64,000 bases of DNA. Origin: Cohnella sp. SGD-V74 (GTDB lineage Bacteria; Bacillota; Bacilli; Paenibacillales; Paenibacillaceae). The stretch lies in NCBI RefSeq assembly GCF_003001675.1, contig NZ_PVYW01000002.1, forward strand, positions 310,001-374,000, in the 5' to 3' direction. The notes beneath the pieces are model-generated. The model did no database searches and was not told the DNA's origin. It worked only from the letters and a program-made list of their open reading frames with translations. How positions within the stretch are numbered: the first letter of the stretch is position 1; the number at the start of each line of letters is the position of its first letter. This document shows, piece by piece, positions 1 to 64,000 of this stretch. The position numbers and the translations under genes are program-made.

Positions 1-486
1 GAACACGGCGACCGGCGACGCGAGAGCGGGCAAAATATGTCCGAAATACGTGTCGTTGATATGAAGGCCGCTGATGATCAAATATCGCGGGATGCTGACC
101 GTCTCCGGCGCGAACATCAGGCTCAGCGTGATCATCCCCATGATCAGCCCCTTGAAGTGAAACCGGTACTTGGCGATGACGTAGGCGGCCATCGTGCTGA
201 CAACGATGACTCCGACCAGCGTTAAGCCGACGACGACGATGCTGTTGAACAGGTACCGGGTAAACGGAACCGCCGCGTTGGATGCGTGTAGCAGCAGAAT
301 TTCGAAGTTCCGGAAAGACGGATCCTGCACGAAGATCCGGGGAGGAAACAGGAACAGCTCGCTCTGCGGCTTAAACGCATGGTTCAGGATAAAGATGATC
401 GGAATCGACATGAATGCGGCCAGCGCCGTGAAGGCGGTCACCAGCACGACCTGGAACGGCGTTACTCGGCGAAGTTTGCGAATCAT
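1..486 (-). CDS. Carbohydrate ABC transporter permease, MalG type (partial)
   Basis: The C-terminal part lies beyond the left edge; 162 residues are visible. The protein begins MIRKLRRVTPFQVV, followed by a membrane segment, an extracytoplasmic stretch containing the NHAFKP-type motif common in MalG-like permeases, and further hydrophobic segments. It would form the inner-membrane channel for sugar import together with the MalF-type permease encoded 4 bases upstream (stop at 491, start at 486). It is the last visible gene of a four-gene importer operon. The sugar cannot be read from the sequence; the neighbouring GH3 enzyme and AraC regulator suggest a plant-derived oligosaccharide. Confidence 0.9.
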   Translation of the reverse strand, partial: MIRKLRRVTPFQVVLVTAFTALAAFMSIPIIFILNHAFKPQSELFLFPPRIFVQDPSFRNFEILLLHASNAAVPFTRYLFNSIVVVGLTLVGVIVVSTMAAYVIAKYRFHFKGLIMGMITLSLMFAPETVSIPRYLIISGLHINDTYFGHILPALASPVAVF

Positions 487-490
487 CGTT

Positions 491-1465
491 TTACAGCTCC
501 TCCTTCGAACCGAACAGCCGGTAGGCGAATCTCATCGCGAAGTAGCTGACGAGAAGCAGCATGACCGAGATCGCCGACGCGTAGCCCAGCTCGAAGCGGA
601 TAAACGCGTAGTCGTCGATATGGTTGATAACCAGATGCCCCGCGTATTGCGGCGTCACGGCCACCCCCGTCAGTTGGGTCGAGATGCTCCCCGCTTTCAG
701 CGTGCCTACGATCGTCATGACCGCGCTGAACAGCATCTGCGGCTTCATGGACGGGAGCGTAATGTAGAACACTTCCTGCAGCCGGTTGGAAATGCCGTCG
801 ATCCGGCCGGCTTCGTACAGCTCGCGGTTAACGGTCTGCAGCCCGGCAAGCATCGCCAGGAAGCCGACGCTGAAGCTCATCCACAGCGATACGATGATCA
901 TGACCTTCATCAGGTACTCCGGCTTCTGCAGCCAGATGATCGGGTTTTCAATGAAGCCGAAGCTGAGCAGAAACTGGTTCAAGTAACCGGTGCGGTCGCC
1001 GCTGAAGAGCGCGATCCAGACGACGGACAGGGCGACCGCCCCGGCCATCGACGGCGCGTAGAACGCGAGCGTGTAATAGTCGCGGATCTTGAGCGGCAGC
1101 TGCTGGATCAGCCATGCGAACAGAAAACTCAGCAAGTATCCGCCCGGACCGACGATCAAGGCGAACAGGAACGTGTTCGGCAGCGCTTTGGTCAAGAAAA
1201 TAACGTCCTGAGTGAACAGCGTGATGTAGTTGCTAAAGCCGATGAAACGAAGCGAGCCGAAGCCGTCGTACGACGTGAAGCCGAGCAGAGCGGCCATGCA
1301 GACGGGAATGACGATGAAAATAAGGAAACAAATGAGGAACGGCGCCAGGAAAACATAGACGAACGCGTCCCGCTTGATCTCGGCGAAAAACTGCCGAAGC
1401 TTGGCGCCCACGGAAGGCGGCCTCCTAAGCTTCGTTATTCCGGGAGTCAGCTCCGTATTGTTCAT
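491..1465 (-). CDS. Carbohydrate ABC transporter permease, MalF/UgpA type
   Basis: 324 residues with about six hydrophobic segments and the EAA loop (residues around EAGRIDGIS), which docks on the ATPase. It is a CUT1-family sugar permease in the cytoplasmic membrane. I chose the ATG at 1465: a GGGAGG site lies 7 bases upstream, and the ATG overlaps the binding-protein stop as ATGA, which suggests translational coupling. An in-frame ATG at 1480 would put the start inside that ribosome site. The next permease starts 4 bases after its stop. The sugar is unknown. Confidence 0.92.
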   Translation of the reverse strand: MNNTELTPGITKLRRPPSVGAKLRQFFAEIKRDAFVYVFLAPFLICFLIFIVIPVCMAALLGFTSYDGFGSLRFIGFSNYITLFTQDVIFLTKALPNTFLFALIVGPGGYLLSFLFAWLIQQLPLKIRDYYTLAFYAPSMAGAVALSVVWIALFSGDRTGYLNQFLLSFGFIENPIIWLQKPEYLMKVMIIVSLWMSFSVGFLAMLAGLQTVNRELYEAGRIDGISNRLQEVFYITLPSMKPQMLFSAVMTIVGTLKAGSISTQLTGVAVTPQYAGHLVINHIDDYAFIRFELGYASAISVMLLLVSYFAMRFAYRLFGSKEEL

Positions 1466-4428
1466 TGGGGTTCCTCCCATTCGTAAGGTTGCGTGACCTG
1501 AGGCACATGCAGATTAGAGCCCGGGGCGATTCCGAAATCCTTCTGCCTCCGGTTCATCTCCCGCTGCAAGCTCAGCTGCGCCTTCTCCAGCGATTCCTGC
1601 GCCGGGATGCGGTCCATCACGGTGGCGTTCCAGGCGAATTCCAGCTCCCGGTTCAAGAAGTAATAACCGGGGACATAAGGCATGTTTTTCGCCCATTTCG
1701 CCTGCTCGCGGAGCGCCTTCAAGTCGTCGCTCGGCCAGGACAACGATTTCATCGCTTCGACATTCGCCGTGTTCCAGCGGAATTCGATGCCGTAGAACGA
1801 CTCCATATCGCTGGCGTACTTGGCCTGCACTTCCGCGGAGGTCCACCACTTCAGGAACTCCCACGCTTCGTCCTTCTTGCTGCTCTTCTTCATGATCATG
1901 CCGGCCGACAAGCCTTGCGGCGACCATCTGGCGATCTCTCCGTCCGGCTGTCTGACGCCCGGCAGAGGCGCGATCTTCCAATGCCCGGTAATTTCCGGAG
2001 CGGCGACGAGCAATTGCACGTACGTATTGAAATCGGCGATGCCGATCGGAATGTCCCCGTCGCGGAAGTGCTGGAAGAACGCCGGGATATCGATCGGAAG
2101 ATTGTACTTGTCGTACAGCTCCGTCCACCGCTTGAACGCCTTGATCCCTTCGTCGCTCGTCAGAACGCCCGTAAGGCCGTCTTCGGAATAAAGCTCCGCG
2201 CCTTGCTGGAAAAACATCGTTGCGAAATCCGCCTTCGGGTAGTTCATCGTCATGCCGTTCTCCTGAAGCGTCGGCAGAATGTCGAAGACGTCGTCCCACG
2301 TCTGCGGCGCCTTCAGATTCAAGCTGTCGAAAATATCCGTGCGATAGAACAGCACCTGGAAGTTCTGAACCTCCGGCAGGCCGTACACTCCGCCGTCGTA
2401 GTTCATCGCGCGGCGCACGCCGGGAATGAACCGGTCGAACACTTCCTCGAATCCGGGATAGCCGGACAGATCCTCCACCGCGTCCCGCATCGCGTAATCC
2501 GCGGGCGTCGCTTCGCCGACGCCGAGCGCGACGTCCGGCACCTCTCCCGCCGCGTTGCCGAGAATGAGCATGTTCGGGTTCGGCATCAGGTTGACGTTCA
2601 CCTCGATGCCCGTCTTCGGCGTGAAGTCCTGGGCGATCATCTCGCGCAGCAGGTCCGCGTAATCGCGTCCGCGCTGCACCCAGATCGTCAACGCTTCCTC
2701 CCGGTTATGCTTGCGCATGTCGTAGTCCATCACGAAGGATCTGCTGAAATCGACGATCGAGTACGGAATGCGGGACAGCTCCGTCGGCTCCTTGAACCCG
2801 GGATCCGCCTCCGGCGTGCGAACGACGATAAAATCGAGCAGAAGGGGCTGCTGCGTGAGCGTCGTCATCCATGTGCCGATATTGCTCTGGATCGTGGAGA
2901 AATCGTTGATCTTGTTCGGAACGATGTCCACGTCCGCCCGCATCGCTTCCAGCAAATCGATCGAGTTGAGCAGCGCCTCGGAAATATCCGAGTTTTTGCC
3001 GTTCAAGCCGTTCAAGTAATCGCGGATATCCGCCAACCGCCGGATGAAGGCGTCCAGCTTCGGCTCGACGTCCGGATCGAACTTCTTCATGTCCCACGTG
3101 CGCTTCTCGTCCATGTTCGCGTCGTACGCCTTGACGCTGTAGTTGCCTGTAATGCGCCGCACATCGCGGTCGAACGCCGACAAATCCTGCAGCACGCTCG
3201 TCAAGGCGAGCCGGACCGGCAGCAGCGGCGACGAGTCGGCCGTCATTCGCAGCTTGTGGGAACCCTCGGTGAGATAAAACTGGTAAGGCTTGCCTTCCGG
3301 ATCGACGATCGTCTCGATCGTGAACTCGCGGTTGAATTCGAGCGGATACCGGAGCAGCTCCCGAAACGGAACTTCGCCGTCGATCTCGATCGTCCGGTAC
3401 GCCTTAAAGCCGTTGCGATAGTTTTGGTAGACTTTCAGATCGATCTCGTACCAGCCGTCCTTGGGCACTTGCAGCTCCCATTCCACCCATTCTCCCGGCA
3501 GCCTCCACCTTTGCCCTCCGAGAACGTTATAGGTGATATGTCCTTTCGGCAGAGGGGAGACGTACGGCTCGTTCCAATGGTCGGTCTGGATCGACAGCGC
3601 GGACTTCCGTTCGAAGTTTTCCGCTTCCTTCACTCCGTACCAGGCCGCCTCTTCGGTCGGGGCGGGCTTGCCCGCCGCGTATTCCGCGTAGGTCGGCAGC
3701 GGCTTCTTCGGCCGGAGCGTCAGCGATTTCAAGGCAATCGGCTCCTTGTGGCCGACGAGGCGAATCGTATGCTTGCCTTGCTCCAGACGATACAGCAGCG
3801 GTTCAGAAGAAACCGAGAAGTCGGAAGCCGCCTTGACCGACCAGCCGACGAGTTCGTCCTGCTGCGGACGAATCTGCATGCCGATCTCGTTGCGGTCGTA
3901 CGGATATTTGGCGTCCTTCCAGTTCCGCTGCAGCTCGATCCTCTCCGACTCCGCGAACGGGTAGGCGCCGTCGATCTGCACGCCTCGAACGATCGACCCT
4001 TTGCCGCCTTCCAGCGGCTTGTATTCGAACAGCAACTCGTACCAGCCCGCGGCGGGCGCATCGAACGTCCACTCCGCCCAGCCCTCCTCGTTCAGCCAGT
4101 GCAGCTCCGTCCCTTCCGCGCCCGCGACCGTCTCCAGTCGGGCTTCGGGACCCGAGGCCCCGTAGTCCGCGGGATCGATCACGATCGGCGGCCCTTCGCT
4201 TTCCTGGCCGGCCGAAGTCCCGGCTTCCTGCATCAGCAAAGCGTAAGGCGGCTTCTCGCCTTGTTCCTCGTAAGCCAGCAAATCGGCGACGCCGACGTCG
4301 GAGGCGCGTATTTCTGTCTCCCCGCCTTCGATCCAGCGGTAACCGCCGAACAGCACGGCCGCGGTGAGCACGAGGCGGATGGCGATGCGCAGGGCGGCGC
4401 GGGGAAGCTTAATGTTCTTCATCCTCAT
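1462..4428 (-). CDS. Very large extracellular solute-binding protein with N-terminal carbohydrate-binding-like domains
   Basis: 988 residues; ordinary CUT1 sugar-binding proteins have about 420-550. The N-terminus has one membrane anchor (about residues 12-32) and no lipobox cysteine, so it is probably held in the membrane rather than lipidated. Two related beta-rich segments follow (about 95-240 and 270-415), each with a WxEWxF/WVEWEL strand and a GWYEI/GWYEL turn like CBM6/35-type jelly rolls, then a helical stretch (about 415-560). A family 1 solute-binding domain fills about 575-960 (GVYGLPEVQNFQVLFYRTD; EAWEFLKWWTS). It overlaps both neighbours as ATGA and sits between the ATPase and the permeases. 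I infer that it captures a polysaccharide or large oligosaccharide at the cell surface. Confidence 0.88.
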   Translation of the reverse strand: MRMKNIKLPRAALRIAIRLVLTAAVLFGGYRWIEGGETEIRASDVGVADLLAYEEQGEKPPYALLMQEAGTSAGQESEGPPIVIDPADYGASGPEARLETVAGAEGTELHWLNEEGWAEWTFDAPAAGWYELLFEYKPLEGGKGSIVRGVQIDGAYPFAESERIELQRNWKDAKYPYDRNEIGMQIRPQQDELVGWSVKAASDFSVSSEPLLYRLEQGKHTIRLVGHKEPIALKSLTLRPKKPLPTYAEYAAGKPAPTEEAAWYGVKEAENFERKSALSIQTDHWNEPYVSPLPKGHITYNVLGGQRWRLPGEWVEWELQVPKDGWYEIDLKVYQNYRNGFKAYRTIEIDGEVPFRELLRYPLEFNREFTIETIVDPEGKPYQFYLTEGSHKLRMTADSSPLLPVRLALTSVLQDLSAFDRDVRRITGNYSVKAYDANMDEKRTWDMKKFDPDVEPKLDAFIRRLADIRDYLNGLNGKNSDISEALLNSIDLLEAMRADVDIVPNKINDFSTIQSNIGTWMTTLTQQPLLLDFIVVRTPEADPGFKEPTELSRIPYSIVDFSRSFVMDYDMRKHNREEALTIWVQRGRDYADLLREMIAQDFTPKTGIEVNVNLMPNPNMLILGNAAGEVPDVALGVGEATPADYAMRDAVEDLSGYPGFEEVFDRFIPGVRRAMNYDGGVYGLPEVQNFQVLFYRTDIFDSLNLKAPQTWDDVFDILPTLQENGMTMNYPKADFATMFFQQGAELYSEDGLTGVLTSDEGIKAFKRWTELYDKYNLPIDIPAFFQHFRDGDIPIGIADFNTYVQLLVAAPEITGHWKIAPLPGVRQPDGEIARWSPQGLSAGMIMKKSSKKDEAWEFLKWWTSAEVQAKYASDMESFYGIEFRWNTANVEAMKSLSWPSDDLKALREQAKWAKNMPYVPGYYFLNRELEFAWNATVMDRIPAQESLEKAQLSLQREMNRRQKDFGIAPGSNLHVPQVTQPYEWEEPQ

Positions 4429-5558
4429 GCTTCCGTTCCTCCGGCTGCCAGCGACTCTCCCGTCGTCACGTCGAAGAAATGCAGCTTGCCCTTGTTGAAA
4501 CCGATTGCAGGAACGTCGTCCTTGCGGTACGAGATTTCGGGCTCCGTGCGGGCGATCACTTTGTAATCGCCGATCGCCGCGTAGACGTAGCTGTCCGCGC
4601 CCGTCACCTCGGTCATCTGTACGACGCCGGCGACATATTCTTCCCCGTCCGCTTCCCCCGGCTTAAGCAGCACGTGCTCGGGCCGCACGCCCATAATGAC
4701 GTTGCGCACCGATCTCGTCAGCCGTTCGAATTGGACGTCGTATTCGCGCGGAAGCAGCAGCTTTAATCTTTTGTTCGTAAAATAGTAACGTCCCTCTTCC
4801 AGAGTGACGACGCCTTCGATGAAGTTCATCTGCGGAGAGCCGATAAATCCCGCCACGAACAGGTTGGCCGGCTTGTCGTACAGCTCTCTGGGCGCCGCGA
4901 CCTGCTGGATGACGCCGTCCTTCATGACGACGATCCGCGTGCCCATCGTCATCGCTTCGACCTGGTCGTGCGTCACGTACACGGTCGTTCTTTTCAAGTC
5001 GGCCTGCAGCTTGATCAGTTCCGCTCGCGTCTGCGCCCGCAGCTTGGCGTCCAGATTCGACAGCGGTTCGTCCATCAGGAACACTTGCGGCTCGCGGGCG
5101 ATGGCGCGTCCGAGGGCGACGCGCTGCTTCTGCCCGCCGGAGAGCTGACTCGGCTTGCGATCGAGCAGATGGGAGATTTCCAGCACCTTCGCCACCCGGT
5201 TCACCCTCAGCTCGATATCGAACTTGGCCGTCTTGCGCAGCTTCAGGCCGAGCGCGATGTTTTCATAGACCGACAGGTTGGGGTACAGGGCGTAATTCTG
5301 GAATACCATGGCGATGTCCCGGTCTTTCGGAGACACGTAGTTCACGAATTTATCGTCGATATACAGTTCCCCGCTGCTGATCTCCTCCAACCCCGCGAGC
5401 ATGCGCAGAGTCGTGGATTTGCCGCAGCCGGACGGGCCTACGAGCACCAGGAATTCTCCCTCTTCGATCGTCAGGTGGAAGTCGTTGACGGCCGGGCGCG
5501 ATTCTCCCCTGTAATTCTTGTAAACGTGATTAAACTTGATGCTTCCCACCCATTTCAC
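4425..5558 (-). CDS. Sugar ABC transporter ATP-binding protein (UgpC/MsmX family)
   Basis: 377 residues. It has Walker A GPSGCGKST, Q-loop MVFQNYALYP, signature LSGGQKQR, Walker B VFLMDEPLSNLD and the H-loop VYVTHD, followed by the C-terminal OB-fold regulatory domain of MalK-like ATPases (MGVRPEHV). It powers import through the two permeases downstream. The ATG at 5558 follows an AGGGG site. Most Firmicute CUT1 operons borrow a shared MsmX; here a dedicated ATPase is the first gene of the operon. Its stop overlaps the binding-protein start as ATGA. Confidence 0.95.
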   Translation of the reverse strand: MKWVGSIKFNHVYKNYRGESRPAVNDFHLTIEEGEFLVLVGPSGCGKSTTLRMLAGLEEISSGELYIDDKFVNYVSPKDRDIAMVFQNYALYPNLSVYENIALGLKLRKTAKFDIELRVNRVAKVLEISHLLDRKPSQLSGGQKQRVALGRAIAREPQVFLMDEPLSNLDAKLRAQTRAELIKLQADLKRTTVYVTHDQVEAMTMGTRIVVMKDGVIQQVAAPRELYDKPANLFVAGFIGSPQMNFIEGVVTLEEGRYYFTNKRLKLLLPREYDVQFERLTRSVRNVIMGVRPEHVLLKPGEADGEEYVAGVVQMTEVTGADSYVYAAIGDYKVIARTEPEISYRKDDVPAIGFNKGKLHFFDVTTGESLAAGGTEA

Positions 5559-5702
5559 CCCTCGCGTGTACGGATTCTGCTTTGCTTTAGTTCATGGTAA
5601 CGTAACCCCACTCGGGCAAAACAGGAGTGAAACTTGGCTTTTACAGTCTAGAATTGTCCTCCTGCCCAACCCGTCCGCCCGGGCGCAAAAACGTCTCTTC
5701 CC

Positions 5703-5731
5703 TTGTAGCGCGGGGGACGGAAAGCTAGAAT
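5703..5731 (+). promoter_or_regulatory. Putative sigma-A promoter for the AraC regulator at 5772
   Basis: TTGTAG at 5703-5708, a 17-base spacer and TAGAAT at 5726-5731. It lies in the 213-bp divergent region between the ABC importer and the regulator. Confidence 0.5.
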
Positions 5732-5771
5732 AGAAGAAACGATTCTACTTCTTTTATCCGGGGGATCGCCC

Positions 5772-6626
5772 ATGCATCCTTGGCACGAGAAAATTTCCTT
5801 GAACACGAGCCAGCCCCACAGAATCATCGTCAGTTCGATGGAAAACGGCTTTCCCGTCCATTGGCATCAGGAGCTGGAGATCGTATACGTGCTCGAAGGG
5901 CGAATGCGCATTGGCATCAACGACGAGCTCTACGCCCTGGAGGCGGGGGACGTGCTGTTCGTAGGCTCCTGCGAGCTTCATCATTACGAAGCCAATCCCC
6001 AGGGCTGTCACAAAATTATTCTTCAGCTCGGCATAACGGCGTTCGACGCGTTCTCGGACCTGATTTTCGGCCAGCGCATCTTGACGCCGCACCTTCGCGC
6101 GAACGCAGGCAGAGATCTTGACGGGGAGGATGCGGCGCTCAGGGAAGCGTTCAAACGGCACTTCTCAACGATTCACGAGGAATGGCGGAGTCGGAAGATC
6201 GGCCACGAGCTTGTCCTCAAGGCGAGAATCAGCGAGATCGCCGCGCTCGTCGTCCGGCGGCTTCCGATGGAGCCCTATTCCGCCCAGGAGAGAACGAAGC
6301 GGCTCGAACAGCTCGACAGGCTGAACAAGGTGCTGAAATATATCGAAACCGAGTATGCGGGGGATCTCTCGCTCGGCAGCGCGGCGGACATCGCCGGGTT
6401 CAGTCCGACTTATTTCTCCCGCTTCTTCAAAGAGGCGACCGGCTCCACCTTCGTCGATTACGTCAACGCGTTCCGCGCCAACGTCGCCAAGCGGCTGCTG
6501 GCGGACGGGGACGACTCCGTCACCGGCGTCGCGTACCGGGCCGGCTTCAACAGCATCGAGACGTTTAACCGAGTGTTCAAAAAAATCCACGGACGCGCCC
6601 CATCTTCCTTCCGCCACAAAAAATGA
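5772..6626 (+). CDS. AraC family transcriptional regulator with cupin domain
   Basis: 284 residues. An N-terminal cupin sensor domain (about 10-130, with HWHQELEIVYVLEG) precedes two helix-turn-helix motifs near the C-terminus (about 180-280; the second contains VAYRAGFNSIETFNRVFKK). It is divergent from the sugar importer and upstream of a GH3 glycosidase, so it most likely activates both in response to a sugar bound in the cupin pocket. A GGGGGA ribosome site precedes the ATG. A strong terminator follows at 6641. Confidence 0.93.
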   Translation: MHPWHEKISLNTSQPHRIIVSSMENGFPVHWHQELEIVYVLEGRMRIGINDELYALEAGDVLFVGSCELHHYEANPQGCHKIILQLGITAFDAFSDLIFGQRILTPHLRANAGRDLDGEDAALREAFKRHFSTIHEEWRSRKIGHELVLKARISEIAALVVRRLPMEPYSAQERTKRLEQLDRLNKVLKYIETEYAGDLSLGSAADIAGFSPTYFSRFFKEATGSTFVDYVNAFRANVAKRLLADGDDSVTGVAYRAGFNSIETFNRVFKKIHGRAPSSFRHKK

Positions 6627-6640
6627 CGACCTTATCGCAA

Positions 6641-6670
6641 CCCCTGACGGGAAATGTCGGGGGGTTTTTT
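6641..6670 (+). terminator. Rho-independent terminator after the AraC gene
   Basis: CCCCTGAC pairs with GTCGGGGG (one G-T pair) around a 7-base loop, followed by six T. Confidence 0.9.
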
Positions 6671-6687
6671 CTATATTGGAATCAATC

Positions 6688-6810
6688 CAAGCAAAAACGC
6701 CTCCAGCGTCATTTGGACGATGAATGCGTTTTGTCGGAGACGATTCAGATAAGGATAGCGAATTTTATACTTTCTGACTCGTCAAGCAAAAACGCCTTCG
6801 GGGTCATTTG
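6688..6810. repeat. Two 28-bp direct repeat copies, degenerate relatives of the 9.7-kb array
   Basis: Copies at 6688-6715 and 6783-6810 share CAAGCAAAAACGCCT, differ at a few middle bases and both end in GTCATTTG. Read on the minus strand they resemble the GACGCTCAAGG-CACTTTTTTGG core of the tandem array at 9659-10043, which suggests one dispersed intergenic repeat family. Confidence 0.5.
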
Positions 6811-6831
6811 ACGCTGGGGAAGCTTTGCGGG

Positions 6832-6896
6832 GACGATACAGGTAATAATAGGGTGAAACTTGTCCATTCTGTATCGTCGAAAATAAAACGTTTACA
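6832..6896 (+). promoter_or_regulatory. Inverted repeat and cre-like site ahead of the GH3 gene
   Basis: GACGATACAG (6832-6841) and CTGTATCGTC (6869-6878) form perfect 10-bp arms 27 bases apart. Just before the ribosome site, ATAAAACGTTTACA (6883-6896) matches 12 of 14 positions of the CcpA cre consensus. Together they suggest operator-type and catabolite control of the glycosidase. Confidence 0.4.
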
Positions 6897-6908
6897 GGAG
6901 GAGCTGCA

Positions 6909-9551
6909 ATGAGCGATAACACCGTAACCGCGCCCGTGTACCGCGATGCCGGAGCCCCGTTAGAGGAACGCGTCGCCGACCTGCTCGGCCGCATGACGCT
7001 TAGGGAGAAAGTACGCCAGCTCGACCAGTATTTCGGCGTCTCGTTCATGACCGCGGCGCACCCGGCGATGGATACCGTCATGGCCGCCGACGCGAAAATC
7101 CAGTGGGACAAAGTGATGGAGATTATCGGGGAAGACGGGATCGGCTGCATTCACGACCTGTACGGAACGGCCAAAATCAACAACCAGTTGCAGCGTTACG
7201 CCGTCGAGCAAACCCGCCTCGGCATTCCGATCCTGTTCAGCGAGGAGGCGCTGCACGGGCTGCTTCGGCCCGGCTGCACCGTCTTTCCGCACGCCATCGC
7301 GATGGCGTCCACGTGGAATCCGGAGCTCGTGCGCGAGATCGGCCGGGGCATCGCCGCGGAGACGCGCAGCTTCGGCATACACGAGAGCTTCGGCCCCGTG
7401 CTCGACTTGGCCCGCGAACCCCGCTGGGGGCGCGTCGAGGAGACGTTCGGCGAGGACACGCTGCTCGCGAGCCGAATGGCCGTCGCCATGGTGCAGGGCT
7501 TGCAGGGCGACAGCCTGGCCGCGAACGACAGCATCGTCGCCGAACCGAAGCATTTCGCCGTACACGGCATCCCGGAGAGCGGGCTGAACCAGTCCCCCGT
7601 CACGATCGGCATACGCGAGCTTGAGACGGTGCATCTTCCCGTCTTCGAGGCCGCATACGTCGAAGGCGGCGCCGTCAACGCCATGTGCTCCTACAATACG
7701 ATCGACGGCGTGCCGTGCGCTTCCGACCGCAGTCTGCTGACGGACGTTCTTCGGGAGCGGTGGAACATGCCGGGCTTTGTCCGCTCGGACCTCGGCGCCA
7801 TCTCCCGGCTGAAGAGCGCCCACTATACGGCCGGTTCCGATCGCGAGGCGATTCGTCAGGCGATCGAGGCGGGAACGGACATGCAGTATTACGACTTCCC
7901 GCATGAGCTGTACCAGGACGAGATCGTAGACATGGCAGAGAGCGGAGAGCTCGCGCCATCCGTTGTCGATCTTGCCGTCTCCCGCGTGCTGAAAGTCAAA
8001 TTCATGCTCGGCCTGTTCGAGAATCCGTACATCGACCCGAATCTGTACAAGAGCGCGGTTCGTCATCCGCGGCACGCCGCAATCGCTCTCCAGACGGCAA
8101 GGGAAAGCACGGTGCTGTTGAAGAACGAAGGCGGACTGCTGCCGCTGCGCAAAGACGTCGCGCGGATCGCCGTTATCGGGCCGAGCGCCGATACGGCCCG
8201 CTTGGGCGACTACACGCCGCACATCGAAGGCTTCGAGCCGACGACGGTGCTCGCCGGCATCCGCAAGCTCGTCTCGCCGGGCACGGTCGTCGATTATGTC
8301 AGAGGAGCGGGCGTGCTGGAAGACGAACTGGAGCCGATCCCGATCGGAAGCTTCTCCGACGGCCGCGGCCGCCCGGGGCTGCTCGGCGAATACTTCAACA
8401 ACCCCGATCTCGCTGGAGAGCCCGTCCTTGCGCGAATCGATCCGTACATCAATTTCAACTGGGTCATCACCAAGCCGGACCAGAGCATCGATTCGCACCG
8501 CTTCTCCGTTCGGTGGACAGGCAAGCTCGCGCCGGCCCAGGACTTCTCCGGCTACATCGGCACGGACAGCCAGGACAGCATGCGGCTGTGGCTGGACGGC
8601 AAGCTGCTCGTCGACGGCTGGGGCGAGGGCAAGAACGCGAGCCGGAGCGTGCCCGCGGAGCTGAAAGCCGGGCGGGAATACGACGTGATCGTGGAATATC
8701 GCAAGGACGCGAGCGGAGTGTCCGTGATGCTCGGCTGGAGCAACGGAGCCGAAGGCATCGAGGAAGCTTGCGAAGCGGCCCGACAAGCCGACGTCGCCGT
8801 CGTGGCGCTCGGCGATTCGCGGAGAACGTGCGGGGAAGGCGTCGACCGTTCCTCCCTCGACTTGCCCGGCCGGCAGCTCGAGCTGCTGAAGGCGGTTCAC
8901 GCCACCGGCACCCCGGTCGTGCTCGTCCTGCAGAACGGGCGGCCGATTACGATGGCGTGGGAGGACGCGAACATCCCGGCAATTCTCGAAGCCTGGTACC
9001 CGGGAGAAGCCGGAGGAGAAGCGATCGCGGAAATATTGTTCGGCGACTGCAACCCGTCGGGCCGGCTGCCGATCTCCTTCCCCCGTTCGCTGGGGCAGAT
9101 TCCCGTCTACTACTGCCGCAAGCGCGGCGGTCAGATCCACTACGTGGAAGGCGACAACCGTCCGCTCTACGCGTTCGGTCACGGGCTTAGCTATACGACG
9201 TTCGAGTACGCCGGCATCCGCCTTGACCGGGAACGCCTCTCTCCGGACGGCGAGCTGACCGTCACGGTCGAGGTGGCGAATACGGGCGACCGGGCCGGAG
9301 ACGAAGTCGTGCAGCTGTACTTGCGCGACGTCGTCAGTTCGGTCGCCACGCCGGATCGGGAGCTGAAGGCATTCCGCAGAATCCGCCTGGAGCCGGGCGA
9401 GAAGCGCGAAGTGTCGTTCACGCTCGGACCGAGGGAGCTTCGCCTGCTGAACAAGGATATGGTGTGGGTCGTCGAGCCGGGCGTGTTCACGGTTCTCGTC
9501 GGCCCCGGCTCGGACCGGATCGCTCTGACCGCCGACTTCGTGGTCGTCTGA
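6909..9551 (+). CDS. Glycoside hydrolase family 3 beta-glycosidase with PA14 insert
   Basis: 880 residues. The N-terminal GH3 barrel (about 30-330) carries the nucleophile motif VRSDLGA, making Asp294 the likely nucleophile; many relatives have SDW there. The alpha/beta C-terminal domain is interrupted by a PA14 domain (about 490-640, LLGEYF through LGWS), and a fibronectin-III-like domain ends the protein (about 770-875). There is no signal peptide, so it would act in the cytoplasm on imported beta-linked oligosaccharides, typically glucosides or xylosides. PA14 inserts usually shape the active-site entrance. AGGAGG precedes the ATG. It probably belongs with the importer and AraC gene upstream. 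Confidence 0.94.
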   Translation: MSDNTVTAPVYRDAGAPLEERVADLLGRMTLREKVRQLDQYFGVSFMTAAHPAMDTVMAADAKIQWDKVMEIIGEDGIGCIHDLYGTAKINNQLQRYAVEQTRLGIPILFSEEALHGLLRPGCTVFPHAIAMASTWNPELVREIGRGIAAETRSFGIHESFGPVLDLAREPRWGRVEETFGEDTLLASRMAVAMVQGLQGDSLAANDSIVAEPKHFAVHGIPESGLNQSPVTIGIRELETVHLPVFEAAYVEGGAVNAMCSYNTIDGVPCASDRSLLTDVLRERWNMPGFVRSDLGAISRLKSAHYTAGSDREAIRQAIEAGTDMQYYDFPHELYQDEIVDMAESGELAPSVVDLAVSRVLKVKFMLGLFENPYIDPNLYKSAVRHPRHAAIALQTARESTVLLKNEGGLLPLRKDVARIAVIGPSADTARLGDYTPHIEGFEPTTVLAGIRKLVSPGTVVDYVRGAGVLEDELEPIPIGSFSDGRGRPGLLGEYFNNPDLAGEPVLARIDPYINFNWVITKPDQSIDSHRFSVRWTGKLAPAQDFSGYIGTDSQDSMRLWLDGKLLVDGWGEGKNASRSVPAELKAGREYDVIVEYRKDASGVSVMLGWSNGAEGIEEACEAARQADVAVVALGDSRRTCGEGVDRSSLDLPGRQLELLKAVHATGTPVVLVLQNGRPITMAWEDANIPAILEAWYPGEAGGEAIAEILFGDCNPSGRLPISFPRSLGQIPVYYCRKRGGQIHYVEGDNRPLYAFGHGLSYTTFEYAGIRLDRERLSPDGELTVTVEVANTGDRAGDEVVQLYLRDVVSSVATPDRELKAFRRIRLEPGEKREVSFTLGPRELRLLNKDMVWVVEPGVFTVLVGPGSDRIALTADFVVV

Positions 9552-9558
9552 TGCAAGA

Positions 9559-9597
9559 ACAAGCCTGCAGCGAATCGCCGCTGCAGGCTTGTTTGTT
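9559..9597 (+). terminator. Terminator of the GH3 gene
   Basis: A 14-bp stem (ACAAGCCTGCAGCG with its complement at 9579-9592) starts 8 bases after the stop codon and is followed by TTGTT. Confidence 0.85.
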
Positions 9598-9658
9598 GCC
9601 GACTCTCGCCGCTATGACCCTTTGGCCAGCAGGGAGGGCGGCTCCGCGAAAGAGCGGC

Positions 9659-10043
9659 GACGTTCAAGGCACTTTCTTCGCCCTCGTGTCGCGGGCTCGC
9701 GAAGAGCCGGTGACGCTCAAGGCACTTTCTTGGCCCTCGTGAGGCGGGCACCCGTAGAGGCCGCGACGCTCAAGGCACTTTTTTGGCCCTCACGACGCGG
9801 GTCCGAGAAGAGCCAGTGACGCTCAGGGCACTTTCTTGGCCCTCGCGACGCGGGCACCCGTAGAGGCCGCGACGCTCAAGGCACTTTTTTGGCCCTCACG
9901 ACGCGGGTCCGAGAAGAGCCAGTGACGCTCAGGGCACTTTTTTGGCCCTCACGACGCGGGTCCGAGAAAAGCCGGTGACGCTCAAGGCACTTTCTTGGCC
10001 CTCGTGAGGCGGGCCCACGAAGGAGCCGCGACGCTCAGGGCAC
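9659..10043. repeat. Intergenic 53-bp tandem repeat array, 7 full units plus a partial
   Basis: The core GACGCTCAAGGCACTTTYTT plus GGCCCTC recurs at 9659, 9712, 9765, 9818, 9871, 9924, 9977 and, shortened, 10030: an exact 53-base period. Linkers fall into a few types (with CCCGTAGAGG or TCCGAGAAGAG), and the unit pair from 9765 repeats from 9871, giving a 106-bp higher-order pattern. Degenerate bases at about 9635-9658 extend it to the left. The last copy holds the stop codon (10035-10037) of the minus-strand gene. The period is not a multiple of 3 and no gene is seen in it. Confidence 0.9.
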
Positions 10044-13000
10044 CGCGATTCCCGAGCCGAGAAAATCGAACTTGTTGACGTTGAACAGATAGCCGTCGCC
10101 GCCCCTGAATACGAAGTAAATATCGCGCTCGCCGGCCGGAACAGACGTCAGCCCACTCTCCACGTCGACCCACTTCTGCCAGTCCCCGGTCTTTGGAACG
10201 CCCAACGTCGCGAGCAGCGGCCCCGTCTCCGAGTCTGCGCGCATCTCGATCGTGCCTCCCGCTCCTGCGGAGGAGACGCGAGCGCGGATTCCGGTCATGT
10301 TGACGAGATTTATTGCCTTGTAAGCGATCCAGCTACCGTTCTCGATAAACCCGAGGTTGCGGCCGCCTCCCGTATCCTCGGTGTTCTCGGTCTGCAGCTT
10401 GCCTCCGCTAGACTCGTCGAAATATTCGGCCTGTCTGTCCGAGGACAGCAGCGTAATCGTCGACGTGCCTGTCAGCGCGTTCGCTTCTTCCGTTCCGGCG
10501 TCCGTATAGCTCGCCGTCAAATAAAGGAACGTGTTCTCAACGTTCGTATCGCTCTCCATCGTTCGGAACGTTCCCGAGCAGCCGTTCAGCGTCGGACTCG
10601 GGTGGTTGTGCTCGTCGTGGCCGAGAGCGGGAGTGACCTGCACCTTGGAGCAGTCGATCTCCCCGTCTTCTGCGTCGGTCACCGTTACCTCGTAGCGGAT
10701 CTCGTCGCCCCAGGAGAAAAACCCTCTCGCCGCCGGCGCACGGATCGTCACGACGGGAGCGCGGTTGCCGACCGTCACCGGAATGACGACCGACGAGGCG
10801 TTGCCCTCGCTGTCCGTCGCCGTGAACTTCGCGTTGTAATTGCCGTTCGTCTCGTACGTGAAGCCGGCGGTCGCTTCCACCGAATCCGTCTTGCCGTCCC
10901 CGTCAAAATCCCACGCGTACGTGATCGCGTCGCCTTCGGTATCCTTCGTCCCCTCCGAGCTGAACGTTACCGCCAGCGGCGCTAGCCCGTTCGTCGCGCT
11001 GGCCTTCGCCGAAGCGAGAGGCGCCTGATTGCCTGCCGCTCCGCTGTAGGAGATCTTCGAGATTTTCCCATCGGGACCGCCGGTGCCGAATTCGATGACG
11101 TACAGTTCGCCATCGGGGCCGACTTTGGCGTAGATCGGATGATCGAAGACGAGATGGGTCAGGAACGGATTGATCGTCATCAGACTGCCGGAATCGTCGA
11201 ACTTGGCTTCCTTGAACCATTGGCGCGAGAAGTCGAACAGGATGAGCGACCCGTTCAAGTACGCCGGCAGCTTGAATTCGTTCGGGTTGCCGGGATCGTA
11301 CTTGTACATCGAGCCGACGGCGGCCGTTCGACCCGTTCCGTCGGTCATCTGCGGGAACTCCTCGCTCGGCCCGTAAGGATAGTAGATGAACGCTCCTTGC
11401 GCCGGAGGCAGTTTCCGCGCTCCCGTGTTGTTCGGCGAGTCGTTGATCGAGCCGGCGCAGTCGAACGCCGGGCCGAAGCCCCCGAACAGAAAGTCGTAGT
11501 CCCGATAAGGTTTATTGTCGGCGATGCAATACGGCCAGCCGAAATTTCCCGCTGTCGTCGCCTTATTAAATTCGTCGTACCCTTTCGGACCGCGAAGCGG
11601 CTTATCCGCTCCGGCATCCGGACCGACGTCGCCCCAATACAATGCGTTGTCGAATGGGCTGATCGTCATCCGGTAAGGATTGCGGACCCCCATGACGTAA
11701 ATCTCCGGTCGTCCCTCTCCCCCGCCCTCCGGGAACAGATTCCCTTCGGGAATCGAATACGTCCCGTCCTTCTCGGGCTTGATCCGCAGGATTTTCCCCC
11801 GCAGATCGTTCGTATTGCCGGACGTTCCCTGCGCGTCCCAGGCGGTCCGATGCCTGCCTTCGTCCGTCGGACTGAAGCCGTCCGAGGCAAACGGGTTCAC
11901 ATTGTCCCCGGTAGCGACATACAGGTAGCCGTCGCCGCCGAACTCCAGATTGCCGCCGTGGTGGCAGCACTCGACGCGTTGCGTCGGTACGGACAGCATG
12001 GCCTTCTCCGAAGCCAAATCCAGAACGCCGCCCTTCATCGTAAATCGGGACAGGCGATCTTCGCTCGTCTCGCCGACCGGAGAATAGAACAAATAGATCC
12101 AGCCGTTGGAGGCAAACTCCGGATCCAGCGCGAGTCCCAACAGTCCCTGCTCGTTGCCGCTCACGACGCCGAGCTTGCCTGCCGCTGACGTCGCGCCCGT
12201 GGACGGATCGTAGATTTTGACCGCGCCGCCGATCTCGATGAAGATCAGACGGCCGTCAGGCGCAAAGTCGAGCGCGAGCGGAGCGTCCAGAGCGCTTGCC
12301 AGTTCCTGTTTCTGATAATTTCGGTCGTCGTACAAGGTCGCGGAACAGTCGCCGTCCTTTTTCCCCGCCGCCCATTGAATGCCCCCCAGCACATGCCGGA
12401 GAAAATGTTCATCTTGCGTATAGCTTTCCGCCGCATGGCCCAGGCCCGTATACCAGGAGCGTCCTCCGTCAAATTCGCGGCACCAGGATACAGGATGATC
12501 GGCGCCCATCGTACCGCCCTCGTACGACTCCTCGTCCACGGTAGCCAGCACGTGTACCTCGCCCCGGGGATTGGCGAGGAAGTTGTACCACTCCTCGGTC
12601 TTCGTCCAGATTGTCGGAAGCTCCGCGGTCGAAGGATGCGCCTTGTCCGCCACCCTAACGGCACCCTTCGCGATCGCCGGATGATCCGTGAACATGCCGC
12701 CCACGAGATTCATGTACCACGGCCACGCGTGCAGCGTATCCGAAGCGGAATGGATGCCGACGTATCCTCCCCCGGCTTGGATGTACGCCTGGAAAGCGGC
12801 CTGCTCGCTTTCGCTTAATATCTCCCCCGTCGTGTTCAGGAACACAACAGCCGAATAAGGCTTCAGCCCTTCCGGGCTGAAGCGCGACGAGTCCTCCGTC
12901 GCGTCCGCCTCGAAGCCGTTGGCCGCACCCAGCTTGCGAAGCGCTTCGATCCCGGCCGGAATGGAGTCGTGGCGAAAGCCTCCGGTCTTGCTGAACACGA

Positions 13001-13199
13001 GCACCTTGTATGGAGCTTCCGGTTCGGCGGACGAATCGCCCCCGCCCGGCTTTGTCGATGTCTGCTCGCCGCCGGACGATAGGCCATATACGATCAGGGC
13101 GATCGCGGCGATCGCGAGCGTGCAAACGAGGAAAGCGATTCTGCCTTTAAGCCCCTGGCGCCAGCCGTCTCCGGTCGCTTTATTTCCGATTTTCCTCAT
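10035..13199 (-). CDS. Membrane-anchored ThuA / PQQ-type sugar dehydrogenase / PKD / CBM6 protein
   Basis: 1054 residues from the ATG at 13199, which follows GGGGGAGAGGG; a longer in-frame start would overlap the sortase gene. Order: one membrane segment (about 18-40), a ThuA-like domain (about 65-290, VLVFSKTGGFRHDSI and GGGYVGIHSASDT), a glucose/sorbosone dehydrogenase beta-propeller (about 300-690), a PKD domain (about 700-790, ITYAWDFDGDG), an extra beta domain, and a C-terminal CBM6 (about 925-1050). The propeller family oxidises sugars with PQQ in some members, but the cofactor cannot be read here. It probably acts outside the cell on sugar polymers. It follows the sortase gene but has no sorting signal of its own. 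Confidence 0.88.
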   Translation of the reverse strand: MRKIGNKATGDGWRQGLKGRIAFLVCTLAIAAIALIVYGLSSGGEQTSTKPGGGDSSAEPEAPYKVLVFSKTGGFRHDSIPAGIEALRKLGAANGFEADATEDSSRFSPEGLKPYSAVVFLNTTGEILSESEQAAFQAYIQAGGGYVGIHSASDTLHAWPWYMNLVGGMFTDHPAIAKGAVRVADKAHPSTAELPTIWTKTEEWYNFLANPRGEVHVLATVDEESYEGGTMGADHPVSWCREFDGGRSWYTGLGHAAESYTQDEHFLRHVLGGIQWAAGKKDGDCSATLYDDRNYQKQELASALDAPLALDFAPDGRLIFIEIGGAVKIYDPSTGATSAAGKLGVVSGNEQGLLGLALDPEFASNGWIYLFYSPVGETSEDRLSRFTMKGGVLDLASEKAMLSVPTQRVECCHHGGNLEFGGDGYLYVATGDNVNPFASDGFSPTDEGRHRTAWDAQGTSGNTNDLRGKILRIKPEKDGTYSIPEGNLFPEGGGEGRPEIYVMGVRNPYRMTISPFDNALYWGDVGPDAGADKPLRGPKGYDEFNKATTAGNFGWPYCIADNKPYRDYDFLFGGFGPAFDCAGSINDSPNNTGARKLPPAQGAFIYYPYGPSEEFPQMTDGTGRTAAVGSMYKYDPGNPNEFKLPAYLNGSLILFDFSRQWFKEAKFDDSGSLMTINPFLTHLVFDHPIYAKVGPDGELYVIEFGTGGPDGKISKISYSGAAGNQAPLASAKASATNGLAPLAVTFSSEGTKDTEGDAITYAWDFDGDGKTDSVEATAGFTYETNGNYNAKFTATDSEGNASSVVIPVTVGNRAPVVTIRAPAARGFFSWGDEIRYEVTVTDAEDGEIDCSKVQVTPALGHDEHNHPSPTLNGCSGTFRTMESDTNVENTFLYLTASYTDAGTEEANALTGTSTITLLSSDRQAEYFDESSGGKLQTENTEDTGGGRNLGFIENGSWIAYKAINLVNMTGIRARVSSAGAGGTIEMRADSETGPLLATLGVPKTGDWQKWVDVESGLTSVPAGERDIYFVFRGGDGYLFNVNKFDFLGSGIAVP

Positions 13200-13239
13200 C
13201 CCTCTCCCCCTTACTTTCCGTTTTATATCAGGTCCACGG

Positions 13240-14088
13240 CTACTTTCGTCCTTCCCCCTGGATTGCTTCGGCCGGCGGCTCGAAGGTACTGCCCTCCTCC
13301 GGCGGCAAAAGCTTGGCGTGCACGACAAACCTGGCGTCCTCGAAGGCGGAAGAGCAGGTCGACAGCGTCAGGATCGTGTCCTCCGCGGACACTTCGATGT
13401 CCGAAGCGTGCAGCGAATTGGCTTGAATCGCAGCGAGAAATTGCTCGAAGTCCTCGTCCGAGGCGAACTCCGTGCGGATATAGTCGAACGAGGACGTCGT
13501 CGTGTACGCGGAGAAAATCGCCCATCTCCCGTCGGCGTACAGCGTATCGAACTCGATGGTCGCCTTGTTCTCGAAGTTCCATCTGCTCTCGTATTCGAGC
13601 AGGTTGGCGAACATCGTCTTGTTTTTCATATCGTGTCCGTACAGAATGAGATGTCTGTCCTTCCCTCCGGCGTCATTACGGTAATCCATGAAAATGCTGC
13701 CCGCCGCGTTGCGCTCTCCGTCGACGCCGCGATGCAAATAATACTCGTTGTCCGCCGCTTGCACGACGGGGTAGTCGATCCTCGTCCCTTCTATCCGCAC
13801 CCATCCGACGACGTCCCCGTTCCGTTCGAGCAGCGGCTCGAATTTCGGATTGACGAGACGCTGCTCCGCGGGAGCGGAATGCAAAACCGGATCGTCCGGG
13901 AGCGGCGGCGAAAAGGGAGACGCCCCCGCCGAAGGGCCATAGTACACGCTCCGAATCTCTCCGTAAGTTTTCTTGTTCTCGTACCCGTCCAGCGCGTAAG
14001 CTCCGATCTTCCAGACGGAGAACAGGAACGCCAGCGCGGCGACAGCCGCCGCCGTTTCCCGCAAAGAAGGCTTGCGCACAATCGCCAT
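13240..14088 (-). CDS. srtB: Class B sortase
   Basis: 282 residues. An N-terminal membrane segment (about 12-30) is followed by a sortase domain with His152 (LILYGHDM), Cys245 (TLSTCSS) and Arg253 (ARFVVHAKL), the catalytic triad of class B enzymes. It would cleave an NPQTN/NPQTG-type signal between Thr and Gly and attach the protein to peptidoglycan. The next gene upstream on the same strand ends in exactly such a signal, NPQTG. A terminator-like hairpin lies between the two genes, so sortase is probably made in smaller amounts than its substrate. Confidence 0.93.
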   Translation of the reverse strand: MAIVRKPSLRETAAAVAALAFLFSVWKIGAYALDGYENKKTYGEIRSVYYGPSAGASPFSPPLPDDPVLHSAPAEQRLVNPKFEPLLERNGDVVGWVRIEGTRIDYPVVQAADNEYYLHRGVDGERNAAGSIFMDYRNDAGGKDRHLILYGHDMKNKTMFANLLEYESRWNFENKATIEFDTLYADGRWAIFSAYTTTSSFDYIRTEFASDEDFEQFLAAIQANSLHASDIEVSAEDTILTLSTCSSAFEDARFVVHAKLLPPEEGSTFEPPAEAIQGEGRK

Positions 14089-14104
14089 GACTCCCTCTCG
14101 TTCC

Positions 14105-14153
14105 GAAAAAGGAGCCCCTCCGCCTCGGGCGAGCGAGCGCTTCGGGACTCCTT
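14105..14153 (-). terminator. Intergenic terminator or attenuator between substrate and sortase genes
   Basis: On the minus strand AAGGAGTCCC pairs with GGGGCTCCTT across a loop of about 25 bases and is followed by TTTTT. It would end most transcripts after the NPQTG protein and let some read through into srtB. Confidence 0.65.
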
Positions 14154-14178
14154 CTTCAAGCGAATTCGAATCTTCGTT

Positions 14179-14796
14179 TTACGTCCGTCTAACGAGCTTC
14201 TTCCCGGTCAGCAGCAGCACCGCCGCCGATGCCGCCGCCAGCAGCGCGTACGGCAGGACACCGGCGTCTCCCGTCTGCGGATTCGCTTCCGCAGCGGCTC
14301 CGGAGCCTCCGGCAGCGGCCTCGAATTGAATGCCGCGGACGTTAAGATCGCCGTCGGTGAAGATAACGTACAGGTCATGCGTGCCCGTCAGTCCGGACAC
14401 CGGAGCTTCGAACCACTGGTACTTCTGCCAGTCTCCCGTCGGCTCGTACTGGACGGTCGCAAACGGGGCTCCCTTCGGATCGTCGATCGCGAAAACGACA
14501 GAGCCTCCCGCGTTGGGAGTCGCGACCTCGACTTTCACCTTGGCGGCGCCTCCCGTTCCGAAGTTGACTTCGGCGTACTTGGCGTAATTGCCGGGAACGA
14601 TGTATCCGATGTTCTTGTTCTCGTTGTCTTCGATCCGGGGACCGTTGCCGTCCGAAAATTTGCCGGAATCGCTGTTAAGCTCGGAGTTGGCGCTCGGCGC
14701 GATGACGCCGTACGGATCGATGGCAGCGAATGCGAGGCTTGCGCTGGTGACGAACAGCGCGACAGTCAGAGTCAGAACCGCAAAACTTTTCTTCAT
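14179..14796 (-). CDS. Cell-wall-anchored CBM6-like protein with NPQTG sorting signal
   Basis: 205 residues from the ATG at 14796, preceded by AAGGGAGAG. There is a signal peptide (about 1-24, ending AFA), then a single CBM6-like beta domain (about 30-160, with IVPGNYAKY and GDWQKYQWFE) and a C-terminal wall signal: NPQTG at 172-176, a hydrophobic stretch (about 179-197) and a KKLVRR tail. The motif fits class B rather than class A (LPXTG) sortases, and srtB is the next gene. It probably displays a carbohydrate-binding module on the cell surface; no catalytic domain is present. Confidence 0.9.
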   Translation of the reverse strand: MKKSFAVLTLTVALFVTSASLAFAAIDPYGVIAPSANSELNSDSGKFSDGNGPRIEDNENKNIGYIVPGNYAKYAEVNFGTGGAAKVKVEVATPNAGGSVVFAIDDPKGAPFATVQYEPTGDWQKYQWFEAPVSGLTGTHDLYVIFTDGDLNVRGIQFEAAAGGSGAAAEANPQTGDAGVLPYALLAAASAAVLLLTGKKLVRRT

Positions 14797-14943
14797 GGAC
14801 GAACTCTCCCTTGGATAATGTTTTTCCTCCTTGCCTTGCACCTTGCCTTTGCCTTCCTGCGAAGCTTCCCTCATGCCCCGCTTTCCGATCCCGGGAGTTC
14901 CGCCGCTCCCTCCCCGGTTCAGCCCCCTTCGCCCGACGCGCCC

Positions 14944-14957
14944 TGTAAGTGCTTACA
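14944..14957. promoter_or_regulatory. cre-like palindrome upstream of the surface-protein operon
   Basis: TGTAAGTGCTTACA has perfect 6-bp arms and matches 13 of 14 positions of the CcpA cre consensus, differing only in the central CG. It lies 148 bases upstream of the NPQTG gene. The rest of 14797-15096 is AT-rich leader with no gene seen. Confidence 0.5.
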
Positions 14958-15096
14958 TCGTTTCGAACCGGCAAGCGCCGACAGATTTGATTTTCCAGGC
15001 TATCTTATAATTTCTGTGACGATTGTCATATGAGGCAAAATTAAACTTTCCTGTATCGGGATGGCTTGTTGCGGCCGAATGGCGATAAAGCCCGCC

Positions 15097-15134
15097 AAAA
15101 AAGGAGCGACCTCCCCGGCTTCGGGAAGTCGCCC
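15097..15134 (-). terminator. Terminator of the GH71/99-like gene
   Basis: On the minus strand GGGCGACTTCCC pairs with GGGGAGGTCGCTCC (one bulge) around GAAGCC, followed by six T. Confidence 0.8.
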
Positions 15135-15149
15135 CTGGATCTTGAGCGG

Positions 15150-17246
15150 TTACTGATGGCTGGTCGGATGATTAACCGTTGCCGGAATCTGGCCTTTGAA
15201 CATCCGGTTGATGTCCCCGGCAAGGCGAAGGTAGAAATCCGACGATACGGCGACTCCGTCCGCATCCAGCGTCAGGAAGTATTGGTTGGTCGGAATCATC
15301 GAGCTGTTTTCGGCGATTTTGGCAATGGCCGTTCCTTCGTCGTATTCGTCGAACATGGCCACGTAGCCGGTATCGATGCCGAGCGACTTCATGTTATACG
15401 CCTGCCTCCACATGAAATCTCCGTGCAGCCGCGGGTTCTCGTTGCGAGGACCGCCCGTCATGTTCGACCATGCGGATCCCGGCCAGAGGACCGGCTGGTA
15501 GGCGATGCCCCGCTGCTGCGTGTATTGGAAGTCGGGCCCCCATTGGTTGTTCATAAAATGGTCGGCGTCGGCGAGACCGTTGCGGCCGAACCGGCCGACG
15601 AACCATGGCGACAGCATGTCGAGAGATTCGTATACGCTCATGAAGCCGGATTTGGAGTCGTTGTTCCCTGTACGCCAATAGGTCGGCACGCCTCCGATGA
15701 CGTAGACGCCCCGGTCTTTGAACCAGGCGATCAAATTCGCGTGCTCGGACGCCGTGCCCGGTCGATCGGTGAAGCCGATGCCCCAGATGCAGACGACGAT
15801 TTTGCCGTCCTGTCTGGCGTATGCCGAAGAGTTGGTCAGCTGCATGCCTCCGACGATATTGGTCGTCCAGTCGTGCTTAACCGCATTCGCCCAGTTCGAC
15901 GGATTCATGTCCGTGATGTCGTACATGACGTAGAACTTGCGGTTATACGTCTCCGCGGCGTTCTTCACCTTGACCGCGACGCTGTCGCGATTCGTCTTCC
16001 AATTGTTCGGAACGTCGCTCTCGTCGGCGCCGAAGCGCTGCAGCGCGGCTCCGTCGATATTGTAGGATTGCATCCATTCGAAATGCTTGTCGACGGTCTC
16101 CTGGTCATAGGACGAAAACAGCTTGGCCTGCGTGCCGTTGCCGAAATTGGCCAAGTTCGTCTGATACAACTTCGAGTACTCGCGGATGTCCGGATACAGC
16201 TCGAAGTTGACGTTAACGTTGGCCGTCGGGGCGCTGCTGTTTTTCGACCAATGGATCCAGCCACCGTTCGGAGAGCCGTCCCCCGCGGCGTTAAACCAGC
16301 CCTGATAACCCGCGAACAGCTTTCCTTCCACGTCTCCGCCCGTCTGCGGCCCGGCAACGTCGAATTGGAACCAGTTGAGGTTAAACAAGTTGCCTGCCCC
16401 TCCGGTAAATTTCAGGAACAGCGTATGAGTGCCGCTTGGGTTTCCGTTAACCGGGCAGGTAACCGTCGTCCAGTTCTGCCAGCCTCCCGTTCCCGGAACC
16501 GCGCACGTGCCGATCAACGTTCCGTTCTGGCTGCCCAGTCGCAGTTCGATGCTGCCGCCCGACGCATTGCTGGCCACCCGTGCCCGGAAGGAGGCCGCAC
16601 CGCTGCCGAAATCGACTCCCGCGAACGAAAGGTAATCTCCGTTGTCGATGAACCCGACATTCTGACCTCCCTCGCTCGATGCCTCGACCTGGATACCCGA
16701 CTGACTGCTGAAGCTTTCCGCTTCGATGCGGGTGAACGCGGACAGCCCTCCTCCGAATTTGAACCACAGCACGTTGAAAAGATTGCCGGCGCCTCCCGTG
16801 AACTTCAAGTACAGCGTATGCGTGCCGCTCGGATTGCCGTTAACCGGGCAGGTAACCGTCGTCCAATTTTGCCAGCCTCCCGTTCCCGGAACCGCGCACG
16901 TGCCGATCAGCGTTCCGTTCTGGCTGCCCAGTCGCAGTTCGATGCTGCCGCCCGACGCGTTGCTGGCTACCCGCGCCTGGAAAGACGTCGCCCCCGCTCC
17001 GAAATCCATGCCTGCGAAAGCGATGTAATCGCCGTTGTCGATGAACGCGACGTTCTGGCCGCCTTCGCTCGAATTCTCGAGCTGAATGCCCGATTGACTG
17101 CTGAAGCCCGAAGCGGACGTCTGCGCGAAAGCCGACGCGGCGGACGCCGTCGAAGGCGCGAGCGAGAGCGGTCCGACCAACAAAGCGGCGATCAGCGCGA
17201 ATAGCGCCAAAGGCTTGAAACCGAACGGGAATCGTTGTGCTCGCAT
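15150..17246 (-). CDS. Secreted glycoside hydrolase, GH71/GH99-like, with two tandem CBM6 domains
   Basis: 698 residues. It has a signal peptide (about 1-37, ending ASA), two CBM6 domains (about 40-165 and 172-297) and a C-terminal catalytic region (about 305-698) that starts KLFAGYQGWF and contains HFEWMQSYNIDGAALQRFG and YVAMFDEYDEGTA. This region resembles the (beta/alpha)8 family often named xylosidase or GH71/99-like, though its substrate is unproven. The two CBM6 copies are nearly identical even in DNA, 393 bases apart, indicating recent duplication. The ATG at 17246 follows AAGGAGGG. It is exported and probably binds and cuts plant or fungal polysaccharide. Confidence 0.85.
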   Translation of the reverse strand: MRAQRFPFGFKPLALFALIAALLVGPLSLAPSTASAASAFAQTSASGFSSQSGIQLENSSEGGQNVAFIDNGDYIAFAGMDFGAGATSFQARVASNASGGSIELRLGSQNGTLIGTCAVPGTGGWQNWTTVTCPVNGNPSGTHTLYLKFTGGAGNLFNVLWFKFGGGLSAFTRIEAESFSSQSGIQVEASSEGGQNVGFIDNGDYLSFAGVDFGSGAASFRARVASNASGGSIELRLGSQNGTLIGTCAVPGTGGWQNWTTVTCPVNGNPSGTHTLFLKFTGGAGNLFNLNWFQFDVAGPQTGGDVEGKLFAGYQGWFNAAGDGSPNGGWIHWSKNSSAPTANVNVNFELYPDIREYSKLYQTNLANFGNGTQAKLFSSYDQETVDKHFEWMQSYNIDGAALQRFGADESDVPNNWKTNRDSVAVKVKNAAETYNRKFYVMYDITDMNPSNWANAVKHDWTTNIVGGMQLTNSSAYARQDGKIVVCIWGIGFTDRPGTASEHANLIAWFKDRGVYVIGGVPTYWRTGNNDSKSGFMSVYESLDMLSPWFVGRFGRNGLADADHFMNNQWGPDFQYTQQRGIAYQPVLWPGSAWSNMTGGPRNENPRLHGDFMWRQAYNMKSLGIDTGYVAMFDEYDEGTAIAKIAENSSMIPTNQYFLTLDADGVAVSSDFYLRLAGDINRMFKGQIPATVNHPTSHQ

Positions 17247-17597
17247 GAATAAATACCCTCCTTATTGGAATGAATCGTCGTTCTCTCTTCTCCTGCTGCT
17301 GCGCGGTACGAATGCACCTCCTCTCGCCCGAATGCGAACACGAATGCGAAGCTAAATGCCAATGTGAATCCTAAGCCAGGTCAAGCCAATCCGAATCCGA
17401 TGCCAAATGCGAATCCTCCTTCCCGACCGCCGATTGTAAGGGCTTTCATTTTTTCCTTGCGCGATCTTGCCTCCAGCGTAAACCAGACTTCCCTACTCCA
17501 AAATAAGGCAATCTTGGCATTTGCATAGGGATTTCTATCCCATTTTCGATTATTGGCTCTCTAAAGGGGGCAAACGGGGAGTTTCTGACGGGGGAGA
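17247..17597 (-). other. Long leader region with low-complexity AATGCGAA-type repeats
   Basis: No gene is seen. Bases 17325-17415 are built of short imperfect repeats around GAATGCGAA and CCAATCCGAAT. The 17527-17540 segment GGGAT-TTCT-ATCCC is a small palindrome. This is presumably the upstream region of the secreted hydrolase; I could not place a convincing promoter. Confidence 0.5.
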
Positions 17598-17882
17598 GAG
17601 ATAACCGATTTTGTCGAGTATCGTGGGCCAATTGGGACTTTTCGCGAGGGAGATAACCGATTTTGTCGAGTATCGTGAGCCGATTGGAGCTTTTGGCGAG
17701 GGAGATAACCGATTTTGTCGAGTATCGTGAGCCGATTGGAGCTTTTCGCGAGGGAGATAACCGATTTTGTCGAGTATCGTGAGCCGATTGGAGCTTTTGG
17801 CGAGGGAGATAACCGATTTTGTCGAGTATCGTGAGCCGATTGGAGCTTTTGGCGAGGGAGATAACCGATTTTGTCGAGTATC
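17598..17882. repeat. Intergenic 52-bp tandem repeat array, five units plus a partial
   Basis: A 25-bp core beginning GAGATAACCGATTTTGTCGA and ending GTATC recurs at 17598, 17650, 17702, 17754, 17806 and 17858: an exact 52-base period. The 27-base linker (GTGAGCCGATTGGAGCTTTT plus a GGCGAGG or CGCGAGG tail) varies at few positions; the first unit is the most diverged. GATAACCGA and TCGAGTATC within each core form imperfect inverted arms. The period is not a multiple of 3, so the reading frame shifts every unit and coding is unlikely. It sits just 3' of the histidine-kinase gene. Confidence 0.92.
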
Positions 17883-17934
17883 CCCGGCCGAAGAAGGGGA
17901 CAAGCTGCCGCAGCGCCTGTCCCCCTCTCTTCGC

Positions 17935-19743
17935 TCAGTTCGAGTTCTGAATGCCGCCCGCCTCCTCCGGCCCTTCGTTCTCCAGAACGGGGTGGCGGAG
18001 CGTGATTTTCGTGCCCATGCCCGCTCCGGTGTCGATCGTCAGCTTATAGCCGTTGCCGAAGTAGAGCTTAAGCCTCTCGTTGACGTTGCGCAGCCCGACT
18101 CCCTGGCGACGCCCGCCCTTGCCGTCCGCTTCCTCCGAGTCCAACTGCCGCAGCACCGACTCCGGAATTCCCCGTCCGTTGTCGGTAATCTGAATGACGA
18201 TGTCGTTCTCCTCCACGTATCCCGACAGAATAACCTTGCCCTTCTCGAAGTTGTCGCGAATGCTGTGATGGATCGCGTTCTCGACGAGAGGCTGCAGAAG
18301 CAGTCTCGTGAACGGAAGGGAAAGCATCTCCTCATCGAAGAAATACAGCACCCGCAGCGGCATTCCCATGCGGGCCTGCTCGATCTGGACGTAGGCTTTC
18401 ACCTGATCGACCTCGCGGCCGACCGTCGTAATATCCTTGCCCTGATTCAGGCTCAACCGAAGCAGGTTCCCGAGCGCCGACACCATCTCTCCGATGTCGC
18501 TTCTGCCGTGATTTTCCGCCTTCCAGCGGATCGATTCCAGCGTATTGTACAGAAAATGAGGATTGATCTGATGGCTCAGCACCTGGAGCTCCAGTTCCTT
18601 CTTCTTTCTCTCCGACAAGGTCGTCTGCTCGATCAGAGCTTCGATCTTACGCGTCATGCTCTCGAAGCCCCGGTACAGCCAGCCGATCTCGTCCTCGCGG
18701 GAGGACGTCGGCCCCTTGTGGTCGAATTCGCCTTTTTCCAGCTTCCGCATCAACCTGACCAGCTTCACGACCGGCTGCGTGAAGTTCATCGTAATATAGA
18801 TGACGACGCCCACCGAGCAGATCAAATAGATCGCCAGAAAGACGATAAGCAGCTTGTTCATCGTTTTGATCGGATGCGTCAGGGCGTGCAGGGGCGTCAG
18901 GCTGACGACCGTCCAAGGCTCGCTGTTCATTTTCGCGTATGTAATGAGCTTTCTCTCTCCGTCCATGTCGAGCGTTTCCGCGCCTTCGGAAGCGTTCTCC
19001 CGGATTTCCATGAACCGCTTGGAAGGGACGGGCTGGCCCGTCCATTCGTTGTCGTTCGAGTCGAACAGAACGGTTCCATCCCGGCCGACGATCAGAAACT
19101 TCTGCCCCTCCATCCGCTTGGACGGGGAGAAGAAGCGCCGCAGATGGTCCTCCGCCAGATCAGTCGCGATCAAGCCTCTCGGCGTCGTGTCGTACAGCCC
19201 GGTAAATCTCTTCACGTAGGTCAGCAGCGGCCTTCCGTACAACCCCTTCTCCGGCATGAAAAGATGCCACGTCGGCACGACGCTGCCGCTCGACGCCTTG
19301 AACCAGCTCTCCTGCTCGACTTGCGTGGACACGCCCATCGTATTCATATAGTTCGGGTACAGCGACGGCTTCAACGGGTATACCCTCACCCTGAGGGCGT
19401 CGATCTGGGGCTTGTGCTGGTAGACGAGCGCCAGCATGTTGACCGCGAACGCCTCCTCCTCTTCCTGGCTGCGGGGCTCGTGCTCCAGCCAGGTCTGCAG
19501 CGACCTGTTGCCGATCAAATCGTTGATCCGGTCGTTGACCTGCGTGAGATACGTTTCGAAATTCGCCTTCGCCTGCTGCAGATAACTCATGGAGAACGTT
19601 GCGTTCGCGTTCTGGATGCCTTCGATCGATTTCAGATACGCGTAATAAGCGAACACGATAAAAGGAACGATCGTGATCGCGAAGAAGATCAGAATCATTT
19701 TGTTGCGAAAAGAAGAGGCCAGCTTCAAGGAAGCCTTAATCAT
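17935..19743 (-). CDS. Sensor histidine kinase, YesM family
   Basis: 602 residues. Two membrane segments (about 17-37 and 295-315) flank a large extracellular sensor domain. A HAMP linker follows, then the His-kinase motif QINPHFLYNTLESI (His about 403), and a C-terminal ATPase domain with N and G boxes (LVENAIHH, ITDNGRGIP, VGLRNVNERL). It should phosphorylate the YesN-type regulator encoded immediately upstream; the genes overlap by 8 bases. Such pairs in this group usually sense extracellular oligosaccharides and switch on nearby transport or hydrolase genes. The ligand is unknown here. Confidence 0.95.
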   Translation of the reverse strand: MIKASLKLASSFRNKMILIFFAITIVPFIVFAYYAYLKSIEGIQNANATFSMSYLQQAKANFETYLTQVNDRINDLIGNRSLQTWLEHEPRSQEEEEAFAVNMLALVYQHKPQIDALRVRVYPLKPSLYPNYMNTMGVSTQVEQESWFKASSGSVVPTWHLFMPEKGLYGRPLLTYVKRFTGLYDTTPRGLIATDLAEDHLRRFFSPSKRMEGQKFLIVGRDGTVLFDSNDNEWTGQPVPSKRFMEIRENASEGAETLDMDGERKLITYAKMNSEPWTVVSLTPLHALTHPIKTMNKLLIVFLAIYLICSVGVVIYITMNFTQPVVKLVRLMRKLEKGEFDHKGPTSSREDEIGWLYRGFESMTRKIEALIEQTTLSERKKKELELQVLSHQINPHFLYNTLESIRWKAENHGRSDIGEMVSALGNLLRLSLNQGKDITTVGREVDQVKAYVQIEQARMGMPLRVLYFFDEEMLSLPFTRLLLQPLVENAIHHSIRDNFEKGKVILSGYVEENDIVIQITDNGRGIPESVLRQLDSEEADGKGGRRQGVGLRNVNERLKLYFGNGYKLTIDTGAGMGTKITLRHPVLENEGPEEAGGIQNSN

Positions 19744-21373
19744 CCGCGATTCCCCTCTGCCTGCGGAATTCCTTCGGCGTGCATCCGACGTGCTTTTTGA
19801 ACAGCTTCGTGAAATGGACCGGGTCCTTGTAGCCTACCTCGTAGGAGATTTGATAGATTTTGAACCTGACGTCGCCCAGCATCTCCTTGGCTTTCTGCAC
19901 TCTGACTTCGGTCAAATATTCCAGGAACGTCATCTTCTTTTCCTTCTTGAACAGCTTGCTCAGCCAGACCGGCGTCACGTGCACCTCGTCGGCCACCACC
20001 TGCAGGCTCAGATTGTCCGAATAACGCTTGCCGATCATTTTCTCCGCCTGCAGCACAATCTGGCTGGGGGAAGCCGCCTGGCGGCGGAAGTCCGCGGCCA
20101 TGTCCAGCAAATACCGCTCAACGGCCCCTTGCAGCGACTCCAGATGGTCGAACTGCTCCAGATGCTCCCAGACGAAGATCGGGTTTCTCTCCCAGCTCCG
20201 CTCCGCCCATCCGGCCGCCGCCGCTTTCCTGAACAAGTCCATCAGCCATTTGAAGATGTGCTGCTGAATATCTTTAAGCTGCGAGATTCCCCAGCTCTGA
20301 ACCATGTCGACGAAGCCGCCCAGCGCCGCGGAGATCTCTTCGTCCGAGCCGTATCGGACGAGATCGAGCACCTCTCCGGCCTCCGCGAGGGACAGCTCCA
20401 TCCGGTCTCCTCCGAAATCGTAGCCGTGCTCGGCGAATATCCGGTTTCCGCCGTATACCGCCTTCATCTCCAGCAGCTCTCCCGCTTCCAGGAACAACTC
20501 GTGAACGTGCGCCAGCTCCCTGGGCGCCGGATTGACGCCGATGCTGGCCTGAACCTTCACGTACTCGTTTATTCTTCTTAAGCAAGTTTGCGCGAGCGTC
20601 CGGACCGCCTGGTCATGCCCCTGCTGCCGACAGGAAAACACCGCGACGCAGCGCGAGCCGGAATCGCTGAAAACGGCGTAGGGATGGGGGAACTCCTCGG
20701 CGATCGTATGGTTGACGACGTTGCCGATGCCGAACAGCACCAGTTCCTTCTCGTTCACGAACGTCCGGCGATTCTCGATCGCCTTGAGATCGTCGGCTTC
20801 GACGATCATCAGCAGAAGAGGCTGCTGCGTCATCCAATCCAGCTTCAGCGTCTGCAGCCGGTGAAAAATTCTCGATTCGCGATAAGGATCGTATTCGCGC
20901 TCGACGAGTTCCCTCAGCAGCTCCTCCCTCAGCTTGGGCTCGGCCAGCTGCATCTGGCTGAGCAGTTGCGACTGGTTGTGCCGCTCGCGCTTGTCGCGCG
21001 CGATCAGCTCGGCCGCCTTGTACACGATGCGGCCCAGTTCGTCCGTATTGATCGGCTTCAAAATATAATCGATCGCCCCGAGCTGCATCGCCTGCTTGAC
21101 CAGCTCGAAGTCGTCGTATCCGCTGATAACGACGGCTTTCCAGCAATGATCCGCCGCCCGGCCGAGCGAGTCGAGAAATTCCAGCCCGGACATCCGGCTC
21201 ATCTTGATATCCGTGACGATCAGATCGGGCCTGAGGCTCAGAGCAAGCTCAAGCGCCGAATCCCCGTCGTCGGCCGCATATACTTCCTCCACTCCGTAGA
21301 TGTGCCAAGGAATGCGCTTGCGCAATCCTTCCCGGATTTCGAATTCGTCGTCCACGATCAGCGCCCGCAACAT
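19736..21373 (-). CDS. Response regulator, YesN family (receiver plus AraC-type DNA-binding domain)
   Basis: 545 residues. An N-terminal receiver domain (about 1-125) has the acidic pocket VDDE and the phospho-acceptor motif LIVTDIKM. A long middle region follows, and two helix-turn-helix motifs end the protein (about 440-540, ending YEVGYKDPVHFTKLFKKHVG). I prefer the ATG at 21373, which lies 9 bases after GGAAGG; a GTG at 21382 would touch that site. It is co-transcribed with the YesM kinase. Targets are probably the nearby hydrolases. Confidence 0.95.
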   Translation of the reverse strand: MLRALIVDDEFEIREGLRKRIPWHIYGVEEVYAADDGDSALELALSLRPDLIVTDIKMSRMSGLEFLDSLGRAADHCWKAVVISGYDDFELVKQAMQLGAIDYILKPINTDELGRIVYKAAELIARDKRERHNQSQLLSQMQLAEPKLREELLRELVEREYDPYRESRIFHRLQTLKLDWMTQQPLLLMIVEADDLKAIENRRTFVNEKELVLFGIGNVVNHTIAEEFPHPYAVFSDSGSRCVAVFSCRQQGHDQAVRTLAQTCLRRINEYVKVQASIGVNPAPRELAHVHELFLEAGELLEMKAVYGGNRIFAEHGYDFGGDRMELSLAEAGEVLDLVRYGSDEEISAALGGFVDMVQSWGISQLKDIQQHIFKWLMDLFRKAAAAGWAERSWERNPIFVWEHLEQFDHLESLQGAVERYLLDMAADFRRQAASPSQIVLQAEKMIGKRYSDNLSLQVVADEVHVTPVWLSKLFKKEKKMTFLEYLTEVRVQKAKEMLGDVRFKIYQISYEVGYKDPVHFTKLFKKHVGCTPKEFRRQRGIADD

Positions 21374-21458
21374 ATCGTTCACCCTTCCGCCAGCGAATGT
21401 CGTTATCTCCCATCATAACCGAACGCCGTTTAAACTTGCACGGGGGCAATCGCAAACT

Positions 21459-22301
21459 TTACAGGGAATCCTTAAACTCCGTCCACGAATGTTCAGGCTT
21501 CCAGTCCAGCGCCTGCTTCGCCAGCGCGTTGCTTGCGGCGGCCTCCCTGCCTCGGAATTCGACTCTTCTCTCCGCTTCGGGATAAAATTCGGAGAGCAGC
21601 CGGTCGGTAGGCCGATCGCTCAGCGTATCGTCGCTCGTGATGTTCAGCGCGTAAAATCCCGTGCGCTCGGAGACGAGCGCCGCCAGAGTCGCCCGCGCCG
21701 CATCCCGAATATCGATGTAGCTCCACAGAGAGCGGTAGTACCTTTCCGGTTCGCCCGTCTTTAATCCGGCATATTCCTTCTCCGCCACGATCATCGAATA
21801 GCGCAGAGCGAACACGCTCATCCCCCCGCGCCGCGCGAACATCGCCGCCGTCTGCTCGCCGACGGCTTTGGACAGCCCGTAGCACTCCTGCGGCAGCAGC
21901 GGATGGTTCTCGTCGACCGGAAAATATTCCGGCGGGAACGGCTGCGGCGCCCAGGCGAAGCCGTAAGCCGACTCGCTCGATCCGGTGACGACTTTCCGAA
22001 TGCCGAGCAGCGAAGCGGCTTCCAGCACATTGTAGGTTGAAAGAACGTTGTTGGAGAAAATATAGCTGTTCGTGTGTCCCAGAGGCGCAGGGATCGCGGC
22101 CAGGTGAACGATCGCGTCGACCCCGCCGAGCGCCCCCGCCACTTGTCCGAAGTCGGACAAATCGACGGCAAGCTGTTCGCCTCCCAACCGGTCCGCACGT
22201 TTGGCGTCCAACGATCTGATCTTGTACCCTTCCTTCTTCAGCAATTCCACGACATGCGTCCCAAGCTTCCCGCTCCCGCCCGTCACCGCGATCGTCCGCA
22301 T
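21459..22301 (-). CDS. NAD-dependent epimerase/dehydratase (extended SDR)
   Basis: 280 residues. A Rossmann motif (TGGSGKLG) lies at the N-terminus, the active-site YGLSK motif (Y-x3-K) near residue 150, and a matching TGSSESAYG strand at about 115. It probably oxidises, epimerises or dehydrates a sugar or nucleotide sugar in the cytoplasm. The ATG at 22301 follows GGGAG; a longer in-frame start at 22325 would place the ribosome site inside the gene. It lies between a rhamnosidase and a YesMN pair, consistent with sugar metabolism. The exact substrate is unknown. Confidence 0.82.
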   Translation of the reverse strand: MRTIAVTGGSGKLGTHVVELLKKEGYKIRSLDAKRADRLGGEQLAVDLSDFGQVAGALGGVDAIVHLAAIPAPLGHTNSYIFSNNVLSTYNVLEAASLLGIRKVVTGSSESAYGFAWAPQPFPPEYFPVDENHPLLPQECYGLSKAVGEQTAAMFARRGGMSVFALRYSMIVAEKEYAGLKTGEPERYYRSLWSYIDIRDAARATLAALVSERTGFYALNITSDDTLSDRPTDRLLSEFYPEAERRVEFRGREAAASNALAKQALDWKPEHSWTEFKDSL

Positions 22302-22457
22302 ATGCTCCCGCCTTCCCCAACTCATGTTTAAGTGCTCTAATCATAACGCCCGCCCGTTCGGGCGGGCAAGGAGGCGATATTATACATTTGCGGTGCGATC
22401 TTGGCGGCTTGCCCGGACGGACGGAGGGGGACGGGAATACCTCGTCCGGAACGAGAA

Positions 22458-22510
22458 AGAGACATGCCTCCTCCCCTGCCGCAGGGCGGCTTTGGGCAGC
22501 TGCATGTCTC
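22458..22510 (-). terminator. Terminator of the rhamnosidase gene
   Basis: GAGACATGC and GCATGTCTC arms on the minus strand, with a G/C-rich loop, are followed by TTTCT. Confidence 0.75.
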
Positions 22511-22527
22511 TTCCCTATTCATTCCGC

Positions 22528-25197
22528 TTACCAGCTGAAGCTGTACTGTCCGGAGCCGACCGTCAGCGTCACTCCGTCCTCCTCCTGCCGCACGGATGCG
22601 ATGCCCGCCGCGGCGTCGAGCTTGGAGCCGTTCTCTTTCGCCGTCTCCAGCTTGGCGTTCGGCAGCTTGATTTCCGCCGTCGTATTCGCCGGAATCGTCG
22701 CCTCGAGCTCCATGCCCCCGTTATCCGTACGCTTCCAGCAGCTGCGCACTTCTCCGTACATCGTTTCCAGACGGGCTTCCGCCCAGTCCAGTCCCTCGCC
22801 CGGCTGCGGACGGACATGAATCTTCTTGTAGCCCGCGGCCTGCTCGTCGGTGTCGATGCCCGCGACCCGGCGGTACAGCCAGTCGCCGATCGCCCCATAG
22901 GCGTAATGGTTAAACGAGTTCATGTCCTTGCTCCAGAACGAGCCGTCCTCCTTGATGCCGTCCCAGTGCTCCCAGATCGTCGTCGCGCCCTTCGTCACCT
23001 GATACAGCCAGGATGGGTAGTCCTGCTGGAACAACAGCTTGTAGGCCGCGTCGTTGTGACCGCTGTCGGTCAGCACGTGGTTGAGGTACGGCGTGCCGAC
23101 GAAGCCTGTCGTCAGATGGTGCTTGCTCTCCTCCAGCAGCTCGAGCAACTTCTTCTCCGCCCGCTTCTTGGCCTGCTCATCGAGAATGCCGAACATGAGC
23201 CCAAGCACTTGCGCCGTCTGGGTCGGCACGGTCAGCCGGCCGTTCGGGCTGACGAACTCCCGATGGAATGCGGAGACGATCCGCTCGTACAGCCCGGCGT
23301 ACTTATCCGCGTCCTCGCGCTTGCCGAGCGTCTCGGCGATCTTCTGCAGCAAGGAGGTCGAATAGGCATAGAAAGCCGTAGCGATATAGTCGCGGTCGGT
23401 CGCGCCGATATAGGTGTCCGGCTTGGAATCGAGTCCGAGCCAATCGCCGAAGTGGAAGCCCGTATTCCACAGATGCTCGTCGTCTCCCTGCTTGCGGATG
23501 TACTCGACCCACCCCGCCATGCTCTCGTACTGCTCCTCCAAAATTCTTTTATCTCCATAGCAAAGATAGATCGTCCAAGGACAAATGACCGCCGCGTCTC
23601 CCCATGCGGAGGAAGAATGGGAGTTCTCGTCCAGGACGTTCGGAATAACGAACGGAACGCCTCCGTCCTCGCGCTGGTCCGCGGCCAAATCCCGGCTCCA
23701 CTTCGTGAAGAACGGAGCGATGTTGCGCAAGTGCGCGGCCGTACGGATGAACATCTGGGCGTCGCCCGTCCAGCCGAGCCGTTCGTCGCGCTGAGGACAA
23801 TCGGTGGGCACGTCGAGGAAATTGCCCTTCAGTCCCCACTCGATATTGTGCTGCAGCTGATTGACGAGCGGGTCCGAGCAGGAGAAGCTTCCCGTCGGGG
23901 CCATGTCGGTGTGCAGCACGACTCCGGTGAAGTCCTCCAGTTGGATCGGCTCGGGAAAACCGGTCAGCCGAACGTAGCGGAATCCTTGGAACGAGAATCT
24001 CGGCTCGTACGTCTCCGCTTCCCCGCCTTTCAGCGTATAGCGGATTTCCTGCTTGGCCGCCCGCAGATTGTCCGTGTAGAAATTGCCGTCCTTGTCCAGC
24101 ACCTCCGCATGGTGTACGACAACCTCGGCGCCTGCTTCGCCTCTCACCGTAAACTTCAGCCAGCCGACCATGTTCTGCCCAAGGTCAAGAACGGTCTCGC
24201 CGAGCGGCGTCTTGATCAGCTCGATCGGCTTGATCTCCTCGAACTTGCGCACCGGGTCGTTCTCCTGCATGAGCAGCGGGTCGTTCGACTGCTCGACGAT
24301 CGCGACCGCTTCCCACTTCCCGTCGTCGTAGCCGGGCTTGCTCCATCCCGGAATTTCCAATCTCGCGTCGTACGTCTCCCCGTGGTAGATCTCGGACATC
24401 AGAATCTGGCTGGCCGTCGTACGCCAGCTTTCGTCGGAGACGACCGTCTGCTCCGTACCGTCTTCATACTCGATGTGCATTTGCAGAAACAGCGCCTGCC
24501 GGTTGCCGTATAGGCAATAGTGGTCGTTCCACGCCAGCGGCCCCTTGTACCAGCCGTTGCCCAGCATCGCGCCGATCGCGTTCTCGCCTTCGCCGAGCAT
24601 CGTCGTCACGTCGTACGCTTGCACTTGAATCCGGTGCTTGTAGCTCGTCCAGCCGGGCGTGAAATAATCTTCGCCGACCCGAGCGCCGTTCAGCTCCAAC
24701 TCGTACAGGCCGAGGGCGGTGGCGTAGATCCGCGCCCTCTTCACGCCTTGGCCGACCTCGAAGCTTCTGCGAAGCAGCGGACTTCTCTCCACGTACGTGT
24801 CGGGACGGTTCTTCCACTGCTCTTCCGGCTTATCCACGCCGATCCATTGCGCGCTCCATTCGCTCTTGTCCAGGACGCCCGTCTCGAACCAGGCCGGCTC
24901 CGACCATTCCGAAGCTTCTCCCGAGGCTGCCCATACCCGGACGCGGTAATGATAGCGCTTGCGCGAAACGACTTCCAAACCGGTGAGCTCGACGTGCAGC
25001 GACTGGTCCGACTGCACCTTGCCCGAGCTCCATTCCGCCGCCGAGAAATCCGGATCGGCCGCAATCTCGATCTCGTAAGCGCTCTGTACGACCGCTCTCT
25101 CCTCCGAAGACAGCTTCCAACTGATGCGCGGCCTCTTGACGTCCAGACCGAGCGGATTTCGCTTATACTCGCAACGCAATTCGATAACCTGCAGCAT
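22528..25197 (-). CDS. Alpha-L-rhamnosidase, GH78
   Basis: 889 residues, typical for GH78. N-terminal beta-sandwich domains (about 1-330, including the GVTSYKHRI-like FTPGWTSYKHRI strand) come before an (alpha/alpha)6 catalytic domain containing DCPQRDERLGWTGDA near residue 470, the family's acidic signature, and a C-terminal beta domain. There is no signal peptide, so it probably removes terminal rhamnose from imported pectin or flavonoid glycosides in the cytoplasm. A GGGGAG site lies 11 bases before the ATG. The divergent AraC gene with paired repeats in the shared region is the likely activator. Confidence 0.95.
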   Translation of the reverse strand: MLQVIELRCEYKRNPLGLDVKRPRISWKLSSEERAVVQSAYEIEIAADPDFSAAEWSSGKVQSDQSLHVELTGLEVVSRKRYHYRVRVWAASGEASEWSEPAWFETGVLDKSEWSAQWIGVDKPEEQWKNRPDTYVERSPLLRRSFEVGQGVKRARIYATALGLYELELNGARVGEDYFTPGWTSYKHRIQVQAYDVTTMLGEGENAIGAMLGNGWYKGPLAWNDHYCLYGNRQALFLQMHIEYEDGTEQTVVSDESWRTTASQILMSEIYHGETYDARLEIPGWSKPGYDDGKWEAVAIVEQSNDPLLMQENDPVRKFEEIKPIELIKTPLGETVLDLGQNMVGWLKFTVRGEAGAEVVVHHAEVLDKDGNFYTDNLRAAKQEIRYTLKGGEAETYEPRFSFQGFRYVRLTGFPEPIQLEDFTGVVLHTDMAPTGSFSCSDPLVNQLQHNIEWGLKGNFLDVPTDCPQRDERLGWTGDAQMFIRTAAHLRNIAPFFTKWSRDLAADQREDGGVPFVIPNVLDENSHSSSAWGDAAVICPWTIYLCYGDKRILEEQYESMAGWVEYIRKQGDDEHLWNTGFHFGDWLGLDSKPDTYIGATDRDYIATAFYAYSTSLLQKIAETLGKREDADKYAGLYERIVSAFHREFVSPNGRLTVPTQTAQVLGLMFGILDEQAKKRAEKKLLELLEESKHHLTTGFVGTPYLNHVLTDSGHNDAAYKLLFQQDYPSWLYQVTKGATTIWEHWDGIKEDGSFWSKDMNSFNHYAYGAIGDWLYRRVAGIDTDEQAAGYKKIHVRPQPGEGLDWAEARLETMYGEVRSCWKRTDNGGMELEATIPANTTAEIKLPNAKLETAKENGSKLDAAAGIASVRQEEDGVTLTVGSGQYSFSW

Positions 25198-25218
25198 AAA
25201 TAACCAGGCTCCCCTCTC

Positions 25219-25306
25219 TTACTGCCGAATTGCCTCTATGATATAATGGTTTCTACAAAAAGTATCCGGGTATTACGGACATTTAAATAGGGGAATACGG
25301 ACATTT
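25219..25306 (+). promoter_or_regulatory. Promoter and paired AraC-type half-sites in the rhamnosidase/regulator divergent region
   Basis: TTACTG (25219-25224), 17 bases, TATAAT (25242-25247) would drive the AraC gene. Downstream, TACGGACATTT occurs at 25274-25284 and 25296-25306, a 22-base (two-turn) direct repeat typical of AraC-family sites. They lie below the regulator start point (autoregulation) and about 77-109 bases upstream of the rhamnosidase ATG (activation). Confidence 0.6.
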
Positions 25307-25321
25307 TAAGGAGGTGCTTTG

Positions 25322-26191
25322 GTGAACCCGATCCATACCTTAAAGGGCGATTACTTCTTCCATCACAATCGGCTCGTCTACGTCAACCGCGCCTCTGAAG
25401 ATTTCGAAGTGCCGGTGCACGACCACGACTTCATCGAGTTCGCCTTCATAGCGGAAGGCACCGGATTTCACCATGTCGGCGGGCAGGTCCACCCGATTCA
25501 CAGGGGACAGCTCTTCTGCATCCCGATCGGCACTCCTCACGTCTTCCGCCCCGCTTCCGCGGATGTCGCCAAGCACCCTCTGACCGTCTATAACTGCGTA
25601 TTTTCGCCCGCGCTGCTGGGTAGGCTCGCCGCCTTCGTCACAGACCCGAGGCTGGCGCGGTTCATCGGCGAATTGAGAGACGGAGCCTCGCCTTATTTCT
25701 ACCTCTCCGACACGGACGATACGATCGAGCGGCTGATGCTGGCGATGCACCGGGAGTTCTCCATGCCTCGGGGCGCTTCTTCCGATTATCTGGACACCCT
25801 TCTCATCCAATTGTTCATCGTCGTGCAGAGATTGAAGCATGACGCGCCGTCCGCTTCCGTCCGCAAATTCACGCAATTCGACCATCTGCTGTCCTACATG
25901 GAGCAGCATCTTGCCGAGCCGTTGTCGCTGCGGAGCCTGGCCGAGATCAGCCGCTGGAGCGAACGGCATCTGCAGCGCCTGTTCCGGCAGCATACGGAGC
26001 AATCGTTCAACAGCTATTTGCAGGCTTTGCGCATTCAGAAAAGCTGCGAGCTGCTCCGCAGCACGGCGCTGAAGATCGGCTCAATCGCCGAGACGGTCGG
26101 CTACAGGGATACCGCTTCCTTCCTCTCGGTCTTCAAGCGAATCGTCGGCGCGACACCCAGCGAATACAGGAGAGGGGCCGTCAAGGCATAA
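25322..26191 (+). CDS. AraC family transcriptional regulator, rhamnosidase-linked
   Basis: 289 residues. An N-terminal cupin sensor (about 15-140, VHDHDFIEFAFI and IPIGTPHVF) is followed by a C-terminal pair of helix-turn-helix motifs (about 190-285, with LAEISRWSERHLQRLFRQH and IAETVGYRDTASFLSVFKR). The GTG at 25322 is favoured because AAGGAGG lies 7 bases upstream; a TTG one codon earlier is possible. It is divergent from the GH78 gene, so rhamnose or a rhamnoside is the probable effector. A shared terminator follows. Confidence 0.92.
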   Translation: MNPIHTLKGDYFFHHNRLVYVNRASEDFEVPVHDHDFIEFAFIAEGTGFHHVGGQVHPIHRGQLFCIPIGTPHVFRPASADVAKHPLTVYNCVFSPALLGRLAAFVTDPRLARFIGELRDGASPYFYLSDTDDTIERLMLAMHREFSMPRGASSDYLDTLLIQLFIVVQRLKHDAPSASVRKFTQFDHLLSYMEQHLAEPLSLRSLAEISRWSERHLQRLFRQHTEQSFNSYLQALRIQKSCELLRSTALKIGSIAETVGYRDTASFLSVFKRIVGATPSEYRRGAVKA

Positions 26192-26226
26192 AAAAAGACC
26201 GCTCCATTGCCTGAGGCAGAGCGGTC
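26190..26226. terminator. Shared terminator between the AraC and cheY-like genes
   Basis: GACCGCTC and GAGCGGTC arms enclose a 14-base loop. Seven A on the left give a T-tract for the minus-strand cheY-like transcript. Confidence 0.85.
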
Positions 26227-26231
26227 CTGCT

Positions 26232-26591
26232 TTATCCGATCGCTTTCGAGACCGCTTCGAGAACCCGGTTCGACTGGAACGGCTTGACGATGAAATCTTT
26301 GGCCCCGCTTTGAATCGCTTCGATGATCAAATTTTTCTGACCCATCGCGGAGCACATGACGATATTGGCGGACGGATCGATCTTGCGGATTTCCTTCACC
26401 GCTTCGACGCCTTCCATGACGGGCATCGTTATGTCCATCGTCACGAGATCGGGCCGCAGCGACCTGTATTTATCGACCGCCTCGAGGCCGTTCGCCGCCT
26501 CGGATACGACCTCGTGGCCGGCCTTCACCAAAATGTCCTTCAGCATAGCCCGCAAAAACGCGGCATCGTCGACGACCATAATTTTCGCCAT
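26232..26591 (-). CDS. cheY: CheY-like single-domain response regulator
   Basis: 119 residues, a lone receiver domain with Asp8/Asp9, phospho-acceptor Asp53 (TMDITMP), Ser81 and Lys103 (VKPF). The sequence AKIMVVDDAAFLRAMLKDIL closely matches chemotaxis CheY of Bacillus relatives, which binds the flagellar switch. I start at the ATG 26591, 9 bases after GGGAGG; longer starts lack a ribosome site. No other chemotaxis gene is in the window, so the link to flagella is inferred. Confidence 0.9.
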   Translation of the reverse strand: MAKIMVVDDAAFLRAMLKDILVKAGHEVVSEAANGLEAVDKYRSLRPDLVTMDITMPVMEGVEAVKEIRKIDPSANIVMCSAMGQKNLIIEAIQSGAKDFIVKPFQSNRVLEAVSKAIG

Positions 26592-26689
26592 CTTGTTCAA
26601 CCTCCCGAGCGTAGAGCCTATATCTCTATCATACTCGACGGCTCTCAACAAATTCTGAACAAGCGGCTTATCGGGATTTTCGCGCCGTT

Positions 26690-27265
26690 TTAGCGAGGTT
26701 TGGCTTCCGCGTAACCGTCGATCAGCCACTCCAGCTTGCCCGTATCCGGATGGATCAGGAAGCCGTGGACCGGTACGAAATCGGGCACGAGCGGATGCTT
26801 GCGGATCATTTGGACGCTGTGCTTGACGCCGTCCTCAGGCTTGTCGAAGCCCTTGAGGAAACGCTCCATCCGGATGCCCGAATTTTCGAGCGTGTCCAGC
26901 ACGACTTCGGATATGCCATTCTGCTTAAACTTCTTCACGAGCGCTCCCGAGTCGAGCTGGGTCATGCCGCAGCCGTGATGCCCGATGACGAGCACTTCCT
27001 TGGCACCCATCTCGTGGATGGCGATCAGAATGCTCCGCATGGCGCTCCCGAACGGCTGCGTCAGCACCGCGCCGGCGTTCTTGATGAACTTGGCGTCTCC
27101 GTTGCGCAGATTAAGCGCCTTGGGCAGCAGCTCGACGAGCCGCGTATCCATACAGGTCAGAATGGCGACCTTCTTCTCCGGGAACTTGTCCGTCAAATAT
27201 TTCTCGTACTTGCGCTGATCGACGAATTCTTGATTAAAATCCAAAATATCGCTGACAAATGACAT
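26690..27265 (-). CDS. Beta-class carbonic anhydrase
   Basis: 191 residues. Zinc ligands are readable as Cys38, His96 and Cys99 (TCMDTR and GHHGCG), with the Asp40-Arg42 dyad of the beta class. It interconverts CO2 and bicarbonate in the cytoplasm to feed carboxylations. GGGGAAAT precedes the ATG. Length and motifs fit the short YbcF/YtiB-type enzymes of Bacillus relatives. It is transcribed toward the cheY-like gene with a 98-base gap. Confidence 0.93.
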   Translation of the reverse strand: MSFVSDILDFNQEFVDQRKYEKYLTDKFPEKKVAILTCMDTRLVELLPKALNLRNGDAKFIKNAGAVLTQPFGSAMRSILIAIHEMGAKEVLVIGHHGCGMTQLDSGALVKKFKQNGISEVVLDTLENSGIRMERFLKGFDKPEDGVKHSVQMIRKHPLVPDFVPVHGFLIHPDTGKLEWLIDGYAEAKPR

Positions 27266-27292
27266 GTGTTATTTCCCCTTTCCTAGATGCAC

Positions 27293-27324
27293 AAAAAAAA
27301 GAGACAAGACCAATGTTGTCTCTT
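27293..27324 (-). terminator. Terminator of the S66 peptidase gene
   Basis: On the minus strand AAGAGACA pairs with TGTCTCTT around a 10-base loop, followed by eight T. Confidence 0.9.
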
Positions 27325-27358
27325 AAGTTTATTTCGATTCGCGCAAAAATGCAAAGGA

Positions 27359-28285
27359 TTATGAATACGTCACCGCCGGCTCCAGCCATGTCAGCGTCCC
27401 TTCGCTCGCGTTCAGATTAACGAACGCGCCGATCGGGACGGCCGCCTTGTACGTGCCGTGGCCGGATGCCAAATTCGTGACGAGCGGCTTGCCCAGCGGA
27501 ACGATAAACTCTTCTATGACGTCTTCGTAAGTTTTGCCGTATGCGTCCTGGCAGCCGGTGCACTCTCCCATGACGATGCCCCGGCAATCCCGGAATTTAC
27601 CTGCGAGCCGCAGCTGCTCCAAGTATCGAAACACCGTGTTCACCGGCTCGTGAACCTCCTCCAGCAGCAGGATTTTGCCCCGGGTATCGATCTCGTAAGG
27701 CGTTCCGAGCGTCCCCGTCAGAGAAGTCAAGTTGCCTCCGACGATCGGCCCGCTGACGTTGCCCGGCACTCTGGGAACAAGCGGCGCGCCCGGAGGATTG
27801 TTCAGCGGCCGCGGCACCCCGGTCGAGGACGTCGCCGTGAAAAACTGTTCGATATTGTAAGGCGGAGTATCCGGTCTGAAATCGATCAGCAGCAAGCTGT
27901 GCAGCGTCACGATGCCGGACAGCTGCGCCAGCGCGTTGAGCAGAACGGTAATGTCGCTGTAGCCGCTGACGATTTTCGGATGCCGCCGGATGAATCCGAA
28001 ATCCAGATAGGGCAGTATCCCTTCTACTCCCACGCCTCCGCGGGACGGCAAAATGAGCCGCACGTCCGGATCGGCGAACATGCTCATCAGATCCTCCGCT
28101 CTATCGCGGGCGGTTCCCGCCAGAAAGCCGTTCTCGTCGTAGACGTGCCGTCCGACGACGACGTTCAGGCCGAGCGTCCGCAGGTAGGCGATCCGGGCGT
28201 CGATCGTCGCCGGCGCGAGCGGACTGCCCAGCGTGACGATTCCGACCGTGTCCCCCCGCCGCAAAGCCAATGGTTTGATCGCCAT
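27359..28285 (-). CDS. S66 peptidase (LD-carboxypeptidase / MccF-like)
   Basis: 308 residues. The catalytic Ser110 lies in SGYSDIT, with LLLEEVHEP holding the Glu and SGHGTYKAAVPIG holding the His of the Ser-Glu-His triad. Family members trim the L-D bond of peptidoglycan tetrapeptides for recycling, or cleave microcin C-type nucleotide peptides (MccF). No signal peptide is present, so a cytoplasmic role is expected; sequence alone does not separate the two activities. It stands alone with its own terminator. Confidence 0.88.
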   Translation of the reverse strand: MAIKPLALRRGDTVGIVTLGSPLAPATIDARIAYLRTLGLNVVVGRHVYDENGFLAGTARDRAEDLMSMFADPDVRLILPSRGGVGVEGILPYLDFGFIRRHPKIVSGYSDITVLLNALAQLSGIVTLHSLLLIDFRPDTPPYNIEQFFTATSSTGVPRPLNNPPGAPLVPRVPGNVSGPIVGGNLTSLTGTLGTPYEIDTRGKILLLEEVHEPVNTVFRYLEQLRLAGKFRDCRGIVMGECTGCQDAYGKTYEDVIEEFIVPLGKPLVTNLASGHGTYKAAVPIGAFVNLNASEGTLTWLEPAVTYS

Positions 28286-28392
28286 CCCGTACGATCGCTC
28301 CCTCCCGTTTGTTTTCGCTAATGCTATATGTATGTGCTCCGGGGCCGGGATAGCCTAGCGAAATTCGCGATGCCGCGGCTCGTCCTATGGGT

Positions 28393-28398
28393 TATAAT
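28393..28398 (+). promoter_or_regulatory. -10 element upstream of the DUF4062 gene
   Basis: A perfect TATAAT lies 38 bases before the TTG start. No good -35 hexamer is visible 17 bases upstream. Confidence 0.4.
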
Positions 28399-28436
28399 GG
28401 AAGAAAGTCGGTTGCGACAGGGGGCGGGATAACGAA

Positions 28437-29585
28437 TTGGCCAAAGCGAAAATTTTCATCAGCTCGGTCAACGAGGACGGGCTGAAGCGGCTGCGCAAGG
28501 AGGCGTTCGACGAACTGCGGCAGCTCGGGCACGAACCGGTCATGTGGGAGGAAAATCTCGGCCCGTGGCCGGCCTACGCGGACCCGGTCTCCAAGTGTCT
28601 TGACGCGGTCGGGGAGGCCGACATCTTCCTGCTGTTCGTCGGCAGCCGCGGCGGCACTTACTACAAGGAAGCGCAGCGCACGGTGACTCATATGGAGTTC
28701 ATCCAGGCGTACGACAAGGGCAAGACGATTCTCGTGTTCGCGGACACGAGCGTCAAAGCCGCGTTCTTCGGCACGGTGCGGAAATGGATCGACGACTTTC
28801 TGGAGCAATACATGACCGAATCCGGAAGGCCTCCTTCGACCGACGAAGTGCTGGCCGCGCTTCGGCACCACCCGGGCGTTCCGTCGCACGTCGACCCTTA
28901 CGTCTGGTTTCTGCTTCACGATCTGTCCGTCCGCAACGTCTATATGGACGACCTCTCGCTCGGCGTCCGGATCGATTGGCCAACCTACTTCAGCGATCTG
29001 CTGCGGCGCGGGTCCATGCTGCTGCCGCTCAGGAACTCGATCATCGAGAACGGCCGCAGACTCGCGCAATCGGACGAAGCCTTCCGCCTGCTGCCCGAGC
29101 TGGCCTCGCTGCAGCCCAAGGCGGACGGACCCGATTACGAGGCGGTTCTGGGCGCGGTCGCAAGCCGAATGACGGGCGGGCGAATCGAGCACCGGTACGG
29201 CCCGTACGTATCGGAGACGGTCGGAACGTACGAGTCCTGCATCGGGGCGACGCTGTACGCGCGGGAAGGCGAAAAAATGCGATTCGTCGCAAAATGGGGA
29301 GACGTCGCGTGGAACCGCTCGTTCCGGCTGGACGACAAAGGCTCCTACGTGGCGCTGACTTACCAGATGAACAAGGACACCGTCCACTACACGCAGAGTA
29401 AATCAATGTTTTACGGCTGCTTCAAGCACGGCGAGCACGTTCTGACGCTGCATTGCCCCGCCGGCCCGGATTGGGACAACCGCAAATACGTCACTTATCA
29501 GGAAAGCGTCAATGATGCTATAATGAATAAAAACCCGTATCTCGTCTTCTTGGTCAAAATGGTTTTGGGAGGTTTGCTGGCATGA
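28437..29585 (+). CDS. DUF4062 domain protein with uncharacterised C-terminal half
   Basis: 382 residues from a TTG; no strong ribosome site is visible. The N-terminus (about 4-110, KIFISSVNEDGL, then ADIFLLFVGSRGGTYY and THMEFIQAYDKGKTILVF) has the DUF4062 pattern, a TIR-related fold found at the head of many STAND and antiviral proteins. The C-terminal half (about 210-375) is of no family I recognise; its alternating strands could be a GAF-like sensor. The stop overlaps the next small gene as ATGA. No NTPase module is present, so this is a stand-alone version. Function unknown; a defence or stress role is only inference. Confidence 0.75.
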   Translation: MAKAKIFISSVNEDGLKRLRKEAFDELRQLGHEPVMWEENLGPWPAYADPVSKCLDAVGEADIFLLFVGSRGGTYYKEAQRTVTHMEFIQAYDKGKTILVFADTSVKAAFFGTVRKWIDDFLEQYMTESGRPPSTDEVLAALRHHPGVPSHVDPYVWFLLHDLSVRNVYMDDLSLGVRIDWPTYFSDLLRRGSMLLPLRNSIIENGRRLAQSDEAFRLLPELASLQPKADGPDYEAVLGAVASRMTGGRIEHRYGPYVSETVGTYESCIGATLYAREGEKMRFVAKWGDVAWNRSFRLDDKGSYVALTYQMNKDTVHYTQSKSMFYGCFKHGEHVLTLHCPAGPDWDNRKYVTYQESVNDAIMNKNPYLVFLVKMVLGGLLA

Positions 29586-29767
29586 ACGTCTACGTATCCA
29601 AAAACGGCAAAGTCAGCCTGGCCGTCGGAGAACAGCCGAAAGACGCGCTCCTGTTCGCCCCTGCGAAGAAATCGTCGACGCAGCTCGTGCAAGAGGACCT
29701 GTCCGCGTGGAAAATAAGCAACTCCTTGATTCAGGAGCGGTTCGCCCAGGCGACGCAGAGACAATAA
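29582..29767 (+). CDS. Small protein coupled to the DUF4062 gene
   Basis: 61 residues beginning MNVYVSKNGKVSLAVGEQ. Its ATG overlaps the stop of the DUF4062 gene (ATGA), preceded by a GGAGG site in the end of that gene, and a strong terminator follows at 29785, so the two form a closed operon. It has no membrane segment, signal peptide or recognised domain. The start is beta-rich and the end helical and polar. It may be a partner or regulator of the larger protein; this is inferred from coupling only. Confidence 0.65.
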   Translation: MNVYVSKNGKVSLAVGEQPKDALLFAPAKKSSTQLVQEDLSAWKISNSLIQERFAQATQRQ

Positions 29768-29784
29768 TTAAACCATTCTGAACG

Positions 29785-29823
29785 ACTGCCCGCAGGCCTC
29801 GCATGCCTGTCGGGCAGTTTTTT
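29785..29823 (+). terminator. Terminator of the DUF4062 operon
   Basis: A 13-bp stem, ACTGCCCGCAGGC with GCCTGTCGGGCAGT, is followed by TTTTTT. It rules out starting the next gene at 29803. Confidence 0.9.
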
Positions 29824-29841
29824 AACGGAGGTATGACGACC

Positions 29842-30708
29842 ATGACCCGTTCTATTCACCCCGATACCGCGCTTGGCCGGCTGCAGCTTAGAGTCAGCGA
29901 TCTCGATCGCTCCATCCGCTTCTACACGGAGGTCGTCGGCTTTCGTCTGCTCGGCCGCGCCGGGAACATCGCTTCGCTGACAGTCGACGGCCGCGCCGAA
30001 TTTCTCGTTCTGGAACAGATTCCGAACGCCGTCGTCACGCCGGAGAGGTCGGCGGCCGGCCTGTACCACTTCGCGATTCTCGTGCCGACCCGTGAACAGC
30101 TCGGACTGTCGCTCCGCCGGTTGGTCGAATCCGGCATCCCGATCGGACAGGGCGATCATCTGGTCAGCGAAGCGCTGTACATCTCCGATCCCGACAACAA
30201 CGGCATCGAAATCTACTGCGACCGTCCCCGCTCCGAGTGGCGGAAGGACGCCGACGGCAACTACGTGATAGCTACCGATCCGGTCGACATCCGCGGGTTG
30301 CTGGAGCTCGCGGGCGACAAGCCGTGGAACGGGCTTCCGGAGGGCACAACGCTGGGCCACATCCATCTGCACGTGAGCGATCTCGCCGCATCGCGCGCTT
30401 TCTATTGCGACGTCATCGGCTTCGACGTCGTCGCCGATCTCGCCCGGACGATGCGCGCCTGCTTTATCTCTGCCGGCGGCTATCACCACCATATCGGCAT
30501 CAACGTATGGGCCGGCGTCGGCGCGCCCCTGGCTGCCGCCCACGCAACCGGCCTGTCCTACTACACGATTGTCGTTCCCGACGCGGCCGAGCTGGAGCGC
30601 ATCGCCGCCGACCTGGAACGCGCCGGCTTCCAAGCGGAGCGGAAAGACGGCTTCGTGCGTACACAGGACCCTTCCGGCATCGAGGTTCGCTTGACTGTAG
30701 GCGGTTGA
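29842..30708 (+). CDS. VOC family protein, catechol 2,3-dioxygenase-like (CatE type)
   Basis: 288 residues with two tandem vicinal-oxygen-chelate domains (about 8-130 and 160-285). The second has LGHIHLHVSDLAASRAFYCDVIGFD; His and Glu ligands for a metal are present (HIHLHV, GIEVRL). The pattern matches Bacillus CatE, a ring-cleaving dioxygenase, but VOC folds also cover glyoxalases and resistance proteins. The ATG at 29842 lies 9 bases after GGAGGT; the ATG at 29833 abuts that site. Confidence 0.85.
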   Translation: MTRSIHPDTALGRLQLRVSDLDRSIRFYTEVVGFRLLGRAGNIASLTVDGRAEFLVLEQIPNAVVTPERSAAGLYHFAILVPTREQLGLSLRRLVESGIPIGQGDHLVSEALYISDPDNNGIEIYCDRPRSEWRKDADGNYVIATDPVDIRGLLELAGDKPWNGLPEGTTLGHIHLHVSDLAASRAFYCDVIGFDVVADLARTMRACFISAGGYHHHIGINVWAGVGAPLAAAHATGLSYYTIVVPDAAELERIAADLERAGFQAERKDGFVRTQDPSGIEVRLTVGG

Positions 30709-30731
30709 CGATGATCGATGGAGGCTGGCGA

Positions 30732-30774
30732 CATAAAAGAAGACGGACATCCGGAATTGCCGGAATATCCGTCC
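30732..30774 (-). terminator. Terminator after the secreted repeat-protein gene
   Basis: GACGGATATTCCGG pairs with CCGGATGTCCGTC on the minus strand, followed by TTCTTTT. Confidence 0.7.
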
Positions 30775-30781
30775 TCCCGTC

Positions 30782-31555
30782 TTATTCCGCCGAGCTGTCG
30801 GCAGCCGCGTTCGGCTTGGCCGGTTTCCCGGCGCCGTGTCCCCGCTCGCCGCCGCCGTGCCGGAAGCCGCCTTCAACGATCCGCTCCGCTCTCTCGCCCG
30901 CTTCCGCCAGCTTCTTGTCCGCCTGCTCCTGCGTGATCTCGCCGGCTTGCAGCGCTTCGGCAACGCTCTTCTCAATCGCCGCCTTCTGCGCGTCGACGAG
31001 CTTCTGGACGTCCACGCCCTTGTCTGCGGCAACGTCCGCGATCGTCTTGCCCTCCTTAAGCTGCGCCTTCAATTCGTCCGCGGTCAGCCCCAATGCTCCC
31101 GCGATTGCGGTCAAATCCGCCGATGCGATCCGATCGGCGCCTTTGCCCGAATGGTGCCCGCCAGTCCGCGGCTGAGCGTCGATCAAGGCGTCCAGCCCGT
31201 CCGCGAACTTCTGCTTCCGCTCCTCCAGCTTCTTGTCGTGCGCCTCGGTCAATGCGGCTTTCAAGCTCTCCCTGCTCACTCCTTGCTCTTCCGCGATCTG
31301 CGCCAGCGTCGAACCTGCTTTTAATTTCTCCCGGTAAGTCTCCTTGTCCAGCTTGAGCAGCTCCAGCACTTCCTCGCCAACCTCGCCTTTCCCGAACAAC
31401 TCCGCTCCGAAGCCTCTGTGGCTCTCTTCTATAGGCGCTGCCTTTGCCCCTCCAGACGCGGACGTATCGCCCGATACCGTCGCCGCATAAGCGGAGAACG
31501 GGATCATGACCGCCAGAGCGGCCGTGATGCCAAACGTCTTTACCGATTTTCTCAT
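30782..31555 (-). CDS. Secreted protein with two helical repeats
   Basis: 257 residues from the ATG at 31555, which follows AGGAGG. It has a signal peptide (about 1-25, ending AYAA). Two similar helical repeats occur around 68-115 (LLKLDKETYREKLKAGSTLAQIAEEQGVS) and 155-200 (LGLTADELKAQLKEGKTIADVAADKGVD). Such repeats recur in secreted proteins of this group, but no function is known to me. The C-terminus is rich in Gly and His (GGFRHGGGERGHG), which could bind metal. It is divergent from an ABC transporter, with 11-bp repeats between them. Confidence 0.75.
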   Translation of the reverse strand: MRKSVKTFGITAALAVMIPFSAYAATVSGDTSASGGAKAAPIEESHRGFGAELFGKGEVGEEVLELLKLDKETYREKLKAGSTLAQIAEEQGVSRESLKAALTEAHDKKLEERKQKFADGLDALIDAQPRTGGHHSGKGADRIASADLTAIAGALGLTADELKAQLKEGKTIADVAADKGVDVQKLVDAQKAAIEKSVAEALQAGEITQEQADKKLAEAGERAERIVEGGFRHGGGERGHGAGKPAKPNAAADSSAE

Positions 31556-31632
31556 CTGTGGTCCTCCTTGACAGGAAATTTGGTCTTGCCACGTCCAGTA
31601 TTGCCGCCAATCCTGAGCGAGGGCTGAAACCA

Positions 31633-31650
31633 ACCTTAGGGGAACCTTAG
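31633..31650. promoter_or_regulatory. 11-bp direct repeat typical of OmpR/PhoB-family sites
   Basis: ACCTTAG at 31633-31639 and 31644-31650, an exact 11-base period, with further CTTAAG/TTAAGA elements around 31690-31727. They lie in the 332-bp divergent region between the secreted protein and the ABC transporter. No OmpR-type regulator is in the window. Confidence 0.45.
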
Positions 31651-31887
31651 CAGGGGCTGAAAGTTCGTTGAACGGCCGTCAGCCAATCTTAAGATTTTCT
31701 TTAGGTGTTGTTACCGAATCATTAAGATTACGTCTATACAATCATGTATATAGGTTGCAACGACTATATAAGCGAAATCACAGATACGTCGAAGAACGGA
31801 CCCGCTGAAACGGAGAAAGGGAATGCAATAGCTTCCTGTTCACGGGTCCAGCCTATATAGACAGAGATAGGAGCGGAGGAACAACGC

Positions 31888-32604
31888 ATGATAGAAATGA
31901 TCCAAGTCAGCCACCGGTTCGTCATCGGCAAGAAGGGCCGGGAACGGGTCGTGCCCGTGCTGCACGATATCGACTTGCACGTCGAAAAAGGAGAAATCGT
32001 CGCGATCGTCGGACGAAGCGGCTCCGGTAAATCCACGCTGCTGAACTTAATGTCCGGCTACATTCACCCGACGTCGGGGACGATCCGCGTGGCGGGGCAG
32101 GCCGTGACCGGACTGAGCGAAGGGGACTGGGCCGACTTCCGGCTTGCCCATCTGGGCTTCATGTTCCAGAGCTTCCAACTCATCCCGAGCATGACCGCGT
32201 TCGAAAACGCCGAGCTGCCGCTCGTGCTTAAGGGAATCGACGTCGCGGAACGCAAAAAACGAGTCATGGCGCTGCTTCATCAGGTCGGCGTCGCCGAATA
32301 TGCCGGCCATTATCCCGGAGAGCTGTCGGGCGGCCAGCAGCAGCGTGTGTCCGTCGCCAGAGCGCTCATGCTTAATCCGCCGATCGTGCTCGCGGACGAG
32401 CCTACCGGAAGCCTCGACAGCGACAACGAGCGGCAGCTGCTCGCTCTCATCCGGGAGCTTAACCGGGAGCTCGGCATTACCTTCGTTCTCATCACTCACG
32501 ACGAACAGGTCGCCGCCACGGCCCATCGCACCATCGCGCTGAAGGACGGCTACTTGTTGAACGCTCCGCGGAAGGGAGAAGCCCATTCTTATGAAATTCA
32601 ATGA
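31888..32604 (+). CDS. ABC transporter ATP-binding protein (MacB/LolD-like)
   Basis: 238 residues. Walker A GRSGSGKST, signature LSGGQQQR and Walker B PPIVLADEPTGSLD are all present; the LADEPTGSLD form and the SMTAFENAELPLVLKG stretch are typical of ATPases that pair with FtsX-type permeases. GGAGCGGAGGA precedes the ATG. It overlaps the permease gene by 14 bases. Such pairs export peptides or drugs, or transmit force to wall hydrolases, rather than importing. Confidence 0.93.
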   Translation: MIEMIQVSHRFVIGKKGRERVVPVLHDIDLHVEKGEIVAIVGRSGSGKSTLLNLMSGYIHPTSGTIRVAGQAVTGLSEGDWADFRLAHLGFMFQSFQLIPSMTAFENAELPLVLKGIDVAERKKRVMALLHQVGVAEYAGHYPGELSGGQQQRVSVARALMLNPPIVLADEPTGSLDSDNERQLLALIRELNRELGITFVLITHDEQVAATAHRTIALKDGYLLNAPRKGEAHSYEIQ

Positions 32605-33925
32605 TCAAGTCCGGTTCGTCCGGCAAAATATGAAGAAAAACAAAACGCGCCTGTTCATGACCGTGCTCGCGACGGCGATGGGCTGCGCCTTCCTGATCGT
32701 GCTCGCTTCGGTCGGATTCGGCTTGCAGAAGAGCATCGTCGACAAGGTCGTCGGAGACCGGCTCGTCACCGCCATCGACGTCTACGGCATCGCTTCGGAA
32801 GACGGCGTGGACCGCCAGATCGACGAGAAGGGCATCGCGTACTTGCGCTCCGTCGATCGCGTCAAGGCGGTCACGTACCGGAATAACGTCCGGCAGACGA
32901 TTCGTTCTACTGTCGACGGAGCTGCCGTAATGCCCGGGAAAGTCATCAACGTCGATTTCGAAGCCGAGACCGCGGCGGGCTTCGGACTCAGCGCGGGACG
33001 GCTTCCGCAAGCGGATGACGAAGTCGTCATCGGGTATTATTCGCGAATTCCCGCTGAAGGCTTCAAGCCGGGCGACGAGCCTCCCTCCGCCGGGGAGTGG
33101 CTCGGCAAGACGATGAGCATGGAAGCTTCCCAGTTCGAGACGGACGGAACCGAGCGGAAGAAGTCGTTCTCCGTCAAGATCGTCGGCATTGCCGCCAAGC
33201 CTTCGAGGGAATGGCAGATCGATAATTCGGTTTACATCGGCAACGCGGCGATGGGGAATATCGAGAGCTTCACCGGCACGCAATGGGGTGAGCAGCGCAT
33301 CGCACCGGACAAGGAAAACCCCGAAGGCTACGAGCCGCCGGGGCTGCAAGATCCGCGCCAGTATAGCGAGATCCAGGTCATTGCGGACGGCGCCCGACAT
33401 GTGAAGGCAATCGCGGAGCAAATTCGCGAGCAAGGCTACTTCGTCCACTCCGTCGCGGACGAGCTCGATCAGATCAATCTCGTGTTCCTCATCATGAAGA
33501 TCGGTCTCGTATTTGTCGGCACGATCGCCGTGCTGATCGCCTCCATCGGCATCTACAACACGATGACGATGGCCGTCACCGAACGCGCGCAGGATATCGG
33601 CATTATGAAGGCGATCGGCGCCCATCCATCGGCCATCCGGCGAATCTTCCTGCTGGAGAGCGCCCTGATCGGCTTGCTCGGGGCGATCATCGGCACGGCC
33701 GTCGCGTACGTCGTCTCGATGGCCGTGAACGCCGGTCTTCCGCTCATTATCGAAGGCTTCATGGACGAGAAGGTGCCGCAAGATTTCCGCTTCTCCTTCA
33801 TTCCGGGTTATCTAGCCGCGCTGTCGAGCCTGATCTCGCTTGCCGTCGCCCTGCTGTCCGGCTCCCGTCCGGCTCGCAGAGCTACGCGGATCGACGTGCT
33901 GCGGGCGCTCAGAAGGGATCTGTGA
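32591..33925 (+). CDS. FtsX/MacB-type ABC transporter permease
   Basis: 444 residues with four membrane segments: one near residue 20-40, a large extracytoplasmic MacB-like domain (about 45-290), then three near the C-terminus (about 300-425) separated by the cytoplasmic coupling loop AQDIGIMKAIGAHPSAIRRIF. It works with the ATPase encoded just upstream. The substrate is unknown; the divergent secreted protein and the OmpR-type repeats hint at envelope stress. The small membrane protein downstream starts 10 bases later. Confidence 0.92.
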   Translation: MKFNDQVRFVRQNMKKNKTRLFMTVLATAMGCAFLIVLASVGFGLQKSIVDKVVGDRLVTAIDVYGIASEDGVDRQIDEKGIAYLRSVDRVKAVTYRNNVRQTIRSTVDGAAVMPGKVINVDFEAETAAGFGLSAGRLPQADDEVVIGYYSRIPAEGFKPGDEPPSAGEWLGKTMSMEASQFETDGTERKKSFSVKIVGIAAKPSREWQIDNSVYIGNAAMGNIESFTGTQWGEQRIAPDKENPEGYEPPGLQDPRQYSEIQVIADGARHVKAIAEQIREQGYFVHSVADELDQINLVFLIMKIGLVFVGTIAVLIASIGIYNTMTMAVTERAQDIGIMKAIGAHPSAIRRIFLLESALIGLLGAIIGTAVAYVVSMAVNAGLPLIIEGFMDEKVPQDFRFSFIPGYLAALSSLISLAVALLSGSRPARRATRIDVLRALRRDL

Positions 33926-33934
33926 CGAACCGCC

Positions 33935-34336
33935 ATGAAACTGCTTAGACGCCTGATGCTCGTCTATCTGTCGATCGGAGCCCTGCTCGTCCTGTTCATT
34001 CTATGGGGAATCAAATGGATGGAACCTTTCGGACCGCTGAGAATCACGGTCGTGAACGAGACAAGCGCCGATCTTGTCGCAGTCGAAACCCGCGCCGTCT
34101 CCAGCTCCGGCAGCTCGAAGCACTTCTACCGGCAGCGCATCGAAGCCGGGCAGAGCGCCAGGATCAGGCCCGAGCTCAGCCTGACCGGGGAAGGCGGCGT
34201 CTACCAGAAGTTCGTCTTCGACGGCGGCGAACCGAAGGAAGCCACCGTCTGCGGGTATACGGAGAGCCTATCCGGCACGGCCAAGGTTACGCTTCGGGCG
34301 GACGGCCGGATAGAAGTGGAGCAGAGCTGCAGTTAG
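33935..34336 (+). CDS. Membrane-anchored hypothetical protein
   Basis: 133 residues. One N-terminal membrane segment (about 7-27) is followed by an extracytoplasmic beta-rich domain (ITVVNETSADLVAVETRA onward) ending with a pair of cysteines in total (VCGY and EQSC) that could form a disulfide. It follows the FtsX-type permease by 10 bases and is probably in the same operon. No family is recognised. Its stop overlaps the convergent lipoprotein gene by 4 bases. Confidence 0.75.
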   Translation: MKLLRRLMLVYLSIGALLVLFILWGIKWMEPFGPLRITVVNETSADLVAVETRAVSSSGSSKHFYRQRIEAGQSARIRPELSLTGEGGVYQKFVFDGGEPKEATVCGYTESLSGTAKVTLRADGRIEVEQSCS

Positions 34337-34965
34337 CTCTGCTCCTTCTTGATCGTCACGTCCGCCTCGGCCTCCAACTGTCCGGGAGCGAGAAGCTGTC
34401 CTCCCGGCAGATCTGCTGCAGCGTGAATGATCAGCCGCACCGTGTAGTCTCCGTCCGGAACCGGCGCTCCGGAGTTGTCCGCAAGGCTCCACTCTTCCTC
34501 GAACTCGAGCGCTTCGTCCCGCTTCAGCTTCTTCTCGATCAGCGCTTGCGTAAAGCTTTTATCGAGCGACCATCTGTACACCTCGTCATGCCGCCCGTCG
34601 TACACGGCGAAGTCGTATTGCATGCCGGAGCCGAACGTCAGCTCAAGCTCGCGCCCGGATACGTTCTTCACCGAGAAAGCGAGCTTGACGCTCTCTGTCC
34701 CCGCCTTCGCTTCCAGCTTCGTATGCAACAGATCCTTGACGTACGTCGGACGCTTCTTGGCGGTCGGCGGCAGCGCCCTCTCTCCCTGCTTGCCGATCCG
34801 CTCCCCCTCGGAGGCCTCCACGGCGCGGCTTAGGGAAGCTTCCGCCTCAATCGCCGGAGCGGCTTCCCCGCCGACGACCGGTTCGTCGGCCTTCTTCACG
34901 ACGCAGCTTCCGATAAGCAGCAGCGCGGCGAAGGAGACCGCCAGCCAAGCCATTCTTGTTTTCAT
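34333..34965 (-). CDS. Lipoprotein with BsuPI-type proteinase-inhibitor domain
   Basis: 210 residues. A signal peptide ends in the lipobox LIGSC (Cys21), so the protein is membrane-anchored outside the cell. A charged linker leads to a beta-sandwich (about 85-205) with KLAFSVKNVSG, MQYDFAVYDG and EEEWSL, the pattern of the BsuPI domain named after an intracellular proteinase inhibitor of Bacillus. The actual role of exported BsuPI proteins is poorly known. It is convergent with the small membrane protein gene. Confidence 0.8.
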   Translation of the reverse strand: MKTRMAWLAVSFAALLLIGSCVVKKADEPVVGGEAAPAIEAEASLSRAVEASEGERIGKQGERALPPTAKKRPTYVKDLLHTKLEAKAGTESVKLAFSVKNVSGRELELTFGSGMQYDFAVYDGRHDEVYRWSLDKSFTQALIEKKLKRDEALEFEEEWSLADNSGAPVPDGDYTVRLIIHAAADLPGGQLLAPGQLEAEADVTIKKEQS

Positions 34966-35231
34966 CTCGGATCACCTCTATTCTGTACGGAAAAACTTTC
35001 CTGTATTGTAGTGACGTTAGCAGTGCTCTCTATGTTGCACATTAGCCGCTCCCACAATCCCCCTGATCCGTTTTCGACATATTCTATGCCAACGCCGATC
35101 GGCCGTCTACGGCTCCCGGACAAGTCCATCTCATAGTGTCATAAATCCTGATTATGTATAACGCCGGACCCAGTTCTTGAGGTAGCCCGTGGTACGAGCA
35201 TATTGGGCGAGCCTGTGGGGCATTAGATTAC
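34966..35231. other. Intergenic region with no recognisable gene
   Basis: About 266 bases between the BsuPI lipoprotein start and the terminator of the MFS gene. A TACAAT at about 35014-35019 (minus strand) could be a -10 element for the lipoprotein; nothing else stands out. Confidence 0.4.
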
Positions 35232-35259
35232 AAAAACCGCCCCCGCGATGCGGAGACGG
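35232..35259 (-). terminator. Terminator of the Fsr-like MFS gene
   Basis: CCGTCTCCGC and GCGGGGGCGG (with G-T pairs) around ATC, followed by TTTTT on the minus strand. Confidence 0.75.
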
Positions 35260-35281
35260 CTTCTCTTCCAGGAGTAACGGT

Positions 35282-36541
35282 TTATTTTTGTCCGGACGCT
35301 GCTCCCGCGCTTCTCTTCGGGCGATCCGAAGGCAGCAGCAGGGCGAACAGGCCGACAAGCGGGAAAAAGCTGATCGCGAACATGACATCGTTGATGCCGA
35401 ACGTGTCGATCGCCTGGCCGAGAGCGACTCCGCCGATCGCTCCCATACCGAAGGCCAGGCCCGTCGTCAGACCCGAAGCCATGCCTACGTTCGCCGGCAT
35501 GAGGAACTGCGCGTAGACGACGCTGACGGAGAAGCCCGACAGGATGACGAAGCCGAGCAGCGCGATGAGCGGGTATACCCAGAACAACGGCAGATGCGGC
35601 AGCAGCAGCGCAAGGGGAGAGGCGCCGGCGATCGAGAATACGATCATGTTCTTCAGGCCGAACTTGTCCGCCAGCACGCCGCCGAAGAATGTACCGAGCA
35701 CGCCCGCGGCCAGGAACAGGAACACGGGAATTTGCGCCTGCTGCGTCGTCAGCCCGTAGTCAAACTTCAAGTAAAATTGATAAAAGCTGCCGATGCCGGA
35801 ATGATACCAGGAGCGCGCGAACACGAGGAAGACGAGCATGCCCATCGCGAACTTGACCCGCGGATGGCTCGCCTTCTCGGTCACGGTCGATCCGGATGCG
35901 CGGGCCGCCGCCGTGGCCGCCCGCTGTCGCTCCCATTCGCCGAGCTTACGCTTGTACCAGGGAAGCAGGCCGAGCAGCACCGCGATCCCGAAGCCGGCAA
36001 ACAGCGTCCCCCACATCGCGCCAATCTGGCCCAAGTGAACGAAGATGAGTGCAGTCATCAGCGGTCCGAGCGTGCTTCCCGCGTTGCCTCCGACCTGGTA
36101 GACGGACTGGGCGAAGCCTCTCCGCCCTCCGGCCGCGAAATAGACGACGCGCGACCCTTCCGGGTGAAAGATGGCCGAGCCGAGCCCGATGAACACGACC
36201 GCAAACAGCAGCACCCAGAACTGCGGGGCCAGCGCCAGCCCGACCATGCCGATCAGGCTGAGCCCCATGCCGATCGGCAGCATGTTCGGCAGCGTCCTCT
36301 TGTCCGAATACGCGCCGACGACGGGCTGCATGACCGACGAGGTCATATTGAGCATGAAACCGATCCACCCGAGCTGCACCATCGACAGGTTAAGCGATTC
36401 CTGCAGGATCGGATACAAAGCCGGGACGACCGCCTGCATCGAGTCGTTCAGCATATGGACAAGGCTGATGGCCAGCAGAACGGGCAAAACCGTCTTCGTC
36501 CCCGGGTTCGCCGCCCCTTTAACTCCCGCAACTGTAGCCAA
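35282..36541 (-). CDS. MFS transporter, fosmidomycin-resistance (Fsr) type
   Basis: 419 residues with about 12 membrane segments. The start (LAISLVHMLNDSMQAVVPALYPILQ) and the GSAIFHPEGSRVVYFAAGGRRG loop are typical of Fsr-like exporters. It probably expels small drugs or metabolites by proton antiport. The start is a TTG 7 bases after GGAGGG. It is a single-gene unit. Export of fosmidomycin itself cannot be concluded. Confidence 0.9.
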   Translation of the reverse strand: MATVAGVKGAANPGTKTVLPVLLAISLVHMLNDSMQAVVPALYPILQESLNLSMVQLGWIGFMLNMTSSVMQPVVGAYSDKRTLPNMLPIGMGLSLIGMVGLALAPQFWVLLFAVVFIGLGSAIFHPEGSRVVYFAAGGRRGFAQSVYQVGGNAGSTLGPLMTALIFVHLGQIGAMWGTLFAGFGIAVLLGLLPWYKRKLGEWERQRAATAAARASGSTVTEKASHPRVKFAMGMLVFLVFARSWYHSGIGSFYQFYLKFDYGLTTQQAQIPVFLFLAAGVLGTFFGGVLADKFGLKNMIVFSIAGASPLALLLPHLPLFWVYPLIALLGFVILSGFSVSVVYAQFLMPANVGMASGLTTGLAFGMGAIGGVALGQAIDTFGINDVMFAISFFPLVGLFALLLPSDRPKRSAGAASGQK

Positions 36542-36637
36542 AACTATTCCCTCCGATGGCGTTGTAACCTTATGAATTATACCAGTGTAGAATCGGGGTG
36601 CGGGGAAGTCAAGACAAGCAATCGCGAGCTTGACGGC

Positions 36638-36665
36638 AAAAACGCCCGCTTAGGGCGGGCGTTTT
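36638..36665 (-). terminator. Terminator of the ECF sigma operon
   Basis: GCCCGC-CCTAA-GCGGGC on the minus strand, then TTTTTG. Confidence 0.9.
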
Positions 36666-36714
36666 CTCTCAGGGAGCCGAATACGAGTTTTTTGCCCGAC
36701 TCCCGGGATTCGTA

Positions 36715-38952
36715 TCAATCGACTTTGCGCAATGCGGCTATAAACGCCCGGAGAGCCGGCTTCCCGGCAGCGTCCGCCGCCTGCCAATCCCCGTCGAAGC
36801 TGGCTTCCAGCGCATCTTCGAGCCGCTCCGCGTAAGCGTTCTTGTCGCCCGCTTCGCTCTCCGCCGCCAAAGCCTCGACCAGCTTCCTCCAATCGGGCGG
36901 TCCGCTCTCGTAAGGCCCTCTCTCCGGATACGCCGCCGCCAGCTCGGCGACCTTCCCGAACGAAGCGCCGGCATACAGCTCAGCCGCCAAATAGCGGCCG
37001 ACGAAGCGATGCGATCGATCGCGCTCCAACGCTTCGCGGAACTGGACGATCGCTTCGTCCATTCTTCTCTGCTTCATCAGGGAGGTCGCGTACAGGGACT
37101 GAATGTAACCGTCCGTCTGCCCTCCACCCGCCGCCACATACCGCTCGTAATACGCCTCGGCCTTGAACCATTCGTTGCGTTTGTCGTAATGGTCGAACAG
37201 ATTGAAGAGAACGTTCCGGTTGGCGGGAGCAAGCCGGAGCAGCGCCTCCAGATAAGGAATCGCCTGTGCTCGCAATTCGTCCGATCCGGCTAAGGAAGCC
37301 TTCGCGCTGTAAATGCGAGCGATCATATTCAGACTGTGGCGGTCGAGCGGATCGGCTTCGTGCGCCCGCTTATACTCGGCCAACGCCTCGTCCAGCCGGC
37401 CGTCCAGCATGAGACGATCGGCGGCGGTCGCCGCCCGCTCCTTCAAATAGAAGAAAGGCAGCGCGCCTATCGTGTCCTCGTTCAATCGATAACCGTTGCT
37501 TCTGGTAATCAGCCTGCCGTCTTTATCGTACGCCTCCACGTACCACAAGTAACGAAGCTCCGGATTCGAGAAGCCGAGGAGGGAGGCGGAATCGAGCTCG
37601 TGCTTGCCGTCTACATCCCGGAAGGAATAGGAGGTCCCCGTCTCATATAGATCCTCGGCGTACAACTCGATCTCGCTCTGCGCGACTCGTTCCCGAATCG
37701 CCATGCTGGACGTCCCGCTCTCGATCGGGATCGTTCCGTACAGCGTATAGGTCGAAGCCCCTTCGACCGGCTCCCAGGAGAATTTGACCGTCGATCCCGT
37801 CAGCTCGGCTCCGTTTACCGGTTCCTGGATATCGATAAGGGGCCGCATCGTGACGTTCTCGGTCAACGTATCGCCGCTTCCGACCTCGATCCAATCGTCT
37901 TTCATCGTCGGCCATGTCCAGCCGTCGATCTGTTCGAACGGCAGTCCGAGGTACAGCTGATAGCTGCCCGGGACGACGTTGTTGAATTCATAACGTCCCT
38001 GGGCATCCGTAAGAATCTGGTACGGCTCGCCGTCCACGATACTGTGATAGACGTCGCTTTCTCGACGAAGGAACACCCCGACGCGCGCCAACGGCTGACC
38101 GTCGCTTCGCTTGACCGTTCCGGATACGGTCGCTCCGGTTCCGTCCAGCGTCTTCTCCAACTGCTCGCGCAGCCGCTTCAGCTCCTCCATCACGGCCGGC
38201 GTCAGCTCGCCCATCTCGGGAAACTTCTTTTTCTCCTCCGCGATCCGCTCCTCCAGTGACTTTAGCTCCCGGTCGACGGCTTGAAGGGCGGCATCCGCCT
38301 TGCCTTCCCCGACCAGAAGCTGCGCCTTGAGCTGGGCGACCTCGCCGGAGAAATCGAGGTTGACGGACGGCGGTTCCGCTTCCAACCGTTCAACCAACCG
38401 CATCGCATCGCCCGAATCGCCCAGCCTTGCGTACAGCTTCGCGCGCTCCAACGCCAGCTTCGTCCGCCAGTTCCCTCCGCGCTCCTCCGCCTTCTCCAGC
38501 ACGGCCAGCGCCTCTGCGGAGAGACCCTCGCTCATGTAATATTGCGCCAACTGAGTCGCCGCGCTGTACCGAGAACTGTCCGCCGGCCCTTCCGATACGT
38601 ATTCCAGCAAATAAGGCAGCTTCTCCTCCCAGCTCCAGACCCGGCTCTCTCCGTCGCCTTGCCCGAAGGCGTACGTCGATCCGGGTCCGACGTACACGTC
38701 GAAGCTGCGCAGCGCGGTAGCGTCCCCGTAGAAGACCATATATTCGCGGATCAGCTCCAGTCTTTGGGAGGGAGCTGCCCGGTCGATGGCCGCCAGCATC
38801 GCTTTCTTGCCCCCGGGAGCCCCGGCTACGTAATCGTTGACCGCCGCCCGGACCTGAAGCTTCGGGATAACGACGAATTGCAGCAAAGACAACGCCGTGC
38901 CTATGAGCAGGGCGGCGATGACGAGATGCTTAACCTTGACCGTCACTTTCAA
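36715..38952 (-). CDS. Membrane-anchored TPR protein with carboxypeptidase-regulatory-like domain
   Basis: 745 residues. One N-terminal membrane segment (about 9-29) precedes helical TPR-like repeats and a coiled coil (about 60-270), a beta-sandwich like carboxypeptidase regulatory domains (about 275-370, GTVKRSDGQPLARVGVFLRR), a fibronectin-III-like domain (about 375-490) and further TPRs (about 505-730). It would be exposed outside the membrane. It is the third gene of a sigma-factor operon, overlapping the preceding gene by 23 bases, so it may be a sensor or an effector of that system. I know of no named homologue. Confidence 0.8.
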   Translation of the reverse strand: MKVTVKVKHLVIAALLIGTALSLLQFVVIPKLQVRAAVNDYVAGAPGGKKAMLAAIDRAAPSQRLELIREYMVFYGDATALRSFDVYVGPGSTYAFGQGDGESRVWSWEEKLPYLLEYVSEGPADSSRYSAATQLAQYYMSEGLSAEALAVLEKAEERGGNWRTKLALERAKLYARLGDSGDAMRLVERLEAEPPSVNLDFSGEVAQLKAQLLVGEGKADAALQAVDRELKSLEERIAEEKKKFPEMGELTPAVMEELKRLREQLEKTLDGTGATVSGTVKRSDGQPLARVGVFLRRESDVYHSIVDGEPYQILTDAQGRYEFNNVVPGSYQLYLGLPFEQIDGWTWPTMKDDWIEVGSGDTLTENVTMRPLIDIQEPVNGAELTGSTVKFSWEPVEGASTYTLYGTIPIESGTSSMAIRERVAQSEIELYAEDLYETGTSYSFRDVDGKHELDSASLLGFSNPELRYLWYVEAYDKDGRLITRSNGYRLNEDTIGALPFFYLKERAATAADRLMLDGRLDEALAEYKRAHEADPLDRHSLNMIARIYSAKASLAGSDELRAQAIPYLEALLRLAPANRNVLFNLFDHYDKRNEWFKAEAYYERYVAAGGGQTDGYIQSLYATSLMKQRRMDEAIVQFREALERDRSHRFVGRYLAAELYAGASFGKVAELAAAYPERGPYESGPPDWRKLVEALAAESEAGDKNAYAERLEDALEASFDGDWQAADAAGKPALRAFIAALRKVD

Positions 38953-39268
38953 TCGATGCCACCGCCCTCTCGTAATCGTCCTTCCAATACGTGTTGCCTC
39001 CCACTTCGATCAGTTGCCTCGGATCCCCCGAAGCCGCGTCGCCGTCGTCTTCCGGGCTCCGCAGCTGGGAAGCGGCGACAACGGCCAGAATGACGGCAAA
39101 GCTCAGCCCAAGCGGCACGACCGGAATCTCTAGCTCCTTGTTCCACAGCGCCCGAAGTCGATCGCGCCAGGATCGGGGATGAGTCCGCCGCACTACGTCC
39201 TCCTGTCCGCCGAACCGCAGTCCGTCCAGCTCCTCCCGCAGCCTTTTATTCATAGACTCCCGCTCCAT
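38930..39268 (-). CDS. Small single-pass membrane protein, probable anti-sigma factor
   Basis: 112 residues. A cytoplasmic N-terminus (about 1-48, rich in Arg and acidic residues), one membrane segment (about 50-67) and a short external tail. Position after an ECF sigma gene, overlapping it by 23 bases, suggests an anti-sigma factor, although the usual zinc-binding HxxxCxxC motif is absent. The ATG at 39268 has GAGGAGGGG 7 bases upstream; a second ATG at 39253 has GCGGGAG very close. Its 3' end overlaps the TPR gene. Confidence 0.65.
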   Translation of the reverse strand: MERESMNKRLREELDGLRFGGQEDVVRRTHPRSWRDRLRALWNKELEIPVVPLGLSFAVILAVVAASQLRSPEDDGDAASGDPRQLIEVGGNTYWKDDYERAVASIESDGQG

Positions 39269-39800
39269 CTCCGTTCCCCTCCTCCAACAGCGACTTCAGC
39301 TTCGCCCTTCCTCTGAACAGCCGAGCTTTCACCGTATTCTCGTTGCCGCCCAGCTGCTCCGCGATTTCCGCCACGCTTAATTCATTGAAATAATATAGCG
39401 CGATGACTTCCCGGTACTTGTAATCCAGCGCATGGATCGCCTCGCTTAACCGCTCGCCGCGCCACTGCGCCAGCAGCAGCTCTTCCGGCCCCGGCTCCTC
39501 TCCCTCGGCCAAGCTCTCTATGCGCTCGAACGGGAACAGGCTTCTCCAGCTCCACGTCCGCATTCTCATCCGGCAGCGGTTGGCGACGATGCGCAGCAGC
39601 CAGCTTCGCAGCTTGTCGGGCTGCTTGAGCTGAGCGATCTTGGCGTACGCCTGCGCGAACGTATCCATAACCGCCTCCTCCGCGGTCTGCCGATCCTTGA
39701 CGAGCAAATACGCGGTGCGCATCAGCTCGTCGCCGTATTCGGCCATCAGCTCCCGCAGCGCGGATTCGTCCTTGGCGATCAATCTTCTCACGACATCCAG
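39246..39800 (-). CDS. ECF-type RNA polymerase sigma factor
   Basis: About 184 residues. Region 2 (about 20-85) carries ELMRTAYLLVKDRQTAEEAVMDTFAQAY; region 4 (about 120-175) has ALDYKYREVIALYYFNELSVAEIAEQLGGNENTVKARLFRGR. It redirects RNA polymerase to a stress or envelope regulon. The start is uncertain: no ATG follows the upstream terminator in frame; a CTG at 39800 lies 8 bases after GGGAGGG and gives a family-typical N-terminus, while a GTG at 39791 is too far from it. Frames extending to 39908 run into the terminator at 39874. Confidence 0.85.
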   Translation of the reverse strand: MDVVRRLIAKDESALRELMAEYGDELMRTAYLLVKDRQTAEEAVMDTFAQAYAKIAQLKQPDKLRSWLLRIVANRCRMRMRTWSWRSLFPFERIESLAEGEEPGPEELLLAQWRGERLSEAIHALDYKYREVIALYYFNELSVAEIAEQLGGNENTVKARLFRGRAKLKSLLEEGNGDGAGVYE

Positions 39801-39873
39801 ACCGGCTTCCCTCCCTACACGAATAAGATGCGTCCCGCCCCGTTCAGGTTGCACGGCGAAGGCCGAATAAAGC

Positions 39874-39902
39874 AAAAAAACCTCCGGATACGCTCCGGAG
39901 GG
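39874..39902 (-). terminator. Terminator of the Lrp/AsnC gene
   Basis: CCTCCGGA and TCCGGAGG arms around GCGTA, followed by seven T on the minus strand. Confidence 0.9.
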
Positions 39903-39917
39903 CCGCACGCCGCGCCT

Positions 39918-40349
39918 TTATCCTTTTAATTTGCCGATGGACAAGCTGAGCTTGTAATTGCCGTATTCGAGCAGCCGATCCAGAAACCCGTTCAAATCGT
40001 CGTGCCCCGCCGCTCTCGCGCGCAGCCAGTAGCAGCCTTCCCCGCTGACCCGATGCACTTCCTCCACGTTCTCCTCGCCGGCCGCGAACGCCAGAAACTT
40101 CTCGTGAGCAGAGCCGGATTTCAAGAACACCGTCACGAATGCAGTCAGCGCAAGGCCGAGCTTCGTCCGATCGATGCGCGCGGCGTACCCTTCGATCACC
40201 CCGGCGTCCTCCAGCTTCCGAATCCGGGCTCCGACCGCCTGTCCGGTCATATGGACGAGCTCTCCGAGCTCCTTATGCGACAGCATGGCGTTCTCCGCCA
40301 AGCACCGCAAAATGCGCAAATCCGTCTCGTCTACCGCTAAGCCCGCCAA
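39918..40349 (-). CDS. Lrp/AsnC family transcriptional regulator
   Basis: About 143 residues. An N-terminal winged helix (about 5-60, DETDLRILRCLAENAMLSHKELGELVHMTGQAVGARIRKLEDAGVI) is followed by the RAM/AsnC effector domain (about 65-140). It probably responds to an amino acid or other small effector. I prefer the TTG at 40349, 9 bases after AAGGAG; the TTG at 40358 touches the site. The target is unknown; the divergent MBL-fold gene 120 bases away is a candidate. Confidence 0.88.
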   Translation of the reverse strand: MAGLAVDETDLRILRCLAENAMLSHKELGELVHMTGQAVGARIRKLEDAGVIEGYAARIDRTKLGLALTAFVTVFLKSGSAHEKFLAFAAGEENVEEVHRVSGEGCYWLRARAAGHDDLNGFLDRLLEYGNYKLSLSIGKLKG

Positions 40350-40430
40350 TCGCGCCAACTCCTTTCATCGGGAAACCAATCGGCCTTTTTTCGTTTCACG
40401 GGATCGTTCCCCGCACCGCCAACCTCTTTC

Positions 40431-40436
40431 TATAAT
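40431..40436 (+). promoter_or_regulatory. -10 element of the MBL-fold gene
   Basis: TATAAT 42 bases upstream of the ATG; no convincing -35 hexamer. Confidence 0.4.
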
Positions 40437-40477
40437 TGTAACAGACGCGGATTTCACGAAGATAGGGGAAATGGAAA

Positions 40478-41260
40478 ATGAAGCTTCAACTGATTCGTCA
40501 CGCCACGCTGCTGCTGGAATACGGCGGCTTGCGCATTCTCGTGGACCCGATGCTGAGCGATCAGGGCGCGAGCCCTCCGATTCCGGGCACCCCGAACGAG
40601 CGGCGCAATCCGACGGTCGGACTGCCGCTGCCGGCAGGCGCTTTGGCGGAATCCGACCTTGTCCTGGTCACTCATCTGCACAAGGATCATTGGGACGATG
40701 CGGCGGCAGCCCTGCTGCCGAAAACGATGCCGATCCTGTGCCAGCCCGGGGACGAAGCGACCTTTAATGACGCTGGCTTTGCGGCGGCGCGGCCGATCGG
40801 AACGTCGACCGAGTTTCGGAATGTCGAAGTAAGCTTGACGGGAGGCCGTCACGGCACTGGGGAGATCGGCAAAGCGATGGGACGGGTATGGGGATTCGTG
40901 CTGCAGGCGAAAGGAGAGCCGACGCTGTACTTGGCGGGGGATACGATCTACTGCGAGGAAGTCGAGCAAGCGCTTGACGGCTTCAAGCCGGAAGTCGTCG
41001 TCGTGAATGCGGGCGGCGCCCGTTTCCTTGCCGGAGACCCGATTACGATGACGCCCGAAGACGTGCTGAGCGTCTGCCGGAAAGCTCCGGACGCGACCGT
41101 CGTCGCTGTGCATATGGAGGCGATCAATCACTGCGTCGTAACGAGAGAGCATCTGCGCTCGGCGCTGGCCGCGACTCCCTATGCGGATCGCGTGCTGATT
41201 CCGGAAGACGGCGAGCAGGTAAACTATACCATAGGCAGGGGCTTACAAGATTATCGATGA
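40478..41260 (+). CDS. MBL-fold metallo-hydrolase, UlaG-like
   Basis: 260 residues. The metal-binding motif HLHKDH (His66, His68, Asp70, His71) is present, along with later AGDTIY and the C-terminal AVHMEAINHC containing the last His. It resembles the UlaG-type branch, which includes lactonases and phosphodiesterases; the substrate is unknown. GATAGGGGAA precedes the ATG. It stands alone and ends just before a large hairpin belonging to the opposite strand. Confidence 0.85.
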   Translation: MKLQLIRHATLLLEYGGLRILVDPMLSDQGASPPIPGTPNERRNPTVGLPLPAGALAESDLVLVTHLHKDHWDDAAAALLPKTMPILCQPGDEATFNDAGFAAARPIGTSTEFRNVEVSLTGGRHGTGEIGKAMGRVWGFVLQAKGEPTLYLAGDTIYCEEVEQALDGFKPEVVVVNAGGARFLAGDPITMTPEDVLSVCRKAPDATVVAVHMEAINHCVVTREHLRSALAATPYADRVLIPEDGEQVNYTIGRGLQDYR

Positions 41261-41270
41261 AAAAAAAGAA

Positions 41271-41378
41271 GGGCATCTATCTCCTGGAGACTGCCTCATA
41301 CGGTCCTAAAACCACCTTATCACGGGTTTACCCATTCAGGTTTTAGGAGCGTATAGCATCAGAAGGAAATAGATGCCC
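41271..41378 (-). terminator. Large nested hairpin acting as terminator of the riboswitch-controlled transporter gene
   Basis: Three nested stems: GGGCATCTAT (41271-41280) with ATAGATGCCC (41369-41378), ATACG (41298-41302) with CGTAT (41350-41354), and CCTAAAACC (41305-41313) with GGTTTTAGG (41339-41347). On the minus strand the structure ends with TTCTTTTTTT, so it can terminate the transporter transcript. At 108 bases it is much larger than a normal terminator and could be a mobile or processed RNA element. Confidence 0.65.
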
Positions 41379-41442
41379 ATTACCCTGCATCCATCGATAA
41401 TCGTTCGGTACGACTCGGTTGCTTACGGGACAGCCCTTGAGT

Positions 41443-42123
41443 CTACGCTTCCTTGAACTTAAAGTTGCGAGCCCAGTAGATGACCGGGGTGGACGCGATC
41501 GCGATGATGAATTTGAGCACGTAGGTCGTGATAACGATGTCCCACCAGACGCCCCAGGTGTATTCCCCGGCGAACGCGATCGTGCAGAAGATGAGCGTAT
41601 CGACCATCTGGCTGACGCCGATGCTGCCGTTAATGCGAATCCACAGCTGGTTGCGGGAAGGGAACTTCGCCCTTAGCTTGCTGAATATTTTCACGTCGAG
41701 AAACTGGCTGACGAAGTAAGCGGCCAGACTGCCCAGCGCGATGCGCGGAGCCAGACCGAAGATCGTCTGCAGCGCGGGATCGCCGAAGTCGGTCTCCTGC
41801 GGCTGGAAGACCAGCGCCATCTGCATGATCGCCGTCGACATCAGCAGGAAGAAAAATCCGAACCATACCGCCTTCTTCGCTTCCTTCTCTCCGTATTTCT
41901 CGTTGATCAGATCCGTCGTCAAGTAAATCGTGCCGTACATCGTGTTGCCCAGCGTCATGACGAATCCGAACATGCCGATCGTCTTCACGACCTGAATGTT
42001 GGCCAGAATGACGGCGGCCGCGACCCAAGCGTACAGGCCGGTCTTGCCGAGCATCCGGTAACAGAGCAGGAACAGCGCGAAGTTGACCAGGACGAACAGA
42101 ACGCCCCAACCGAAATTGAACAT
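41443..42123 (-). CDS. Queuosine precursor transporter, YhhQ/VUT family
   Basis: 226 residues with about six membrane segments and the family motifs TIYLTTDLINEKYGEKEAKKAV and INGSIGVSQMVDTLIF. YhhQ-type proteins import preQ0/preQ1, precursors of the tRNA base queuosine. The ATG at 42123 follows AGGAGG, and that ribosome site is part of a preQ1-I riboswitch, strongly supporting the substrate. Longer in-frame starts would run through the riboswitch. A second, shorter paralogue lies at 49608. Confidence 0.95.
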   Translation of the reverse strand: MFNFGWGVLFVLVNFALFLLCYRMLGKTGLYAWVAAAVILANIQVVKTIGMFGFVMTLGNTMYGTIYLTTDLINEKYGEKEAKKAVWFGFFFLLMSTAIMQMALVFQPQETDFGDPALQTIFGLAPRIALGSLAAYFVSQFLDVKIFSKLRAKFPSRNQLWIRINGSIGVSQMVDTLIFCTIAFAGEYTWGVWWDIVITTYVLKFIIAIASTPVIYWARNFKFKEA

Positions 42124-42134
42124 AGAAAACCATC

Positions 42135-42172
42135 CTCCTAGTTTTGATAACGCGGGAGTTTTCGAACCGCGG
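42135..42172 (-). ncRNA. preQ1-I riboswitch controlling the YhhQ-type gene
   Basis: On the minus strand: stem CGCGG...CCGCG, loop TTCGAAAACT with the conserved GGTTC and ACTCCC elements, then the A-rich tail ATCAAAACTAG running into GGAGG. The tail is the strand that docks into the stem when preQ1 binds, so ligand would hide the ribosome site and block translation. It lies 12 bases upstream of the ATG. Confidence 0.88.
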
Positions 42173-42205
42173 CCCCATTCGCCGGAGCATGCGTCAAACG
42201 ACTCA

Positions 42206-42211
42206 TTATAG
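42206..42211 (-). promoter_or_regulatory. -10 element for the riboswitch transcript
   Basis: TATAAT on the minus strand, about 35 bases upstream of the aptamer and directly after the terminator of the MFS gene. No good -35 is seen. Confidence 0.45.
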
Positions 42212-42214
42212 CAC

Positions 42215-42260
42215 GAAAAAACCGGATGCAGGGCGGAATATTTCCCCTCCTGCATCCGGC
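42215..42260 (-). terminator. Terminator of the DHA2 MFS gene
   Basis: CCGGATGCAGG and CCTGCATCCGG, perfect 11-bp arms, followed by TTTTTTCG on the minus strand. Confidence 0.92.
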
Positions 42261-42271
42261 TTTAAGAATGA

Positions 42272-43729
42272 TTAGGCGGCTTTCTTCTCCGGCTGCCCGT
42301 CCTTGAGCGGCTTGACTTTGCCGACGAACAGGCTAAACGGCAGCGCGGCAGCCGCGATGAAGGTCGCGACCAGGTAGACATCGTTCACGCTCATCGTGAA
42401 CGACATGGCCGAGATGAAGGCCTGATCGGTCTCCCCGGCCTGAATGAACGACGCGCCATGGTGCGCGGATCTCGTGGCGAGCATCGTCGTGAAAATCGCG
42501 ATGGCAAACGATCCGAACACATTGCGGGTCCAGTTCATGATCGCGGAAGCATGACCCGACAGCTCGCGCGGCAGCAGTTCCATGCCGGCGTTGCTGGACG
42601 GCATCATGACGAGCGCGATGCCCAGGTTGCGGACGACCATCCAGAACAAAATGTAGGCATGGGACACGTCGAGGCTCAGCCAGCTCAGCGTCACCGTTCC
42701 GATCGAGAGCAGCACGATGCCGGCGAACATGAGCCAGCGCGGGCCGATCGAATTGTACAGCTTGCCGACGATCGGCATCACGAGCGCCATCGCCAGAGAC
42801 GCCGGCAGCAGGATCAAGCCGGTATCCATCGCGGACACGTGCTGGATCCGCTGCAGGAACACAGGCGTCAGGAACGTGCCGGAGTACAGGCTGATCGTCA
42901 GAATGTTCGTGATCACGACGTTGATCGTATATCTCCCGTTGCGGAATACCCGCAAATTCAGCAGCGGCGAATCCGCGGTCAGCTCTCTCCAGACGAACAG
43001 CGCCAGCACGAGCACACCGCCGATCAGCAGCGACAGCGTCTCCCACGATCCCCAGCCCCACTTGTGCCCCTGGCCCAGCGCGAGCAGCAGCGACGTGCTG
43101 CTGACGATGACCGTTACGAATCCGATCGCATCGAAACTCTTGGGCACGCTTAACCGATAATAAGGAATATAGGCAGCGACGCACCAGATCGCAATCAAGC
43201 CGATCGGCACGTTCATGAGAAACATCCACTGCCAATCGTAGTTTTGCAGCAGCCATCCGCTGAGCGTCGGGCCGAAGGCCGGCGCCATCATCGAAGCCAG
43301 TCCCCAGAGCGCCATCGCCATCGCTTGCTTCTCGCGCGGAATGATCTGATAGATAAGGGCCATCGTCGAAGGAATGATCAAGCCGCTGAACGCTCCTTGC
43401 AGAACGCGGAAGCCGATCAGCGCCGATGCGTCCCATGCGGCGGCGCACAAGGCCGAGGCCAGCGTAAAGCCGATCAACGAAAACAGATACAACCGTTTGT
43501 AGCTGAACCTTTCTCCCAAATAACCCACGATCGGAGCCGTCGTGCCCATGGCCAGCATGAAGCCGGTCAACGTCCAGGTGACAGTGTCCAAACTCGTCTG
43601 AAAATGATCCTTCAAAATTTCCAAGGCGATATTGATCGTGCTGGAGGCCAGAATGCACAGAAACGATCCTATAAATATTGCAACCATTATCGGCATGAAA
43701 CGTATTTCTTGATTATTGCGCTCTTCCAT
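42272..43729 (-). CDS. MFS multidrug transporter, DHA2 family (EmrB/QacA type)
   Basis: 485 residues with about 14 membrane segments. Motifs include TVTWTLTGFMLAMGTTAPIVGYLGERF and RVLQGAFSGLIIPSTMALI, typical of EmrB/QacA-like drug:proton antiporters. The ATG at 43729 follows GGAG by 8 bases. A PadR regulator is divergent, with a palindromic operator between, so export is probably induced by the transported compound. Confidence 0.93.
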   Translation of the reverse strand: MEERNNQEIRFMPIMVAIFIGSFLCILASSTINIALEILKDHFQTSLDTVTWTLTGFMLAMGTTAPIVGYLGERFSYKRLYLFSLIGFTLASALCAAAWDASALIGFRVLQGAFSGLIIPSTMALIYQIIPREKQAMAMALWGLASMMAPAFGPTLSGWLLQNYDWQWMFLMNVPIGLIAIWCVAAYIPYYRLSVPKSFDAIGFVTVIVSSTSLLLALGQGHKWGWGSWETLSLLIGGVLVLALFVWRELTADSPLLNLRVFRNGRYTINVVITNILTISLYSGTFLTPVFLQRIQHVSAMDTGLILLPASLAMALVMPIVGKLYNSIGPRWLMFAGIVLLSIGTVTLSWLSLDVSHAYILFWMVVRNLGIALVMMPSSNAGMELLPRELSGHASAIMNWTRNVFGSFAIAIFTTMLATRSAHHGASFIQAGETDQAFISAMSFTMSVNDVYLVATFIAAAALPFSLFVGKVKPLKDGQPEKKAA

Positions 43730-43757
43730 GATGCGATCTCCGTGCCTCCGATCATCC

Positions 43758-43777
43758 TTATGTATGTATTTACATAA
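43758..43777. promoter_or_regulatory. PadR-type operator between the MFS and padR genes
   Basis: TTATGTA-TGTATT-TACATAA, a perfect 7-bp inverted repeat containing the PadR-family pattern ATGT-N8-ACAT. It overlaps likely promoter elements on both strands (TTGCCA-N17-TACATA toward the MFS gene). Confidence 0.75.
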
Positions 43778-43847
43778 TTGCTGGCAAGGAAATAATAATA
43801 ACGCCAAACCCCCGATCTGTCAAAGTATGTTATCTGGAGGATTCGTC

Positions 43848-44417
43848 ATGAATACGTTGGCCTATGGCTTGCTAAGCCTGCTCACTCACTCCCCCCTGTC
43901 CGGATACGATCTGACGCAGAGGATACAGCCATTCTGGCCGGCGAAGCACAGTCAAATCTACCCGCTGCTCGCCCGTCTCGAGAAGTACGGCATGGTATCC
44001 TGCGAGCTGATCCAGCAGAGCGACAAGCCCGACAAGAAAGTATACTCCATTCAGGAAAAAGGATTCGAAGCGCTGCGGGAATGGCTGACCGTGCCGGCCT
44101 CCGATCCGGTCATGCGCGACGAGTTGATGCTGAAGGCGTTCTGCGTGTCTCACGTGGATCCGACGGTATCGCGCGATCTGTTCGCAGCCCGTCTGGAGCA
44201 TTACCGGGCCAAACTGGGGCGGCTGCAGGACAAAATCCAGTCCGTGCGCCAGATGGCGAACGCGGGCGAAACGGAAATTCCCCCGTACAACTCGCTCTTC
44301 TTCGGACCTTACATTATGTTGAACAAAGGGCTGATGGTGTGCCGGACGAACATCGAATGGTGCGAGTGGGTGCTGTCGATCATTCCGGACGGAGCCGCGG
44401 CAAGCCGGGAGGATTAG
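43848..44417 (+). CDS. PadR family transcriptional regulator
   Basis: 189 residues. A winged helix (about 1-80, LAYGLLSLLTHSPLSGYDLTQRI and YPLLARLEKYGMVS) is followed by a C-terminal helical dimerisation domain (about 95-180), as in AphA/PadR-type repressors. The ATG at 43848 follows GGAGG; earlier in-frame starts would cross the operator. It most likely represses the divergent DHA2 exporter and itself. Confidence 0.93.
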   Translation: MNTLAYGLLSLLTHSPLSGYDLTQRIQPFWPAKHSQIYPLLARLEKYGMVSCELIQQSDKPDKKVYSIQEKGFEALREWLTVPASDPVMRDELMLKAFCVSHVDPTVSRDLFAARLEHYRAKLGRLQDKIQSVRQMANAGETEIPPYNSLFFGPYIMLNKGLMVCRTNIEWCEWVLSIIPDGAAASRED

Positions 44418-44435
44418 CTAGGAGAAAATAATAAA

Positions 44436-44489
44436 GCCGCAGCGAAGGCTGCCCTGCTCCCTCTCGGGACGGGCAGCCTTCGCTGCGGC
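44436..44489. terminator. Shared terminator between padR and doxX genes
   Basis: A 19-bp perfect stem starting GCCGCAGCGAAGG encloses a 16-base loop. The minus strand then has TTTATTATTTT; the plus strand has a poorer tract. Confidence 0.9.
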
Positions 44490-44498
44490 GTTGTCGGA

Positions 44499-45032
44499 TT
44501 ATGCCGTGGGAACATCCGTCGGAGCGCCTCCTTTGCCTCCGGTCAGCTTCTTCCAGCCGAGGCGAATCCACGGGAGCAGGTAGTAGTCGAGTCCGAATTT
44601 GCCGGCGTTCGCTCCGCCGATGAAGACGAGGATGCCGAGCAGCGTCAGCCACGGGTTAGTCGATACCGTTCCGGCGAACAGGAACAGGAAGTTCATCATC
44701 AGTCCGAAGAACGCGGCCGCCGCCGTCAATCCCCCGACGATCAGTCCCAAGCCGACGAGGAACTCTCCGACCGGAATCAGGAAGTTGATCAGCTTGACGT
44801 TCGGCAGGGCGAAGTGCTCCAAGAATGCCGTATACGTCGGATAGATCGCCGTGTTCGTCGCTTTGTCCAGAACCGGACTTTCAACTGCCTTGTTGAGGAA
44901 GCCCGTCGCGTTGAAGCCTTCTCCGGTCATTTTATGCCAACCCGCATCAAGCCATTGCCAGCCGAGATAAATCCTAAGCAAAGTGAACGCTGCTGCCGCC
45001 CAGACGTTTTCCCTAAGAAACTTGATCACCAT
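44499..45032 (-). CDS. DoxX family membrane protein
   Basis: 177 residues with four membrane segments and the LLRIYLGWQWLDAGWHKMTG start and PVGEFLVGLGLIVGG loop of DoxX proteins (related to the thiosulfate:quinone oxidoreductase subunit). Bacterial members have been tied to redox or detoxification functions; the precise role is unknown. I prefer the ATG at 45032, 9 bases after GGGAG; the ATG at 45041 touches the site. The divergent neighbour encodes a thiol-redox enzyme. Confidence 0.88.
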   Translation of the reverse strand: MVIKFLRENVWAAAAFTLLRIYLGWQWLDAGWHKMTGEGFNATGFLNKAVESPVLDKATNTAIYPTYTAFLEHFALPNVKLINFLIPVGEFLVGLGLIVGGLTAAAAFFGLMMNFLFLFAGTVSTNPWLTLLGILVFIGGANAGKFGLDYYLLPWIRLGWKKLTGGKGGAPTDVPTA

Positions 45033-45247
45033 TGCCGCCATCTCCCATCGTTTTCTCTTCTCCCTACGCCTTCATTATGTCTTCTTTTCACTCCCATTAA
45101 TGTGAAAATAATCACAAACTTTCGCCCGGATCAAGCCGAATCATGAACAAATGGTGACAACCGCGGCGGCGGTGCGACGATACGGTTCGGAGGGAAGCGT
45201 TCGACGTGGTACAATAGGAGGCAAAAGCACTGAATTGGAGATTCGTT

Positions 45248-46264
45248 ATGAGCGCACAAGAGCAGGTACAGACAGAGCAAGCCATTATTATCGGAGCCGG
45301 CCCCTGCGGCTTGTCAGCGGCGCTGGAGCTGCAAGCCGCGGGCATCGAGCCGCTGCTGATCGAGAAGCATGCCATCGTTCATTCCATCTATCAATACCCG
45401 ACCTATATGAACTTCTTCAGCACCGCCGAGCTGCTCGAGATCGGAGGCATTCCGTTCACGAGTCCGAACGACAAGCCGTCCCGGCGCGAAGCGCTGCAAT
45501 ACTACCGGGACGTGGCGCTGCGGCGGAAGCTGCGCATTCGCGCCTACGAGGAAGCGACCTTGATCCGGCCTCGGCCGGACGGCTCGTTCCTCGTCGAGAC
45601 CTCCGATCGCTTCGGCGTCGTTCGCACGTACGAGACGCGCTGCGTTACCGTGGCCACCGGCTACTTCGACCATCCGAACATGCTGGGCATCCCCGGCGAA
45701 GAGCTGCCGAAGGTGTCCCATTTCTTCGGCGAGGCGCACCCGTATACCGGAATGAAAGTCGCCATTATCGGAGGCAACAACTCCGCGGTGGATGCGGCGA
45801 TGGAGCTGCTCCGAGTGGGGGCGGACATTACGGTCGTGTACCGGGGCGAGCACTATTCGTCCAGCATCAAGCCTTGGGTGCGGCCGCTGTTCGAGGGCAG
45901 CGTGAACAAGGGTAATATCCGGATGCTGTTCTCCTCCCGCGTCGTGCGCATCGATCCGGACAGCGTTACGGTTCAGCCGTCGGAGCAGGGGGCCGACCCT
46001 TACCGGATCGACAACGACTTCGTGCTGGCATTGACCGGCTTCCGGCCGGAGCGGACGCTGCTCACCGACGCGGGAGCGACGGTAGATCCGGAGACGACGG
46101 TGCCCTCCTTCGACCCCGAGACGATGGAGACGAACGTGCCGGGACTGTTCATCGCCGGCGTTATCGCCGCGGGTCGCGAGGCGAACGAGATTTTCATCGA
46201 GAGCGGCCGGCATCACGGCAAGCTGATCGCTCGGCGAATCCTGGCGCTTCAGGGACCGCGTTAA
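45248..46264 (+). CDS. ypdA: Putative bacillithiol disulfide reductase YpdA
   Basis: 338 residues. FAD motif IIIGAGPCGLSAAL at the N-terminus, NADPH motif VAIIGGNNSAVDAAMELLR in the middle, and the C-terminal ALTGFRPE/FIAGVIAAGREANEIFIESGRHHG block typical of YpdA. In Firmicutes YpdA reduces oxidised bacillithiol with NADPH. It lacks the CxxC motif of thioredoxin reductases, as expected. GGAG precedes the ATG by 7 bases; a TACAAT -10 element lies at about 45211. Confidence 0.92.
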   Translation: MSAQEQVQTEQAIIIGAGPCGLSAALELQAAGIEPLLIEKHAIVHSIYQYPTYMNFFSTAELLEIGGIPFTSPNDKPSRREALQYYRDVALRRKLRIRAYEEATLIRPRPDGSFLVETSDRFGVVRTYETRCVTVATGYFDHPNMLGIPGEELPKVSHFFGEAHPYTGMKVAIIGGNNSAVDAAMELLRVGADITVVYRGEHYSSSIKPWVRPLFEGSVNKGNIRMLFSSRVVRIDPDSVTVQPSEQGADPYRIDNDFVLALTGFRPERTLLTDAGATVDPETTVPSFDPETMETNVPGLFIAGVIAAGREANEIFIESGRHHGKLIARRILALQGPR

Positions 46265-46266
46265 AA

Positions 46267-46291
46267 TAAAAAGCCCGCCGCGAGGGCGAGC
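46267..46291 (-). terminator. Terminator of the NreABC-like operon
   Basis: GCTCGCC-CTCGC-GGCGGGC on the minus strand, then TTTTTATTTT. Confidence 0.8.
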
Positions 46292-46297
46292 CGGATG

Positions 46298-47350
46298 TTA
46301 TTCGCTTGGCTGCTGGGGAATGATTAAGGAGACGAGCGTGCCTTCGCCCGGAACGGAGCGGATCTGAAGCTCGCCGCCGATCGCCCTCGCGCGTTCTTCC
46401 ATGCTGAAGAGGCCAACGCCTTCCTTGCTGCCGTCCCTGACGAAGCCTTTGCCTTTATCCTGGATGACGATCTGCACATGGGAGCCGTTGTCCCGGACGT
46501 CGACTGACGCTTCGGATACGTCGGCATACCGTCCGACGTTCGTCAGCGCCTCCTGGATGACGCGATAGATGGTCGTCTCCTCTTGAATGTTGAGCCTTTT
46601 CTTCAGGTTGGAGGAGAAGGCGACCTGAATGCCGTAATGCTTGGAGTACGTATCCAGATACGTGCGAAGAGCGGGAATGACGCCGAGATCGTCCAGCACC
46701 GAAGGCCGCAGCTCCCAAGCCAGGCCGCGAACGTCCGCCATCAGATTGGCGATCTGCTCCCTGACCTTGTTCAGGTGGTCGTGAGCGCCGCTGGAGAGGA
46801 TCGCGTCGACGGAAATCAGCAGCGAGAACAGGCTTTGGCCGATTCCGTCGTGCAGGTCGCGCGAGAACCGCCGCCTCTCCTCCTCCTGAATTCGCATCAT
46901 CTGCGAGAGCAGCAGCTGCAGCTCCTCCTCGGCTTGCTTGCGCGCCGTCACTTCGTGACGGATGGATAAATACTGATACGGCTTGCCGTCTTCGTTCAGG
47001 AAAGGCACGATCGTCGTGTCGACCCAGTAGTAGCTTCCGTTTTTGGCGCGATTTTTAATCTCGCCTCTCCATACGTTGCCCGATCCGATCGTCCGCCACA
47101 GCTCTTTCATGAACTCCTTGCCGTGATGGCCCGAGTTGATAATCCGGTGATCCTGCCCCATCAATTCCTCTCGCGAATAGCCGGAAATGTCGCAGAACCT
47201 GTCGTTGACGTAATGGATTTTTCCCGTGCGGTCGGTTACCGCCACAATCGACGCCTCGTCCAGCGCGTACTTGAGATCGGACAACTGCTTGAGCATATCC
47301 TCGTGCGAGCCGCTCTCCGTCGAGCCGTATTTACCGTAATCATGCGTCAA
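46298..47350 (-). CDS. PAS-domain sensor histidine kinase, NreB-like
   Basis: 350 residues, no membrane segment. A PAS domain (about 25-135, VTDRTGKIHYVNDRFCDISGYSREELMG) is followed by a HisKA_3 domain with RRRFSRDLHDGIGQS (phospho-acceptor His near 168) and a C-terminal ATPase domain (YRVIQEALTNVGRYA, KGKGF, VGLFSMEERARAIGG). Kinase region and gene order match the oxygen/nitrate sensor NreB, but only one Cys is in the PAS domain, not the four that hold the [4Fe-4S] cluster in staphylococcal NreB. So it may sense a different signal. It overlaps the regulator gene by 11 bases. Confidence 0.9.
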   Translation of the reverse strand: MTHDYGKYGSTESGSHEDMLKQLSDLKYALDEASIVAVTDRTGKIHYVNDRFCDISGYSREELMGQDHRIINSGHHGKEFMKELWRTIGSGNVWRGEIKNRAKNGSYYWVDTTIVPFLNEDGKPYQYLSIRHEVTARKQAEEELQLLLSQMMRIQEEERRRFSRDLHDGIGQSLFSLLISVDAILSSGAHDHLNKVREQIANLMADVRGLAWELRPSVLDDLGVIPALRTYLDTYSKHYGIQVAFSSNLKKRLNIQEETTIYRVIQEALTNVGRYADVSEASVDVRDNGSHVQIVIQDKGKGFVRDGSKEGVGLFSMEERARAIGGELQIRSVPGEGTLVSLIIPQQPSE

Positions 47351-47999
47351 AATTCAGCAGTCCCTTCTTCATCGCGAATTTGACCAGATCGGGCCTCGTT
47401 TTGAGATTGAGCTTCTCCATCAGATTGCTTTTGTGGGATTCGACCGTTTTGACGCTAATGATCAACTGCTCGGCGATATCCTTGTTCGTGTAGCCCTGAG
47501 CCACCTTGGCGAGAATCTCGCGTTCCCTCTCGGACAGCGATTCGTACGTTCCCGCGTCGCCTCCGCCGTTTTTCAGTTTATCCAAATATTCGCTCATCAG
47601 CCGCTTGGTCGCCGTCGGGTGCAAATACGCGTTGCCCTGGGCGACATGGCGGATGGCGCTGATCATCTCTTCGTGCGGGGCGCTCTTGAGCAAGTACCCG
47701 GAAGCTCCCAGATGAATTGCCCGGAACAAATATTCCTCGTCGTCGTGCATCGTCAAAATCAAGACGGCCGTATCCGGAAGCTGCTTCTTCAGCTCGGCGG
47801 TCGTGCTCAGCCCGTCCTTGCCGTGCGGCATGCTGAGGTCCATCAGCACGACGTGAGGACGGCACTGCATCGCCTTGGCGATCGCCTCTTCCCCTTCGGC
47901 CGCTTCCCCGACCACTTCCATGTCCTCCTTGGCGCTTAGCAGCATCGCCAAACCGGATCGAACGACGGCGTGATCGTCGACCAGCAATATTCGGATCAT
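47340..47999 (-). CDS. NarL/FixJ family response regulator, NreC-like
   Basis: 219 residues. A receiver domain (about 1-120, VDDHAVVRSG and the acceptor Asp in VVLMDLSMP) is joined to a LuxR-type helix-turn-helix (about 150-210, LSEREREILAKVAQGYTNKDIAEQLIISVKTVESHKSNLMEKL). It is phosphorylated by the kinase encoded downstream. The GAF-protein gene lies 30 bases upstream. GGGN4CCC palindromes near the operon and fnr promoters are candidate binding sites. Confidence 0.93.
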   Translation of the reverse strand: MIRILLVDDHAVVRSGLAMLLSAKEDMEVVGEAAEGEEAIAKAMQCRPHVVLMDLSMPHGKDGLSTTAELKKQLPDTAVLILTMHDDEEYLFRAIHLGASGYLLKSAPHEEMISAIRHVAQGNAYLHPTATKRLMSEYLDKLKNGGGDAGTYESLSEREREILAKVAQGYTNKDIAEQLIISVKTVESHKSNLMEKLNLKTRPDLVKFAMKKGLLNFDA

Positions 48000-48029
48000 T
48001 ATCCGGCCTCCTTCCTTGTTATGCTGCTA

Positions 48030-48458
48030 TCATAACAAATCCCCGATCCATTCGGCTATCTCCGCGGCGGCTTTCGTTACCGTCTCGCGTTCCGGCGGAC
48101 CGTAAGCGCGCTTCGTTCGGTTTCCCGCGAGCAGGATGCCGACGATGTCCGGTCCGGCCATGACCGGAGCCGCATAAGCGGATTGCAGCCGCTCGGTCAG
48201 CAATATGGAATCGGCGCGCTTCTTGGCTTCCCCGCTGTCCCAGACGAGCCCGCGCCCCACCTTGATCACTTCGCCTTCGATCCCCTGGCCGTAACCTACG
48301 CTTATATAGGAATACCGATCGTTCAAATTGCCGGACGCCCATTTCCAGCGCGCGCTGCGCTCTCTCCGATCGATGACGGCAAGCGCCGCCAGATCGCTTT
48401 CGACCGCTCCCCTAACCCCGTCGAGCACTCCCTGAATCTGTGTATCCCTCGTTTGCAT
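48030..48458 (-). CDS. GAF-domain protein, NreA-like
   Basis: 142 residues forming one GAF domain (ALAVIDRRERSARWKWASGNLNDRY through AAPVMAGPDIVGILLAGNR). In staphylococci NreA is a lone GAF protein that binds nitrate and controls NreB; gene order here (GAF, regulator, kinase) is compatible. Nitrate binding cannot be shown from the sequence. It is the first gene of the operon, with a promoter at 48495-48523. Confidence 0.85.
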   Translation of the reverse strand: MQTRDTQIQGVLDGVRGAVESDLAALAVIDRRERSARWKWASGNLNDRYSYISVGYGQGIEGEVIKVGRGLVWDSGEAKKRADSILLTERLQSAYAAPVMAGPDIVGILLAGNRTKRAYGPPERETVTKAAAEIAEWIGDLL

Positions 48459-48494
48459 AAGGCATTCCCCCGTTCAGATCCTGGTCCTTCTTCT

Positions 48495-48538
48495 ATTGTA
48501 GCTAGACCACCTCCGCTTGTAAGTCAGGGAATCCCCTG
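48495..48538 (-). promoter_or_regulatory. Promoter and GGGN4CCC palindrome ahead of the NreABC-like operon
   Basis: On the minus strand CTTACA (48523-48518), 17 bases, TACAAT (48500-48495). Directly upstream CAGGG-AATC-CCCTG (48525-48538) has perfect 5-bp arms and is centred near -43, a normal activator position. GC-rich GGGN4CCC palindromes are reported as NreC targets; the assignment here is inferred. Confidence 0.55.
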
Positions 48539-48639
48539 AAAGACCGCGGGAGAATCCCCCATCTTTGCGCAGAGAATGGCCGCACAGCCGCATTACAGGG
48601 CATCGGGGCTCAAAATTTCGCCGTTTCCCCCGTTCAAAA

Positions 48640-48676
48640 TGTGATATTCCTCACAGAAAAATAGGGGAATTCCCCT
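48640..48676. promoter_or_regulatory. FNR box and second GGGN4CCC palindrome upstream of fnr
   Basis: TGTGA-TATTCC-TCACA (48640-48655) is a perfect CRP/FNR-type site. Eight bases later AGGGGAATTCCCCT (48663-48676) is a perfect 14-bp palindrome containing GGG-AATT-CCC. Both lie between fnr and the NreABC-like operon, suggesting auto- and cross-regulation by oxygen and nitrate signals. Confidence 0.6.
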
Positions 48677-48759
48677 TCGCATTTCAGCGTATTCCCGGAT
48701 AACATTCATTTCCTGCTCAAGGTACGATAGAGATAACAGAACGAGGGGAGATGGCAGCG

Positions 48760-49533
48760 ATGGGCAGCGGCAACGGGCTGGCAGTAGCGATGACAAATGA
48801 ACGGACGACGGGGGTTCGGGCGTGTCCCGGACATATGGGTATCGCGAACTTCTGCGAACCTAAGCAGTTCGAACGTCTGGAAAGCCTGATGGTTCCCATG
48901 CGGGTGCCCGCTGGCGGTTTCCTGTTCTGGGAAGGCGACGAAGCGGAGCATGCGTACTACGTTCGCAGCGGAAGAGTAAAGCTGCGCAAGTCGACCGAGG
49001 ACGGCAAGGAATACATCCTGTCGATTCTGCAGGCGGGCGACATGATCTGCGAGTTCGCGGCTGGTCAGATGGGTCTTCAATACGCCTTCACCGCGGAAGT
49101 GACGGAGAACGCCGAGATCGGCGTCATCCATCGGTTCGACCTGGAGGCGGCCATGCGCCAAGACGGAGAGCTGGCGTTCGGATTTATGGGCTGGATGGCT
49201 TACAATCACCGGGTTACGCAATCGAAATTCCGCGATCTGCTGCTCTTCGGCAAACCGGGCGCTCTGGCTTCGACCTTGATTCGCCTGAGCAATTCGTTCG
49301 GCGTGGTCGAGCCTTACGGAATCCGTATCGACATGAAGCTGACTCACGCGGAGCTGGCCGATTTTATCGGAGCGACGCGCGAGAGCGTCAACCGGATGCT
49401 GAACGAGTTTAAGGAAAAGGACATTCTAGATTTCCGCTACGGCAAAATCATTATCCGCAGCCTCAGCGCTCTGCAGCAAATATGCCGCTGCAACACCTGC
49501 CCGACCTGTCCGGAGGAAATCTGCCGCATATAA
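48760..49533 (+). CDS. fnr: Fnr, oxygen-responsive Crp/Fnr regulator
   Basis: 257 residues. A cyclic-nucleotide-like sensor domain (about 35-150), a dimer helix, a winged helix (about 190-235, LTHAELADFIGATRESVNRMLNEF) and a C-terminal cysteine cluster. Cys247, Cys250 and Cys255 have the C-x2-C-x4-C spacing of Bacillus-type Fnr, which holds a [4Fe-4S] cluster at the C-terminus, unlike E. coli FNR. It activates anaerobic and nitrate genes when oxygen is low. The ATG at 48760 lies 9 bases after GGGGAG; the ATG at 48751 abuts it. Confidence 0.93.
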   Translation: MGSGNGLAVAMTNERTTGVRACPGHMGIANFCEPKQFERLESLMVPMRVPAGGFLFWEGDEAEHAYYVRSGRVKLRKSTEDGKEYILSILQAGDMICEFAAGQMGLQYAFTAEVTENAEIGVIHRFDLEAAMRQDGELAFGFMGWMAYNHRVTQSKFRDLLLFGKPGALASTLIRLSNSFGVVEPYGIRIDMKLTHAELADFIGATRESVNRMLNEFKEKDILDFRYGKIIIRSLSALQQICRCNTCPTCPEEICRI

Positions 49534-49549
49534 CCCCCTCCACGCGAAG

Positions 49550-49590
49550 AAGAGGCCGATGCTCCCTTGAAGGGAAAACATCGGCCTCTT
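49550..49590. terminator. Shared terminator between fnr and the VUT gene
   Basis: AAGAGGCCGATG and CATCGGCCTCTT, perfect 12-bp arms around a 17-base loop. Confidence 0.85.
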
Positions 49591-49607
49591 TAGTGTAGTT
49601 GGGGAGC

Positions 49608-50165
49608 TTAAGCCATCCTCGTTCGAGACTGCGGCAATAGCTGAATGACGATCGCGCCCAGCAGCTGCATGCCGACTTTGACGGCGATCTGTCCGGCGAT
49701 GGCGTAGCCGACCAAGCTCCACGGCAGGAATCCGGCTCCGAGCGGGGACAGGCCGACGATGACGAAGACGACGCTGTCGACCGCCCCTCCGACGATGCCG
49801 CTGTACAGCACCCGCAGCGACATCGGCAGCTTCAAGCGGGAGTAAATTTCGGTGTCCGCCGTTTCCGAGAACAGGAAGGTGAGGGCCGAAGCGCCCACGA
49901 TCCACAGCGTATCGTCCAGCAGGAACGAGGTGAGAGCGGAGATCGCCATCGCCGTCACGATGACGATGTACGTGTTGCGGCGTCCGATCGCGTTCTGCAC
50001 GAGATCGCGGAAAATAAACGTCGCCCCGATCAGAAACGACCCCGCGGGAATAATCAGATAACCCAGCCGAACGGGCGCATAAGCGGCGGTTACGACGTTG
50101 GCGGCGACAATGGCGAGCAGATACAGCGCGATCAGCGCTATTTTTACCCCGTAGCCTCTCTTCAT
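49608..50165 (-). CDS. VUT family putative queuosine precursor transporter
   Basis: 185 residues with about five or six membrane segments; [38 protein letters not shown] and [14 protein letters not shown] match the short VUT/YhhQ-like group. The ATG overlaps the queF stop (ATGA), so it is translated together with a preQ0-reducing enzyme. It probably imports a queuosine precursor, as does its 226-residue paralogue at 41443. Confidence 0.88.
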
Positions 50166-50653
50166 CGGTTATCCACCTTCTCCGGGTATAGGTCGTGGTT
50201 CAACAGTCGATGCTCGGCCATCCGCTCGTACTTGGCGCCCGGCTGCCCCCAGTTGCAATAAGGATCGATCGAAATGCCTCCGCGCGGCGTAAACTTGCCC
50301 CACACTTCGATATAACGCGGATTCATCAAGGCGATCAGATCGTTCATGATGATGTTCATGCAATCCTCGTGAAAATCGCCATGATTCCGAAAACTGAACA
50401 AATACAGCTTGAGCGACTTGCTCTCCACCATTTTCCGGTCGGGAATGTACGAGATGTACAGCGTCGCGAAATCGGGCTGACCCGTGATCGGGCACAGGCT
50501 GGTAAATTCAGGGCAGTTAAACTTGACGAAATAGTCCCTGCCCGGGTGCTTGTTATCGAACGACTCCAGAATGCCCGGATCGTACTCGAACGCATACTTG
50601 GTCCCCTGATTGCCGAGCAGCGTGAGGTCTTGCATTTCTTCCGGCTTGCGCAT
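50162..50653 (-). CDS. queF: NADPH-dependent 7-cyano-7-deazaguanine reductase QueF
   Basis: 163 residues, the length of the short (YkvM-type) QueF. Catalytic Cys54 and Asp61 lie in [14 protein letters not shown], and [20 protein letters not shown] is the QueF signature with the His and Glu used in substrate binding. It reduces preQ0 to preQ1 in queuosine synthesis. A GGAAGGGG site precedes the ATG. The rest of the que pathway is not in the window. Expression is probably governed by the leader that begins at 51130. Confidence 0.97.
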
Positions 50654-50853
50654 AAAAAAATCCCCTTCCTTGTATGAAGAAAGAGAATTCGCTGGTTAAC
50701 TGTTCCGCTAAATAAACATGAAAAAAACGGCGCTCCATTAACGGCCGAAGGCTATCCCGCATCGCGGTCGCAGGGCGCTCCGGACGAGAATCGGCCGATT
50801 CGGTTCGGCGATCTGGTCATCCGGAACGCTCCGCTCGAGGGACAGCCTTGCTA
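50654..50853 (-). other. Remainder of the queF leader
   Basis: Between the structured segment and queF. A short GC stem (CGGC...GCCG) followed by seven T at about 50716-50741 could be a weak terminator. No credible gene is seen. Confidence 0.35.
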
Positions 50854-51015
50854 GGGCATGTATGCAAACCCGCTCGGGGGCATCTTTCACCGCCTGTTCG
50901 CCCCCCTGCTTCGTCACTTTTGCTTGACGCACCCCCGGTACGCCTTCACAAAAGTTCCTTGCATGGAACGAAAATTCGGCAATATCTGCTACCCTCGGAG
51001 GTTGCATACAAGCCC
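50854..51015 (-). ncRNA. Candidate structured RNA between a preQ1 riboswitch and queF
   Basis: On the minus strand GGGCTTGTATGCAA (from 51015) pairs with TTGCATACATGCCC (to 50854), one mismatch, closing about 134 bases. Inside are GTTCC...GGAAC, CTTTTG...CAAAAG (with GCGTACC pairing to GGTGCGT) and GGGGGC...GCCCCC. No family is recognised. It could be an extended expression platform or an independent RNA. Confidence 0.45.
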
Positions 51016-51040
51016 TGGGCCGGCAAACTGGCGTTCGTTT

Positions 51041-51079
51041 TCCTTAGTTTTTTATAGAGGGAGTTCGCGAACCTCTCCC
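51041..51079 (-). ncRNA. preQ1-I riboswitch in the queF leader
   Basis: On the minus strand: GGGAGAGGTTC, loop GCGAAC, TCCCTC, then TATAAAAAACTAAGGA. The GGTTC core, CCCTC closing strand and A-rich tail match the Bacillus preQ1-I aptamer almost base for base. It is about 390 bases upstream of queF, unusually far. Confidence 0.92.
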
Positions 51080-51136
51080 GGCCCGCCGTTACGGGGCGTT
51101 CCGGATTTTCTTCTTCGGTTATGAAGTTACCTACGT

Positions 51137-51165
51137 ACTATACCACAGAGAACTTCGGCAGCCAA
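51137..51165 (-). promoter_or_regulatory. Promoter of the preQ1 leader, inside the 3' end of the GH4 gene
   Basis: TTGGCT (51165-51160), 17 bases, TATAGT (51142-51137) on the minus strand. The -35 and spacer are the last codons of the GH4 gene, and its TAG stop lies within the -10. Transcription would start about 50 bases before the aptamer. Confidence 0.6.
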
Positions 51166-52451
51166 TCCCCATGCGCTTCGATCAGGTCGTCGCACAAGGA
51201 AACGATGTCGTCCAGCGACAGCTCCGCGGAAGTGTGCGGGTCCAGCATAGCCGCATGGTAAATGTGCTCTCTCTTGCCCGTAATCGCGGCTTCGATCGTC
51301 AGCAGCTGCGTGTTGATGTTCGTGCGGTTGAGCGCGGCGAGCTGCGGCGGCAGGTTGCCGACGTATGTCGGGTTGATGCCGGAGCGGTCGACCAGGCACG
51401 GAACTTCGACGCAAGCTTCGCGCGGCAGGTTGGCGATCAAGCCGCCGGTGTTCATAACGTTGCCGCCGATCTTGAACGGCACGTCCGTCTCGATCGCCTC
51501 GAAAATGTAGGAGGCGTATTCGTGGGAGCGCTCGTGCGTCAGGTTGGAATCGTGCAGCAGCTCTTCGCGCATTTTCTCCCATCTGCTGATCTGCTCGACG
51601 CAGCGGCGCGGATACTCATCCAACGGAATGTTGAAGCGTTCGATCAGTTCCGGGTAATTGCGCTTGATGAAGTACGGGTGATACTCGGCGTTGTGCTCGG
51701 ACGACTCCGTGATATAGTAACCGAACTTGAGCATCAGCTCCAGGCGGACCATGTCGTGGTGCTTCTCCTTCTGTTTCTCCGCCGCGCGGCGCTTGATCTC
51801 TGGGTAGAGGTCGACGCCGTCCTTGGACACTTCAAGCAGCCAAGCCATGTGGTTGATGCCGGCAATCTTCGACTTGACGCCCGTCGCGTCCATGCCGAGG
51901 TTGTCGAACAAGTCGCGCACGCACACTTGAACGCTGTGGCACAGGCCGACCGTGTTGACGCCGCCGTAGGTGTTCATAACGTTCGTCAGTACGGCCATCG
52001 GGTTCGTATAGTTCAGGAACAGAGCGTCCGGGCAAACCTCTCGAATGTCCTTCGCGAAGTCGAGCATGACCGGAATCGTGCGCAAGTTGCGGAAAATGCC
52101 CCCGATGCCGATCGTATCGGCGATCGTCTGGCGCAGGCCGTATTTTTTCGGGACCTCGAAGTCGGTGATCGTACAAGGGTCGTAGCCGCCTACCTGAATC
52201 GCGTTAACGACGTATTTCGCTCCGCGAAGCGCCTCTTTGCGGTCGCTGTAGGACTTGATGACGCAGCTGCTTCCGGATGTCTTTTTGATGTTATTGAGAA
52301 TGTTCTCGGAATCTTTCAGACGAACCGGATCGATGTCGAACAGAGCGATCTCGAAACCTTGCAGCGCAGGCGTGTGCATGACGTCCCCGAGCACGTTTTT
52401 GGCGAAAACCGTACTTCCCGCGCCGATAAAAGTAATTTTGGACAAGTTCAT
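51138..52451 (-). CDS. Glycoside hydrolase family 4 (alpha-galactosidase/alpha-glucosidase)
   Basis: 437 residues. An N-terminal Rossmann motif (KITFIGAGSTVFAKNVLGD), a manganese-binding Cys-His (GLCHSVQ) and GINHMAWLLE identify GH4, whose members use NAD and Mn2+ in an oxidation-elimination mechanism. TVFAKNVLGD and FDIDPVRLKDSE resemble MelA-type alpha-galactosidases; the exact sugar is not certain. The ATG at 52451 lies close behind GGAGG. A divergent AraC gene is the likely activator, and a cre-like site (52493-52506) lies upstream. Confidence 0.92.
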   Translation of the reverse strand: MNLSKITFIGAGSTVFAKNVLGDVMHTPALQGFEIALFDIDPVRLKDSENILNNIKKTSGSSCVIKSYSDRKEALRGAKYVVNAIQVGGYDPCTITDFEVPKKYGLRQTIADTIGIGGIFRNLRTIPVMLDFAKDIREVCPDALFLNYTNPMAVLTNVMNTYGGVNTVGLCHSVQVCVRDLFDNLGMDATGVKSKIAGINHMAWLLEVSKDGVDLYPEIKRRAAEKQKEKHHDMVRLELMLKFGYYITESSEHNAEYHPYFIKRNYPELIERFNIPLDEYPRRCVEQISRWEKMREELLHDSNLTHERSHEYASYIFEAIETDVPFKIGGNVMNTGGLIANLPREACVEVPCLVDRSGINPTYVGNLPPQLAALNRTNINTQLLTIEAAITGKREHIYHAAMLDPHTSAELSLDDIVSLCDDLIEAHGDWLPKFSVV

Positions 52452-52492
52452 AACCTCCGGCTGAATAAAATGATTGGCTACTCTCAATGTAA

Positions 52493-52563
52493 TGCAAGCG
52501 CACTCATAAGAGTATGGAGGCATCGCGCATCTATATGGACATTTGTCGTTTGTTTGCTATAGT
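52493..52563 (+). promoter_or_regulatory. cre-like site and AraC-gene promoter in the GH4 divergent region
   Basis: On the minus strand TGAGTGCGCTTGCA (52506-52493) matches 12 of 14 cre positions and lies 42 bases before the GH4 ATG. TGGACA (52536-52541), 16 bases, TATAGT (52558-52563) would drive the AraC gene, ruling out a start at 52543. Confidence 0.5.
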
Positions 52564-52593
52564 GGGAGAAAAGGAAACAGGCAGGTGGACACG

Positions 52594-53493
52594 ATGACTC
52601 CAGATCACGACGAATACGTTGTCAGCATCAATCCATCCCCTTCGGGCGGGGAGCTTGCCGTGCTGTTCAGCGGGGAAGCCCAACCGGTTCCCCTGCACAA
52701 AATGGGGCCGGCCATCCACGACTACTATTTGATCCACACCGTTCTGTCCGGGCACGGGGATTTTACAATCGGCGGCATCGGATACCGCTGCGGCGCGGGG
52801 GACTCTTTCGCCATCTTTCCAGGGGAGCTGTTCTCATACCAGGCCGACGAGCGCGCGCCGTGGCGGTACGCCTGGTTCGCCTTCAACGGCCCCGGCGCGG
52901 CCGCGGCCATGGACGCAATCGGCGTTACTCCCGAATCCCCCGTCGTCTCCGGCAGCTTGAATCCGCATCTCCGCAACGCTTACGAACAGCTCCGCCGCTG
53001 CTTCGAGGCTTCGCTCGGTGCGGAGCTGTCCAACCTGGAAGCCGAAGGCTGGCTTCGCCTCCTGCTGCACCAGATCGGCGCCGCCCGCGCCAAGAAGCGT
53101 CTCTCTGTTTCCGCGGGCGTATCGACGTCGGATTCGGATCACGTCGTGAAGCAGGCTTTGCAGTATTTGACGCTGCAATACGCCCAGCCCATCTCCGTCT
53201 CGGGCATGTCTGCAATGCTCGGCTATCATCGCACCCATCTGTGCAAGCTGTTCAGGCAATCGACCGGCATGTCGCCGATGCAGTATTTGCTGCAAATGCG
53301 CATGCAGCGGGCCGAGCTGCTGCTGGCCTCGGACATGACGATCGAGCAGGTCGCTTCTTCGGTCGGCTACGGCGATGCGCTTTATTTCTCCAAGAAGTTC
53401 CGCTCGTGGAGCGGCCTCTCCCCTTCGGAGTATCGCAAAGAGCTTCGGAAGGTTCCGGCGGGTGAGGCTGGGGAGATTGGGGAGGATTTGTGA
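52594..53493 (+). CDS. AraC family transcriptional regulator, GH4-linked
   Basis: 299 residues. An N-terminal cupin-like sensor (about 20-120, GHGDFTIGGIGYRCGAGDSFAIFPGE) precedes two helix-turn-helix motifs (about 185-285, SVSGMSAMLGYHRTHLCKLFRQ and VASSVGYGDALYFSKKFRSW). The ATG at 52594 follows AGGTGG. It is divergent from the GH4 glycosidase and probably activates it with a galactoside or glucoside. No terminator is obvious after it. Confidence 0.92.
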   Translation: MTPDHDEYVVSINPSPSGGELAVLFSGEAQPVPLHKMGPAIHDYYLIHTVLSGHGDFTIGGIGYRCGAGDSFAIFPGELFSYQADERAPWRYAWFAFNGPGAAAAMDAIGVTPESPVVSGSLNPHLRNAYEQLRRCFEASLGAELSNLEAEGWLRLLLHQIGAARAKKRLSVSAGVSTSDSDHVVKQALQYLTLQYAQPISVSGMSAMLGYHRTHLCKLFRQSTGMSPMQYLLQMRMQRAELLLASDMTIEQVASSVGYGDALYFSKKFRSWSGLSPSEYRKELRKVPAGEAGEIGEDL

Positions 53494-53580
53494 TTTAGAT
53501 TTTCCCAGCCCGATTGCGTCATATTCACGTTAGTTATTGCACCAACTCCACTTCCCCCCTCGTATATTATGTTACGTATA

Positions 53581-53609
53581 TTGACATAAACATAACCTTG
53601 AGTTACAGT
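53581..53609 (+). promoter_or_regulatory. Promoter of the c-di-AMP riboswitch transcript
   Basis: Perfect TTGACA (53581-53586), 17 bases, TACAGT (53604-53609), about 15 bases before the aptamer. Confidence 0.75.
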
Positions 53610-53621
53610 TATAACACGCTT

Positions 53622-53742
53622 AGTTTTCGGCGCTCGTCGTCGAAAAGCGGGGGAACCACTTTTGGGGCGAATCGTTCGCATATCGAACGTAGGGAGACCA
53701 TCTTCCCGAGTCCGTCAGCTAACCTCGTCTGCGGAAGATGGG
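53622..53742 (+). ncRNA. c-di-AMP riboswitch (ydaO/yuaA class)
   Basis: Conserved class elements appear in order: AGCGGGGGAACCA (53646-53658), TTTGGGGCGAAT, GTAGGGA, CTTCCCGAGTCCGTCAGCTAACC (from about 53702) and GCGGAAGAT. These are the hallmark blocks of the ydaO/yuaA RNA, which turns expression off when c-di-AMP binds. A terminator follows at 53778, then the HAD gene. In Bacillus relatives the class controls potassium transport, osmolyte and wall-remodelling genes. Confidence 0.93.
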
Positions 53743-53777
53743 TCTATATTTTGCTTCTTCAGTTTCTTTCGGAAGCC

Positions 53778-53801
53778 GGGCCCTGAGAAAGGGTCCTTTT
53801 T
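53778..53801 (+). terminator. Riboswitch-controlled terminator
   Basis: GGCCCT and AGGGTCC arms form a 7-bp stem (one G-T pair) around a 5-base loop, then five T. It lies between the c-di-AMP aptamer and the HAD gene. Confidence 0.8.
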
Positions 53802-53873
53802 GCCGTTTTCTCTTTCCGGATGGATCATCCGGAACATTCTATCGGGCGCGGAAAGCGCGAAAGGAGACTGTTC

Positions 53874-54536
53874 ATGATCAAAGCCATTATTTTCGACTTC
53901 GACGGAACAATCATCGATACGGAGACCGCCTGGTACCGGGCGTTCCGCGAAGCGTACCGCTCCCACGGCGTCGAGCTGACGCTGGAGCAATATTCGCAAT
54001 GCATCGGCACGAGCTTGCACACCTTTAACCCCTACGAATATCTCATGACCGAGCTTGGCCTGCCGATCGACAAGGAGGCTTTCCGCCGGTCCGTTCACGA
54101 CAAGCACGCCGAACTGATGGAGCAGGAAACGGTGCGTCCCGGAGTTCTCGGCTACCTTGAGTCTGCCACAACGCTCGGGCTTAAGATCGGCCTTGCTTCC
54201 AGTTCCTCCGAGCATTGGGTTCGCACGCATCTGGATCGGCTGAAGCTGACCGACTATTTCGAGTGCATCCGCACTTCCGACCACGTCAGCAAAGTGAAGC
54301 CCGATCCCGAGCTGTATTTGCAAGCAATGAGCGCCCTCGGCGTTCGCGGCGAAGAGACGATCTCGGTGGAAGATTCCCCCAACGGAGCCAAAGCTGCCAT
54401 TGCCGCCGGAACGGTGTGCGTCATCGTTCCGAACGTGCTGACCGAAACGCTGAGCTTCCCGAAATCCCCTTACCGGGCAAGCTCTCTCGCCGAGCTGGAC
54501 TTCCGCCATCTGGCCGGTCGTTCGGAAGCGTCTTGA
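53874..54536 (+). CDS. HAD family phosphatase, beta-phosphoglucomutase-like
   Basis: 220 residues. Motif I DFDGTIIDTE (nucleophile Asp8, acid Asp10), motif II ASSSS, Lys in motif III (VKPDPELY) and motif IV EDSPNG, with an inserted helical cap (about 15-85) as in subfamily I phosphatases. Such enzymes dephosphorylate sugar phosphates or isomerise phosphoglucose. AAGGAGA precedes the ATG. It is the first gene after a c-di-AMP riboswitch and is followed by mannitol-1-phosphate dehydrogenase, so mannitol-1-phosphate is an attractive but unproven substrate. Confidence 0.9.
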   Translation: MIKAIIFDFDGTIIDTETAWYRAFREAYRSHGVELTLEQYSQCIGTSLHTFNPYEYLMTELGLPIDKEAFRRSVHDKHAELMEQETVRPGVLGYLESATTLGLKIGLASSSSEHWVRTHLDRLKLTDYFECIRTSDHVSKVKPDPELYLQAMSALGVRGEETISVEDSPNGAKAAIAAGTVCVIVPNVLTETLSFPKSPYRASSLAELDFRHLAGRSEAS

Positions 54537-54644
54537 GATGGACGACGCCAGTTGGGGTGGGATGTGAGAGGATTCCAGCCTCCCCCCCAGCTCCCTACCC
54601 TAAGTCGAGGCTTGATACCGCACGGGGGTGAGGCTCACTGCTTC

Positions 54645-54668
54645 GAGGCGCTTTTTTGGCCCTCGTGG
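54645..54668. repeat. Isolated copy of the 53-bp array core
   Basis: GAGGCGCTTTTTTGGCCCTC followed by GTGG matches the array core at 9659-10043 (GGCACTTTTTTGGCCCTCGTG), 44 kb away. It lies in the HAD-mtlD intergenic region. Confidence 0.65.
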
Positions 54669-54746
54669 CACTGCGCGGAGTTGAGGTTCGCTATCCAGGC
54701 ATACACCTCACACGAAGCCGCGCCGTCCCCGCCCATCTCCACCCAA

Positions 54747-54775
54747 AATTTTCTGATTAATCAGAAAATTATAAT
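54747..54775 (+). promoter_or_regulatory. 24-bp perfect palindrome with -10 box upstream of mtlD
   Basis: AATTTTCTGATT and its exact complement adjoin at 54747-54770. A perfect TATAAT overlaps the last base (54770-54775). The palindrome covers the -35 and spacer, as a repressor site would. The rest of 54537-54873 has no gene. Confidence 0.6.
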
Positions 54776-54873
54776 CGGTAGCTGCCTGACGGAACCCAAG
54801 CAAGCCTTTGCTAACGAACGATCGAGCACACACGGAAGAGCAACCTTCATCACGCGAAGAGGAGGAACCGATT

Positions 54874-56049
54874 ATGAAAGCTGTTCAGTTCGGAGCGGGA
54901 AATATCGGAAGAGGCTTTATCGGGTTGATGCTGTCCCGTTCGGGCTATGAAGTGTGCTTCGCCGCCCGCAACGCCGGCCAGGTCAAAGCCTTGCAGCTAA
55001 AGAAGCAGTACACCGTCACCTACGCCGGAGAGCCGCAGCGCAGCACCCTTGTCAGCAACGTGACTGCCGTCAGCCTCAAAGACCGGGATGCCGTCGTCAG
55101 ACGGGTCGCGGAAGCGGACGTGATTACGACGGCGGTCGGGGCGTCCGCGCTTCCCGAGATCGCGGAGCCGATTGCCCGGGGAATCGAAGCGCGCTTGGCC
55201 GAGCGGCCCCGCCCTTTGCTTGTGATCGCATGCGAGAACGCGATGAACGGAAGCGCCTTGCTGCGCAAATGGATCATGCGTCATCTGGCGCCGGAATGGA
55301 AGCCGCTCGCGGACCGCATGCTCGTCTGCCCGAACGCGGCCGTAGACCGCATCGTCCCTCCGCAGCAGCACGCCGACCCGCTCGCCGTCAAAGTCGAGCC
55401 CTACTGCGAATGGATCATCGAACGCGTCCCTTCGCTCGATCTCTTCCCCGTCATCGAAGGCGCCCAATACGTGGACTCGCTCGAGCCGTACGTCGAGAGA
55501 AAGCTGTTTACCGTCAATACGGGGCATTCCGTCGCCGCTTATTACGGATACCGGCAAGGCTACCGGACGATCCAGGAATCGATGCGCGACCCGGAGCTGC
55601 GGCGAAGCGTCGAGCGGACGCTGGAGGAGACATCCCGCCTGCTCGTCTCCAAGCACGGCTTCAGTCAGGCCGAACACAGCCAATACGTAAGCGGCACGCT
55701 GCGCAGATTCGAGAACGCCGCCATCGTCGACAAGATCGCCCGCGTCGGACGCTCTCCGCTCCGCAAGCTTTCCAGCAACGAAAGGCTGGTGCGTCCGGCG
55801 CTGCAAGCCTTCGACAACGGCATTCCGGTTCCGCATCTGGCGTCCGCCATGGCCTCTGCTCTGCTGTACGACGATGACGGGGATCTGGAGGCGGTCATTC
55901 TGCAAACTTCCATTCGCCAGAGAGGCGTCGGACACGTCATCCGCAAGCATATGGGAATCCCCGAAGATCACGCCCTCCACCAGGAAATCCTGCTCCGCTA
56001 CCATCGCTTCAAAGCGGCATCCCCGGCCCGCTCCGCCCGTACGCCGTAA
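54874..56049 (+). CDS. mtlD: Mannitol-1-phosphate 5-dehydrogenase
   Basis: 391 residues. A Rossmann start (AVQFGAGNIGRGFIGLML) is followed by the polyol dehydrogenase domain with KLFTVNTGHSVAAYYGY and the catalytic Lys region. It interconverts fructose-6-phosphate and mannitol-1-phosphate with NAD(H). The ATG at 54874 follows GAGGAGG. No mannitol PTS gene is adjacent; instead a c-di-AMP-controlled HAD phosphatase gene precedes it, which points to mannitol synthesis rather than uptake. It may also be driven by its own promoter at the 54747 palindrome. Confidence 0.95.
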   Translation: MKAVQFGAGNIGRGFIGLMLSRSGYEVCFAARNAGQVKALQLKKQYTVTYAGEPQRSTLVSNVTAVSLKDRDAVVRRVAEADVITTAVGASALPEIAEPIARGIEARLAERPRPLLVIACENAMNGSALLRKWIMRHLAPEWKPLADRMLVCPNAAVDRIVPPQQHADPLAVKVEPYCEWIIERVPSLDLFPVIEGAQYVDSLEPYVERKLFTVNTGHSVAAYYGYRQGYRTIQESMRDPELRRSVERTLEETSRLLVSKHGFSQAEHSQYVSGTLRRFENAAIVDKIARVGRSPLRKLSSNERLVRPALQAFDNGIPVPHLASAMASALLYDDDGDLEAVILQTSIRQRGVGHVIRKHMGIPEDHALHQEILLRYHRFKAASPARSARTP

Positions 56050-56068
56050 AATTCCCGAAGCGGATAGC

Positions 56069-56122
56069 TTGACACAATTCGATTACAACTGTAATCTATT
56101 CCCGTAGACTACAGTTGTAATC
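56069..56122 (+). promoter_or_regulatory. blaI-type promoter with two BlaI/MecI operators
   Basis: TTGACA (56069-56074), 17 bases, TAATCT (56092-56097). GATTACAACTGTAATC (56081-56096) and GACTACAGTTGTAATC (56107-56122) are palindromes with the TACA-N2-TGTA core of BlaI/MecI sites, centred 26 bases apart; the first covers the spacer and -10. Confidence 0.85.
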
Positions 56123-56166
56123 TTTGGCGTATTCATCGCCGGCGATGAACGAACGGAGGAACCGAC

Positions 56167-56541
56167 ATGCCCGAATCCCCACCCATTTCGGACGCGGAAT
56201 GGGATATTATGCGAATCGTCTGGCAGGCCTCGCCGTTGACGGCCGCCGACATCATTTCCCGCCTCAGCGGGACGAAATCGTGGAAGCCGAAGACGGTGAA
56301 GACACTCATCGGCAGACTTGTTCAGAAGGGAGCTCTCGGCTTCAGCAAGGACGGGCGCGAGTACGCCTACTTCCCGCTCGTCAATGAAGAGGAATGCGTT
56401 CGCGAAGCAAGCCGATCGTTCCTCGACCGAATTTACGGAGGCGCTCTTAAACCGATGATGGTGCACTTCCTGGAATCCGGCAAGCTCTCTCCCGACGATA
56501 TCAAGGAGTTGAAAGACCTGCTCCGGGAAAAGGAGAAATGA
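56167..56541 (+). CDS. BlaI/MecI/CopY family repressor
   Basis: 124 residues. A winged helix (about 8-75, ISDAEWDIMRIVWQASPLTAADIISRL and TVKTLIGRLVQKGAL) is followed by a short dimerisation helix pair. The family is inactivated when its partner membrane protease senses a signal. GGAGG precedes the ATG by 7 bases. Two operators in its own promoter indicate autorepression. The partner gene follows immediately. Confidence 0.95.
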   Translation: MPESPPISDAEWDIMRIVWQASPLTAADIISRLSGTKSWKPKTVKTLIGRLVQKGALGFSKDGREYAYFPLVNEEECVREASRSFLDRIYGGALKPMMVHFLESGKLSPDDIKELKDLLREKEK

Positions 56542-56543
56542 CG

Positions 56544-58097
56544 ATGGAGCTTGCGATCCGAATGTTCGGGCAAGCGCTCGTCGGCTCGTTGGAAGCCGCC
56601 GTCCTCGTACTGTTGATCGCAGGGACGCTGCGGCTGTGTCGCAAGACGTTGTCCCCGGGCTGGAAGTACGCCCTGTGGTTCCTGCTGCTCGCGAAGCTGC
56701 TGATCCCATTGCTGCCCGGGGACGCAGGAAACCAGCTGAGATGGCTGCCCGTGCCCGATACGCTGGAAACACGCTTGCCGGTCTTCGAAGCGATTCAATC
56801 TCGCGCCGCAAACCTCTCGGCCGCCGCAGCAGCGGAAGCTTCAGAGCGGACAAGCGGCGGAACCGTATTCGAAGGAGGAGAAGCAGCCTCACAGCCGGCG
56901 AGCCTCAGTCGGACTTCAGACAACCTTCTTCTGCAAATCGCGGCGTTCGTATGGTTATCCGGCATCGCTCTGGCACTGCTGTTCCCGCTCGCCGGACATC
57001 TCGCCATGTCCCGGGCGCTTCGGCGGGAAACCCGCTTGGTCGTCCCGCGCGAGCTGGAGGAGCAGTTCGCGCGAATCCGCGCGGACATCGGCATCCGCCC
57101 CGCCGTACAGCTTCGTCTGACCCGTCTTGTGTCCGGACCGGCACTGTTCGGCATTTTCTCCCCGGTCGTGCTGATTCCGCGGGATTTGGCCGGACGACTG
57201 GACGAAGCCGAATGGGAGTGCATCTTCAGACATGAGCTGACCCATTCCCGAAGGAAGGACATTTGGGTCAACTTGCTGGCGTATTCGCTCGTCTCCGCGC
57301 ATTGGTTCAATCCGCTGGCGTGGTACGGGCTGAGGAGAATGCGCATCGATCAGGAAAGCGCCTGCGACGCGAACGTGCTGAACGTCATTACCTCCAAGGA
57401 AGCGTATGCGTCCTGCATGATCAAGCTGCTGGAAATCGGAGCTGCGCGGAAAATCGCGTTATCGGGAGTCGGTTTCTTCGGAAGCAAAAAACTGATCGCG
57501 AGGAGAATCGTGATGATACGAGACTACAAACCCGGCCGCAAGAAAGCCGCTTATACCGGGGCCGTCATCTTCATTCTGGCCGGAGCTTTACTGCTGCCGT
57601 CCGCTCTTGCGGCGGACAAGAACGAGCCGCGGACGAATCCGCAGCCCGCCGCTCAAGCCGCCGAAACAAACAACGACAGCGCAAAGGAAATCCAATTGCG
57701 GCTCAAAATACCGAAAGACGCTAAAATCAGCTCGCGCTACGGCTACCGCATCCATCCGGTAACGTCCGAAAAATCGCTGCACGACGGCATCGACATCGCC
57801 GGCAAAGCCGGATCGGATATTTTCGCGGCCGGCGCAGGTAAAGTCGCGCTGTCCGAATACGACTCCGCCAAAGGCTTGACGGTGAAGATCGAGCACGGCG
57901 AAGCGTGGGTCACCGAATACCGACACCTGGACAAGCTCGCGGTCGAAGCCGGGGACGAAGTGAAGTCCGGCGATGTGATCGGACAGATGGGCAGCACCGG
58001 GGAATCCACCGGTCCCCATCTGCATTACTCGACGCTTAAAGAAGGAGAATACGTCGATCCCTTGTCCGTAACCGTAATCGGCACCGAAGCGAAATGA
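56544..58097 (+). CDS. BlaR1-type M56 metallopeptidase fused to an M23 peptidase domain
   Basis: 517 residues. Membrane segments lie at about 10-55, 130-150 and 350-370. The M56 zinc protease has HELTH (His230, Glu231, His234) with the second-site Glu in DQESACDANV. After the last membrane segment an extracellular M23 domain (about 390-515) shows SRYGYRIHPV, LHDGID (His413, Asp417) and HLH (His492, His494), so its zinc ligands are intact. Classical BlaR1 carries a penicillin-binding sensor there. The signal could be peptidoglycan damage. I prefer the ATG at 56544, 8 bases after AGGAG; the ATG at 56538 overlaps the blaI stop. Confidence 0.92.
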   Translation: MELAIRMFGQALVGSLEAAVLVLLIAGTLRLCRKTLSPGWKYALWFLLLAKLLIPLLPGDAGNQLRWLPVPDTLETRLPVFEAIQSRAANLSAAAAAEASERTSGGTVFEGGEAASQPASLSRTSDNLLLQIAAFVWLSGIALALLFPLAGHLAMSRALRRETRLVVPRELEEQFARIRADIGIRPAVQLRLTRLVSGPALFGIFSPVVLIPRDLAGRLDEAEWECIFRHELTHSRRKDIWVNLLAYSLVSAHWFNPLAWYGLRRMRIDQESACDANVLNVITSKEAYASCMIKLLEIGAARKIALSGVGFFGSKKLIARRIVMIRDYKPGRKKAAYTGAVIFILAGALLLPSALAADKNEPRTNPQPAAQAAETNNDSAKEIQLRLKIPKDAKISSRYGYRIHPVTSEKSLHDGIDIAGKAGSDIFAAGAGKVALSEYDSAKGLTVKIEHGEAWVTEYRHLDKLAVEAGDEVKSGDVIGQMGSTGESTGPHLHYSTLKEGEYVDPLSVTVIGTEAK

Positions 58098-58098
58098 C

Positions 58099-58138
58099 AG
58101 AGAAGGAGTTGCCCCCGTCAAGGGACAACTCCTTCTCT
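58099..58138. terminator. Bidirectional terminator overlapping the end of the EamA gene
   Basis: AGAGAAGGAGTTG and CAACTCCTTCTCT, perfect 13-bp arms. The right arm lies in the last codons of the minus-strand EamA gene; its stop is in the loop. T-tracts are weak. Confidence 0.7.
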
Positions 58139-59059
58139 CGTTTCCATGCGGGTCAGAACGGGGGCGGGTTCGCGCCTCTTCTCCATGCTGATCCAGACGA
58201 GCCCCGCCGCCATGCAGACGGCTCCGACGATCTGCCAGCCCGAGATGGACTCGTCGAAGAAGAGCAGCCCGGCAATGACGGCCGCCGCGGGCACGACGTA
58301 GCGGAAGAAGTTGGCGCGAGCCGCGCCGATCTTGAACATGCTGGCGTTCCAGACGACGAACGCGACGACTGTGCAGACGATCACGTTATAAGCGATCGCC
58401 GCGTAATGTCCCGCTCCCAGACCGCTCCAATCCACCTTGCCCCAGCCGCCCAGCGTAAACGGAATCATGAACAAGCTGCCGAACAGAATAAACCAGGCGC
58501 TTACGCGCAAGGAAGAATAACGCTTCATCAGCGACATGCAGCTCAGGTTAAACAGCGCGCCGACCACGCTGACTCCGAACGCGAGCAAATTGCCGATCAT
58601 ATGGTCGGAAGACAAGTCGAAGCCTTCCTTGCCGCCCAGAATGATGAAGGTAACGCCCACGATCGCGGCCGCCCCTCCGACCGCCAGACGTCGGGTAAAG
58701 CTCTCCTTCACGAACAACGGCGCGAACAAGGCGGCGAAGATCGGCCACGGAGCCACGTTCAGCAAGGACGCGTTCGCCAGCGTCGTGTATTTGATCGAAT
58801 ACATAACCGCGATCTCCAAGCCGGTCACCCCGACCAGCCCGATCCCCGCAAGCTGAAGCACGGCTTTCCACGGCAGGCCAACGCTGCCTTCCTTCCATTT
58901 CAGCAGCAGAAAAAAACACGGAACGGCCAAGCCGAACCGCAAAAAGGCAAACAGCGCCGGGTCAAACGTCTCCATCGCGCTCCGGGAAACGCCGAAGTTC
59001 GCTCCCCATATTACGGATACCGCAACGAGTCCGGCATAATACTTCCATTTACTGTCCAT
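58118..59059 (-). CDS. EamA/DMT family transporter
   Basis: 313 residues with about ten membrane segments in two EamA repeats (AVSVIWGANFGVSRSAM at the first, AYNVIVCTVVAFVVWNASM in the second). It probably exports amino acids or other metabolites. Start is uncertain: the ATG at 59059 has only a distant GGAG, and a GTG at 59086 has none. A C-terminal polar tail (EKRREPAP onward) overlaps the terminator stem. Confidence 0.88.
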   Translation of the reverse strand: MDSKWKYYAGLVAVSVIWGANFGVSRSAMETFDPALFAFLRFGLAVPCFFLLLKWKEGSVGLPWKAVLQLAGIGLVGVTGLEIAVMYSIKYTTLANASLLNVAPWPIFAALFAPLFVKESFTRRLAVGGAAAIVGVTFIILGGKEGFDLSSDHMIGNLLAFGVSVVGALFNLSCMSLMKRYSSLRVSAWFILFGSLFMIPFTLGGWGKVDWSGLGAGHYAAIAYNVIVCTVVAFVVWNASMFKIGAARANFFRYVVPAAAVIAGLLFFDESISGWQIVGAVCMAAGLVWISMEKRREPAPVLTRMETREGVVP

Positions 59060-59110
59060 CTGGTGGTGTCTCGTCTCCGTTCTCACGCCAAGGCGTCATG
59101 ATGCGCAAGC

Positions 59111-59133
59111 GAGGCGGCCGAATTCGCCGCCTC
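59111..59133. other. GC-rich hairpin between the EamA and Gfo/Idh genes
   Basis: GAGGCGGC and GCCGCCTC arms around CGAATTC, just downstream of the Gfo/Idh stop. No clear T-tract, so terminator function is unsure. Confidence 0.45.
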
Positions 59134-59176
59134 CCTCATTCCGCATCGATTGTACCACATCCGCAACCCGAACGGA

Positions 59177-60277
59177 TCAGTCCAATTCGAAATCGGCCAA
59201 TCCGAGCGGCAGCGGAGCAGGAGTGTCGCACGAGCTCTTCAGGATGTAGTGAGCGCCTTGTTCCGACGCGTCATGGAAACCGTGCATCACTTCCAGCACG
59301 TGGAAGGCCAACTCGCCGCTCGCGCGATGCTTGCGTCCCGTCTGAATCGCGCGGGCCATATCCGCGGCGCCTACGCCCCGCGCGTTCTCGGCTTTGCCGT
59401 GCGTAAGCGGAATGTCCGACCATTCCTTGGAGCCCGCGCGCCAGATGCTGACCGTACCCCCGAAACCGTTCGGGTCCGGCACGAGCAGCGTGCCGCCGCT
59501 CCCGTACACCTCGATGCGCGGCAGCGTGGAGCCGCCCTTCGTATCGAAGCTCGTCAGCAGCGTGCCGATCGGCCCCGAAGCGAAGTCCATAATGCCGGCG
59601 ACATGCGTCGGCACTTCGACCTTCACCTTCTGTCCGAACTTAGGCTGGCTCGTAATCGTTCTCTCCGGGTACGAGATGCGAGCCGAACCGGTCACCCGCG
59701 TGATCGGTCCCAGCATCGCGATCAAGGCAGTCAAATAGTACGGTCCCATGTCGAACATCGGTCCGCCGCCCTTTTGGTAATAAAATTCAGGCGCGGGATG
59801 CCAGCTCTCGTGGCCGCCGCTCGTCATAAACGCGGTCGCGCCGATCGGAGTGCCGATCCATCCGTCCCGGATCAGCTTGATTGCGGTCTGAATGCCGCCG
59901 CCGAGGAACGTATCCGGCGCGCTGCCGACGAGCAGCCCCTTGCGCCGGGCCAGTTCCAGCACCTGCTGCCCTTCCTCGCGGGTTGCCGCCAGCGGCTTCT
60001 CCACGTAGACGTGCTTGCCCGCCTCCAGCGCCTGCAAGCAGACCGAAGCATGCGCGAGCGGAATCGTCAGATTGATCACCATCTGAATGTCGGGATCGGC
60101 CAGCAATTCCTCGACCGAACAGCCGCGGACGCCGAATTCCGCCGCCCTCGCCTTGGCCCTCTCCACGTCCAGATCGGCGCAAGCGACGACTTCCATCGAT
60201 TCGAACCTCTTGCCGTTCTGAAAATAAATGCCGCTGATGTTCCCGGTGCCGATAATGCCGACTTTGATTTTCTCCAC
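59177..60277 (-). CDS. Gfo/Idh/MocA family oxidoreductase
   Basis: 366 residues. N-terminal NAD(P)-binding fold (VGIIGTGNISGIYF), the family's EKP motif (VEKPLA, with the conserved Lys) and a C-terminal beta-sheet substrate domain (GGGPMFDMGPYYL). It oxidises or epimerises a sugar or inositol. The GTG start follows AGAGGAAA. It is third in an operon with LacI and ThuA-like genes, the set seen in sugar or inositol catabolism clusters. The substrate is unknown. Confidence 0.93.
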   Translation of the reverse strand: MEKIKVGIIGTGNISGIYFQNGKRFESMEVVACADLDVERAKARAAEFGVRGCSVEELLADPDIQMVINLTIPLAHASVCLQALEAGKHVYVEKPLAATREEGQQVLELARRKGLLVGSAPDTFLGGGIQTAIKLIRDGWIGTPIGATAFMTSGGHESWHPAPEFYYQKGGGPMFDMGPYYLTALIAMLGPITRVTGSARISYPERTITSQPKFGQKVKVEVPTHVAGIMDFASGPIGTLLTSFDTKGGSTLPRIEVYGSGGTLLVPDPNGFGGTVSIWRAGSKEWSDIPLTHGKAENARGVGAADMARAIQTGRKHRASGELAFHVLEVMHGFHDASEQGAHYILKSSCDTPAPLPLGLADFELD

Positions 60278-60299
60278 GAGGTTTCCTCTTTTCCCGGAA

Positions 60300-61019
60300 T
60301 TAAAGTTGGTTGTCCTGCATGCCCGTGTATGCCTGAGCCGATTCGTCCGCCGGAGCGAGGGCTTTGCCCTCCGCGCACCAGTTGAAGCCCCGGCGCATCA
60401 GCTCCTTGACGACCGGAATTCCCATGATGTTCGCTTGATGTCCGAGCGAATTGTAATACACGCGCCCGTGTCCCCAGCGCTTCGTCCAGACGACCGGCAT
60501 ATCGACGGCTTTGTTAGGCGAATGCGGCCCCGGCGCCACCGGAAAACGCGTCGTGGCAAGCACTTCGTTCGCCGGATCGACGTGAAGATAATACTGCTCC
60601 GTCGACACTGTGAAATCTTCGATGCCATCGACCAGCGGACTGGAGCCCGCCTTGATCTCCACCGTGTACTCCGTGCCGTCGTTGCCCGGGTGCGCTATCC
60701 ACTGTCCCCCGGTCATGAACTGCCAGTCCGTATTTTCGCGGAACGCGTCGCACATCCCGCCATGACAGCCGGCAAGTCCGACTCCGCTCTGCACGGCCGC
60801 AGACACGTTGTTCACCCATTCCTGGGAGATGCGCCCCATCGTCCATACCGGCACAATCAGGTCCAGCCCCTTCAGCTTCTCCCCGTCGGCGAAAGCTTCC
60901 AGCGTGTCCGACACCTCGACCTCGAAGCCTTCCTCAACCAGCTGGCCGCGGAAAATCTCCGCCACTTCCTTCGGCTGATGCCCGTCCCAGCCTCCCCATA
61001 CGATCAATGCCTTTTTCAT
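60300..61019 (-). CDS. ThuA domain protein (trehalose-utilisation-like)
   Basis: 239 residues forming one ThuA-like, glutamine-amidotransferase-fold domain (KALIVWGGWDGHQP, GVGLAGCHGGMCDAF, GRVYYNSLGHQ). ThuA proteins accompany Gfo/Idh dehydrogenases in sugar catabolism, but their chemistry is unsettled. The ATG at 61019 follows GGGAGG. It lies 22 bases before the Gfo/Idh start and 20 after the LacI stop. A second ThuA domain occurs in the large protein at 10035. Confidence 0.9.
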   Translation of the reverse strand: MKKALIVWGGWDGHQPKEVAEIFRGQLVEEGFEVEVSDTLEAFADGEKLKGLDLIVPVWTMGRISQEWVNNVSAAVQSGVGLAGCHGGMCDAFRENTDWQFMTGGQWIAHPGNDGTEYTVEIKAGSSPLVDGIEDFTVSTEQYYLHVDPANEVLATTRFPVAPGPHSPNKAVDMPVVWTKRWGHGRVYYNSLGHQANIMGIPVVKELMRRGFNWCAEGKALAPADESAQAYTGMQDNQL

Positions 61020-61038
61020 CCGTCTTCCTCCCGTTGAA

Positions 61039-62076
61039 TTAGTTGCCGCTCGATTTGCGGATGACGAGCTCGGTCGGCAGCTTCTCGCGAATGAGCGCCG
61101 CCGGAGCGTCGGACTTATCCTTGTCCGCAAGCTGCGTCAGCAGGCGGTCCGCCGCCAGTCTGCCCATCTCGTAAAAAGGAACCCTCACCGTCGTCAGCGG
61201 AGGCTCCGTAAAGCTGGCCGCGTCGGAATCGTCGTAGGCGACGATCTTCAGATCGTCCGGCAGGCTGCAGCCCAGCTCTCTGAGTCCCTGCATCAACCCG
61301 ATGGCCATCCGGTCGTTGCCGACGAAGATCGCGTCGAGCCGGCCGAGATCGCGATGCACCAGGCTTGCCGCCCTCCGGCCGCTCGTCCGGCTGTAATTGC
61401 CCTCGTAGACGAGCGTGTCGTCCTCGGCGATGCCGGCCTCCAGCAGCGCTCTCCGGTATCCCGCCATTCTGTCGCGGCTGTTCGAATACTGCGGAGCGCC
61501 GTTGAGAAAACCGATTCTTCTGTAACCTTTGCCGATAAGATGCTTGACCGCGTCGTAGCTCCCCTGTTCATGGTCCGCGGCTACGATGTTCAGCAGCGGA
61601 TGGTCGAATCTCTGGTCCATGACGCAGAACGGCAGCCGCTCGTCCGCCAGCCGATGGACGGCTTGCTTCTCCTCTTCGGCGGCGCTGGAGCCGAGAATGA
61701 TGCAGGCGTCCACGCGCTGCGTCCGATACAGAGAGACATAGTCGTATACGGAGGTCGGATCTCTGAACAGCAGCAGCAGCCCGTATCCGCGCGAGTGAAC
61801 GGCCTCCCCGATGCCTCCAAGCAGCTCGGAAAAGTAGTACGTCGAGAACAAGTGAACTTTCGGCACATGCGGCAGCACGACGCCGAGGTTGCCGCTTCGC
61901 CCTCTCGCGAAGCTCGACGCCACCGCGTTCAGCTCGTAGTTCAACTGCTTGGCCGCCTGCAGCACCCGCTCTCTGGTCGACTCCTTCATCGGCCCGATTC
62001 CGTTCAGCACCCGGGACACGGTCGCCTCGGACACGCCGGCCAGCTTGGCGACTTCTTTACGATTCGTCAAAGTCAT
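61039..62076 (-). CDS. LacI family transcriptional regulator
   Basis: 345 residues. An N-terminal LacI helix-turn-helix with hinge (about 3-60, KEVAKLAGVSEATVSRVLNG) is joined to a periplasmic-binding-like effector domain. It probably represses its own operon until a sugar binds. The ATG at 62076 sits close behind AGGAAG; a TTG at 62070 has better spacing and a TTG at 62094 is less likely. A perfect palindromic operator covers the promoter. Confidence 0.93.
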   Translation of the reverse strand: MTLTNRKEVAKLAGVSEATVSRVLNGIGPMKESTRERVLQAAKQLNYELNAVASSFARGRSGNLGVVLPHVPKVHLFSTYYFSELLGGIGEAVHSRGYGLLLLFRDPTSVYDYVSLYRTQRVDACIILGSSAAEEEKQAVHRLADERLPFCVMDQRFDHPLLNIVAADHEQGSYDAVKHLIGKGYRRIGFLNGAPQYSNSRDRMAGYRRALLEAGIAEDDTLVYEGNYSRTSGRRAASLVHRDLGRLDAIFVGNDRMAIGLMQGLRELGCSLPDDLKIVAYDDSDAASFTEPPLTTVRVPFYEMGRLAADRLLTQLADKDKSDAPAALIREKLPTELVIRKSSGN

Positions 62077-62095
62077 CTTCCTGTCTGAAAACAAT

Positions 62096-62140
62096 TAATG
62101 TACGCGTGTACATTATGGCACGACAAGACGGGAGCGTCAA
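62096..62140 (-). promoter_or_regulatory. Promoter and LacI-type operator of the lacI-thuA-gfo operon
   Basis: On the minus strand TTGACG (62140-62135), 17 bases, CATAAT (62117-62112). TAATGTAC-GCGT-GTACATTA (62096-62115) has perfect 8-bp arms with a CG-containing centre and covers the -10 and start point. Confidence 0.8.
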
Positions 62141-62250
62141 GTGAAATTCGCAGCGCGATACCGGGCCATTGACCGCCTCTTTCTAAAATGTTACATTTTA
62201 TTCACACTATTCTCATTTAAATACTTGTAATTGAACGGAGTGGAGAGAGG

Positions 62251-63585
62251 ATGACCCAAAGAAGACAAATCAAGCTGTCCGCCTATCTGGTCGGCACGGG
62301 CATGCATGTCGCTTCGTGGCGTCTGCCGCAAGCGCCCATCGACGCCAGCCACGATATCGATTATTATCGGAAGCTCGTCCAAACCGCGGAACGGGGCAAG
62401 TTCGACATTGCCTTCCTGGCGGACAGCCTGGCGATCAACGAGCAGTCCCACCCGAACATTCTGAACCGCTTCGAGCCGATTACGCTCATCTCCGCGCTGG
62501 CCGGCTCCTCCTCGAAGATCGGACTCGTCGCCACGGCGTCCACTTCGTATATCGAACCTTTTAATCTGGCGCGGCTGTTCATGTCGGCGGATCATATCAG
62601 CAAAGGGAGAGTCGGCTGGAACATCGTCACGACAAGGGACTTGTCGGGCAATACCGCCCGCAACTTCAACGCCGAGGAGCATCTGGACCATTCGTTCCGA
62701 TACGAACGGGCCGAGGAGTTTCTGCAAGTCGTCCGGGGTTTGTGGGACTCATGGGAGGATGACGCCTTCGTCCAGGACAAAGAGAGCGGACGCTTCTTCG
62801 ACCGCGATAAGCTGCACCGCATCCGTCATCAGGGCCGCTTCTTCTCGGTGGAGGGACCGCTCAACATCGGCCGTTCCCCGCAAGGCCATCCGGTGCTCGT
62901 GCAGGCCGGCAATTCGGAATCCGGACAGAATTTCTCCGCCAAGGTCGGAGAGGTCATCTTCTCCATCAAGTACAATATCGAGGATGCGCAAGACTTCTAC
63001 CGTTCCTATAAGGCCAAAGTCGCCGAAGCGGGCCGAAACCCCGACGACGTGTACGTGCTGCAGGGCATCTCCCCGATTATCGGGCGGACCGAGGAGGAAG
63101 CGCGCGAGAAGCAGAAGCGGCTCGAATCCCTGATTACGGAAGAGACGGGAATCGGCTTTCTCTCGGACTACTTCAAGAGCGTCGACTTCACCGGATACAC
63201 GCTCGACCACCGGGCGAACGATTTCGGACTCGGCCAGCTCGACGAGGGCAAGTCCGATTACAAGAAGCACCAGCTTGTCATCGCCCGGGAGAACCCGACG
63301 CTGCGCCAGGTCTACTCCCTGCTCACCGGCTCCTTCAGCGGGGACGGCTTCGTCGGCACGCCGGACAAGATCGCCGACACGCTGGAGCGCTGGTTCACGG
63401 AAGGCGCCGCGGACGGCTTCATGCTGATGTCGCCCGTCTTGCCGGACGGCCTGGAGGACTTCGTCGAGCATGTCGTCCCCCTGCTTCAGCGACGCGGACT
63501 GTTCCGCGAGGACTACGAAGGCAGCACGCTTCGGGAGCACATCGGCTTGCCGATGCCGCCGAACCGTTTCGCCCAGACGGAATAA
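62251..63585 (+). CDS. LLM-class flavin-dependent monooxygenase (NtaA/SnaA/DszA type)
   Basis: 444 residues, the typical length. Motifs FDIAFLADSLA, ISKGRVGWNIVTTRD and SPQGHPVLVQAGNSESGQNFSA mark the NtaA/SnaA/DszA subgroup, which uses reduced FMN supplied by a separate reductase to oxidise chelators, sulfur compounds or amines. GAGAGAGG precedes the ATG. No flavin reductase or transporter is adjacent in the window. The substrate is unknown. Confidence 0.93.
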   Translation: MTQRRQIKLSAYLVGTGMHVASWRLPQAPIDASHDIDYYRKLVQTAERGKFDIAFLADSLAINEQSHPNILNRFEPITLISALAGSSSKIGLVATASTSYIEPFNLARLFMSADHISKGRVGWNIVTTRDLSGNTARNFNAEEHLDHSFRYERAEEFLQVVRGLWDSWEDDAFVQDKESGRFFDRDKLHRIRHQGRFFSVEGPLNIGRSPQGHPVLVQAGNSESGQNFSAKVGEVIFSIKYNIEDAQDFYRSYKAKVAEAGRNPDDVYVLQGISPIIGRTEEEAREKQKRLESLITEETGIGFLSDYFKSVDFTGYTLDHRANDFGLGQLDEGKSDYKKHQLVIARENPTLRQVYSLLTGSFSGDGFVGTPDKIADTLERWFTEGAADGFMLMSPVLPDGLEDFVEHVVPLLQRRGLFREDYEGSTLREHIGLPMPPNRFAQTE

Positions 63586-63597
63586 CGCCTCTTCACC

Positions 63598-63642
63598 GCC
63601 TTCGGGCCTACGGGAAAACGTCCCGGGGTCCGAAGGCTTTTT
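63598..63642 (+). terminator. Terminator of the monooxygenase gene
   Basis: GCCTTCGG and CCGAAGGC arms with further internal pairing, then five T. Confidence 0.88.
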
Positions 63643-63670
63643 CCTGCATCCGCCCGGTGACAACCGCCCA

Positions 63671-63699
63671 TTGACCTTGACTCTTCTTCGGTTTATAAT
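63671..63699 (+). promoter_or_regulatory. Promoter of the DUF5360-like gene
   Basis: TTGACC (63671-63676), 17 bases, TATAAT (63694-63699), 65 bases before the ATG. Confidence 0.75.
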
Positions 63700-63764
63700 C
63701 TGGAAAACAAAGAAATCATTACGTTTTCCATGTTTTCTTCATCTTGAGACAATGGAGGCCGGAT

Positions 63765-64000
63765 ATGAGCCGTACGCTCAAAGCGATGATGTGGCTGACC
63801 GACATCGGTTTTATCCTTTATTGGTTCGTCATCTGGATGGAACTCATTCCTCCGGAATACCGGTACAAAGACTACGACAACGAGATTCTCGCCGCATGGA
63901 ACGTCTCCTTCGCGCCGCTGGATCTGCTCATCTCCGCAACCGGTCTGATGAGCCTAAGGTACTTTCGCGCGCGGAACCCGGTTTGGCGCCCCTTGTGCAT
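63765..64000 (+). CDS. Membrane protein, DUF5360 (YvaD)-like (partial)
   Basis: 78 residues are visible before the window ends. It starts MSRTLKAMMWLTDIGFILYW and has two hydrophobic segments with the polar loop LIPPEYRYKDYDNEI between them and AWNVSFAPLDLLIS after. The pattern reminds me of Bacillus YvaD (DUF5360), a small membrane protein of unknown function. The ATG follows GGAGGCC. Confidence 0.7.
   Translation, partial: MSRTLKAMMWLTDIGFILYWFVIWMELIPPEYRYKDYDNEILAAWNVSFAPLDLLISATGLMSLRYFRARNPVWRPLC

Follow-up and report, generated by a model that had tools for sequence, protein, structure and literature searches.

A c-di-AMP riboswitch in front of a putative two-gene mannitol synthesis unit in Cohnella sp. 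SGD-V74

The riboswitch leader

The window, the whole 64,000-nucleotide stretch of Cohnella sp. SGD-V74 DNA analysed here, carries on its forward strand a promoter-like site, a riboswitch aptamer, a terminator-like hairpin, a HAD phosphatase gene and mtlD. The aptamer, which a first-pass annotation had read as a ydaO-class element at 53622-53742, matched the c-di-AMP (ydaO/yuaA) riboswitch family RF00379 strongly over 53607-53749, with 81 bits (E 2.9e-17) against a gathering score of 38 bits for the Rfam covariance model, and the aptamer alignment contained the RF00379 core (GGGGGAACC, GAAUC, GUAGGG and CCGUCAGCUAACCUCG). The motif scan also placed a sigma-A-type promoter-like site, TTGACA-17-TACAGT, at 53581-53609, in agreement with the claim that the leader has its own promoter, and its boxes (TT(G/T)AC, 17 bases, TA...T) fell in identical alignment columns in all nine leaders of the genus. 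The expression platform stands between the aptamer and the HAD gene, where the annotated terminator was recovered at 53778-53796 as an intrinsic-terminator-like hairpin (GGGCCC-TGAGAAA-GGGTCC) followed by TTTTT. A hairpin with a T-rich tail was present in 12 of 13 leaders, and the script found none in G288. In the stretch scanned, there was one promoter-like site against 0.9 expected by chance and two terminator-like sites against 2.7 expected; the promoter and the terminator are favoured by their position and conservation, not by their number.

Within the aptamer, CCAUCUUCC (53698-53706) was read from the sequence as a proposed pseudoknot strand, with its complement GGAAGAUGG at 53733-53741; in the genus leaders, CCATC was kept in 9/9 and GATGG in 8/9, with GGTGG in G014. 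The overlapping stretch GAUGGGUC (53737-53744) is proposed as a switching strand, which could pair either with the aptamer through GAUGG or with the 5' arm of the terminator through GGGUC. TGGGTC was common to all 12 Paenibacillaceae leaders and missing from the leader of a metagenome-assembled genome (MAG). Antiterminator pairing in single leaders gave fractions of 0.036-0.242 relative to shuffled sequence (12 scored; 0.242 for the window, no clear excess), and because single-leader pairing did not clearly beat the shuffles, the antiterminator step is drawn from conservation. The element is predicted from its sequence to act as a c-di-AMP OFF-riboswitch.

The HAD phosphatase and the dehydrogenase

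The HAD phosphatase (53874-54536, 220 aa; Pfam HAD_2, 130.7 bits) is proposed to be a mannitol-1-phosphate phosphatase. Naming it by sequence family was rejected, as it fell below every equivalog cut-off among the 25 of 32 families listed: the best NCBIfam match, the hexitol phosphatase HxpB (NF008087), gave 117.8 bits under a cut-off of 191, and beta-phosphoglucomutase (TIGR01990) gave 96 bits under 189.4. It shares the HAD subfamily IA fold and motifs with HxpB (YniC, 1te2) and with HADs of the CbbY/beta-phosphoglucomutase type but lies under the equivalog cut-offs of HxpB and beta-phosphoglucomutase. CbbY outscored the MtlD phosphatase domain on this protein (109.8 versus 88.7 bits), and W20 of the motif DTETAWY was invariant across nine aligned HADs. 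Beta-phosphoglucomutase carries a histidine at this position. The structure model resembled CbbY and the phosphatase domain of Acinetobacter MtlD (Foldseek rank 2, 23% identity), and it aligned with the mannitol-1-phosphate-bound MtlD 7ocu with a TMq of 0.81. On this model mannitol-1-phosphate is a candidate substrate, though the sequence does not single it out.

MtlD (54874-56049, 391 aa) matched the mannitol-1-phosphate 5-dehydrogenase family NF002652 with 417.5 bits, passing the equivalog cut-off of 356. In a fold search the structures nearest to its model were 3h2z and 5jnm, both of the short MtlD family, and the nearest solved MtlD is only 37% identical. The catalytic and substrate residues N122, K210, N215, H218, R290 and K298, matched by our reading of the alignment to the Staphylococcus aureus positions given in PMC6623548, were kept in all 95 HAD-linked MtlDs examined. 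Residue 31 lies at the end of strand beta-2 in the MtlD model, and Asp31 of S. aureus MtlD is listed as NAD-binding, by superposition, in the same paper. The window protein has Ala31-Arg32 at this site; among the 95 HAD-linked MtlDs none had an acid at residue 31 and all had Arg32, and residue 31 was D or E in all 21 MtlDs not linked to a HAD. Arg32 together with the loss of the acid at 31 suggests the use of NADPH. HAD-linked MtlDs occupied one side of the MtlD tree and PTS-linked MtlDs the other (SH-aLRT 99), so the cofactor change may have been a single event. In the MtlD lineage of the proposed module, Asp31 would have given way to a small residue and Val32 to Arg.

The window MtlD belongs to the same enzyme family as the PTS-linked MtlDs and has the same catalytic and substrate residues, but it differs from them in the loss of Asp31, the gain of Arg32, the HAD partner gene and the lack of an adjoining mtlA. 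An acid at residue 31 is itself compatible with synthesis, since the PTS-linked, NADH-dependent MtlD of S. aureus, which has this acid, is described in PMC6623548 as also part of a mannitol-making route, with a separate phosphatase.

Distribution and origin of the arrangement

Among 37 Cohnella genomes, nine had a HAD orthologue (at least 60% identity), in each case with mtlD adjoining and RF00379 in front, so the order riboswitch-HAD-mtlD, for which the first-pass annotation had proposed a comparison of related genomes, was found in all nine HAD-mtlD pairs of the genus. RF00379 stood ahead of PTS-linked mtlD in none of the 12 loci tested, of 19 known. The riboswitch-HAD-mtlD order recurred in a second genus, where three genomes have it, and in the MAG (locus L129). 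Across the Paenibacillaceae, HAD and mtlD were together in 95 of the 110 family loci examined, and a same-strand RF00379 was absent from 83 of these 95 pairs, indicating that the gene pair is more widespread than the switch. Furthermore, in five of eight extended Paenibacillus-type loci, the HAD-mtlD pair lay back to back with a KamA-family-like gene that has a riboswitch in front of it.

In the tree of both proteins, 12 riboswitch units formed one clade (100/99), and the MAG unit was placed outside it with L142 (97/97). A single clade of all 13 units was rejected by the AU test (p 0.0137), a value to be read with caution as the 13-unit group was chosen after the tree had been seen and both the window unit and L142 sit on long branches. 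The tree's group table, which omits 31 ungrouped rows, needs only one change by itself, and in the poorly resolved tree of the HAD alone the riboswitch units were scattered. Riboswitch control was probably acquired twice, the second origin being based on one MAG contig of 3,022 bases (WH4.bin35 lineage); a single ancient origin followed by several losses, or transfer, is a possible alternative.

The genome itself contains three DAC (c-di-AMP cyclase) domains and seven further RF00379 sites, which include sites ahead of a TrkH gene, a Usp-TrkA pair and two NlpC/P60 genes. The riboswitch shares with the ydaO/yuaA class its aptamer, its terminator-type platform and the company, elsewhere in its genome, of genes for potassium transport and the cell wall, but here it fronts a pair of genes for a polyol-phosphate dehydrogenase and a phosphatase.

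Proposed role of the unit and its rivals

We propose that the c-di-AMP OFF-riboswitch probably governs a two-enzyme mannitol synthesis unit made up of the HAD and MtlD, which supports the osmolyte switch suggested in the first-pass annotation; those of its predictions open to computation were borne out, and the NADPH-type site of MtlD came as an unexpected addition. Synthesis is the likely direction of flux, favoured by the lack of mtlA in the genome, the NADPH-type site and the catalytic residues kept in 95/95 HAD-linked MtlDs. The first-pass annotation had noted no mannitol PTS gene, and the 8.24 Mb assembly as a whole bears this out, since a TIGR00851 search of it found no mtlA match at E 0.001. 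Six of the nine riboswitch genomes had no mtlA over the cut-off; the other three contain an mtlA cluster that includes an mtlD of its own, and all 19 mtlA matches over the cut-off have another mtlD within about 5 kb. These observations, together with the NADPH-type site, argue against a catabolic or detoxifying pair in which MtlD would oxidise mannitol-1-phosphate and the HAD would ease sugar-phosphate stress, an arrangement in which a phosphatase beside the dehydrogenase would be expected to reverse PTS phosphorylation. MtlD is classically a catabolic enzyme, and among the NCBIfam families the HAD matches HxpB best, though below its cut-off; we nevertheless regard such a pair as very improbable. 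An unlikely alternative, though the strongest of those considered, keeps the same switch and direction and changes the polyol, with MtlD reducing a different keto-sugar phosphate and the HAD yielding, for example, arabitol, ribitol or sorbitol. The specificity of the HAD cannot be read from its sequence, its scores lie below the equivalog cut-offs listed, and the identity of MtlD to its nearest solved relative is low, all of which leave room for another product, whereas the NF002652 match, the six unchanged residues and the alignment with mannitol-1-phosphate-bound 7ocu speak for mannitol.

The riboswitch might also govern the HAD alone, as a sugar-phosphate phosphatase, with mtlD serving another role from a promoter of its own near 54747. 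The gap between the genes is 338 bases long and contains a weak terminator-like hairpin (-9.2 kcal/mol) and a perfect AT-rich palindrome of 24 bases (54747-54770, read from the sequence) that is unique in the genome, features that would suit such a separation. Its 18-base core occurs once even with up to two mismatches allowed, which excludes it as a repeated operator. However, the scan found no promoter near 54747, where the annotation had raised a second one, the gaps in eight relatives are 35-177 bases long with no terminator-like hairpin in seven of them, and the two genes keep together in most family loci; control of the HAD alone appears slightly less likely than a different polyol. No shared motif emerged from the commonest 8-base words of the 92 HAD-mtlD gaps examined, these being Shine-Dalgarno-like or apparently restricted to close relatives (GAATATTC in 19). 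The first-pass annotation had the HAD followed by mtlD on one strand downstream of the terminator, as is the case, and transcription would read through from one into the other in the Cohnella sp. SGD-V74 genome. Finally, as 12 of the 13 riboswitch units form one clade, most of the conservation of the riboswitch reflects a single inheritance, and the element might stand there through shared ancestry, with no functional tie to the genes. The leader elements (aptamer, TGGGTC strand and hairpin) have nevertheless been kept although the proteins of eight genus relatives are only 52-63% identical to those of the window, and the MAG unit lies outside the clade; we consider this explanation the least probable of all.

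Considering these results, we propose the following course of events for the mannitol synthesis unit. In several Gram-positive bacteria, low osmolarity raises c-di-AMP and added solute holds it down, according to PMC6108528. With ample turgor, high c-di-AMP would keep the leader bound and the terminator at 53778-53796 would form. When water is short, c-di-AMP would drop, and the switching strand, released from the aptamer, would pair with the 5' arm of the terminator, so that transcription would continue into the HAD gene and mtlD. MtlD, probably using NADPH, would then reduce fructose-6-phosphate to mannitol-1-phosphate, from which the HAD would strip off the phosphate, making the route one-way and leaving mannitol as the presumed final product and compatible solute. 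A riboswitch ahead of a probable mannitol-making pair implies that this soil bacterium may produce mannitol, as a protective sugar alcohol, when short of water.

The pair had been described as an unfused version of the bifunctional Acinetobacter MtlD (7ocn, 7oct, 7ocu), a description that fits in function and fails in descent. Both systems combine a HAD phosphatase with a mannitol-1-phosphate dehydrogenase, and the Acinetobacter enzyme, for which PMC6291793 gives a preference for NADPH and mannitol as the compatible solute, is matched by the predicted NADPH-type site of the window MtlD. However, the Acinetobacter enzyme is one chain and the window has two separate genes with a riboswitch in front, the window dehydrogenase is 12-18% identical to the Acinetobacter enzyme in the fold search, and the model of the bifunctional enzyme (NF046057) gave 77.8 and 80.5 bits, short of its cut-off of 800. 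The HAD-mtlD pair is thus an analogue of the Acinetobacter enzyme, as its dehydrogenase belongs to the short MtlD family.

Earlier publications have already described mannitol as a compatible solute of bacteria and its synthesis by a dehydrogenase together with a phosphatase (PMC6623548, PMC6291793). Our literature search, which covered a collection with few subscription papers, found nothing linking a c-di-AMP riboswitch with mannitol or mtlD and, among the titles listed, none on the riboswitch-HAD-mtlD arrangement. The linkage of the two genes, with an MtlD of NADPH type, across a large group of soil bacteria would be new if true, as would its control, and the pattern at residues 31-32 offers annotators a testable way to divide MtlD proteins into two kinds. 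There is about an even chance that the Paenibacillaceae possess a dedicated, NADPH-driven two-gene mannitol module that came under a c-di-AMP riboswitch probably twice and forms, with KamA-family aminomutase genes behind the same riboswitch, a synthetic arm of c-di-AMP. If so, c-di-AMP would control the production of organic osmolytes as well as the transport of ions and solutes, and a riboswitch before a compatible-solute pathway would mean that osmolyte synthesis is under direct RNA sensing of the same second messenger.

Architecture of the locus and its leader

The Rfam search of the 64-kb window at the gathering threshold gave two matches, among them the c-di-AMP (ydaO/yuaA) riboswitch RF00379 at 53607–53749 (81 bits, cut-off 38), confirming the ydaO-class aptamer claimed in the first-pass annotation. 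Downstream on the same strand, as had also been claimed, lie the genes for a HAD protein recognized by Pfam (53874–54536, +), the proposed mannitol-1-phosphate phosphatase, and for mannitol-1-phosphate 5-dehydrogenase (mtlD; 54874–56049, +), which was over the curated equivalog cut-off. Sequence scanning located a promoter-like site at 53581–53609 and a hairpin followed by a run of T at 53778–53796. The promoter and terminator proposed for the unit are supported by position and by conservation in nine leaders (TTTACA replaces TTGACA in that of G002), their number alone not being above that in shuffled sequence. The scan found no second promoter at 54747, where one had been proposed; a perfect 24-base AT-rich palindrome (54747–54770), with an 18-base core that is unique in the genome, lies there instead, between HAD and mtlD. 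A weak point of the proposed unit is the intergenic gap, which at 338 bases exceeds the 35–177 of eight relatives and contains a weak terminator-like hairpin; of these relatives, G023 alone has a weak hairpin.

TGGGTC directly follows the aptamer in all 12 Paenibacillaceae leaders and is absent in the leader of L129, a MAG locus with the same gene order, and G(G/A)CCC occurs in the 5′ arm of the terminator in 9/9 leaders compared. In our reading of the leaders, GAUGG would pair with CCAUC of the aptamer and GGGUC with the terminator 5′ arm, the two pairings being mutually exclusive. Scored against shuffles, single duplexes gave no clear win (0.036–0.242 in the 12 leaders scored). By script, 12 of the 13 leaders, including that of the MAG, have a hairpin ending in a T-rich tail; G288 yielded none, and the one in G292 is weak (−8.4 kcal/mol).

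Elsewhere in the window, a PreQ1 riboswitch (RF00522, 56.4 bits; 51038–51081, −) precedes QueF-like (50162–50653, −) and queuosine-precursor-transporter-like (49608–50165, −) genes, both named by reading of the proteins. A BlaI-type repressor gene (56167–56541) precedes that of a BlaR1-type M56 sensor protein (56538–58097, +), in which Pfam recognizes a C-terminal M23 peptidase domain.

Conservation and origin of the proposed riboswitch control

Among 37 genomes of the genus, own included, nine have a HAD orthologue (at least 60% identity; next best 49%), and in all nine HAD lies directly 5′ of mtlD with a full-length RF00379 directly upstream (65.6–81 bits), so the proposed gene order recurs in related genomes. 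In four Cohnella genomes (L099, L100, L102, L103), a similar same-strand gene, not present in the window, lies 3′ of mtlD; the protein in L100 is acyl-CoA-dehydrogenase/flavin-monooxygenase-like, under all cut-offs among the matches listed.

A profile of the nine HADs, searched over 394 Paenibacillaceae genomes with seven candidates scored per genome, gave 125 matches (hand count) with E 4.9e-93 or better, separated by a gap from the next at 2.8e-85. We examined 110 of these loci (9 from the genus, 21 given by the profile search, and 80 picked by hand); 12 of the 15 left out came from one genus already well covered. mtlD was adjacent on the same strand in 95/110. Upstream of these 95 pairs, a riboswitch signature, which catches 45 of 46 loci having an Rfam match, was present on the same strand in 12, on the opposite strand in 11, and on neither in 72. 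Rfam confirmed the same-strand riboswitches outside the genus (G288, G289, and G292, all of a second genus) and eight extended opposite-strand ones, and found no RF00379 at the second HAD–mtlD pair of G289 (L320). Of 40 named loci scanned, four had RF00379, namely three Cohnella loci also in the genome set and L129, a MAG contig of 3,022 bases. The 83 of the 95 family pairs without a same-strand riboswitch must be controlled some other way. By eye, a TTGAC-like box and (G/T)TACGGTTTT recur upstream of HAD in Paenibacillus HAD–mtlD loci that have no riboswitch (L119, L120, L122, L123, L124, L138, and others), perhaps as the target of another regulator.

In a joint HAD + MtlD tree of 51 rows, the 12 Paenibacillaceae riboswitch units formed one clade (100/99), apart from units without a riboswitch, and L129 paired with another MAG locus, L142 (97/97). 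Because L129 stands apart from this clade and placing all 13 riboswitch units in one group was rejected (p 0.0137), riboswitch control probably arose twice, the second case being one short contig, L129. A single ancient origin followed by losses, or transfer, is a possible alternative; the window and L142 form long branches in the joint tree, and the HAD-only tree does not resolve one origin from two.

Eight Paenibacillus-type loci with an opposite-strand riboswitch were extended to 5.5 kb. In five (L309, L311, L312, L314, and L316), a KamA-like gene lies behind the riboswitch, back to back with HAD–mtlD; none does in L310, L313, and L315. The riboswitches of these three (1737–1881, +; 3888–4032, −; and 3437–3576, −, respectively) face the end of Mrp-like/chloride-channel-like genes in our reading, with no obvious target gene. 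The proteins of L309, L316, and L003, a locus of the window's own genome, were above the KamA-family cut-off and below those of lysine 2,3-aminomutase and every other equivalog among the matches listed. Some KamA-family products serve as osmolytes; an osmolyte role of the riboswitch-led KamA-like genes is a guess. In a Bacillota MAG (L183), a partial HAD orthologue has a strong c-di-AMP riboswitch (869–1034, −; 100.6 bits) some 2 kb upstream, on the other strand.

Substrate, cofactor, and direction of the proposed pathway

By sequence, HAD is a HAD-IA hydrolase with HxpB as top NCBIfam match, below the cut-off of each equivalog among the best 25 of 32 families. Against solved structures, CbbY scored highest (109.8 bits); the MtlD phosphatase domain scored 88.7 and YniC/1te2 86. 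By E-value, the best matches of the HAD model (mean pLDDT 90.9) were CbbY and Acinetobacter MtlD; TMq was 0.81 for MtlD chain A, 0.68 for CbbY, and 0.84 for human HDHD1A. Sequence and model are compatible with mannitol-1-phosphate as substrate, without proving it.

No mtlA (TIGR00851) match was present in the window's genome, in agreement with the first-pass annotation, or in riboswitch genomes G002, G008, G014, and G025; G035 has a weaker paralogue only. The remaining three of the nine, G010, G023, and G036, each carry an mtlA cluster with its own mtlD. Across the genus, mtlA was above cut-off in 18/37 genomes (19 matches, each with an mtlD no more than about 5 kb away), with an mtlA–mtlR–mtlF–mtlD–ptsI-like order in L107, L109, L112, and L114 (ORF list complete; names by our own reading). 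RF00379 was found at 0 of the 12 PTS-linked mtlD loci scanned, of 19 in the genus. HAD-linked MtlDs (31 rows) and others (14, of which 12 PTS-linked) fell on two sides of the MtlD tree (SH-aLRT 99; quick method).

PMC6623548 counts Asp31 of Staphylococcus aureus MtlD among the NAD-binding residues, by superposition on another enzyme, and gives Asn119, Lys200, Asn205, His208, Arg280, and Lys288 as catalytic/substrate residues. All 95 HAD-linked MtlDs keep the counterparts of these six and have A, G, T, S, or V at residue 31 and Arg at residue 32, a pattern also seen in all 18 matched loci out of 22 named ones submitted, some of which duplicate records in the genome set. The MtlDs not HAD-linked (21/21, from 24 hits, two being identical copies in G012 and three weak ones left out) have D or E followed by V or I. 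Residue 31 ends strand beta-2 in the AlphaFold model (mean pLDDT 91.7). In Rossmann folds, NADP(H) preference is usually signalled by loss of the acid at this place and an Arg immediately after it. Acinetobacter MtlD prefers NADPH (PMC6291793), whereas S. aureus MtlD with Asp31 is described as NADH-dependent and as also making mannitol (PMC6623548). The site thus suggests the cofactor and not, by itself, the direction. Since HAD-linked MtlDs group together, the change may have happened once.

c-di-AMP in the genome of SGD-V74

The 8.24-Mb genome, in 59 contigs, is 99.93% complete with 4.01% contamination. It carries three DAC domains, so that c-di-AMP can probably be made, and eight RF00379 sites, the window's included. 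Targets of the other seven were read from 3-kb loci. One precedes Usp and TrkA genes, followed by a TrkH-like start recognized by reading, without a Pfam match; another precedes a TrkH gene, two each lead an NlpC/P60 gene, and another leads a G5/3D-domain gene. On contig C5, the riboswitch near 288846 (L003, L324) leads a KamA-family gene, and that near 319198 (L006, L325) is followed by a 218-aa protein without a Pfam match and then by Gluconate_2-dh3 and oxidoreductase-like genes.

According to published work, ydaO riboswitches are off-switches (PMC5670726, PMC10117811); in several Gram-positives, c-di-AMP rises when osmolarity is low, and its synthesis stops or its breakdown is stepped up once solute is added (PMC6108528). 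The comparative evidence supports the interpretation in the first-pass annotation, by which the HAD–mtlD pair would make mannitol when c-di-AMP is low; the locus has a known riboswitch class placed before a probable mannitol synthesis pair.
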